From the NCBI GenBank assembly GCA_020073015.1, contig JAIQFZ010000033.1, positions 1 through 35,200 of the forward strand: 35,200 nt of DNA, written 5' to 3'. A model generated the notes under the pieces. That model was not told where the DNA came from. It worked only from the letters and a program-made list of their open reading frames with translations, and did not search any database. Numbering within the stretch: the first letter of the stretch is position 1; each line of letters opens with the position of its first letter. The translations under genes were made by a program, and so were the position numbers. Source of the DNA: Terriglobia bacterium. Its GTDB lineage: Bacteria; Acidobacteriota; Terriglobia; Terriglobales; Acidobacteriaceae. Of this stretch, positions 1 through 35,200 are shown in pieces.

Positions 1-2
1 AG

Positions 3-620
3 AAGCAGAAAGAAGCCTTGCACTACTGCGTAAAACTTCCGCTCGTGTACACCAACGTGCAGATCAGGAATTGGGAATCTTTCCAGAAGTTAGGGCTGAG
101 CTCGATCTATGCGCCGGGCGGCTACTTCAACGGAGTGTCTCTGGATTTTCCGGTTTCAATCGGAGACTATCGTTTCTCCAGCACACCGCAAGAACCCTGC
201 CTGCTGCATCTTCTGCGTACGCCATGCAAACCCGGCTTGCCCGCCAAGGATCAATATCGGGCAGGACGCTATGAGCTGATGACCACACCTTTTGACGTTT
301 TTGAACGCAACATCCGCGATCAACTCGGACGCATGCTTGGCGCCGGGGGATTCGAGTCTGCTCGCGACATCCAGGCCATTACCGTGAACCGATGGCCGCA
401 CGGTTATGCCTACGAATACAATCCGCTCTTCGAGCCGCTAGACCGCGCTGACTCCGAGCGGCCATGCGTGATTGGCCGGCGGCCTTTCGGACGCATTCAC
501 ATTGCTAACTCCGATGCCGATGGCCACGCTTACACCAATACTGCGATTGACCAAGGTTACCGCGCGGTTCGGGAGATCACGGCGACCGGAAAGCTGGAAG
601 CCGTAGGTGCCGGCGACTGA
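3..620 (+). CDS. Spermidine dehydrogenase-like FAD-dependent oxidoreductase, C-terminal part (5' end outside window)
   Basis: The reading frame is open from the first bases of the window and ends in TGA. Only the last ~205 residues are present. They align along their whole length with the C-termini of the three complete paralogs at 7795-14224: KEALHY near the left edge, then a leucine-arginine-rich segment, then RWPHGYAYEYNPL and FGRIHIANSDA near the end. The family (SpdH-like amine dehydrogenases, normally ~620-660 residues) binds FAD through an N-terminal Rossmann fold that lies outside the window. The reaction expected from the family is oxidative cleavage of a polyamine with transfer of electrons to an unknown acceptor. 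The gene precedes a Tat-exported amidohydrolase in the same direction with a 123-nt gap. A TTG at position 18 is not the start, because homology continues upstream of it. Confidence 0.8.
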   Translation, partial: KQKEALHYCVKLPLVYTNVQIRNWESFQKLGLSSIYAPGGYFNGVSLDFPVSIGDYRFSSTPQEPCLLHLLRTPCKPGLPAKDQYRAGRYELMTTPFDVFERNIRDQLGRMLGAGGFESARDIQAITVNRWPHGYAYEYNPLFEPLDRADSERPCVIGRRPFGRIHIANSDADGHAYTNTAIDQGYRAVREITATGKLEAVGAGD

Positions 621-743
621 TCCATTTGCATTTCGGCCCATGACGGCCATCGCCTTACGCATCGAAAGAGCGGGCACTCTAGACTTCTCCAGGGTCCGTG
701 GTTGGTGCGAGAGATCTGATCGCGGTGGTAAGGAAGAGGAGCG

Positions 744-2480
744 ATGAACAAACACCGTCACAATCGTAGAGAATTCCTGGGCCTGACCGGAGCTGGCGTG
801 GCTGGCCTTGCCAGCGGTAGTCTTCTGAGCACAACCGTATTCGCTGAAACGGAGAGTGCTGACAACGATCCTCGCCACGCCGACCTGGTCGTATTCAACG
901 CCAAGGTCTACACCGTCGATTCCCGCATGCCGAAGGCGGAGGCTTTTGCCGTTAAGGGTGGACGGTTCATCTGCGTGGGGAGCGCAGCAGAAGCCAAGGC
1001 GTTCATCGGTAAGGGAACGCACACCTTCGATGCAAAACAGATGACCATCGTGCCCGGATTTATCGATTGCCACAACCACGCGGGCGGCAACACCCTGCTC
1101 TACGAAGTCCTCGTCGGCAACCCTTTTGAGGTCGAGTTTGTCACCATCGCCAGCATCATCGATAAACTCCGCGCCAAAGCCCAGAAGACGCCTGCGGGCT
1201 ATTGGGTCGATGGATACTTTTTCGACGACACCAAAGTGAAGGATAACCGCCAGCTCAACGTGCACGATCTCGACCAAGTCTCAAAAGAACATCCGGTAGT
1301 GGTCCATCATCGCGGCGGCCACACCTCCTTCTACAACAGCAAAGCCCTTGAGTTGGCTGGAGTCAACAAGAACACTCCCAACCGGATGGGCGGAACGTAC
1401 GACCGCGACGAAAGCGGCGAACTCAACGGACGAGTCACCGATCGCGCGCGTGACGTATTCAACAACGTTGGCAAACGCGAGACCTTCACCGCAGAGCAGA
1501 AGGAGCAGCGCGATCGCGACGGACTGGCATACATCTCCAAACAGTTTGTCCGCTATGGCCTGACCAGCGTTCACCACGAAGGGGGCGATTTGTTTGCACT
1601 CCAGAAAGTGCGGGCACGCGGCGAACTACTGCACCGGGTCAGCTTCGAGACCAGCGGGGACATTTTGGAGGCAATGATCAAGAACGGGATCAGCGGCGGG
1701 TTCGGAGACGAGTGGATTCGTTTTGGCGCCACCTCGGAGCACACCGCCGACGGGTCATTCTCCGAGCGCACCATGGCGCTGAGCCAGCCCTATGCCAACA
1801 CCAATCCTCCTTACAGCGGCAACATCACCGAGACGCAGAAGGATCTCAACGACTGGGTGGAGCGCGTGCAGCGGGCGGGCATTCAACCCAACTGCCACGC
1901 GAACGGGGATGTAGCCATCGACATGGTGCTTACCGCTTATGAACGGGCGCAGCAGGCCGCACCACGTCCCGACGTGCGCCCCAAGATCACCCACTGCACA
2001 CTGATCAACGATGATCTCCTACGGCGCATGAAGGCGCTCGGCGCAGTTCCTGCCCCCTTCACCACCTATGCGTACTACAATTCCGACAAATTTCACTTTT
2101 ATGGGGAAGAACGCATGAAGCGGAGCATGGCGTACCGTTCCTTCTTCGACGCCGGAATTCGGGCCGCGGCCGGCTCAGATTTCAGCCCCGGGCCGTTCGC
2201 CCCGCTGATGGGCATTCAGGGCATGGTGACACGTACCGGCTGGAATGGAGAGACCTGGGGAGCCAACCAACGAATCAGCGTAGATGAAGCCCTGCAGGTG
2301 AACACCATCAACGGTGCGTACAACTCACATGAGGAAGCGATCAAAGGATCCATCACACCTGGCAAACTGGCGGACTTCGTCGTGCTAGCAGACGATCCTC
2401 ACACCGTGAACAAGGAGAAAATCAAAGATATCGAGATTGTGCGCACGGTCACAGGAGGCTCGACGGTCTACGAGAAGTAA
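744..2480 (+). CDS. Tat-exported amidohydrolase (Amidohydro_3 / YtcJ-like)
   Basis: The protein has 578 residues. A twin-arginine signal (RREFLGLTG, Arg8-Arg9) is followed by a hydrophobic stretch and a likely cleavage site near residue 35, so the enzyme probably acts in the periplasm. The composite amidohydrolase fold begins at ~46 (ADLVVFNAKVYTVD). The metal-binding HxH is His110 and His112 in GFIDCHNHAGG. Later family motifs are visible: CHANGD (~385), KITHCTLI (~412), AGSDFSPGPF (~472) and GKLADFVVLADDP near the end. Such enzymes hydrolyse amide or related C-N bonds with one or two metals; the substrate cannot be read from sequence. The start is supported by GGAAGAGGAG just upstream. It shares family with the gene at 17266-19008 and the broken gene at 19137. 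Confidence 0.88.
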   Translation: MNKHRHNRREFLGLTGAGVAGLASGSLLSTTVFAETESADNDPRHADLVVFNAKVYTVDSRMPKAEAFAVKGGRFICVGSAAEAKAFIGKGTHTFDAKQMTIVPGFIDCHNHAGGNTLLYEVLVGNPFEVEFVTIASIIDKLRAKAQKTPAGYWVDGYFFDDTKVKDNRQLNVHDLDQVSKEHPVVVHHRGGHTSFYNSKALELAGVNKNTPNRMGGTYDRDESGELNGRVTDRARDVFNNVGKRETFTAEQKEQRDRDGLAYISKQFVRYGLTSVHHEGGDLFALQKVRARGELLHRVSFETSGDILEAMIKNGISGGFGDEWIRFGATSEHTADGSFSERTMALSQPYANTNPPYSGNITETQKDLNDWVERVQRAGIQPNCHANGDVAIDMVLTAYERAQQAAPRPDVRPKITHCTLINDDLLRRMKALGAVPAPFTTYAYYNSDKFHFYGEERMKRSMAYRSFFDAGIRAAAGSDFSPGPFAPLMGIQGMVTRTGWNGETWGANQRISVDEALQVNTINGAYNSHEEAIKGSITPGKLADFVVLADDPHTVNKEKIKDIEIVRTVTGGSTVYEK

Positions 2481-2559
2481 CCGGCTTGGTCCTCGCCGTC
2501 GTCACACTCCCGATTGTATGTGTCAACCTGCGCCGGTCGAGGCGGGCGATCACAGGCAG

Positions 2560-3006
2560 TTATTTTCCAAGCAACGTTGACTGGCTGGCAACGCACATCC
2601 ATCTCCCGCTTTGGAACACCCAGGCGTCGGTGAAGCGCCCGCGCCGCTGGTACGCCTTTCCATTCCTAACACCCTTTTCCTTGTACACTCCGGTCACCAT
2701 GGCGCTGTCGCCGTACACGTATGCGGTCATGGACTCGTTCACAATCTGTTCGGGATGTAGCGCCGGAGCTTTCACGCTGGCGATAAACTCGTCCTTCGTC
2801 ATCCTCGAGCCGTCGTAGTCAATGTAAACCAGGTTAGGATGCAGCAACATTTCCAGCGCCTTCACGTCCTTGTGCGCTTCTGCCTGGTTCCACACATTCT
2901 CCAGCGCCAGAATCTTGCTCTGATCGTCATCGGGACGTGCCAACGACTGCGGAGAACTCAATCGCGGCGAAAGCAGCAGCAAGAAAACTGTAAAAAGAGC
3001 CTTCAT
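2560..3006 (-). CDS. Secreted SnoaL-like / DUF4440 family protein
   Basis: The protein has 148 residues. I chose ATG at 3006 because it starts a clean Sec signal peptide (MKALFTVFLLLLS...); the longer frame upstream is Arg/Lys-rich and lacks coding character. The mature part has the NTF2-like cone pattern typical of DUF4440/SnoaL: an N-terminal helix (ALENVWNQAEAHKDVKALEML), HPNLVYIDYDG, MTKDEFI, and a C-terminal sheet ending in FTDAWVFQSGRWMCVASQST. Such proteins often bind small molecules, and many have no known reaction. It converges on the amidohydrolase (79-nt gap). It belongs to the same broad family as the gene at 9806-10273, which sits inside the oxidoreductase operon. Confidence 0.75.
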   Translation of the reverse strand: MKALFTVFLLLLSPRLSSPQSLARPDDDQSKILALENVWNQAEAHKDVKALEMLLHPNLVYIDYDGSRMTKDEFIASVKAPALHPEQIVNESMTAYVYGDSAMVTGVYKEKGVRNGKAYQRRGRFTDAWVFQSGRWMCVASQSTLLGK

Positions 3007-3176
3007 CGCGACCCCTGAGGCGCACTTTGAGCGCCGGCTTTTGCCACGACAAGTATCTGTTTTCTTGCAGTCGCTGCGGATGCCCGCCGGCGACAATCTG
3101 ACTTCCTCCAGCAGCGGAAAAAGTCCCACCATCCGGGCCGCCCAGCACTGGCACGATTACAGCCTCGAACCCGAGG

Positions 3177-6100
3177 TTAGAAACTGAACCTCAGAGAGAA
3201 CTGCTGGACCCGTTCGACGGTAAGAGTTTTTCGGTACAGGCCAAACGATCCGTCGTCGGAGCCGTTGTCAAGAGGCGATTGCGCGCCTGTATTCGTGTCG
3301 AAGCGAACAGAGTTGGTCACGTTGAAGACTTCCCAGGCGAACTTCAGGTTCATTTTTTCATGGATTTTCCAAGTCTTCGCCAAACCCATGTCAATCCCGA
3401 AGTAGCCCTGGCCGCGGAAGTTGTTGCGGCTTCCCGCTTCTCCTGGATAGGCAAAGCGCATGGGAGTCAGCGTAGCGGCAACCCCCGGTGTTATTTGTAC
3501 ACCGGCCACCACCGCGCTTGGATCGGGAAAGGCATACGGTGCTCCATTGATCATGAATAAGCCCGACTTGATGGGGGCGGTTTGCACCATGTTGCTGTTG
3601 AACAGGAAGTTTTGGGTAAAGCCTCGGTTGTCGATCACGCTGAACGGAAACCCGCTGGTCCAGCGAGTTAAGCCGGAGAGTTGCCAGCCTCCAATAGCGG
3701 CGTCCAGCAAGGTTCCTGCGCCTCCAGCAAAGTCCTTTCCTTTTCCAAAAGGCAATTCGTATAACCAGTTCGCGGTGATCACGTGGCGGAGATCGAAGTC
3801 CGACGGCGCCCGATTCAACCTCGGATTCCAGGGATTTGCAATGTAGCTGAGGACTGTGCTCGTGCCCTGAGCGAGGGTGCTGGTGGTTGAAGTCGTGCCT
3901 TGCGAATTCGTGCGTTCTGCGTCCGAACCCAAATCAAGCGACTTCGAATAGGTATAGCTGAAGTCCACCTGCAATCCGTGAGCCATCGGATGACGCAACA
4001 TAAATTGGCCGGCGTTGTAACTGCTGGTGCCGAGAGAGGACCATGCGAAGAGCGAGGAGAACTGAGGATCCCAGAAAGGTACCGGAGGCAGCCCGGCGCA
4101 AACAGGCGAAACGCCGCCGTTCGCAAGTTGGGTCGCAAGAAGGCCCAAGCGAAATGGCGCACCGACCTCCCGCCCTGGGCGATTCGCCCAGCGGAAGCCA
4201 GAAGGACAAGCATCGGAGCCACCCGAGCCGGTGTAAATATTCTGGGTTGCGCTAAACCCTCCTGCCGCTGCGGTTGGAAACAAATTTTCAAAATAGGCAA
4301 TGGGATCAATCGTGGCGGTGCTGTCCTCGCCGTGCGCCAACGCAAATTCCGACATCATACGGGCCGCGGTGTAGTAATCCATCCCCGATTTAGGGTCCAC
4401 AAGATTGGTTGCCGCAGCTAGATCGCGCTGCTGCAGAAGATGCCGGCCGAACCGGCCCACGTATGCCGCTTCGAACGTCCACCCTTTTCCAACCTGCCGT
4501 TGGATCGAGAAGTCAGCTGCAAAGGAATGGGGCGTCTTGATTCGGCCATCGATACCATTCGAGTTGAATGTAAAGCCGGTATCGGTATCGGCCGGAGGGA
4601 AAACAGGGTAGGTAACGGTTTGTGGCGCCGACTGCAACGGCGGCACGACATTTCTGTCGATGTAACGCGGGGCATCATCAGGCGTGAAGATATTAGACGG
4701 GGCCGCCTGCGTGCTGGTCAAGCCAAACGAACCAAACTGGCTGAAACCGTCAACAATCCCTTCACCAAAATGGTCGTGATACATCCCGACACCAACGCGA
4801 ATCGAGGTCCTGGAATCGGGAGCATAGGCGACGGCAAAGCGCGGCGCAAAGTCCAGTTTGTTCATGCTCCAGTACGGCTTGCCTCCGCGGCTCTGGCCGG
4901 AAGGAGCAAAGGCGAATTCCGGTTGGTTCCCCGTCCCTTGCGCAGCCGCAAGGGCGCGATTGTTAAACCATTGGTGCAAATCGATTGTGGGAGCTACCTG
5001 CTGGCCATGCACTTCATACGGCGTCTGCAAGAGTGTATGCCGCAGGCCGATCGTGATCGTCAGATTGGGCTTCACACGCCAGGAATCCTGCACGTACCAC
5101 TCGAATTCGTTGGCCTTGAAATCACGAGGGATCATCGAACCGGTCGGCAATAGCGTAGCCGTAGTCGCGTTCGTCACGCGGTAATTGTTATGCACATTAA
5201 TGGTGCTCAACAAACCTGCGATGGCGGTGATTGCATTGTCGTAGCTGGTGGAAAAATCTCCAGACACTCCGGCGAAGCCAAACGCCGCGGGATCAAAGCT
5301 CTGGCCGGTTCCGGCAATCGCAGCTTGGCTGATATTGGTATTTCCACTGGCAGCCGAGCTGAATGAGACGCCATTCGACGACGAATTGTTGTGGATCAAA
5401 CGGTAGTTCGCCCCGAGCTGCAACGTGTGCTTGCCCTTGACCCAGGTAACGTCATCAACGAAGTTGTGCACCGGCACATTCAGGAGGGTGGTAGTGTCTT
5501 CGGCGGTTAGAGGGCTGATTCCAACAAAATCCGAAAACGAGTTGTTCCCTGCACCCACATTGTTCAGCGCTTGACGGACATAGCCGTAGCGGAAGTTATT
5601 AATCAGGGTGCTGCTAATGGTCCAAGTGTGCCCGATGGCAATTCCCTTGGCGGTGTCCACGACGGCGGCGCTCGGAGGAGTGCCGGGGAACTGCGGGAAC
5701 GAAGAGCTTCTGTCTCCCTGCAGGTTGCCGCGCACAAACAGTCGCTGGCCTGTGGTCAGCTGATAATCGAGCTTCGCGATGTAAGTATTGAGCCTTGTGG
5801 GATTGGGAGCGGACCAAGTGAAACCTCCCGTATTCAGACCGTCTCCTCCGGGGCTGTTGGGGTCGGGGTAGGCGTTAAGCGTGGCCAGTGCGTTCGGGTC
5901 TTCACCAGGGCCCCATGGACAAGTGGTCGTGCACAGCGGGTCCATACTGGCGACCTGTGCAGCTGTTAAGGTTTGAACTCCACCCGCTGGGCACAACGGG
6001 TCCCCAGCGCAGTTGTAGCTAACGCTACCAGCCTTGAATGAAGCGGTGGGCACCGTCAGGTTCTGCTGCTTATTCTCCTGCGTCTTCTGGCCCTCGTAGT

Positions 6101-7028
6101 TGAGAAAAAAGAAAATCTTGTCCTTCTTAATGGGGCCGCCGAACGTCCCTCCAAAGGTGTTCCGAATCAACTTGCCTGGCTTATTTGGCAGTCCAGACTG
6201 GAGCTCGGCCGCCTTGTTGAACCAGTCATTGGCGTGCCCAAGACTATTGCGGTTGTATTCATATAGGCTGCCATGAAAGGTGTTAGTCCCACTCTTGGTG
6301 ACAAGCGTGACCTGTGCCCCCGAAGAACGGCCGCTGTCCGCGTTGGAGTTGGTCGTGGTGACGCGAAACTCTTCCACCGAATCCAGCGTTGATCGCAACA
6401 CGCCCGTGAACGCGTAACCCTGTCTCTGGTCGTTGTTGTCGATTCCGTCCAAGGTGACGTTGGACTGATCCGAGCGTGCGCCGGCCACTGCACCGTTCCG
6501 GCTGTCTCGATCGCGGGCATTGGGTTGCTGATTTCCCACCCAGACGACGCCCGGCTGTAGGCTGAGCAAATCCGGCACATTACGCCCTTCCATGGGAAGC
6601 GCCTGAATCGTGGAATTGCTCACCGCATTGCCAATGGTCGCATCGGTCGTATTGACAGTCTGCGCGATATCGCTAACCTCGACCGTCTCAGCTATGGCCT
6701 GGACTGAGAGTGCAAAATTGATCGTCGCAGGTTGGCTGACCAGCAGTTCGGCCGTTTTCGCCTGCTTTCCGAACCCTGCTTTGGTAACCGTAATCGTGTA
6801 CTTGCCGGGCGGAATCTGAGGAAACTCGTAGGCTCCGTTCTGGTCTGTGCTGTGGGCGGTGTGAAACCCAGTCGCTGGGTTCTCAAGGGTAACCGCTGCA
6901 CCCGCAAGCATGGCTCCCGAGGGGTCGGTCACAGTGCCACGCAATGAAGTGAGGCCGGTCTGTGACCATATGAGAAGGGGGAATCCCAAGCACAACAACC
7001 AGACTGCCAGCCGTTTCCAGTGATTCAT
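3177..7028 (-). CDS. TonB-dependent receptor with carboxypeptidase-regulatory-like N-terminus (Oar-like)
   Basis: The protein has 1283 residues. A signal peptide (MNHWKRLAVWLLCLGFPLLIWSQ) leads into a carboxypeptidase-regulatory-like beta-sandwich (~25-115: LRGTVTDPSGAMLAGAAVTL, YEFPQIPPGKYTITV), then a plug domain (~120-260, containing GRNVPDLLSLQPGV and DGIDNNDQRQG), then a long beta-barrel ending in an aromatic residue (FSLRFSF), as in outer-membrane proteins. Large receptors of this type are expanded in Acidobacteria and import or bind polymers and other large substrates, powered by TonB. I prefer ATG at 7028 over the TTG at 7049 because GCAGGAGA lies 6-7 nt upstream of it. The gene is divergent from the cytochrome gene at 7268. 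The substrate is unknown. Confidence 0.92.
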   Translation of the reverse strand: MNHWKRLAVWLLCLGFPLLIWSQTGLTSLRGTVTDPSGAMLAGAAVTLENPATGFHTAHSTDQNGAYEFPQIPPGKYTITVTKAGFGKQAKTAELLVSQPATINFALSVQAIAETVEVSDIAQTVNTTDATIGNAVSNSTIQALPMEGRNVPDLLSLQPGVVWVGNQQPNARDRDSRNGAVAGARSDQSNVTLDGIDNNDQRQGYAFTGVLRSTLDSVEEFRVTTTNSNADSGRSSGAQVTLVTKSGTNTFHGSLYEYNRNSLGHANDWFNKAAELQSGLPNKPGKLIRNTFGGTFGGPIKKDKIFFFLNYEGQKTQENKQQNLTVPTASFKAGSVSYNCAGDPLCPAGGVQTLTAAQVASMDPLCTTTCPWGPGEDPNALATLNAYPDPNSPGGDGLNTGGFTWSAPNPTRLNTYIAKLDYQLTTGQRLFVRGNLQGDRSSSFPQFPGTPPSAAVVDTAKGIAIGHTWTISSTLINNFRYGYVRQALNNVGAGNNSFSDFVGISPLTAEDTTTLLNVPVHNFVDDVTWVKGKHTLQLGANYRLIHNNSSSNGVSFSSAASGNTNISQAAIAGTGQSFDPAAFGFAGVSGDFSTSYDNAITAIAGLLSTINVHNNYRVTNATTATLLPTGSMIPRDFKANEFEWYVQDSWRVKPNLTITIGLRHTLLQTPYEVHGQQVAPTIDLHQWFNNRALAAAQGTGNQPEFAFAPSGQSRGGKPYWSMNKLDFAPRFAVAYAPDSRTSIRVGVGMYHDHFGEGIVDGFSQFGSFGLTSTQAAPSNIFTPDDAPRYIDRNVVPPLQSAPQTVTYPVFPPADTDTGFTFNSNGIDGRIKTPHSFAADFSIQRQVGKGWTFEAAYVGRFGRHLLQQRDLAAATNLVDPKSGMDYYTAARMMSEFALAHGEDSTATIDPIAYFENLFPTAAAGGFSATQNIYTGSGGSDACPSGFRWANRPGREVGAPFRLGLLATQLANGGVSPVCAGLPPVPFWDPQFSSLFAWSSLGTSSYNAGQFMLRHPMAHGLQVDFSYTYSKSLDLGSDAERTNSQGTTSTTSTLAQGTSTVLSYIANPWNPRLNRAPSDFDLRHVITANWLYELPFGKGKDFAGGAGTLLDAAIGGWQLSGLTRWTSGFPFSVIDNRGFTQNFLFNSNMVQTAPIKSGLFMINGAPYAFPDPSAVVAGVQITPGVAATLTPMRFAYPGEAGSRNNFRGQGYFGIDMGLAKTWKIHEKMNLKFAWEVFNVTNSVRFDTNTGAQSPLDNGSDDGSFGLYRKTLTVERVQQFSLRFSF

Positions 7029-7267
7029 GAGCGGTCTCCTGCGCAGCAACGACTAAAGATTGCCAACAATGTATGACCCCCCCCACTAGTTGCGGAGCGA
7101 AACAAACGCAGAAAACTGCAACGAAAATCCGCTTGCAACCTTACATATAGTTGTGCAAGCCTAGAGAAACCGGACTGAGAGGTCAAGCAAAAAAATGTCC
7201 GCCGCTATGTTCCGGTAAAGCCACGAATTGGCGCTGGGCAGGAGCGGTCGCTTCCAGAAGGAGGACT

Positions 7268-7708
7268 ATGGCCGTCAAAAAGCTGGCGAGTGCTCTACTA
7301 GTGGTGGTGTTAGCGGTGACATTTTCTGTTAACGCCCAAGAACAATCTGCGAAAACCATCAAGCGTGTCCCCGTAAAGTCCACATCACCCGCTTCCGGGA
7401 AAGAGATGTTCGCGAATTACTGCGTTACCTGCCATGGTACCGATGGCAAGGGTGGCGGCCCCGCCGCCGCAGCGCTCAAAACGACTCCGCCAGATCTCAC
7501 AGTCCTCGCCAGGAACAACGGGGGCAAGTATCCCGCGTTGAAGATTTCCTCAACCCTGCGAGGTGAGAGCAGTCTGCCTGCCCACGGCTCCAAGGAAATG
7601 CCGATCTGGGGACCTTTGTTTCGCTCGGTGGCCGGCGGACACGAAAGCGAGGTGCAGCAGAGGATCAGCAATCTTTCGAAGTATGTCGAATCTCTGCAAG
7701 TAAAGTGA
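7268..7708 (+). CDS. Secreted c-type cytochrome
   Basis: The protein has 146 residues. The signal peptide is MAVKKLASALLVVVLAVTFSVNAQ. The mature domain carries one haem-binding motif, CVTCH, preceded by GKEMFANY and followed by GTDGKGGGPAAAAL, the typical class I cytochrome c arrangement. A likely distal haem ligand is the Met in KEMPIWGPLF. A strong ribosome site (AGAAGGAGG) sits 4 nt before ATG 7268; an upstream TTG would add an unlikely basic leader. It probably shuttles electrons in the periplasm. Its neighbours are several FAD oxidoreductases that need an electron acceptor, so it could serve them, but that is inference. No intrinsic terminator with a U-tract is visible in the 86-nt gap to the convergent gene. 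Confidence 0.88.
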   Translation: MAVKKLASALLVVVLAVTFSVNAQEQSAKTIKRVPVKSTSPASGKEMFANYCVTCHGTDGKGGGPAAAALKTTPPDLTVLARNNGGKYPALKISSTLRGESSLPAHGSKEMPIWGPLFRSVAGGHESEVQQRISNLSKYVESLQVK

Positions 7709-7794
7709 GCATGGCGGCCCAAGCTGTGAGTGCACAGCGGAGTCTCGGACCGGAGCATACAGCCCTCCAGAGAGCAGTTTTTCCATGTGCATTG

Positions 7795-9774
7795 TCAGCT
7801 TCCCAACAACTCGCTTACGGCGCGGTATGCCTGATCGATGGCCGTATCGGTATAGGCCGTGGCCGCCGAATCGGTATTCGCGATCGTGATCCTTCCGAAG
7901 CGTTTGCGGCCAATCACATTGGGGCGCTTGTCTTCGGGCCAGTCGGGATCGAACAAGGGATTGTATTCGTAACCATAGCCATGCGGCCATCGATTCACGG
8001 TGATGGCCTCGATGTCGCGTGCCGGATCAAATCCGCCGGGGCTGAGGGTCCGGGCAAGTTGGTCCCGGATCTTCCGCTCGAAGGTCTCAAAAGTCGTTGT
8101 CAGCAGTTCGTATCTGCCGATCTTGTGCTGCTCCCGCGCTGGCAAACCAGGCTGGCAAGGAGACCGGCTAAGGTGCAGCAAGATCGGTTCCTCAGGGTTG
8201 GTAGGACTTCGATAGTCGCCGATGTTCACCGGAGAATTGAGGCCAACGTCGGACCAGTACGAACCCGGCGAAGAGACGTTCTGAACACCTAGCTTTTGGA
8301 ACGGTGTCCAGTTGCGAATCCCGACGCTCGCGTAAACCAACGGCACTTTGACAAGATAGTGCAACGCTTCTTTTTGTGGTTCGGGAAGCTCCGGGCACAA
8401 ATAAGGAATCATCATGTTCCAGCATGCCAGCACGCATCCCTTGGCCCTCACCCTAGACAGCTGCTTGCCACTCGCATAGGTAATTTCGACTTCCTTGGCA
8501 GCCGAAGGCGTTCCGATGTTGCGTGCGCCAACCACGGTGCAGTTGAGCCGGAGTCTTGTGGGAGCGTCTTCTCGATCCAATCGGCCATAGTCGACTTGCG
8601 CAGTAACTACATCCTCCGGGGTGTGGCCGGGCACAGCGTCAGGGACTAACGCACGCACGAGTAATCGCGCAATTGAAGCGTTCCCGTCAGGAAAGTGAAA
8701 ATGATACGAGCCGCCATTGGCATAGCCAGCCGCTGAATAGCTCATATGCGGTGCGCCGCCGGGCTCCAGACCCATGCCCTGAAACCCGGGCAACCCGAGA
8801 GCCCAGCAGTCCAAGGCAGGTTCGGCGTCAATCCCGACTCCCCACTCTCCCTCCGTTCGTCGTTGATAAAACGGAATCACCCTTTGGTCTGCTTTCATCA
8901 CGTTGAGCAGGAAGTCCCGATAGCTCATCTTCGAAAGTCGCGCTTTCTTCTCCGCGGAAGAAAGCCCTGGCATGTAGTCCACTTTGGCTTCCTGGATGCG
9001 CACGATGTCGCGCTGGACTTCTTTGGAGAGCGGCGTCTTGGCTATGAAGTCCGTCCAGGGAACTGTTTTCGCTGCTTGGTTTTCGGGAACTTCATCGTTC
9101 CAGCCGCGGCCCGGCGTACCCACCACCAACCGGTCCTCGCCAAATGTCTCTTTATCGAAGAACACAGCGGAACGCAAACTGAGAGACTGATAGAGCTTGT
9201 GGTCCGTGAATCTCGCCTCGAATTGTGGCGGATCGATACCGAGCTTCTTTAGCAGTCCATCTGCTATTGGACTATATGGCGTAGGGCTATCGATGAGGAA
9301 CGTACCGCCGTTCAACAGATGCAGCCGGCCGCCGAGGTGGAACTCATTTCGCTTGGCATGGCCTCCAAAGTCGTCGTGGTTCTCCAGGATAAGGATGCGC
9401 GCCGATTTTCCCGCCTTCTCGCGGAAAAAGAAGGCGGCTGCTAAACCGCTGATCCCTCCTCCAACAATCACCAAGTCGTAGGTTTGCCCGGTGTCGACCG
9501 GCTTGCCTGCCGTTTCCCAAAAAGTGCCATCGCGTAGGCTGTGGGCAATCTCGAAGGAGCCGGGGTGACTACCGCGCAGACCACTCTTGGCTGCCGGATC
9601 ATATCCCGGTTGGTTCTGCGGCTCATTTTGGTTGGTCGCGCTGGGGTTGGTGGCGCCGAACACATGGCCCGGCGGCAGCAAAGCGGCTCCAACCACCATG
9701 GCAGTACCATTCATAAAATCGCGGCGTGTGATGGGGCGGTCCATGCCCAAATAGCGGTCGTGCGAGTCGCTCAT
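7795..9774 (-). CDS. Tat-exported spermidine dehydrogenase-like FAD oxidoreductase (paralog 1)
   Basis: The protein has 659 residues. The Tat motif is ITRRDFMNG with Arg17-Arg18, followed by a hydrophobic stretch to ~40. The FAD/NAD Rossmann motif GGGISG is at ~105-110 in YDLVIVGGGISGLAAAFFF, followed by an ILILENHDDFGGHAKRNEF block. The C-terminal signature RWPHGYGYEYNPLFDP and FGRITIANTDS matches the other three copies. SpdH-type enzymes oxidise spermidine to 1,3-diaminopropane and 4-aminobutanal; that this copy keeps that substrate is inference. ATG 9774 begins the conserved N-terminus and has GGAGAG ~10 nt upstream; the longer frame overlaps the upstream SnoaL gene and is not coding. It is last in a tight minus-strand operon (31 nt after the SnoaL gene). 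Confidence 0.85.
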   Translation of the reverse strand: MSDSHDRYLGMDRPITRRDFMNGTAMVVGAALLPPGHVFGATNPSATNQNEPQNQPGYDPAAKSGLRGSHPGSFEIAHSLRDGTFWETAGKPVDTGQTYDLVIVGGGISGLAAAFFFREKAGKSARILILENHDDFGGHAKRNEFHLGGRLHLLNGGTFLIDSPTPYSPIADGLLKKLGIDPPQFEARFTDHKLYQSLSLRSAVFFDKETFGEDRLVVGTPGRGWNDEVPENQAAKTVPWTDFIAKTPLSKEVQRDIVRIQEAKVDYMPGLSSAEKKARLSKMSYRDFLLNVMKADQRVIPFYQRRTEGEWGVGIDAEPALDCWALGLPGFQGMGLEPGGAPHMSYSAAGYANGGSYHFHFPDGNASIARLLVRALVPDAVPGHTPEDVVTAQVDYGRLDREDAPTRLRLNCTVVGARNIGTPSAAKEVEITYASGKQLSRVRAKGCVLACWNMMIPYLCPELPEPQKEALHYLVKVPLVYASVGIRNWTPFQKLGVQNVSSPGSYWSDVGLNSPVNIGDYRSPTNPEEPILLHLSRSPCQPGLPAREQHKIGRYELLTTTFETFERKIRDQLARTLSPGGFDPARDIEAITVNRWPHGYGYEYNPLFDPDWPEDKRPNVIGRKRFGRITIANTDSAATAYTDTAIDQAYRAVSELLGS

Positions 9775-9805
9775 GAAAATGCTCTCCGAGATCGCGAGAT
9801 GAAAA

Positions 9806-10273
9806 CTATTTCTTCTTGGGCGCGGGTGAATAGTGCAGGTGGACGACCTTCCACACTCCCTTGCGCTTGAACCAGACGTCCGACTCCTGGAACTCCTCGT
9901 CGGTGACTTCGCCTTTGGGCGAGCGGGTTTTGACGCGCAACAGATAACTCGCAACGGCCGTGTCTCCGCTCGGGTCGATCTGCACGTGCATATCGGAAAC
10001 CTGACCCGACTCGATCCGTCCGCCGCTCTTGATGAATTCAGTCCACGACTTTACGTATTGCGGCAAATCGGTGCGTCCCTCCGGAAGCCATTGCGTGAAG
10101 TCGGGGGAGTAGTAGGCGAAATAGGCAGGAAGATCGTTCGCGGCATAGACCGCGTTCATCTTCTCTTCCAAGTTGCGGATTTCCTTTTCAACCCGGGATT
10201 GTTGCGCGGCACACGGGAGGGTTAGAGCGATGCTCATCAGAATCAGCACAACGGCAATCCTTCGATTGTTCAT
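9806..10273 (-). CDS. Secreted SnoaL-like / DUF4440 protein inside the oxidoreductase operon
   Basis: The protein has 155 residues, with a Sec signal peptide (MNNRRIAVVLILMSIALTLPCAAQ). The mature part shows the DUF4440 pattern: EIRNLEEKMNAVYAANDLPAYFAYYSPDFTQW, then DTAVASYLLRV and a final SDVWFKRKGVWKVVHLHYS strand pair. ATG 10273 is favoured because GGAGG lies 5 nt upstream; the ATG at 10285 is part of that ribosome site. It sits between two spermidine-dehydrogenase-like genes (24 nt and 31 nt gaps), so it is almost certainly co-transcribed with them. A role in binding or dehydrating the oxidised product is possible, but there is no catalytic evidence. Confidence 0.82.
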   Translation of the reverse strand: MNNRRIAVVLILMSIALTLPCAAQQSRVEKEIRNLEEKMNAVYAANDLPAYFAYYSPDFTQWLPEGRTDLPQYVKSWTEFIKSGGRIESGQVSDMHVQIDPSGDTAVASYLLRVKTRSPKGEVTDEEFQESDVWFKRKGVWKVVHLHYSPAPKKK

Positions 10274-10297
10274 TCCTTCCTCCATAGAGTTGGTGCA

Positions 10298-12277
10298 TTA
10301 GCTCGACAACAATTCCTGTACAGCTCGGTAGCCTTGATCGATAGCCTGGTCGGTATAGGCGGCGGCAGCGGCGTCGGAATTCGCAATGGCAATGCGCCCA
10401 AAGCGTTGCCGCGCAATGTCACACGGGCGCTTCCCCTCCGGCCAATCCGGATCCCACAGCGGGTTGTATTCGTAAGCGTACCCGTGAGGCCAGCGATTCA
10501 CTGTGATCGCGTCGATATCGCGCGCTGGATCAAGCCCACCGGAACCCAACACTCGCCCGAGCTGGTCGCGGACATTTCGTTCGAACGTTTCAAACGAGGT
10601 GGCTAGCAAATCGTAGTGACCGGCGCGTTGCTGCTCCCTCGCGGACAGGCCAGGCTGGCAGGGGGCACGCAGCATGTGCACAAGGATCGGCTCATCCGGT
10701 GATTGCGAAGATTTGTAGTCGCCGATATTAACGCTCTGGTCCAGATTGATCGAAGAATGGTACATGCCGGGACAGGAGACACTGCGAACCCCAAGTTTGC
10801 GAAACGCGTTCCAATTACGGAGCGCCACCACCGTGTACACCAGCGGCACCTTGACCCCGTAGCGCAGGGCTTTCTTCTGTTCCTCTGGAAGCTCTGGACA
10901 GATGTAAGGAATCACCGTATTCCAGCAGGCCAGCAAGGCTCCCTTGGCTCGAACACTGTATACCTTTTGATCTCGGCCGTAGAGGACATCCACCTCCTTT
11001 GCGGAAGCAGCATCTCCCACGTGACGCACCGCCACTGCGGTGCTGTTCAGTCGTATGCGAACGGAAGAATCGCCATGATCCAAGCGGCCATAATCCATTC
11101 GGGCGGTTACGATGTCCTCCGCGGTGCTGCCTGGAGCGGAACCGGGGACCAACGACCGCACCAACATGCGCGCAATGGATGCGTTCCCATCGGGAAAATG
11201 AAAGTGATACTCCTCTTGCGGAGTCACTGCTCCCAACGCAGTGAAGGTTAGCCCCTTGGACGGTGTGCGGTCCAGACCCATTCCTTGAAAGCCTGGAAAA
11301 TACAAAGCCCAGCAATCCAGGGCTGGAACCGCGTCGATACCGATTCCGTACAGACCATGCGTACGGGATTGATAGAAAGGAATCACATCGGGGTGGGCCT
11401 TCACTACATTGAGCAGAAAGTCTTTGTAGCTCATCCGCGAGAGGCGTGCCTTCTTCTCCGCTTGCGGCGCTCCCTGCATGTAGTCGGCAGTGCCCTCTTG
11501 AATGCGGACAATGCTTTCCTGGGCATTGGTGGATAGAGGGGTCTTGGCCAGAAATTGTCCCCATTTCTTACCCGATGCACTTTGCGGACCGAAGAAGCCG
11601 CCAGGCGCGCCTGTGACGAGCCGCTCGGTGCCGAAAGTATCCTTGTCGAAGAAGTAGCCAGAACCGAGATCGCGGAAGGCTACGTTGCCGCTGTACTTCT
11701 TCTCCAGGACTGGAGGATCGATACCTAGCTCTGTGAGTAAGCCGCGCGCTTCCTTGCTATAAGGAAACGGAGATTCAATGGAGACCGTACCGCCATTGGT
11801 GAGCAACAGCCGGCCGCCGGGGCGGAACTCGTTTCTCTTGGCGTGTCCGCCAAAGTCGTCGTGGTTGTCGAGGATGAGAATGCGAGCGGAAGGTCCGGCG
11901 TGCTCACGAAAGAAATATGCCGCCGCCAGGCCGCTGATGCCGCCACCTACGACGACCAAATCATAGGTCTCTCCGGTATCTGTGGGCTTGCCAGCTTTCT
12001 CCCAGAAGTTACCGTCACGTACGGAGTGGGCAGTTTCAAAAGCTCCGGGATGGCTACCGCGCATCCCGGTGAGCGTAGGCGGGTAATAGCCGGGAGCATC
12101 CTGGGCGGTCGGCGCGGATGTTTGGGCGGCAAGCATTCCGGGGAGCCACGTGCTGGCGAGCGCTCCTGCCACGCCGATCGTTACCCCGTTCAAGAAATCG
12201 CGACGCGTGATGTTGCGGTCCATGCCCAGTTCGCGGTCGCGGGATCGAGTGACATCTTCGTGCTCTGGATTAGCCAT
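10298..12277 (-). CDS. Tat-exported spermidine dehydrogenase-like FAD oxidoreductase (paralog 2)
   Basis: The protein has 659 residues. The N-terminus has RSRDRELGMDRNITRRDFLNG with the twin arginines at 25-26, then a hydrophobic segment to ~50. GGGISG lies at 111-116, followed by RILILDNHDDFGGHAKRNEF. The C-terminal RWPHGYAYEYNPLWDPDW and FGRIAIANSDA blocks are intact. It begins 6 nt after the stop of paralog 3, so the two are translationally close. The three complete copies keep the same motifs but diverge in the middle region (~190-330), where the substrate funnel would be expected. The family reaction is polyamine cleavage with FAD; actual specificity is unknown. Confidence 0.85.
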   Translation of the reverse strand: MANPEHEDVTRSRDRELGMDRNITRRDFLNGVTIGVAGALASTWLPGMLAAQTSAPTAQDAPGYYPPTLTGMRGSHPGAFETAHSVRDGNFWEKAGKPTDTGETYDLVVVGGGISGLAAAYFFREHAGPSARILILDNHDDFGGHAKRNEFRPGGRLLLTNGGTVSIESPFPYSKEARGLLTELGIDPPVLEKKYSGNVAFRDLGSGYFFDKDTFGTERLVTGAPGGFFGPQSASGKKWGQFLAKTPLSTNAQESIVRIQEGTADYMQGAPQAEKKARLSRMSYKDFLLNVVKAHPDVIPFYQSRTHGLYGIGIDAVPALDCWALYFPGFQGMGLDRTPSKGLTFTALGAVTPQEEYHFHFPDGNASIARMLVRSLVPGSAPGSTAEDIVTARMDYGRLDHGDSSVRIRLNSTAVAVRHVGDAASAKEVDVLYGRDQKVYSVRAKGALLACWNTVIPYICPELPEEQKKALRYGVKVPLVYTVVALRNWNAFRKLGVRSVSCPGMYHSSINLDQSVNIGDYKSSQSPDEPILVHMLRAPCQPGLSAREQQRAGHYDLLATSFETFERNVRDQLGRVLGSGGLDPARDIDAITVNRWPHGYAYEYNPLWDPDWPEGKRPCDIARQRFGRIAIANSDAAAAAYTDQAIDQGYRAVQELLSS

Positions 12278-12283
12278 GGTTGT

Positions 12284-14224
12284 TTATGCACCCTTCAGTT
12301 GTTCCTGAACTGCACGATAAGCTTGGTCGATGGCGGCGTCTGTGTAAGCGCGGGCACCGGCGTCGGAATTCGCAATCGAGATACGCCCAAATTGTTTCCG
12401 CCCGACCACACAGGGACGCTCATCCCGCGCCCATTGCGGATCGGAATAAGAATCGTATTCATACGCGTATCCGTGTGCCCAGCGGTTCACAGTAATGGCA
12501 GCAACGTCCCGCGCCGCATCGAATCCACCTGGCGAGAGCATCCGATTTAACTGATCGCGGATGCTGCGCTCAAAGGTGGAAAATGGCGTGTCCATCAGCT
12601 CAAACCTCCCCATCTGGTACTGCTCACGGCGCGGCAGGCCGGGCTTGCAAGGCGTTCGCAGCATGAACAGCACCATCGGTTCTTGCGGAGTACTTGGGAA
12701 TCGATATTCGCCCAGGCTGACAGGGAAGTCCAGCGTAGTGAAGCAGTGATAGCTGCCAGGGGAAACAACTTGCCGGATGCCCAGCTTATGAAACGCGGTC
12801 CAGTTGCGAATGGCCACATGAGTGTAGATGAATGGTTCCTTGACGCCATAGTGCAGAGCTTCCTTCTGCCCCGCCGGCAGTTCAGGACAAAGATAAGGAA
12901 TCATGCCGTTGTAGCAGGCCAGTACGCAGGCGCTTGCTTTTGCGCTCCGCAGCTTTCCTTCTTGCACATATGCGACTTCCACTTCTTTCGGGTCCCGCGC
13001 GCCGAGATGGCGCACGCGCACAGCGGTACTGTTCAGCCGAATGCGAATAGGAGATGAGGGCTGATCGAGTTTGTCATAATCGGCGCGGGCTGTGACCACA
13101 TCTTCCATCGTGTGCCCGGCAATCGAACCTGGCACTAGTGACCGAACCAGCAGCCGAGCAATGGAGGCATTGCCATCTGGGAAGTGAAAAATATAAGGCT
13201 CTTCTTTTTCTTCCTTGTCTTCTCGCGCACTCAGGCCCATGCCGTCGAAGCCCGCGTAACGGTAGGCCCCGTAGTCGTCAGGATTCCTATAGCAAGCTAG
13301 CGCGGAGATCGCGTCAATCCCCACAGCGAACAAGTCGTGCGTATATGTCTGAAAGAACGGGAGCACAGCGGGATTTGCGTGGCATACTTCCGTGAGGAAC
13401 GTGGCGTAACTTATCTTCGCCAAGCGCGCGTACTTTTCTTCGCGTGTAAGGCCCGGGAGATAATCCTTCTTCTCCGTGTAAAGGCGAACGATCTCTTGCT
13501 GTACTTTGAGAGGAAGCGGAGACTTGTTCAGAAATTCCGCCCAGCCGACCGAGCCCATGCCGGGCACGCAGCGATCTTCGCCGAAGGTTTCTTTGCTGAA
13601 AAAGCAAGCCGTACCCAGGTGGGAGTACAGTTTCTGGTCGTACGCCTTGTAGAAGACCTTCGGCTCGATTCCTAAGTCCTTTAGAACGCCTTTGGCTACA
13701 TCGCTGTACTCGGAAGGACTTTCGATAGATTGGGTTCCTCCGTTGCTTAGGAGCAAACGCCCCCCAACCCGGAACTCGTTGCGCCGGGCGTGGCCGCCGA
13801 AATCGTCATGATTGTCGAGAACGAGAATGCGGGATTTGGGACCGGCCTGCTTGCGAAAGAAGTAAGCCGCGGCCAAACCGCTGATGCCGCCTCCTACCAC
13901 GATCAGGTCATAGGTCTCGCCGGTGTCTGTCGGATTTCCGGCAGTCTCCCAAAAAGTCCCGTCACGCAGAGAGTGGGCAACATCATAGGCGCCCGGCTGG
14001 CTCCCCCTCATGCCGGTCAATCCAGGCGGATAGATTCCAGCGGGGTGGGGGACTACTTCCCCAGCAGCTTCCGAGCCCAAGGCCAAATGGTGCACGCTAC
14101 CGTAGCCCAGCGCACCGATACCCACCGCCACGCCGTTGAGAAAGTCACGGCGGGTGATACGGCGCCCCACTCCGAGTTCGCGGTCGCGCGATCGAATGAC
14201 GTCTCTTTTATCGGACTCAGCCAC
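12284..14224 (-). CDS. Tat-exported spermidine dehydrogenase-like FAD oxidoreductase (paralog 3)
   Basis: The protein has 646 residues. The start is GTG at 14224, because the conserved RSRDRELG leader follows directly and GGGAAGGA lies ~10 nt upstream. The Tat motif is RITRRDFLNG (Arg25-Arg26). The Rossmann motif GGGISG is at 111-116, then RILVLDNHDDFGGHARRNEF. The C-terminal signature is slightly altered to RWAHGYAYEYDSYSDPQW, unlike the PHGY and NPL of the other three copies, which may mark a change in substrate. It is the first oxidoreductase gene of the minus-strand run and lies 115 nt downstream of the gamma-glutamyltransferase gene. Confidence 0.85.
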   Translation of the reverse strand: MAESDKRDVIRSRDRELGVGRRITRRDFLNGVAVGIGALGYGSVHHLALGSEAAGEVVPHPAGIYPPGLTGMRGSQPGAYDVAHSLRDGTFWETAGNPTDTGETYDLIVVGGGISGLAAAYFFRKQAGPKSRILVLDNHDDFGGHARRNEFRVGGRLLLSNGGTQSIESPSEYSDVAKGVLKDLGIEPKVFYKAYDQKLYSHLGTACFFSKETFGEDRCVPGMGSVGWAEFLNKSPLPLKVQQEIVRLYTEKKDYLPGLTREEKYARLAKISYATFLTEVCHANPAVLPFFQTYTHDLFAVGIDAISALACYRNPDDYGAYRYAGFDGMGLSAREDKEEKEEPYIFHFPDGNASIARLLVRSLVPGSIAGHTMEDVVTARADYDKLDQPSSPIRIRLNSTAVRVRHLGARDPKEVEVAYVQEGKLRSAKASACVLACYNGMIPYLCPELPAGQKEALHYGVKEPFIYTHVAIRNWTAFHKLGIRQVVSPGSYHCFTTLDFPVSLGEYRFPSTPQEPMVLFMLRTPCKPGLPRREQYQMGRFELMDTPFSTFERSIRDQLNRMLSPGGFDAARDVAAITVNRWAHGYAYEYDSYSDPQWARDERPCVVGRKQFGRISIANSDAGARAYTDAAIDQAYRAVQEQLKGA

Positions 14225-14339
14225 GGTTCAGTGTCCTTCCCTTACCCTTTGCGCCTGCATCGCAGTCATTGGCGCAGACCCTAACAGTCTCGTTGCATCG
14301 TCTGCCCGAACCCGGATTTGAAAATGTCCATGGCATGCC

Positions 14340-16019
14340 CTACCGCATCGGGATTGGCTCGGGCTCGGCTGAGCCATCAGCACGCGGGTCGGAAGCGCCA
14401 AAATTTGTGCCCGTCTTGGAGTTGTGAAGAACGGCTTGGCCTCGTCCCATGAATGCGGAGTATTCTTTCCTCACAACCAGGTCGTGCCCTTTCTGGCGCA
14501 ATTGACCCTGCACTTCGGACGCGATCCGTGACTCGATCACGATCGTGCACTTGATGGGTTCGCCGGTATCGCGGATGGTGAACCTCGGAGCGGAAAGTGC
14601 CGCCTGGATGTTCATTCCGTAATCGACCACGTTGGAAACGAACTGTGCATGAGCGAGCGGCTGATTGGAGCCACCCATGATTCCGAAGCCTGCGTGCAAG
14701 TCTCCGTGCTCCATGAATGCCGGAATGATGGTGTGGAAGGGACGCTTGCGGGGCGCGAGGGCATTGGGATGGCTGGGATCGAGCACGAACAGACCGCCGC
14801 GGTCCTGCAGCAGGAATCCGCGGCCGGTCACAGCCACTCCTGAGCCGAAGTAGTCATACACACTTTGAATGAGAGAAGCGATATTGCCCTCGGTGTCGAC
14901 GACCGCAAGATAAGTCGTGTCGCTCTTTGCCGGGGCGCCGCTGGCCGGCGTACAGTTCGCCTTTGCGGGATCGATGAGGGCCGCTCGTTGCGCCGCGTAC
15001 GCTGGGGAAAGCAGGCCTTTCACCGGCACATGAGAAAATCGCGGGTCGGCGTCATAGCGGTAGAGATCGGCATAGGCCAGCTTCATGGCCTCGATCTTCT
15101 TATGTAGTTCTGTCGCGCCTTGGGGGCCGTCTGTGTCAGGTTGTGACGTGGCCATGACGTTCAGCATTTCAAGCGCAGCCATCCCCTGGCCGTTGGGCGG
15201 CAGTTCGTAGACCTTCCAGCCGCGGTAGTCCACCGAAATCGGTTCCACCCACTCGGAAGAAAATTCCGCCAGATCATCGGCCTGCATGGTGCCGCCCAGA
15301 GCGGATGAAGTCTTCAGAATGTCTTGCGCAATTTCACCGCGATAAAAAGCCTGCGATCCTTTTTCCGCGATCAAACGGAGGGTCCTGGCAAGATCAGGAT
15401 TGGAAAACATCTCTCCCACTTCCGGAATCTTGCCATGCAGAAGAAACAGACGCTGCGCTTCGTCGGTCTGCTTGAGTTTGTTCTGCCCGATACCCCAGAA
15501 ATCGTGAATGATCTCCGGAACCGCGTAACCGTGCTCGGCATAGAAGATTGCGGGAGTGAAAAGAGTTTTCCAGGGGAGCCGACCAAAGCGCTGATGGGCC
15601 TTTTCCCATCCGTCGACGGCCCCGGGAACCGTCACGCTGTGGATGCCGTCCTCAGGCATCACAGTAATACCTTGCTTCTTGAGGAAATCAATCGTTAGGT
15701 TTTTTGGCGCCCAGCCGCTGGCATTCAACCCGTACAGCTTCCCGCTCTTGGCGTCCCAATAAAGAAGAAACAGGTCGCCGCCGATGCCGTTCATCATCGG
15801 CTCCGTTACACCGAGCACCGCATTGGCGGCTATGGCCGCATCCATAGCGGAACCGCCCTTGGCGAGAATCTGCGCCCCCGCCTGCGAAGCCAAAACGTGG
15901 CTTGTGGCCACAATGCCGCGGTCAGTGATCACCATGGAACGGCCATAAGGACGATCCTGCGCCAGGACTGCGCACGACCAAACACAAAACAAGACGAACA
16001 GGCACATGAATCGGCGCAT
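14340..16019 (-). CDS. ggt: Gamma-glutamyltransferase precursor
   Basis: The protein has 559 residues, the usual length for the family. The signal peptide is MRRFMCLFVLFCVWSCAVLAQ. The large-subunit start (GIVATSHVLASQAGAQIL, GGSAMDAAIAANAVLGVTEP, GIGGDLFLLYWD) is typical. The autocatalytic cleavage site is in AKSDTTYLAVVD; the first Thr (~368) should become the nucleophile of the small subunit, as in the Escherichia coli enzyme. The substrate-binding region contains LLQDRGGLF and APRKRPFHTIIPAF, and GIMGGSNQPLAH corresponds to the conserved glycine-rich site. ATG 16019 is chosen because GGGGAG lies 6 nt upstream. It transfers or hydrolyses gamma-glutamyl groups in the periplasm. It precedes three amine-oxidase-like genes on the same strand, so a link to gamma-glutamyl-amine use is conceivable. 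Confidence 0.92.
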   Translation of the reverse strand: MRRFMCLFVLFCVWSCAVLAQDRPYGRSMVITDRGIVATSHVLASQAGAQILAKGGSAMDAAIAANAVLGVTEPMMNGIGGDLFLLYWDAKSGKLYGLNASGWAPKNLTIDFLKKQGITVMPEDGIHSVTVPGAVDGWEKAHQRFGRLPWKTLFTPAIFYAEHGYAVPEIIHDFWGIGQNKLKQTDEAQRLFLLHGKIPEVGEMFSNPDLARTLRLIAEKGSQAFYRGEIAQDILKTSSALGGTMQADDLAEFSSEWVEPISVDYRGWKVYELPPNGQGMAALEMLNVMATSQPDTDGPQGATELHKKIEAMKLAYADLYRYDADPRFSHVPVKGLLSPAYAAQRAALIDPAKANCTPASGAPAKSDTTYLAVVDTEGNIASLIQSVYDYFGSGVAVTGRGFLLQDRGGLFVLDPSHPNALAPRKRPFHTIIPAFMEHGDLHAGFGIMGGSNQPLAHAQFVSNVVDYGMNIQAALSAPRFTIRDTGEPIKCTIVIESRIASEVQGQLRQKGHDLVVRKEYSAFMGRGQAVLHNSKTGTNFGASDPRADGSAEPEPIPMR

Positions 16020-16061
16020 GGAACTCCCCATATGTGTCCCGTGATGATAACCGCTGTTTGC

Positions 16062-16088
16062 TTGACAGACCATGTACATTACTATAAG
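16062..16088 (+). promoter_or_regulatory. Possible sigma70 promoter for the metallo-hydrolase gene
   Basis: TTGACA (16062-16067) is followed after a short 15-nt spacer by TATAAG (16083-16088). It would give a leader of about 100 nt before the gene at 16193. The -35 is perfect but the spacer is shorter than ideal. It lies in the divergent gap with ggt. Confidence 0.35.
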
Positions 16089-16192
16089 TCCGCAAGGTTA
16101 GAGAAAGGAGTTGGGGCTGTCAAGGGGAGCGAACTGTCGCCCAGTATGCCGGCTTCACTACAGCCCGCAGCAGCCGCTCTTGTGATGAATCA

Positions 16193-17161
16193 ATGACGAA
16201 AGACATCTGGAAAACCATCACCGAAGTCGGCATGCTTCTTTGCTTCTTTCTCGTTTGCGCGGGTTCGACATCTGCCCAAAGCGCCGACTTCAGCCTGCAC
16301 AGGATTGGAGATGATGTATGGGCTGCGATTGTGACGGATGCGGGCAAAGCCGGCGGTAACGCAGGGTTTGTGGTTGGAGATGAAGCTATCGCCGTGATCG
16401 ATACCTTCGAAGATCCGGGTGCGGCACGTGAGTTGTTGGCCGCCATACGGAAGATCAGTACCCTGCCGATTCGCTTTGTCATCAACACTCACTACCACCT
16501 GGACCATGTAAACGGGAACGATGTGTTCGCCAATGCCGGCGCCATGGTTATTGCTCACCGCAACGTGCGCGCGTGGATGCGCACTGAAAACCTGAAGTGG
16601 TGGGGAGACGCCATCAAGCCCGCCGATAAGGCACGCGTGCAATCGCTCAAGTTGCCGGACATCATTTACGACGACCGGATCGATCTTTACCTTGGAAAAA
16701 GATTGCTCAAAGTTCGTTTCCTGCCGGGCCACACAGGGGGAGATTCCGTGGTGCATGTGCCCGATGCCCAGGTAGTCTTCTGCGGGGACCTCTTGTGGAA
16801 AGAACATATTCCCAATCTGATGGATGCTTCGACGGACAAGTGGGTCGATACGTTGGATTCATTGCGCAACAGCCACGCTCAATCCGTATTCGTCCCGGGC
16901 CACGGCGGGGTCGCCAATTCGGCAGACATCGCGACTTTCAAAGGCTATTTGGTGGGCTTGCGCGCAGCGGTTCGCGATGCGCAGCGCGACGGCAAATCCG
17001 GCGACGCACTCGTAAATGCCATCCTGCCGGGATTCAAGCAAAAATACGGCGCTTGGGGCTTCTTTGATGATTTCGCGAAGGACAATATCGTGCAGACAGC
17101 GCAAGAACTCGACGGACACAAACAAGTGCCTCAACCCGCACAGGCCGAAGGGCGGCAATAG
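16193..17161 (+). CDS. Secreted metallo-beta-lactamase-fold hydrolase
   Basis: The protein has 322 residues. The N-terminus contains a signal peptide (hydrophobic MLLCFFLVCAG, then STSAQ). Metal ligands are all visible: THYHLDH gives His100, His102, Asp104 and His105; FLPGHTGGD gives His180; FCGDLLW gives Asp199; and VPGHGGV gives His237. This is the complete binuclear zinc set of the MBL superfamily and resembles the SoxH/glyoxalase-II-like branch more than true beta-lactamases. The ribosome site before ATG 16193 is weak; an internal ATG at residue 14 is an alternative start and would still leave a signal peptide. The substrate is unknown. It is divergent from ggt and convergent with the amidohydrolase at 17266. 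Confidence 0.85.
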   Translation: MTKDIWKTITEVGMLLCFFLVCAGSTSAQSADFSLHRIGDDVWAAIVTDAGKAGGNAGFVVGDEAIAVIDTFEDPGAARELLAAIRKISTLPIRFVINTHYHLDHVNGNDVFANAGAMVIAHRNVRAWMRTENLKWWGDAIKPADKARVQSLKLPDIIYDDRIDLYLGKRLLKVRFLPGHTGGDSVVHVPDAQVVFCGDLLWKEHIPNLMDASTDKWVDTLDSLRNSHAQSVFVPGHGGVANSADIATFKGYLVGLRAAVRDAQRDGKSGDALVNAILPGFKQKYGAWGFFDDFAKDNIVQTAQELDGHKQVPQPAQAEGRQ

Positions 17162-17265
17162 TCCGAGCAACGATTTCCTGAAAAGTAGATGCTGTGAACT
17201 ACCACCCAGTTTGGAGGCACTCCATGAAACTCCGCAATCGATTTGGATTCTACAACCCTCCTTGC

Positions 17266-19008
17266 TCAGTGCGTCGCTTGTACGACCTTGCCGTCGACGA
17301 TTGTCAGTTTCACCGTGATGTCCTTGAGTTTGTCGGGCGGCACTGTCAGGGGATCATCGGACACGACAATCAAGTCAGCCAGTTTGCCCTTCTCGATCGA
17401 GCCCTTCATTTTTTCCTCAAATCCTGAATACGCTCCGTACATCGTGTAGATACGAATGGCCTCGGCCGGAGTGATCGCCTGCTGGGGCGCAAGAAGCTCG
17501 CCGGAACGCGTCTTCCGTGTCACCATCGCCCACATCGAGAAGAACGGGTTCATCGACTCGGGCATCGAACCTAGAGAATCCGAATTCCCCGGCGGCCGGA
17601 ATCCTTCATCCAGCAGCGTGCGGTAGATGAAGGGGACTTCAGCCTGGGTTCCCTTGAACGCCCGGCCCAGATATATCCATGCACCCGTCGGAACAGGAAT
17701 GATGCCGAGCCTCTTCATGCGATCGAGCTGCTCCTGGCTTGTCGCTCCGGCCTCCTGGTTGCCCGCATGTTCGATCCGATTGCGAGCATCAGCGCGAGGA
17801 TATTCATGCTGCGCTAACTGGTAGGCGTCAAGCGCCATGTCCTGTGCCCTATCACCCAGCGCGTGAATCCAAATCTGGAAATCGTTCTTTTGCGCCTCAG
17901 CTACGACTCGATTGAGTGTCGGCTGAGTCATTTTGGGCACGCCGACCCATTTTTCTTTCTGTCCCGGCGGATCGTAGCGCAGACCGGTCTCGCTCTCGCC
18001 ATCCAGGAAAAGCTTGATCCCGCCGATTTTGAGCCAATCGTTTCCGAAACCGGTGTGTATGCCATACTTCAGGAAATTTTCATCGAAAGCGGCATCGGGA
18101 TCCCGATCATTCGCAATGTTCAGAATGAGCTGGCAACGGAGCCGAACGGGCAGATCGCCCTTGGCGAGCAAATCCTGATATATGCGAAGCCCATCGGCGC
18201 TGGGAAAATCGTAGATCGTAGTGACACCTTTGCCGGCAAATCCTTGCAGCACCTCTTTCACACTTTGCTCACGCACGTCATAGGCCGGTTTGGGGATCAA
18301 AGCGAGCATGCGGCCAAACATTTCACTCAATCGTCCCGTTGGTTCTCCAGTATTGGGATCTTTCCAAATCTTTGATCCCTCGGGATCAGGAGTATTCTTA
18401 CCGATATGAGCAAGCTCAAGCGCCCTGCTATTCACAACAATCTCGTGCGCGCTTTCTCTCACGAGCGCGGGATGATGGGGTGCTGCCGAATCGAGCTGTT
18501 GCCGGGTTGGCATTGGCTGACCCCAGCCGCCCGCCCCCACGATCCATTCTCCTGCGGCAGTGTTATGGGCACGCTCTTTTATCTTCTGAAGCATCTCGTC
18601 GACATCTTTCAGCGGAGGAACGTGCAGATCAAGCATTCGGTGATAATCTGCAATTCCCTCAATATGCGTGTGGGCATCGATGAAGCCTGGAAGAACTGTC
18701 TTGCCGTGAAGCTGGATTACGTGGGTGGTGGGCCCAATTAGCTCCCGTATTACGGCGTTGTCGCCCACTGCCAGAATGCGTCCGCCCTTGATTGCTACCG
18801 CCTGCACAATAGAGTTGTCAGATACGACGGTTATCACTTTGCCATCCAGCAAAGCGAGGTCTGCTGCGCCATCGACCAAGCGCGGGTCCGAGCCAACATC
18901 CCCTTTCGCTACTGCCTGCCTACGCTCGGGTACTACGGTGAGTAACATCACCGTTGTGATTACGATGAAAGATGCGCCGCGCAAAACGGCTAACCGTGGT
19001 TCAGCCAT
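17266..19008 (-). CDS. Exported amidohydrolase (Amidohydro_3 / YtcJ-like)
   Basis: With the start used here the protein has about 580 residues. The N-terminus (MAEPRLAVLRGASFIVITTVMLLTVV) is a signal peptide or membrane anchor. The composite amidohydrolase domain shows ALLDGKVITVVSDN, GGRILAVGDN, the metal-binding HxH (His113, His115 in VLPGFIDAHTHIEG), IHALGDRAQD, RIEHAG and GKLADLIVVSDDP at the end. ATG 19008 has GAGAG 5 nt upstream and is preferred; ATGs at 19020 and 19035 are in frame but have poorer ribosome sites. It is a diverged relative of the gene at 744, with a Sec-type or anchor N-terminus instead of Tat. The substrate is not evident. Confidence 0.85.
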   Translation of the reverse strand: MAEPRLAVLRGASFIVITTVMLLTVVPERRQAVAKGDVGSDPRLVDGAADLALLDGKVITVVSDNSIVQAVAIKGGRILAVGDNAVIRELIGPTTHVIQLHGKTVLPGFIDAHTHIEGIADYHRMLDLHVPPLKDVDEMLQKIKERAHNTAAGEWIVGAGGWGQPMPTRQQLDSAAPHHPALVRESAHEIVVNSRALELAHIGKNTPDPEGSKIWKDPNTGEPTGRLSEMFGRMLALIPKPAYDVREQSVKEVLQGFAGKGVTTIYDFPSADGLRIYQDLLAKGDLPVRLRCQLILNIANDRDPDAAFDENFLKYGIHTGFGNDWLKIGGIKLFLDGESETGLRYDPPGQKEKWVGVPKMTQPTLNRVVAEAQKNDFQIWIHALGDRAQDMALDAYQLAQHEYPRADARNRIEHAGNQEAGATSQEQLDRMKRLGIIPVPTGAWIYLGRAFKGTQAEVPFIYRTLLDEGFRPPGNSDSLGSMPESMNPFFSMWAMVTRKTRSGELLAPQQAITPAEAIRIYTMYGAYSGFEEKMKGSIEKGKLADLIVVSDDPLTVPPDKLKDITVKLTIVDGKVVQATH

Positions 19009-19136
19009 GTCTGCTCTCATTACTCGATGTCGCATTTAGCGAAACAGTCGGGACACTTTACCATATTTATGTAATGTTGCTACACTACGGCATCATTTGG
19101 AACTAGAGACTGTGAGCACTCCAAGGGGAGCACTGT

Positions 19137-19719
19137 ATGAGGTTCGTTGATCGTTTCAGCTTGGCTTTCGCGTTTGGAATGTTCACGATCGCAACATTGG
19201 CTCACGCCGGCACGGCTACCGCTGATGTTGTTGTGATGGACGCGAAGATCTATACCGCGGACCTGCACCGCCACACCGCTCAAGCCCTCGCAGTTGGGGA
19301 CGGCAAGATTATTTATGTGGGAACCAACGCAGCCGCCAAGAAATTTATTGGCCCACACACCAAGATCGAGCAACTTGGCGGCAAACTCGTCCTCCCTGGC
19401 CTCATTGATGCACACATCCATTCCATGGGAATCGTTAGACTCGATACCTGCGACCTCAACAGTCAGCCTAAGACCTTGGCTGAGATTACGGAGTTTGTGC
19501 GCGCCTGCATCGAGCGTTATCAGGTCAAGAACGGCGAGTGGCTCACCGTTCAGCAGTGGGACTTCTCCACCGGCAACCAGCCAGATGCTGAGCGCCAGAC
19601 CAGTACGTGCCGCCCTCGATCTCGCCTCCACAACCATTCCCATTCAGCTCTTCGGCAATGACGGCCACCATGTCTCACTTAAGTCCCTTTTCCCCCGGTC
19701 CCAGTCCCGCCCGGCGTAG
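19137..19719 (+). pseudogene. Truncated, frameshifted amidohydrolase
   Basis: It starts with a good ribosome site (AAGGGGAG, 6-7 nt upstream) and a signal peptide (to about residue 24, AHA). The N-terminal third of an Amidohydro_3 protein follows: ADVVVMDAKIYTAD, GKIIYVGTN, VLPGLIDAHIHSMG with HxH, and GEWLTVQQWDFSTGNQPDA. Near 19600 the family sequence jumps to another frame (VRAALDLASTTIPIQLFGNDGHH) and stops matching at about 19690. About two thirds of a normal ~550-residue protein is missing, so the gene is dead. Its break point lies a short distance before a decayed transposase, which suggests that a transposition or deletion event removed the rest. Confidence 0.75.
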
Positions 19720-19889
19720 ATTGCTGAGGTTTCCATCCAGGGGGACCTTCGCAGTGACCGTTCGCACCGCCAGTGTATGGGAAGAGCTTTGACAACCCCC
19801 AATCGGTCCAGAGTTTGGCGCGCCGCGCGCCAAGATCTTCTGAACTGGAATCTGGATGTCATCGGCTTCCGAGCCGAACTGTTCAGCTG

Positions 19890-20215
19890 CAGTCGAGCCG
19901 CCTGGAGCGGCGGTCGGACACGGCTCGAGTGCGCCGCCCTTGGACGGCGTTGCTGGAAGACAAAGCGGAAGCGCAGCCGGCGGTGGATGGCAACCGCGGC
20001 GGATTCATGGCGATCGCGGGAAACAGTTATTGCGGCGGCGGGGAGAGTTGCTGGAACGCAGTTTTGCGCGCCGATGAGACCGGAGGGATGCGGCGCGTGC
20101 ACCTGCGAGGACGGGAGAATGTTCTCAAACGGGTGCTGATTCACGTGGGCGCATTCGATCTGTCGCTGGTGATGCGGCAGTTGCTAGGCAAAGGCAACCG
20201 CGCGGTCTGCAGGCC
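19890..20215 (+). pseudogene. Decayed DDE transposase C-terminal remnant
   Basis: Pieces of a transposase C-terminus appear in successive frames: RRIHGDRGKQLLRRRGELLERSFA, then ETGGMRRVHLRGRENVLKR with LIHVGAFDLSLVMRQLLGKG, then PRGLQ. At least three frameshifts separate them (near 19990, 20070 and 20190). The RGER-then-ETGGMRR-HLRG-N-LKR pattern is what I know from IS1182/IS5-type transposases, but the exact family is uncertain. No terminal inverted repeats were recognised. The N-terminal part is absent. Confidence 0.6.
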
Positions 20216-20324
20216 TCTCGGCGGAGAGTTTGCTGATGGGGTTGCGTCTGGATCGCGGTTCCCGTCGGCACAGAACCGGAAAGCGCATTGGGCCCGATCC
20301 CCATGCCGTGTGCATCGAATTTTT

Positions 20325-20408
20325 TCATTGCCCTCGCGGCAGAATGAGCAAACCACTTTCACCACGGGCTGCAAGCGGATTGCCATTCTTGTCGCGCAGA
20401 ATCTCCAT
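20325..20408 (-). CDS. Very small ORF with DKNGN motif
   Basis: A 27-residue ORF begins MEILRDKNGNPLAARGESG. AGAGGAG lies 7-8 nt before ATG 20408, which is a strong ribosome site. The RDKNGN turn resembles the repeated units of small bacterial beta-hairpin repeat proteins (consensus like RDKNGNKLG), so this may be a truncated member of such a family. It lies 63 nt downstream of the unknown gene at 20472 on the same strand. It may not be a functional gene. Confidence 0.35.
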   Translation of the reverse strand: MEILRDKNGNPLAARGESGLLILPRGQ

Positions 20409-20471
20409 GTCTAGTCTCCTCTGGGTTTAGTAGGTTAGGTGAAATGCAAACGGCTGCGAGCGATGAGGCAT

Positions 20472-21044
20472 TCAAGCCCGACGCTCGACCAACTGGATCG
20501 CGCACCCACTCCGGGGCTCGATCAAGGCAGCTGGTGCAATCGGGCTCGCGCGAAAGCCAGCACGAGAGAGCACCATCCGCGTTCGAATCACGCTTGGGAC
20601 CACGAAGACCGTGCCAGCGACTCGGTGGGGTATCCGACGTTCGTACAGCACCTTCCGTACTTGTCTCACGCATTCATCGTGGCCGGTGAGTTCGCTCAGT
20701 CGCGGCGATCTCCGATAGAGAATGTCAACATCGTCCCGCCTGTCAAACAGCCGGCGCTCGACTGTCTCCGAGGATTTTGGCATGTCGCTGACGTGCAGGA
20801 ATTCGCTGCTCTCGGTAAGAGCCTTCGTCAACTGCTCCAGGGTGACGCGGCGCCAGGATGAACCCTGCTCTCGCATCTTGAGCTCGAAACCGGCGTGCAG
20901 GGAGAACGATCCGATTTCAGGGTCCGTGATGACGATTTGGAAATCGTCCGAGTCGGGAACGTAGCGAAAGTGAACCGATTGCACTGGTAGGCCGTTCACC
21001 ATCAACTCAAACGGCAAGTCGTCAATCTTAAGAGGCTCGGGCAT
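20472..21044 (-). CDS. Hypothetical protein
   Basis: The protein has 190 residues. The start ATG 21044 is preceded by a perfect AGGAGG 9 nt upstream, so translation is likely. I do not recognise the family. The N-terminal ~60 residues look like alternating beta strands (PFELMVNGLPVQSVHFRYVP, DFQIVITDPEIGSFSLHAGF). The rest is charged, with RRLFDRRDDVDILYRRSPRL. No signal peptide, membrane segment or cysteine cluster is seen. The C-terminal third is arginine- and alanine-rich and could be over-read if a frameshift lies upstream, given the decay to its left. Confidence 0.55.
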   Translation of the reverse strand: MPEPLKIDDLPFELMVNGLPVQSVHFRYVPDSDDFQIVITDPEIGSFSLHAGFELKMREQGSSWRRVTLEQLTKALTESSEFLHVSDMPKSSETVERRLFDRRDDVDILYRRSPRLSELTGHDECVRQVRKVLYERRIPHRVAGTVFVVPSVIRTRMVLSRAGFRASPIAPAALIEPRSGCAIQLVERRA

Positions 21045-21655
21045 TCGTTTGTCTCCTCCTGGTACCGCCTAATCCTCACGTCTCTCACGGACGCTACTTG
21101 AGCTGGGGACGGGCTCGGTGGCCCTCTAATATACCCGCGCGGAGGCAAAAATCGCTAGGAATTCAGGGAAGAATTCCGGCTCGGTAACCACCGGGCAGGT
21201 TACTAATGCGCCCCCTACAAGCCCCTTGCGGGTGCCTGCCGCCCTCGTACCAACATAGGGTAGTGATTCCCAGGTAAAGAAACCCAGCGAACCGGTATCG
21301 CCTACCGAACAGAACCGGCGCCGAAGGTCCAATCACTCAGCTGGACATCGACCTGCGCTTGTTGTGCACCCTGCCGTGCCACGGGCTCGGCTTGCCCTTC
21401 GTATTCCAGCAGCCCACCGACGAACCTCAGCGTGACGATGTACTCCAAGGCGGGATGAATTTCGTAGGAGGGCTCTTGCTCGCCGAGAGGCAACTCCGAG
21501 CAGGCTGAGTTTTTTCCGTGACAGAGTGTGACAGTCAGGCCACAACGCGATTCGTATCGGCGACTACAACATGCAGCAGGCTACCGATTTTGAAGTTTTC
21601 GCACGCGCCGCAGAGCTCGGATCACCGCGGTAAGATCTCGGTCATGGAGGTATCG
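21045..21655. other. 611-nt stretch without a supportable gene
   Basis: No complete gene is seen. A minus-strand fragment at 21302-21493 has codon use that looks coding (EIHPALEYIVTLRFVGG, VQLSDWTFGAG) and stays open further upstream, but it has no good start and I do not recognise it; it may be a gene remnant. A small inverted repeat, GTAACC...GGTTAC, lies at 21184-21203, and two GAATTC-containing segments lie just before it. Nothing else is evident. Confidence 0.4.
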
Positions 21656-22063
21656 CTAGACAGCCCAGTTCTGGATCTTCAGACCCCGCACCCGCCGGAA
21701 TTCGCTCTCATTGTTTGTGACCAGTGTCAACCCGGTAACCACGGCATGCGCAGCGATCCAGAGATCGTTGTTGCCGATCATCTGGCGTTTTGATTCCAAC
21801 TCCGCTCGAATCGATCCGTACGCTTCGGCCGCCGTTTCAGGCAACGAGAGCGCGGGCAGCCAATGCACCAGCTCACGCAGCCTCTCGAGCGCCGCAACCC
21901 GTTGCGCACTCTTGGCTGCTCCATAGAGCAGCTCGCCGTAGGTAATGACCGAGAGCGCGGCTTCCCCAGGTCTGAGCTTGCGGAAGCGCCGCAAAACCTC
22001 CTCAGGCCTCTTTTGCCGGATGTAAATACAGATGTTCGTGTCCAGCAGGTAGCGCGGCTCCAT
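21656..22063 (-). CDS. vapC: VapC-type PIN-domain toxin (module 1)
   Basis: The protein has 135 residues, typical for VapC. PIN-domain acidic residues are Asp8 (YLLDTNICIY), Glu44 (SVITYGELLYG) and Asp100 (GNNDLWIAAHA), with TNNESEF near the end. This layout matches the VapC branch that cleaves initiator tRNA(fMet). Toxins of this type are Mg-dependent RNases blocked by the cognate VapB. Its ATG overlaps the vapB stop by 1 nt (TAATG), showing translational coupling. This module lies apart from the repeat-linked array further right. Confidence 0.9.
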   Translation of the reverse strand: MEPRYLLDTNICIYIRQKRPEEVLRRFRKLRPGEAALSVITYGELLYGAAKSAQRVAALERLRELVHWLPALSLPETAAEAYGSIRAELESKRQMIGNNDLWIAAHAVVTGLTLVTNNESEFRRVRGLKIQNWAV

Positions 22064-22293
22064 TACAGTCTCTTTCGTTTCTGCGGTTGATCCTTCTCGC
22101 GCGCAACCACGGCGAGATCCTCGGGTAACCCCGCCAGCAGATCGAACGCCCGCACCATGTCTCCATCCTTCTCCCGCAGGACGATCTCATCTCCCCGCCG
22201 AAAGATCTCCACTTCCTTGCTCTTCAGTCGAAATTGCTTTGGCAGCCGGACTGCCTGACTGTTCCCCGAACGAAAAACCCGCGCCGTGCCCAT
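22063..22293 (-). CDS. vapB: VapB antitoxin, AbrB/MazE-type swapped-hairpin fold (module 1)
   Basis: The protein has 76 residues. The N-terminus MGTARVFRSGNSQAVRLPKQFRL is the classic AbrB-type DNA-binding hairpin of VapB partners, followed by EVEIFRRGDEIVLRE. The lysine- and arginine-rich tail (KDQPQKRKRL) should wrap the toxin. GGGAGG lies 8 nt before ATG 22293; the longer open frame is not supported. The gene overlaps vapC by 1 nt, and a palindromic operator lies just upstream. Confidence 0.88.
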   Translation of the reverse strand: MGTARVFRSGNSQAVRLPKQFRLKSKEVEIFRRGDEIVLREKDGDMVRAFDLLAGLPEDLAVVAREKDQPQKRKRL

Positions 22294-22311
22294 GCACCCA
22301 CCTCCCAACAA

Positions 22312-22337
22312 ACGTATATACGTCGAGTACACACGTA
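22312..22337 (-). promoter_or_regulatory. Probable VapB operator
   Basis: A perfect 12-nt palindrome, ACGTATATACGT (22312-22323), is followed 4 nt later by TACACACGTA (22328-22337). They lie 19-44 nt before the vapB start. Paired palindromes in this position are usual for VapBC autoregulation. The TATATACG part could also serve as the -10 region. Confidence 0.5.
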
Positions 22338-22547
22338 GTTCTTGGGGTCCGCAACGACATGTTCGCGGGCGGAAGTGCCAGCGACCCTCTCGTCGGTATT
22401 CTGGAGGACCCCGGCCTCTCTCCTGCTGATGATGATGATAACGTCCGCCGACGCGAGCCAAACGACCTGCCAATTTGACTGCATCTCGTGGCGGTACTTC
22501 CCGCCCCGGGCCAGAATGCCCGAAATAGCGAGTGGTGTTTTGTCGCA

Positions 22548-23147
22548 CTACTTCTTCGGACGCGACTCTGGAGGAATCAGACCTGCCACACGGTAGTAAA
22601 CTGTGAGCTGACCGTAAACCTCTCCCGAATGCTCGACGAGACTACACGCCAAGTCGCTGAGTCGTATCTGCGCCCGGCCGGCTTGTTCCGGCACATCCTG
22701 AGCAAATGGATCGACGACCACACCAGAGATGCCTTTGTCCCCTTTGCTTTTGATTGCCGCCGCCCCGTCGGCAAATGATTTCTTGACGTACGCTACCAAA
22801 TCGGCCTTGCTCTTAAACAGGTCACGCTTCGGATCTTCCTCCGAGGGGGGCTTCTGGCCGAGCGCCACATTGGTGAAGAAGTAATTGGCCGCGGCAGCAT
22901 GGAGGAGCCGCTCGGCGAAGGTGCGGGCTGAGGGCGCGGGCTTGAAGTCGTACTTATCCTCAGGGAAATCTTCGGCCATCGCGATCAGCTTTCGTCCGAT
23001 CTCGTTCCAATTTACGAGCAGGGCTTCCGCGGCGCCCGGCGCGGGCTTGAGTGCCGCGCCTTTTTTCGGCGTGTCCTGCGCGTGTGCCGGTGTGACTAAA
23101 ACACTTGCAGCAAACATCACTGCGGCAAGAAAATAGTGTTTACTCAT
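22548..23147 (-). CDS. Secreted DinB-superfamily protein
   Basis: The protein has 199 residues with a signal peptide (MSKHYFLAAVMFAASVLVTPAHAQ). The mature part has the four-helix DinB pattern: WNEIGRKLIAMAEDFPEDKYDFKP at the start, then FAERLLHAAAANYFF with a His, and finally LVEHSGEVYGQLTVYYRV with a second His. DinB-like proteins use such histidines to hold a metal and often act in thiol-dependent transfers, but many have no known role. ATG 23147 is preferred to the ATGs at 23165-23168 because GGAGG lies 9 nt upstream. A single-gene unit. Confidence 0.8.
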   Translation of the reverse strand: MSKHYFLAAVMFAASVLVTPAHAQDTPKKGAALKPAPGAAEALLVNWNEIGRKLIAMAEDFPEDKYDFKPAPSARTFAERLLHAAAANYFFTNVALGQKPPSEEDPKRDLFKSKADLVAYVKKSFADGAAAIKSKGDKGISGVVVDPFAQDVPEQAGRAQIRLSDLACSLVEHSGEVYGQLTVYYRVAGLIPPESRPKK

Positions 23148-23250
23148 TCGCGTATTCCTCCGCATCATTTTGCGATTGCACGTATTGCAGCAATGGGCCC
23201 AACAGAAAAACGACCGTCTCGAGCGACATGGATGTCAGATGAAGCCAAAC

Positions 23251-25905
23251 TTATTTTTGCGTCAACTGGTCAGCGGACCAGCCGACCACTACCCTGATTT
23301 CAGTTGGGTTCGCTTGCTCGGAGCGAGTCATCACAAATGTCTGACCGTCCGCAGTGACATCGTACCCGCCGACTGTGCCACCCCGGTCGAACTTGCGATC
23401 GAACAATTCGGCTGGCTTGGCAGCACTAAACGCCGGCTGAATCTGTACTGCAGCACTCATCATCTTGGTTCCGTTGCGGTAAACGATCTCTCGACCCGTT
23501 CGCACCCAGCGCGGCTGCTCGCCACCGTCGGTGGAGATCTGCCAGCGGCCTCCGGGGCCAGGAACAGGCTCCACGTAGATCTCCGAGCGGCCGGATTCGT
23601 TCGAGGCGTAGGCCATGTAGCGGCCATCCGGGGAAAGAGTGCCTTGTCGCTCTGCCGCTGAGGTTTGCTTGAAGGCATGCATCTCGGGTTGATTCCCGAG
23701 GCTAAGAAGCCATAAGTCGGCGCTGGTCGCCGGGTCATTCACCATCACGGCGGCGTAGCTGCCTGCCACCGAGGTGATGTGGCTGTTGATCGTAGTCTCG
23801 AAAACCAGCCGCGGCGCGGAACTTCCATCGGCAGCAACACGATAAATGCCGCGCTTTTCCGAGGTACTGACTGCATCAAACAGCAAGTCCTTACCATCCG
23901 GCGCCCAAACCGGGGCGTTGTTGAGCGCACCATTGGCGACGATTCGCATCAGCACCCCACGGTCGCGCTCATAAACCGCGAGGTGTTGGGCGCTCATGTA
24001 CTGGATGGCAAGGGCGATGCGCTTCCCGTCCGGTGAAATCTTCGGATCGATATAGCCCGCGGCCGGGATGTCGAGCTTGTGCTCCACTCCGCTGCGATTC
24101 ACCAAATAAAGATTGCGCGAAAAGTTGCCTGCCTGACCCGGCGCATACGCCCATACGCCGTTCGAAGACGCACTCGCCTGCCCTACGAAATTGACTTCGG
24201 CCACTCCCGATGCCACTTGAACCGGCTTCCCCAGGACCGCGAGCTTGTGCGCGTCAAAAGGGACCGCCCACAGCGCGCCCGCCGAGTAGTAAACGATTTG
24301 GTCCGCCGTAAAGGACGGGCCCTGAGCGTTATTCAGCAGGACGCGCACTTCGCCCGAAGCTAGATTCACCGCCATTACACGTCTGGTAGTGCCAAAATAA
24401 TCGGTAAAACTAATCCATTCGCCGCCCGCAAGCCACGCCGGCCCTTCCGCGTAGAGGCGTTCTTTGGAGACCATGGGCACCTTCTGCAGCCCACCGCCCG
24501 CGGCCGGCACCGTTGCCAGACCGTAGCTCGGCACCGCAACAACAATGATGTCCTGCGGCGTCCAAGTTCCCCCGAAGAATGTGGGCAGTTCACAGATCAA
24601 TGCCGAGTTGCCTCCGTCCGACGGAGCCTTCTTGAGTTTTCCCTGACTAAAGAAGGCGATCCAGTCACCGTTTGGAGAGAAGAATGGAAACGTCGCTCCT
24701 TCGGAATCCGGTATTTGCGTGGAATCAAACTGATCGAGCCGGCGGACATAGAGGTGGAGTACGCCACTCTCCGCCGCCACGTACGCCAGGTGTTTGCCCT
24801 CGGGCGAGAGCACCACTGCCTGCGTGGTATCCACTGCCAAATCCTGTCGTGGAGGCAGAACGATGCTGAACCGGGCGGTTCCGAACGTGCCGCCTGCCGG
24901 CCGGCTACTCATGGCCTTGAAGAGAAGAAGCCCTGTCACGATTACGGCGACTGCAGCCAATCCGATGATCACACCCATGTGGCGCCTGGATCGCAAGTCT
25001 GTTGGAGGCGACGGGGATGCCGCACCGCCCGATTGCAACAACCAACTCAGTTGCAGTTTCACGTCGTGAGCGGTTTGAAAGCGCTCGTCGGGATCTTTCG
25101 CCAGACAAGTGCGAACTACATAATCCAAAGAAGAGGGCGAGGCGGGCTGAACCGAAGTTAAGGGAAGTGGCTCCTGATGAAGAATTGCCGAAACCACTGA
25201 GAGGTGCGACTTCCCCGCGAATGCGCGATGCCCGGTCGCCATCTCGTATAAGACCGCGCCCAGGGCAAATATGTCACTACGGGCATCGGCTTCCTTTCCC
25301 TCGATTTGCTCTGGAGACATGTACTGAATCGTGCCGACGACCATCCCGACGGTGCTGATCGGTGTCGCGGGACTTTGCAGCGTGGCCGTCGCCGCCCCGG
25401 ACGATGAGGAGGTAATTGCCGCGCCCACGGTCGAGGGCTTGGCCAATCCAAAGTCCATCAGCTTGGCGCCGCTCTTGGTCAGCATGATGTTCGCAGGCTT
25501 GAGATCGCGATGAATGATGCCCAGCCGGTGGGCTTTGGCTAGAGCGTCCGCAATCTGAACGCCGATCTTCAGGAGATCCTGGAGGGGTAGCGGGCCCTTC
25601 TGCAGACGGCTGGCCAGGGTTTCGCCTTCCAGCAGCTCCATAACCAGGAACTCCACACCTGCCTGCGAGCCAACGTCATACAAATGGCAGATATGCGGAT
25701 GCGTGACCGAGGAAAGGGTTCTTGCCTCGCGCTCGAACCGGCTCTTCACCTCTGAATTGCACGACAGATGGGAAGGCAGGATCTTGATGGCCACGCTGCG
25801 ATCCAACCGCGTGTCGCGAGCGCGATAGACTTCCCCCATGCCGCCGGCACCGAGGCCCGCGACGATCTCGTACGCCCCGAGCCTGGTTCCCGCGGAAAGG
25901 TCCAT
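23251..25905 (-). CDS. Ser/Thr protein kinase fused to a WD40-like (PD40) beta-propeller
   Basis: The protein has 884 residues. The kinase domain (~13-270) has a glycine loop (GLGAGGMGEV, 18-27), the catalytic Lys41 (VAIKIL), HRDLKPAN (132-139, Asp134) and DFG (151-153), with APE replaced by SPE (MSPEQ, ~196-200). A single transmembrane helix lies at ~311-331 (VIIGLAAVAVIVTGLLLF). The outer ~550 residues are PD40/TolB-like propeller repeats (SPEGKHLAYVA, SPNGDWIAFF, SPDGKRIALA, SPDGRYMAYASNESG). This kinase-TM-propeller layout is common in Acidobacteria and suggests an external ligand controlling an internal kinase. There is no ribosome site at ATG 25905, but a TATAAT lies 11 nt upstream, so the message may be nearly leaderless. 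Confidence 0.93.
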   Translation of the reverse strand: MDLSAGTRLGAYEIVAGLGAGGMGEVYRARDTRLDRSVAIKILPSHLSCNSEVKSRFEREARTLSSVTHPHICHLYDVGSQAGVEFLVMELLEGETLASRLQKGPLPLQDLLKIGVQIADALAKAHRLGIIHRDLKPANIMLTKSGAKLMDFGLAKPSTVGAAITSSSSGAATATLQSPATPISTVGMVVGTIQYMSPEQIEGKEADARSDIFALGAVLYEMATGHRAFAGKSHLSVVSAILHQEPLPLTSVQPASPSSLDYVVRTCLAKDPDERFQTAHDVKLQLSWLLQSGGAASPSPPTDLRSRRHMGVIIGLAAVAVIVTGLLLFKAMSSRPAGGTFGTARFSIVLPPRQDLAVDTTQAVVLSPEGKHLAYVAAESGVLHLYVRRLDQFDSTQIPDSEGATFPFFSPNGDWIAFFSQGKLKKAPSDGGNSALICELPTFFGGTWTPQDIIVVAVPSYGLATVPAAGGGLQKVPMVSKERLYAEGPAWLAGGEWISFTDYFGTTRRVMAVNLASGEVRVLLNNAQGPSFTADQIVYYSAGALWAVPFDAHKLAVLGKPVQVASGVAEVNFVGQASASSNGVWAYAPGQAGNFSRNLYLVNRSGVEHKLDIPAAGYIDPKISPDGKRIALAIQYMSAQHLAVYERDRGVLMRIVANGALNNAPVWAPDGKDLLFDAVSTSEKRGIYRVAADGSSAPRLVFETTINSHITSVAGSYAAVMVNDPATSADLWLLSLGNQPEMHAFKQTSAAERQGTLSPDGRYMAYASNESGRSEIYVEPVPGPGGRWQISTDGGEQPRWVRTGREIVYRNGTKMMSAAVQIQPAFSAAKPAELFDRKFDRGGTVGGYDVTADGQTFVMTRSEQANPTEIRVVVGWSADQLTQK

Positions 25906-25916
25906 GTCAGGCGCGA

Positions 25917-25922
25917 ATTATA
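25917..25922 (-). promoter_or_regulatory. -10 box for the kinase gene
   Basis: TATAAT on the minus strand ends 11 nt before ATG 25905, so transcription would start only a few nt before the codon. No convincing -35 was found, and there is no ribosome site between. Confidence 0.4.
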
Positions 25923-26031
25923 ACGCAACTGACAAGGCGCGGCGTTGCGGCCTTCGCCATCGTGCTTGACGATCACAGTTTGATTGCCGGTGTTGACGCA
26001 AGTTTTGATGGGGCTTTCTCAAGCCACAGAT

Positions 26032-26454
26032 TCACGAACCATTCCAGGGGTCAACGACATCGAGACCGCAGTCCTCGAAGTCTGCAACGTTGCGCGTCGC
26101 CAGTTTAGCCCCTCGCACTTGGGCAATGGCCGCGATCTGCGCATCCGCGTGGCTGATAGGTTTGCCGAGCGCACGGCGGTGAGCGGCAATCGTAGAGAAA
26201 ACTCGCGCTGCGTCGCTCTCGAACCCAAAGATCCGGCCCGCTAAATCCTCGGCAAACATCGCTTCGGCCGCCGCCAGCAGCCCCTCGCGGCGCTTGCCTT
26301 TGATGAGCAGCTCAATTCCATAAAAGATTTCTGCTTCCGTGATGGACGTCGTAAAGAGTTCTGCTGCGGGTTGTTTCGCAACCCATGCCGTAGCCCGAGA
26401 AGAGGGCTTGGGCCTCATGAGCTCGGACAGCACATTCGTGTCGAGGATGATCAT
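26032..26454 (-). CDS. fitB: FitB/VapC-type PIN-domain toxin (module 2)
   Basis: The protein has 140 residues. Acidic PIN residues are Asp5 (MIILDTNVLSEL), Glu42 (TSITEAEIFYGIE), Asp104 (SHADAQIAAIA) and Asp125 (TRNVADFED). The LSELMRPKP and LATRNVADF phrases are typical of the FitB branch. FitB-like toxins are Mg-dependent RNases that bind DNA through the FitA partner. The ATG overlaps the antitoxin stop by 4 nt (ATGA). Left-most module of the repeat-linked array. Confidence 0.9.
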   Translation of the reverse strand: MIILDTNVLSELMRPKPSSRATAWVAKQPAAELFTTSITEAEIFYGIELLIKGKRREGLLAAAEAMFAEDLAGRIFGFESDAARVFSTIAAHRRALGKPISHADAQIAAIAQVRGAKLATRNVADFEDCGLDVVDPWNGS

Positions 26455-26699
26455 TCGCCAAATCCCGGGGCCTGGCGCATAGCGTCGCGTCGCGGCAACT
26501 CAAGTTCGAGCCCGCCCAACGCTGCAAATCGTCGGTGAATGGTCTCCGCCAGGTTCCCCTTTACCGGTGAGGAGGTTGTTAGAGCTGAGCGTAAAATCTC
26601 CCTGGCCTCCTCCTCCATCGAACGTCCGTGATGGGCAGCCCGGACCCTCAGCCGGGTTTTGGTTTTCTCGTCCAGTTGTCGAATGGTTAATGTCGCCAT
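26451..26699 (-). CDS. fitA: FitA-like ribbon-helix-helix antitoxin (module 2)
   Basis: The protein has 82 residues. MATLTIRQLDEKTKTRLRVRAAHHGRSMEEEAREIL is a typical FitA ribbon-helix-helix domain; the C-terminus (ETIHRRFAALGGLELELPRR) is the toxin-binding tail. ATG 26699 has no ribosome site. A weak TTGCAT (26729-26734) and TAGCAT (26707-26712), 16 nt apart, end 7 nt before the ATG, so a leaderless message is possible. The long open frame upstream runs into repeat A and is not part of the gene. Repeat copy A begins about 40 nt further upstream. Confidence 0.87.
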   Translation of the reverse strand: MATLTIRQLDEKTKTRLRVRAAHHGRSMEEEAREILRSALTTSSPVKGNLAETIHRRFAALGGLELELPRRDAMRQAPGFGE

Positions 26700-26736
26700 G
26701 CTGTCAATGCTATCACTGCTGTCCATGAATGCAAAG

Positions 26737-26981
26737 CATCGATCGAAGAGGGTCAGATTCGGTTGGGCGTCCCTGTGCACCCCGGGGTGCACACACTTGC
26801 CTGTGCAACCAGGTTGCACAAACGTGAGCCTCAGGACCCTGCTGCAGTCAAGAACCAATGCCGGCGATGATGGCTGCATTGGTTGCAGCCAGGGTCGGGC
26901 AAGGGCCGAATACAAATCGAGCATGGCAGGCGCTTGCGCACACACGGATACTAGACGAACATACGGCGAAATATCAAGAGT
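26737..26981 (-). repeat. TA-array element, copy A
   Basis: Intergenic element found six times in 26.7-34.05 kb, always in the same orientation. This copy has a perfect 20-nt palindrome TGTGCACCCCGGGGTGCACA (26774-26793) and TGTGCAACCAGGTTGCACA (26802-26820), then a TGGCTGCA/TGCAGCCA hairpin (26871-26891). It ends with a minus-strand promoter. The first palindrome lies 75 nt before fitA. Strand is given as the direction of the embedded promoter. Confidence 0.85.
26948..26977 (-). promoter_or_regulatory. Promoter in element A
   Basis: On the minus strand TTGATA (26972-26977), an 18-nt spacer and TAGTAT (26948-26953). The spacer holds the TTCGCC-like direct repeat shared by all copies. It would read through the element into fitA with a leader of about 240 nt. 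Confidence 0.5.
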
Positions 26982-27155
26982 TCTCGTGCTCTGCGTTTGC
27001 GAGGCTGACATGGGCACGTGGCTGCAAGTGCTTCCCTTCCCTCACCCCCAGTCTCCCGGTCGGCTTTCATGACCGGCCTCATCCACCGCCGTCCCGACGT
27101 AGAAGTCGGTTCTACCAGGTATGGTGTGAAGATGTAATTTCTGATCGGCGATCGG

Positions 27156-27587
27156 TCAGACGGACACCAACCTGATACCGGCCATCCTAGCGGCTTGCCG
27201 TAGCGTGTGGTCCAGGGTGGCGAGGGGAAGGCCTTTTCGCAGAGCAAGCTCCACGTAAGCCGCATCGTATTCCGTCAGCTGGTGCTGACGCGCGACGGAC
27301 AGGACTTGACTGAACGCGCGATCAGGCTCAATGGTTTCGACGGAGACCGGGAGCTGCACAATACGACCAAGCAATGCCGTCACCTGCGCCACCGAAATCC
27401 GCTTGCGGCGCTCGGCGACCAACAAGGCATTCGCGATCTCGAGTGGCCAAATGCCCGGCGCAACTCCTTCCGCTCCCGCCGAAAGGAGATCCAAGATCCC
27501 TTCGGTAAACGTTGCGGATTCGTCGTCAAAACACCACGCCACGGTCACGGAGGCGTCGAGCACGAACTGCTTAGCGGCGGCCTTCAT
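27156..27587 (-). CDS. vapC: PIN-domain toxin, VapC-like (module 3)
   Basis: The protein has 143 residues. PIN acidic residues are Asp11 (FVLDASVTVAWCF), Glu50 (WPLEIANALLVAERR), Asp108 (TEYDAAYVELALR) and Asp126 (LATLDHTLR). The FVLDASVTVAW start and EYDAAYVELA phrase mark the VapC group common in soil bacteria. It overlaps the Phd-like antitoxin by 17 nt, so the two are translated together. Expected to be an RNase inhibited by its partner. Element A starts about 175 nt downstream of its stop. Confidence 0.9.
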   Translation of the reverse strand: MKAAAKQFVLDASVTVAWCFDDESATFTEGILDLLSAGAEGVAPGIWPLEIANALLVAERRKRISVAQVTALLGRIVQLPVSVETIEPDRAFSQVLSVARQHQLTEYDAAYVELALRKGLPLATLDHTLRQAARMAGIRLVSV

Positions 27588-27810
27588 TAATCAGCTCTTT
27601 TATGGAGATTTTTCCCAGCGTTGCACCTTTTCGAACATCCCGAATACCGCGCACAACTTCCCGAGGGTCTTCCCGCTCCCCGGGTCCAGCGGGAACCAAC
27701 TTAGCAATCGGCACACCGCGCAGCGTGATGCGGATCACCTCTCCTTTGGACACCCTCTTCAGCAACGCGTTGAGGTGCGTCTTAGCGTCAAAAGCTCCAA
27801 CTGTCGTCAT
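27571..27810 (-). CDS. Phd/YefM-type antitoxin (module 3)
   Basis: The protein has 79 residues. MTTVGAFDAKTHLNALLKRVSKGEVIRITLRGVPIAKLVP is the Phd/YefM DNA-binding domain; the acidic and basic C-terminus contacts the toxin. GGAGG lies 5 nt before ATG 27810. Two AACTAGT half-sites directly upstream are the likely operator. Phd folds pair more often with Doc or RelE toxins, but Phd-PIN pairs are well known. Confidence 0.88.
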   Translation of the reverse strand: MTTVGAFDAKTHLNALLKRVSKGEVIRITLRGVPIAKLVPAGPGEREDPREVVRGIRDVRKGATLGKISIKELINEGRR

Positions 27811-27822
27811 GCGTGCCTCCAG

Positions 27823-27843
27823 TCAACTAGTTTATCAACTAGT
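27823..27843 (-). promoter_or_regulatory. Probable operator of module 3
   Basis: TCAACTAGT occurs twice (27823-27831 and 27835-27843), 12 bp apart, 13 nt before the antitoxin ATG. Each copy contains the palindromic ACTAGT core. Position and symmetry fit antitoxin autorepression. Confidence 0.5.
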
Positions 27844-27895
27844 CTGTTATGAAAGCAACTCGCTCCCTATTTCGACATACCACCGTTGGGACGGG

Positions 27896-28175
27896 CCTCT
27901 GCTCGGTAATGCGAATCTTTGATCCAGATGATCCGGCGATCAATGCTGGGGTGATATCCGGTTTGTCGTCCCTGTGCACTCAGGGTGCACAAACCTGCCT
28001 GTGCAACCAGGTTGCACAAACGCGAGCCTCAGTACCCTGTCCAGTCAGGGACCAATACCGACGATGACGGGGCATTGGTGGCAGCCAGGCCCGGGCAAAG
28101 GCCGAAATACAAATCGAAAATGGCGGCCGTTTGCGCACACGCGGATACTAGGCGAACATACGGCGAATATCAATA
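27896..28175 (-). repeat. TA-array element, copy B
   Basis: Same element as copy A. It begins with the GATCC/GATCAA-rich segment shared with copies C, D and E. Palindromes: TGTGCACTCAGGGTGCACA (27973-27991, one T-G pair) and TGTGCAACCAGGTTGCACA (28000-28018, perfect). The third hairpin is damaged here. It ends with a minus-strand promoter at 28145-28173. Confidence 0.85.
28145..28173 (-). promoter_or_regulatory. Promoter in element B
   Basis: On the minus strand TTGATA (28168-28173), a 17-nt spacer with two TTCGCC units, and TAGTAT (28145-28150). It points through the element to module 3. Confidence 0.55.
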
Positions 28176-28269
28176 GGCCTCCTGCGACTTTTCGCGATCA
28201 CGGGTACCGTTGAGAACGAAAGCGAATAGCCAGCATCGCGTTGCCCACAAGCGAGAGTCTGTTCCGAAT

Positions 28270-28445
28270 CGAAATTTGATCTGCAAGATTCGACGGGAAC
28301 CTGGAGACCGAACGTACTGGGGTGAGGAACTCGAATCGGCGGATGACGGTCCTGCCTTCGGACGGCAATGATTCACACAACCATCACTGGTTTGGAGAAG
28401 GATGAACCAGCCGACGAACGCTGCTAAATCGAGGCTGCTAGGTGG
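28270..28445. repeat. Second repeat family, copy 1
   Basis: This stretch matches 33690-33862. The best-kept part is TTCGGACGGCAATGATTCA, then CCATCACTGGTTTGGAGAAG and a GCCGACGAA...GCTGCTAA end. Both copies lie at the promoter end of a TA-array element (B and E). No intact ORF is shared. It fills most of the 400-nt gap between element B and the toxin at 28572. Confidence 0.65.
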
Positions 28446-28571
28446 CGGCAGCACGCGCAGATCCAAATGGTCTGCGCTGTCTTTGGCTGGACCGGTCGCG
28501 GAGCACGAGCGCCTCCCGTGACCGGGCTATCGGTGCACCCTCGGGCGGTCCACATCAAAACATGGGAGAGT

Positions 28572-28967
28572 CTACGACAGACGTGTAATCCCAGGGAACA
28601 CATCGAAGCCTGCGTCGAAACTTAAGATTTGGTCGATTCCATTTTGTTCCATCACCGAGAGATGTACCGCGTCGCGGGCAGACAGTTGTCGATATCCTAG
28701 AACAATGTTTTTCGCTCGCTCTACCACTGCGCGGTCCACTGCCAACACCTGATCGACTAGCCCTAGCAGTGCGTCAAAAGCGGGTTGGATTGCGTCGCGG
28801 CGATCGATCGCCACATAGCGATGCAGAATCTCCTGCAAAACCTCGGCATCGGTGACCAGACGCTGACGGTCGGTAATCAGTTTCTCGAGCAGGCGCTGCG
28901 CATCCGCCTTGTGCGGGTGAGGCGCGCCCACCAGATACATCGGGATATTGGAGTCGACCAGAATCAC
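28572..28967 (-). CDS. vapC: PIN-domain toxin, VapC-like (module 4)
   Basis: The protein has 131 residues from GTG 28967. The start overlaps the antitoxin stop by 4 nt (GTGA), and homology to PIN domains begins right there ([13 protein letters not shown]); the longer frame is the antitoxin read in another frame. Acidic residues are Asp5, Glu42/Glu46 ([11 protein letters not shown]), Asp99 ([11 protein letters not shown]) and Asp118 (LSFDAGFD). This matches the PIN subgroup with QEILHRY and ARDA motifs. Predicted RNase toxin. Confidence 0.88.
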
Positions 28968-29221
28968 GAACGAGCGCCGGTCGCGTATCCCGCTTCGATT
29001 TCGGCGAGCATGGTGTCGATGTCGCCAACCGGATACTGGTGCTGGGCGGCCGCCCGGATGATTTCGAGCTTCTTGCCAACACTGCCCAAAGGCTCGCGGC
29101 GGCGCGCCAGTTCGAGCGCTTGGCGGACCCACTCCGCGATTGACATGTGGCGCGAGCGCGCCACGCGTTGAATCTCTCGATACTCCGGATCCTGCAGAAT
29201 CACCTGCAACCTCTTAGCCAT
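28964..29221 (-). CDS. vapB: Ribbon-helix-helix antitoxin, CopG/VapB-like (module 4)
   Basis: The protein has 85 residues. [40 protein letters not shown] is a ribbon-helix-helix domain; the tail ([15 protein letters not shown]) is the usual toxin-binding helix. No ribosome site precedes ATG 29221. The promoter at 29228-29256 places the transcription start at the ATG itself, so translation is probably leaderless. Confidence 0.87.
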
Positions 29222-29222
29222 G

Positions 29223-29256
29223 ACATGAGTCTATCTGACTCATCGTCATGAGTCAA
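29223..29256 (-). promoter_or_regulatory. Leaderless promoter and operator of module 4
   Basis: On the minus strand TTGACT (29251-29256), a 17-nt spacer and TAGACT (29228-29233) end 6 nt before the ATG. The same stretch contains ATGAGTC three times in alternating orientation (29225-29231, 29237-29243, 29248-29254), including a 7-bp inverted repeat with a 4-nt gap. The antitoxin can thus sit over the -35 and -10. Confidence 0.6.
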
Positions 29257-29279
29257 TCTCCTTCCTCTGATCGGAGCCT

Positions 29280-29512
29280 ATCAGGCGAATCTCGATCCAA
29301 GCGATCACGTGCGATCAAAGCGGAGCTCGGGATTCGATTGGCCGTCCCTGTGCACCCGGGGTGCACAAACATCCCTGTGCAACCAGGTTGCACAAACTTG
29401 GAGCTCGGTATCCTGATTCACTCAAGAACCCATGCCGACGATGATAGCCAGATTCGGATCCGCACACTTCATGGTAGGCGAATATAAAGCGAATGTCAAG
29501 AGTTCTGGCGCA
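29280..29512 (-). repeat. TA-array element, copy C (internally deleted)
   Basis: Both palindromes are perfect: TGTGCACCCGGGGTGCACA (29349-29367) and TGTGCAACCAGGTTGCACA (29376-29394). The distance from palindrome 2 to the promoter is 77 nt instead of the 127-129 nt of the other copies, because the third-hairpin region is missing. The promoter at 29471-29499 is kept. Confidence 0.82.
29471..29499 (-). promoter_or_regulatory. Promoter in element C
   Basis: On the minus strand a perfect TTGACA (29494-29499), a 17-nt spacer and TACCAT (29471-29476). It points to module 4, with a leader of about 240 nt. Confidence 0.5.
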
Positions 29513-29580
29513 CTGGTCGACGAAGGTTGATGAGCTGACTGTCGGCAGCGAGCTGTCCGGTCACACGCAGAGCGCCGGGT

Positions 29581-29651
29581 TGTGGCCCGACCATGCATCT
29601 TCCACCCTAACGTTCTGCTTGGCAACCAGGCGCTGCATGAACGCTGGCGCA
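29581..29651 (-). pseudogene. 3'-end relic of the orphan RHH gene
   Basis: About 70 nt align with 34084-34153, the 3' end of the gene at 34094 plus a few flanking bases. Translation of the relic gives FMQRLVAKQNVRVED, against FMQRLIAKQKARVKD in the intact gene. The relic lies beside element C just as the intact gene lies beside element F. The rest of the gene is gone. Confidence 0.6.
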
Positions 29652-29673
29652 CTTGAGTGCGAGCATGCGATTT

Positions 29674-30096
29674 CTAAATGGTCTCTATTGTCAGGGTTGG
29701 AAACGCTAGCTTGTACAAGCGTTCATCCAGAGTCAGCAGCCGGTAGCCCCGAGTTTGAGCGTGAGCCCCGATCAGGAAGTCGGCGAGAATGCGCCGGCTG
29801 CCTGCGTCACGCTGTTTACGCCGGCGTTCCGCGTAGCCTTGGAACGCCCGTCCGGCAGAACGCCACGCTGCTTCGCCCAAATCCCAATCAATCGCAATTC
29901 CCGTCTCTTCGAGAAATGAACTCACGAAGGTCTCGGTCCGGCCTGGAGCCGCTATCAACTCCGCAAAGACCGGTGCCGACACCACCAAGCTTCCCCGATT
30001 GAATGCTGTCTCCAGAGCAGTCTGGGCGGCCAAATTGAGGGTCGGATCTTTGTCCCACAATGCGACCACAACATTGGTATCAATGGCCGTCGTCAT
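29674..30096 (-). CDS. vapC: PIN-domain toxin, VapC-like (module 5)
   Basis: The protein has 140 residues. Acidic PIN residues are Asp6 (MTTAIDTNVVVALWD), Glu46 (APVFAELIAAPGR), Asp106 (RRILADFLIGAHA) and Asp124 (LLTLDERLYK). ATG 30096 overlaps the antitoxin stop by 4 nt (ATGA), so the upstream in-frame codons are not used. The RRILADFLIGAHA and LTLDERLY motifs fit the VapC group paired with AbrB antitoxins. Confidence 0.9.
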   Translation of the reverse strand: MTTAIDTNVVVALWDKDPTLNLAAQTALETAFNRGSLVVSAPVFAELIAAPGRTETFVSSFLEETGIAIDWDLGEAAWRSAGRAFQGYAERRRKQRDAGSRRILADFLIGAHAQTRGYRLLTLDERLYKLAFPTLTIETI

Positions 30097-30332
30097 TGTC
30101 CGCGCAGCTCTCGCAGCCAATGGCGAATGCTTTTTCTGCCCGACCCAATCTCCGGATTACCGATACCACGGTATTTCGAGAAGGTGCTCTTGCTGCGGAC
30201 GGGCCGGACGCGAATACCCTTTGCATCGCTCTCAAACAACAGGCGGTCCCCCGCCCGCACGCCCAGGATGCGCCGTACTTCACGGGGCACGGTGATTTGC
30301 CCTTTGCTCGTGATCCTCGCCTGCTTCTGCAT
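30093..30332 (-). CDS. vapB: AbrB/SpoVT-type antitoxin (module 5)
   Basis: The protein has 79 residues. QARITSKGQITVPREVRRILGVRAGDRLLFE is the AbrB/SpoVT swapped-hairpin domain. The C-terminus (STFSKYRGIGNPEIGSGRKSIRHWLRELRG) is the toxin-binding tail. ATG 30332 is preferred to TTG 30338 because AGAGG lies 6 nt upstream. Two identical 9-bp direct repeats lie just before it. Confidence 0.88.
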   Translation of the reverse strand: MQKQARITSKGQITVPREVRRILGVRAGDRLLFESDAKGIRVRPVRSKSTFSKYRGIGNPEIGSGRKSIRHWLRELRGQ

Positions 30333-30344
30333 TTCCAACCTCTG

Positions 30345-30372
30345 TTCCTTACTTTAGCACATTTTCCTTACT
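30345..30372 (-). promoter_or_regulatory. Probable operator and extended -10 of module 5
   Basis: TTCCTTACT (plus strand) occurs at 30345-30353 and 30364-30372, 19 bp apart. An extended -10 (TGCTAAAGT on the minus strand, 30351-30359) lies between and overlaps them. No -35 is clear. Confidence 0.45.
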
Positions 30373-30424
30373 CGAGCGGGGGGTGACCTGTGTAACCATC
30401 GAGTTCTCAGGAATTCTCCGGAGT

Positions 30425-30735
30425 CTGCTCTAGCACCGGGAGTGTGCAGCAGCGAACGCAGATCCAGACGATCCAGGGATCAAAGCAGGGCGTTGGATTC
30501 GGTTTGTTCAGCGTTGTGCACTCAGGGTGCACAAACTTCCCTGTGCAGCCAGGTTGCACAAACTTGGGCCTGAGTACCCTGCTTCAGTTAAGAACCAACG
30601 CCCGCGCTAATGGCTGCATTGGATTGCCGCCAAGACGAGACAAAGGCCGAACACAAACCGAGGCCGGCGGGCGCTTGCGCACGCACCAATCCTAGGCGAA
30701 TAGACGGCGAAACATCAAGAGAAATGAGGCCGCGG
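30425..30735 (-). repeat. TA-array element, copy D
   Basis: Palindromes: TGTGCACTCAGGGTGCACA (30515-30533, one T-G pair) and TGTGCAGCCAGGTTGCACA (30542-30560, one G-T pair). The third hairpin has one mismatch. The leading edge CCGGGAGTGTGCA and the trailing GAAATGAGGC.GCGGAA segment are shared with copy E, so D and E are the longest copies. Confidence 0.85.
30689..30718 (-). promoter_or_regulatory. Promoter in element D
   Basis: On the minus strand TTGATG (30713-30718), an 18-nt spacer with the TTCGCC repeat, and TAGGAT (30689-30694). It is the weakest of the six. It points to module 5. Confidence 0.42.
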
Positions 30736-30806
30736 AATCGGCGCGGGGCGATGCCATGACGAAGGTCAGATTCGCCGGCCCCAGGCTGGGTACGCTGGAG
30801 TTTTCG

Positions 30807-31036
30807 CTAGTTCGGCTTGTGCTTACGATAGTAGGCAGTGAGTTGATCGAGCGCAAATTCAACGAACTCGGCGCTACTCACTCGTACCAGGTTACTCTTC
30901 CATTCTCCCACGTAACCTGACCACAGGGTGCCTCTCGCGTCATCGAACACTTCGGGGCGCAGTCTGTATCTGACGGCTGCCGGCCCGCGCCCACCTGGGA
31001 ACGTTTTATTCTCCGGCAGGCCTACTTTAAGCACTA
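30807..31036 (-). pseudogene. 3' half of a gene split by the IS5-group element
   Basis: Codes for the last ~76 residues of the disrupted protein, from the CTA codon at the insertion site onward: VLKVGLPENKTFPGG, RYRLRPEVFDDARGTLW, AEFVEFALDQLTAYYRKHK. It reads on in frame from the 5' half at 32192-32426 when the IS and one target copy are removed. On its own it is fused to IS sequence and lacks a proper start. Confidence 0.8.
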
Positions 31037-32191
31037 GGAGACTCTGATTAAGCTCTCTGCTTTCCACAGCCCGTCAAGTTAGAGTGGCGAGAAATGAAGC
31101 AGAGGACACTGGCGATGATGACCGGCTTTGAGCAGTACACGAAGAAGACGCGGCGAGCGCAGTTTCTGGAGGAGATGGAGCAGGTGGTGCCGTGGCGCGA
31201 GTTGTGCGCGCTGGTGGAGCCGGATTATCCCAAGGCTGGAAGCGGTCGGCCGCCGGTAGGCGTGGAGCGGATGCTGCGGACTTATTTTTTGCAGCAGTGG
31301 TTTAACCTGTCGGACCCGGCGGTGGAGGAGGCGCTGTACGACTCGGCGGTGATGCGGCAGTTCGTGGGCATTGATTTGGGCTGTGAGCCAGTGCCGGACG
31401 AGACCACGGTGTGCAAGTTCCGGCACTTGCTGGAAGAACACCAATTGGGTGAACGGATGCTGGGGCGGGTGAACCTGCACCTGCAAGCCCAGGGGGTGCG
31501 AATCACGACCGGCACGATCGTGGACGCGACCATCCTGCACGCACCCAGTTCGACCAAGAACCGGGAGCAGCAGCGCGATCCGGAGATGCACCAGACGAAG
31601 AAGGGGAAGCAATGGTACTTCGGGATGAAGGCGCACGTGGGGGTGGATAGCAAGACCAAGATCATCCACACGGCGGTGGCGACGGCGGCCAACGTAGCTG
31701 ACTCGGCGGTGCTGCCCGATCTACTGCACGGCGAAGAAACCCGAGTGTGGGGCGATCAGGCCTATCGCGGACAGACCCAGGTGATCCGGGAGTGCGCGCC
31801 CCAGGCCCAGGACTGCACCCATCGGCGCTACCGCTACAAGGATCGCGTCGACGAAGTGGAGCGGGCGAAGAACCGGACGAAGTCGACAGTGCGGTCCAAG
31901 GTGGAGCACGTGTTTGGGGTGATGAAGCTGAAGTTCGGATTTGTGAAGCTGCGCTACCGAGGACTGAAGAAGAATGCCAACCAGCTGTTTGCGGTGTGCG
32001 CGCTGGTGAACCTGTACTTGGTGCGGAAAAAACTGCTGCTTCTGATGCCGGCTTGACCTAGCAGCAAAGGTTGCCGATCACGGGCGAGCCGCCGAAGCGA
32101 CCCGGCGACCGGGGAAAAACCGAATCCGAACGCTTGCACTGGCATGGCTAAACAGCTACGGCCCCAAAGAACGGGCTTATTCAGAGTTTCC
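31037..32191 (+). mobile_element. Complete IS5-group insertion sequence (1155 bp)
   Basis: Imperfect terminal inverted repeats: left GGAGACTCTGATTAAGCTC, right GGAAACTCTGAATAAGCCC (16 of 19 match). Flanks are CTA on the left (31034-31036) and CTAG on the right (32192-32195). That fits a 3-bp CTA duplication, or a 4-bp CTAG one if a G was lost at the left end. CTAG suits the YTAR target preference of IS5 elements. It carries one intact transposase gene. It is inserted in the opposite direction to the split gene. Confidence 0.88.
31094..32056 (+). CDS. IS5-group transposase, intact
   Basis: The protein has 320 residues and aligns along its length with the Escherichia coli IS5 transposase as I know it: RRAQFLEEMEQVVPW, PKAGSGRPPVGVERMLR, APSSTKNREQQRDPEMHQTK, GKQWYFGMKAHVGVD. 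The DDE triad appears as Asp144 (TIVDATILHAP), Asp221 (VWGDQAYRG) and Glu271 (SKVEHVFGVMK). The C-terminal KFGFVKLRYRGLKKNANQL is typical. The ribosome site before ATG 31094 is weak. The gene seems functional, so the insertion may be recent. Confidence 0.94.
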   Translation: MKQRTLAMMTGFEQYTKKTRRAQFLEEMEQVVPWRELCALVEPDYPKAGSGRPPVGVERMLRTYFLQQWFNLSDPAVEEALYDSAVMRQFVGIDLGCEPVPDETTVCKFRHLLEEHQLGERMLGRVNLHLQAQGVRITTGTIVDATILHAPSSTKNREQQRDPEMHQTKKGKQWYFGMKAHVGVDSKTKIIHTAVATAANVADSAVLPDLLHGEETRVWGDQAYRGQTQVIRECAPQAQDCTHRRYRYKDRVDEVERAKNRTKSTVRSKVEHVFGVMKLKFGFVKLRYRGLKKNANQLFAVCALVNLYLVRKKLLLLMPA

Positions 32192-32426
32192 CTAGATCGT
32201 ACTCTGTAGGGTCATCAAACCGCGGGTCGAATTCATGGTGCAGTTGGTAGGGGCCGAGCTCAATGCGAGAGCCCTGAATGACGAACTTAGGCAAGTTGCC
32301 GCGACTAGCGTTCCTTTCTTCAACACGTTCTCTCAATAAACGTTCCAGCGTGTCGTACTCCTCTTTCTTTTTTTGCGCGTGCTCTTGCGCCCGGTTCCTG
32401 AGTTGTTCCCGCACGTTGTCGGACAT
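32192..32426 (-). pseudogene. 5' half of a gene split by the IS5-group element
   Basis: Codes for the first 78 residues: a charged helical start (MSDNVREQLRNRAQEHAQKKKEEYDTL, probably coiled coil), then LPKFVIQGSRIELGPYQLHHEF and DDPTEYDL. After that the frame enters the IS and stops within it (GKL). GAGGAG lies 9 nt before ATG 32426. Joined to 30807-31036 it gives an intact 153-residue protein that I do not recognise. It lies downstream of the phd-vapC module, same strand. Confidence 0.82.
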
Positions 32427-32629
32427 TGAATTTCGCTCCTCACCCTCCGGCAGCAGTCTTTTGTTTCGCGCGCTCGTTTTCTTTGCCGGGGCCGCCTAAT
32501 TCTGGAACACCCGATCCCAAATTCGAACCGGCGCAGGCGGCTTTTTCGTTACGTTTGTAATGGCTGTTTGCGCGTTAACGCGGGCAGGGCGCGTTCTGCA
32601 AAATCGTCGAGCCCGCCGTTCAGGTTTTC

Positions 32630-33022
32630 TTACCAAATGGTGGGAAGAGCCCGTGACCGTCGGATCGCGCGGTCCGCGGTGAGCAGCGACAGTCCTTCGA
32701 CCAGCGCGGTGGCCGCGATGATGCGGTCCGCTGGATCCTTTGGAAATGCTGCTGGAAGCCCGAGGGCGCGCACGCAGGCGCGGCCGCTGATCGGTAGGAC
32801 GGTGAAGCGCACCTCGACCTCGCGCAGGAAAGATTCGAGGCTGATGTCGAGACGGATGCGTCCTTTGCTCGAGAGCGTGGCCAACTCCAGGAGAGTGATG
32901 TCGGAGATGGCCAGCCCGTCCCCGCTCCCACGCGCATCGTCGATGGCCGCTCTTGCGTTCCGGGAAAGCTGAGATTGGTCAAGCGCCAGCCAGACGACCA
33001 CATGCGTGTCGACCAGAATCAC
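32630..33022 (-). CDS. vapC: PIN-domain toxin, VapC-like (module 6)
   Basis: The protein has 130 residues from GTG 33022, which overlaps the Phd stop by 4 nt (GTGA). An upstream GTG at 33037 is possible but adds antitoxin-overlap residues. Acidic residues are Asp5 (ILVDTHVVVWLAL), Glu46 (ITLLELATLS), Asp99 (FPKDPADRIIAATA) and Asp117 (LLTADRAIR). The DTHVVVWLALD and DPADRIIAATA motifs are those of the VapC group that normally pairs with Phd antitoxins. Confidence 0.9.
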   Translation of the reverse strand: MILVDTHVVVWLALDQSQLSRNARAAIDDARGSGDGLAISDITLLELATLSSKGRIRLDISLESFLREVEVRFTVLPISGRACVRALGLPAAFPKDPADRIIAATALVEGLSLLTADRAIRRSRALPTIW

Positions 33023-33252
33023 CTGAGCTTCCCCCACTCTTCCTTCGAAATCGCAGGGGAAACGACATCGCCGGTAATCGCACCCTTGCCCGCGAGAAAA
33101 TTGTAGATGTCGTCGGCATCGTTGTCGGCCGGGATCAGCTTCGCAACTGGTTTGCCACGTTTTGTGATCACCACGCTCTCGCGCTTCGCCTGCACTTCAT
33201 CCATAACCGCAAGACAATGGATCTTAAAAGAACCGGCAGCCATTTTCTTCAT
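33019..33252 (-). CDS. Phd/YefM-type antitoxin (module 6)
   Basis: The protein has 77 residues. MKKMAAGSFKIHCLAVMDEVQAKRESVVITKRGKPVAKLIP is a clear Phd/YefM domain. ATG 33252 is preferred because GGAG lies 7 nt upstream; ATG 33276 overlaps the -10 box and cannot be the start of this transcript. The C-terminus (DDIYNFLAGKGAITGDV) is the toxin-binding part. Confidence 0.87.
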   Translation of the reverse strand: MKKMAAGSFKIHCLAVMDEVQAKRESVVITKRGKPVAKLIPADNDADDIYNFLAGKGAITGDVVSPAISKEEWGKLR

Positions 33253-33274
33253 TGGGAGCTCCATAATCATGGTC

Positions 33275-33280
33275 ATTATA
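33275..33280 (-). promoter_or_regulatory. -10 box and likely operator of module 6
   Basis: TATAAT on the minus strand, 22 nt before ATG 33252. It is flanked by ACCATGGT and ACCATG repeats, which may be the Phd operator. No good -35 was found. Confidence 0.45.
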
Positions 33281-33317
33281 CCATGGTCGTAACGTCACTC
33301 GACACGCAGCATCGGGA

Positions 33318-33622
33318 TTTGCTCAGAACCGGGAGTGTGCACGCATCGAATCTCGATCCCGGACGATCCCCCGATCAACGGGGCAGGGATTCGGTTTGCC
33401 GTCCCTGTGCACCCGGGGTGCACAAACTTGCTTGTGCAATCAGGTTGCACAAACGTGAAGCTCAGTTCCCTGCTCCGATCAAGGTCCAATGCCCGCGACG
33501 ATGGCTGCATTGATTGCAGCCAGGGTCGGGTAAGGGCCGAATACAAATCGAGCATGGCAGGCGTTTGCGCACGGGCCAATACTAGGCGAACAGACGGCGA
33601 ATGTCAATAGAAATGAGGCAGC
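33318..33622 (-). repeat. TA-array element, copy E
   Basis: Palindromes: TGTGCACCCGGGGTGCACA (33406-33424, perfect) and TGTGCAATCAGGTTGCACA (33433-33451, one T-G pair). Third hairpin TGGCTGCA/TGCAGCCA (33502-33522) is perfect. With copy A it is the best kept copy. Module 6 lies downstream of its promoter. Confidence 0.86.
33579..33607 (-). promoter_or_regulatory. Promoter in element E
   Basis: On the minus strand TTGACA (33602-33607), a 17-nt spacer with two TTCGCC-type units, and TAGTAT (33579-33584). It is the best match to sigma70 consensus of the six. It points to module 6. Confidence 0.58.
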
Positions 33623-33689
33623 GGAACCGGGAAGCCGAGCTTAGAGCGCAAGATGCGGTACACGCGAAGAGAGAAAACACCTTCCGGGG

Positions 33690-33862
33690 TCGAGGAGGTG
33701 ACCCGCAAAATCGACGGAAGCATCGAGACCAGGAAGTACCGAGGAGGGGGACTCGCGTCTGCCGCTGCCGGTCCTGATTTTCGGACGGCAATGATTCATG
33801 CACCATCACTGGTTGGAGAAGGATGAGCCGGCTGACGAAAGCGGCTAAGGTGGCTGCGGTTC
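33690..33862. repeat. Second repeat family, copy 2
   Basis: Partner of 28270-28445, sharing TTCGGACGGCAATGATTCA, CCATCACTGG and GGAGAAGGATGA. It directly follows element E and directly precedes element F. No conserved ORF. Confidence 0.65.
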
Positions 33863-34045
33863 ATTCGTTGTGCACTCAGGGTACACAAACGTGAACCTCA
33901 GTCCCCTGTTCCCGTCCAAGACCAATGCCGACGATGGTGGCTACATTGGTTGCAGCCAGGCCCGGACAAGGGCCGAATGCAGATCGAGAGTGCCGAGCGT
34001 CTGCGCACGTAATCATGATAGGCGAATATAAGGGGAATATCAAGA
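33863..34045 (-). repeat. TA-array element, copy F (one palindrome only)
   Basis: Only one palindrome is left, TGTGCACTCAGGGTACACA (33869-33887), with a mismatch. Its left arm resembles palindrome 1, and the sequence after it resembles what follows palindrome 2. That suggests deletion by recombination between the two. The distance to the promoter (128 nt) is kept. The third hairpin (33938-33958) has one mismatch. Confidence 0.78.
34015..34043 (-). promoter_or_regulatory. Promoter in element F
   Basis: On the minus strand TTGATA (34038-34043), a 17-nt spacer and TATCAT (34015-34020). No gene lies directly downstream; the next one is module 6 beyond element E. Confidence 0.5.
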
Positions 34046-34093
34046 CTGGTTGAACCGTTCGGTTACGGGCGTCAGGACAGTCCTGTGGCCAGA

Positions 34094-34300
34094 TCACGGA
34101 TCTTTGACCCTAGCCTTCTGCTTGGCGATCAGGCGCTGCATAAACTTCGGCCCTTCCTTCTTGTACGCTTGGACACCCTCACTCAGGAGGAGTTCGCAAA
34201 CCTGCGAAATGCTCCTCGCTTCACTGGTTGCGATTCCCTGAATCTCGTTCTTCAGATCGGGTGAAACTCGGAACGCCAAGAAACCCTTCTTCGTCGTCAC
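34094..34300 (-). CDS. Orphan ribbon-helix-helix-like protein
   Basis: From GTG 34300 the protein has 68 residues: KGFLAFRVSPDLKNEIQGIA, then EARSISQVCELLLSEGVQAYKKEG and a basic tail FMQRLIAKQKARVKD. The strand-helix-helix pattern (AFRVSPDLKNEI...SISQVCELLL) fits a ribbon-helix-helix DNA-binding protein or antitoxin. No toxin gene accompanies it. The start is chosen because a promoter places the transcript start at this GTG; the in-frame ATG 34378 would add a hydrophobic stretch not typical of the family. The 3' end is duplicated as a relic beside element C. Confidence 0.65.
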   Translation of the reverse strand: MTTKKGFLAFRVSPDLKNEIQGIATSEARSISQVCELLLSEGVQAYKKEGPKFMQRLIAKQKARVKDP

Positions 34301-34307
34301 GACAAAG

Positions 34308-34337
34308 ACTATAGCCGTGCCAGAAACGAAGGGACAA
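34308..34337 (-). promoter_or_regulatory. Leaderless promoter for the orphan RHH gene
   Basis: On the minus strand TTGTCC (34332-34337), an 18-nt spacer and TATAGT (34308-34313), which ends 7 nt before GTG 34300. The transcript would start at or next to the start codon. There is no ribosome site. Confidence 0.5.
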
Positions 34338-34349
34338 CCAAAAATTAGA

Positions 34350-34378
34350 TTGCTTTTGCTTACATCACTAGTTATCAT
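34350..34378 (+). promoter_or_regulatory. Possible promoter of the right-edge gene
   Basis: TTGCTT (34350-34355), a 17-nt spacer and TATCAT (34373-34378). A direct repeat GTTATCA (34371-34377, 34381-34387) overlaps the -10 and may be an operator. It is divergent from the orphan RHH promoter. Confidence 0.4.
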
Positions 34379-34413
34379 ACGTTATCACTACGATATTTGC
34401 AACTGGAGGCTTC

Positions 34414-35200
34414 ATGACCGGAACAAACCAAGATGGAGGATGTCGAGAACGCCCCTCCCCAAAACCCCAGTCCAGCCATCCACTACGGGAAAACTTACGG
34501 CTCGCCCGACAGCTATTGGGCGGCACCGTGCCATCCCGGGTGGCTAAGTCGCTGGAAACTCTATCTAAGGATTTCAACTTTTCGTTAGGCAAAGGCGAGC
34601 TGCAATTCATTGACGGTACCTGCTATGTCACGCACACTGGCCTCCTCCGCCTGGCGCGGCGCAAGAAATGCAAGGGCATCCACGTCGAGGCCGTCGATTC
34701 ACTTTGTGATTCCGCGGCAAGTCGGTTTGTCCTAAAGGCCACGGTCTACCCATCCAAGAACTCCTCCGGCTTCGTCGGCTACGGGGACGCAGACCCGTCG
34801 AACGTTTCTGCCCTTGTTCGCGGCGCCGAAATGCGCGTGGCGGAAACCCGAGCGGTCAATCGCGCCCTGCGCAAAGCTTATGGAATCGGTCTCTGCTCGA
34901 TCGAGGAGATCGGGTCAGTTTCGAACACGGGCGAAAAGCTTCCTTCTCAAAACGCGAATGGCAACGGGAACGGCACCGGTCCGAAGGTCCGTGACCGTCT
35001 CTGCCAGATCATCCGGCAGCATAAGCTCGATCCCGAACTAGTAAAGAGGTATGCCGTCGACTTCTGCGGCACGAAGACGCTCCGAGAGGCCAGCCGCGAA
35101 CAGGTTGAGAACTTCGTCCAGCAACTAGCCGACTGGGCTGAAAAGGACCGTAATGCCCTGCTCTGCCAGCTCAACAGCTACATGCGCCCGAAACAGGAAG
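34414..35200 (+). CDS. Putative phage/plasmid-type DNA-annealing-like protein (3' end outside window)
   Basis: The frame starts at ATG 34414, with GGAGG 5 nt upstream, and stays open for 262 codons to the window edge. The N-terminus is proline- and arginine-rich (~1-45). A core follows: LQFIDGTCYVTHTGLLRLARRKKCKGIHVE, then FVLKATVYPS, then VRGAEMRVAETRAVNRALRKAYGIGLCSIEEIG. The A-TRA-NRALR-A-GIG phrase recalls ERF/Rad52-like phage recombination proteins and related plasmid proteins, which I know only by pattern. A glycine/asparagine linker (~178-186) leads to a helical C-terminal domain (RLCQIIRQHKLDPELVKRY, REASREQVENFVQQLADW). The function is a guess; an unknown protein of a mobile element is the safe reading. 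Confidence 0.6.
   Translation, partial: MTGTNQDGGCRERPSPKPQSSHPLRENLRLARQLLGGTVPSRVAKSLETLSKDFNFSLGKGELQFIDGTCYVTHTGLLRLARRKKCKGIHVEAVDSLCDSAASRFVLKATVYPSKNSSGFVGYGDADPSNVSALVRGAEMRVAETRAVNRALRKAYGIGLCSIEEIGSVSNTGEKLPSQNANGNGNGTGPKVRDRLCQIIRQHKLDPELVKRYAVDFCGTKTLREASREQVENFVQQLADWAEKDRNALLCQLNSYMRPKQE

Follow-up and report, generated by a model that had tools for sequence, protein, structure and literature searches.

Insertion sequences (ISs) of the IS5 group carry short terminal inverted repeats that begin with GG. In one published study (PMC10359306), YTAR is given as the target of IS5, and inactivation of costly genes by ISs is described for cas genes. The window analyzed here (35,200 nucleotides, the whole of contig C199) comes from a draft Terriglobia genome of 245 contigs and 5.5 Mb. 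In this window, an IS5-group element has very probably inserted at CTAG after codon 78 of a 153-codon gene on the minus strand, duplicating the target and splitting the gene in two.

The IS5-group element and its target

The element occupies 1155 bp (31037–32191, plus strand) and is delimited by inverted ends and target copies around a transposase gene. The left end GGAGACTCTGATTAAGC (31037–31053, plus strand) and the right end GGAAACTCTGAATAAGC (32175–32191, minus strand) agree at 15 of 17 positions and start with GG, as is usual in the IS5 group. The open transposase frame (31094–32056, plus strand, 320 aa) lies on the strand opposite to the split gene. Its product was assigned to the IS5 family of transposases by NCBIfam NF033581 transpos_IS5_4 (E-value = 7.9e-103, 343.7 bits against a cut-off of 140); it also matched Pfam DDE_Tnp_1 (E-value = 2.8e-28), and residues 1–303 were 93% identical to the copy in a related locus (L051).

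Both flanks of the element show a readable CTAG, at 31034–31037 on the left and at 32192–32195 on the right, as judged from the sequence and by comparison with the ends of related copies. On the left, the G of CTAG doubles as the first base of the element, since the expected CTAGGG lacks one G: the left junction is CTA|GGAGACTC in place of CTAG|GGAGACTC. Relatives of the element were examined for their targets in 12 loci, namely four partial copies from the same genome and 8 of the 22 outside places listed. At least one end was readable in 11 of these loci, which gave 12 readable ends (10 left and 2 right), and in all 12 a YTAR tetranucleotide (CTAG, TTAG or TTAA) stands directly against the terminal GG. 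The complete copy in L051 is flanked by CTAG on both sides. A 4-bp target accounts for this most simply, with either the loss of one G from the run of Gs at the left junction or an assembly error there; a loss from the run is probable, and the inferred empty site is the same in either case. The ends had been called intact in the first-pass annotation. The inverted ends and the open transposase agree with this description, but the left junction, one G short of the YTAR-against-GG arrangement in relatives, means that the ends are not perfectly intact.

A search of the same genome revealed no second full-length copy, and the four partial copies (128–136 bases) are 88–89% identical to the window element. 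The insertion had been proposed to be recent, which these results did not bear out; open halves would fit a young insertion without proving one. Of the four partial copies (L016, L017, L018 and L019 on contigs C241, C104, C217 and C101), three start a contig and the fourth lies close to the end of one, which indicates that ISs of this type interrupt the assembly. Among related genomes, 17 of 150, the source genome included, matched the element at E-values up to 1e-20; as two candidates per genome were scored, copies may be more numerous. The best matches outside the source genome were 91% identical over bases 1–1069 (another genus of the same family) and 85% identical over the full length (same genus).

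Two halves of one gene

The N-terminal half (32193–32426, minus strand) is an open frame of 78 codons that begins with ATG at 32426–32424 and ends in ...DDPTEYDL; a Shine-Dalgarno-like GAGGAG (32436–32441, minus strand) was read nine bases before the ATG. The C-terminal half (30807–31034, minus strand) is open over 75 codons plus a stop and begins with VLKVGLPENK.... The two halves share a single minus-strand frame with the IS between them. The element and one target copy together amount to 1158 bp or 386 codons, with remainder 0 on division by 3, and the figure is the same for CTA and for CTAG as the target. The sequence, the coordinates and the joint from ...DDPTEYDL to VLKVGLPENK... were as first described, and the proposal of a gene split by an IS5-group element and restorable in frame is borne out by the removal of 1158 bp and by the coding-like character of both halves.

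At present, the frame of the N-terminal half runs over 32181–32426 (minus strand), with the 78 codons followed by three from the IS (GKL) and a stop. The frame of the C-terminal half covers 30807–31067 (minus strand), and its first possible start is a GTG at 31067, inside the IS. This frame has further GTG codons, one at the junction (31034) and others at 30950, 30911 and 30881, which could start a shorter separate frame. Translation from the ATG would now end at 81 aa, after three codons of the element, and the C-terminal half would have no normal start, so the protein would be lost.

Codon usage was scored with a model trained on nine genes of the window. In the expected frame, the scores were +0.101 and +0.096 bits per codon for the N- and C-terminal half, respectively, while the other five frames were negative in both halves (at most −0.068 and −0.073). 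Of the 295 open intergenic windows (out of 3500 windows on both strands), not one reached 0.096, the best being −0.013, and stop-free shuffles reached the observed score in 2 of 2000 cases for the N-terminal half and in 0 of 2000 for the C-terminal half. Four accepted toxin-antitoxin (TA) genes next door scored 0.12–0.31, and both halves are a little lower. Codon usage is better evidence than the open frame alone, which is modest: the frame would be kept by chance alone in one case out of three, and of 1750 overlapping 75-codon windows taken from five intergenic stretches on the minus strand of the array, 138 (8%) were open. In AlphaFold2 single-sequence models, the N-terminal half forms a helix over residues 2–40 (ten-residue block means of pLDDT 83–95) followed by weak strands, and the C-terminal half is an alpha/beta structure of low confidence (mean pLDDT 61.8). 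From these low-confidence models, the product probably had a helix of 40 residues at its start and a small alpha/beta part after it.

The two halves were searched separately for homologs. No match to either half was detected in plasmids (tblastn), phages or genome contigs, and none to the C-terminal half in viral contigs. One viral-contig match to the N-terminal half ends in FDDPTEYDI; the phage frame otherwise resembles neither half, and the match was rejected because FDDPTEYDI is close to the pattern that selected it. For the C-terminal half, outside matches were found in 3 of 24 genomes of the genus (E-values up to 0.1), in 2 of 397 of the order and 2 of 290 of the class (E-value threshold 0.01), and in 2 of 396 of the phylum (E-values up to 0.01, outside the source genome); the last two (0.005 and 0.008) both lie in frames of about 1000 aa. 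For the N-terminal half, outside matches were found in 10 of 200 genomes of the family (E-values up to 0.1) and in 2 of 399 of the class (E-value threshold 0.01). Since the E-values are per genome and the genome draws overlap (totals include the source genome), these numbers are about what chance gives. Eleven outside loci (L003, L004 and L006–L014) were re-aligned and frames were read in two more (L020 and L022); the re-alignment left out L021, L039, L049, L096, L097 and an N-terminal match in genome G421, which had no locus.

The C-terminal half had no Pfam or NCBIfam match at E-values up to 1. The N-terminal half had no NCBIfam match and three Pfam matches below cut-off, none of them to a TA family, the best being DUF1635 (E-value = 8.6e-4; 19.7 bits, where the cut-off is 27.2). 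A PDB sequence search at E-values up to 1 gave no match for the N-terminal half, and the best for the C-terminal half had an E-value of 0.083; the best PHROGs matches were at 0.066 (N-terminal) and 0.22 (C-terminal). No PADLOC-DB family matched either half at E-values up to 1, so neither is recognized as known anti-phage defence, and Foldseek with the C-terminal model returned no match at E-values up to 0.001. In the first-pass annotation, an uninterrupted homolog was to confirm the split, and homologs ending naturally at DDPTEYDL, or the lack of any homolog across the junction, were to speak against it. The search gave nothing credible: neither a spanning homolog nor one ending at DDPTEYDL was found in the collections searched, and the lack of the former is an empty result, as neither half had homologs. 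No independent protein therefore shows that the halves belong together. The best explanation is that the split gene is an orphan at the present search depth, an accessory gene of this strain or its close kin.

Two other accounts of the split bear on these results. The shared frame may have arisen by chance, if the IS fell into non-coding DNA or separates a short N-terminal gene, or one ending just past codon 78, from a different frame. The lack of a spanning homolog in the collections searched, the 8% of intergenic windows that are open, the one-in-three odds of keeping frame and the internal GTG codons of the C-terminal frame would all agree with this account; however, the coding score is positive solely in the shared frame out of six, in both halves, and none of the 295 open intergenic windows comes up to it, which makes a chance frame unlikely. 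That the junction or the placement of the IS is an artefact of the draft assembly is suggested by the 245 contigs, by the breaks at related IS copies and by the base missing at the left junction. We consider an artefact very unlikely, because the window element is full-length, has target copies and preserves the frame, and differs by 11–12% from the partial copies over their 128–136 bases, a divergence that allows it to be assembled as a unique sequence. The gene is really split, and the locus is an everyday insertion of an IS into an orphan gene. As a clean and well-delimited IS disruption it is of use for annotation, where the two short frames should be entered as one interrupted gene.

Setting among toxin-antitoxin pairs

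The upstream neighbor is a Phd/YefM antitoxin with a PIN-domain (VapC-like) toxin (32630–33276, minus strand; PF02604 and PF01850), which forms a separate unit; about 200 bp lie between the PIN stop (32630) and the ATG of the split gene (32426). The split gene is followed by a copy of a repeat, here called D (30477–30721, plus strand), which precedes an AbrB/MazE-like and PIN pair (29674–30338, by Pfam). Of 24 genomes drawn from the genus, 16, the source genome included, hold relatives of the Phd/PIN toxin at E-values up to 1e-20, and 10 of the 18 outside places listed were examined. In the five loci with the highest protein identity (L099, L100, L101, L102 and L115), DNA similarity stops between window positions 32672 and 32623, a span reaching from 42 bases short of the PIN stop to 7 bases beyond it; L100 starts within the PIN gene and is therefore seen on the downstream side only. 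The stretch beyond the IS (30300–31036) had no match in the 10 loci, and tblastn of both halves against them gave two short matches (E-values 0.17 and 0.86), neither credible. Because the similarity ends at the pair and the halves have no credible match, the pair travels without the split gene.

In sister genomes, the Phd/PIN pair (window 32623–33295) is found in different surroundings, as if moved as a unit. A very similar VapB/VapC-like pair (EPRYLLDTNICIYIRQKRPEE...) was seen by eye in the frame lists at several places of the source genome and in one sister genome (window 21656–22300; L042, 7640–8433; L043, 2795–3735; L076, 770–1722).

Repeat D is about 240 bp long, and its first 110 bases form an imperfect hairpin that contains two palindromes resembling TGTGCAnCCnGGnTGCACAAAC. 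The window holds six copies (26739–26980, 27936–28176, 29311–29520, 30477–30721, 33371–33610 and 33864–34045), five of which lie just upstream of a TA pair. The source genome gave 16 matches, and D was present in 7 of 101 genomes searched, the source genome included and all of the same genus, with at most seven candidates per genome scored; Rfam had no match to it. Copies of D were also recorded at loci L040–L044, and contig C241, which bears one of the partial IS5 copies, carries D elements as well. In a sister genome (G580), some copies stand, by eye, beside genes that are not TA-like, so adjoining D is not enough to make a gene cargo. The idea of an integron-like cassette array in this region was set aside, D being a dispersed repeat that also stands beside such genes.

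The best outside match to the C-terminal half is a ParE toxin in a genome of the same genus (G570; 30% identity over residues 21–74, E-value = 4.7e-4), whose frame is confirmed as ParE by Pfam (E-value = 1.6e-14). This match is weak, as its E-value corresponds to about 0.01 expected over 24 genomes and about 0.2 over 397. A reading of the split gene as ParE was rejected: the match covers residues 21–74 of the C-terminal half only, that half has no Pfam match at E-values up to 1, and the N-terminal half has none to ParE.

The first-pass annotation took the split gene for another cargo gene of the TA array. Its position between two TA pairs on the same strand as its neighbors agrees with such a role, whether as cargo or as a functional third part, e.g., the third gene of a Phd/PIN operon, and the ParE match in one genome points the same way. 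However, the Phd/PIN pair recurs in sister genomes with similarity ending at the pair, none of the 10 loci examined has a credible match to either half, the gap of about 200 bp separates the gene from the PIN stop, the C-terminal half is without a Pfam match and the ParE similarity is weak; with D also found beside other genes, the cargo proposal was not supported, and a part in the array is improbable. Neither Pfam nor NCBIfam places the split gene in a type II TA family, and no conserved linkage to a TA pair was found in the 10 of 18 outside places. The gene could also represent a family of small proteins (an N-terminal helix and an alpha/beta part) that is undescribed and seen here for the first time, in the TA-island accessory pool of the genus, with loss of the gene having been selected; we hold this to be quite unlikely. 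The split gene lies among TA pairs and is not part of the neighboring pair, and a place within a TA array does not prove membership of the array.

Comparison with described elements

The window element resembles the IS5 group of the IS5 family in its length (about 1.2 kb for the group), in its single transposase, in its inverted ends starting with GG and in the YTAR target of its relatives, and differs in its left junction, one G short of CTAG|GG. IS5 transposases on plasmids of Granulicella tundricola, first among the plasmid matches listed, are 63.7% identical over 95% of the transposase; these belong to a different element, carried on plasmids. This match is in keeping with the acidobacterial origin suggested by the general look of the proteins, although it is no proof of it. 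If an intact homolog of the split gene turns up, the function of the gene could be asked. With the inactivation of cas genes described in PMC10359306, the locus has one feature in common, namely that an IS splits a coding frame.
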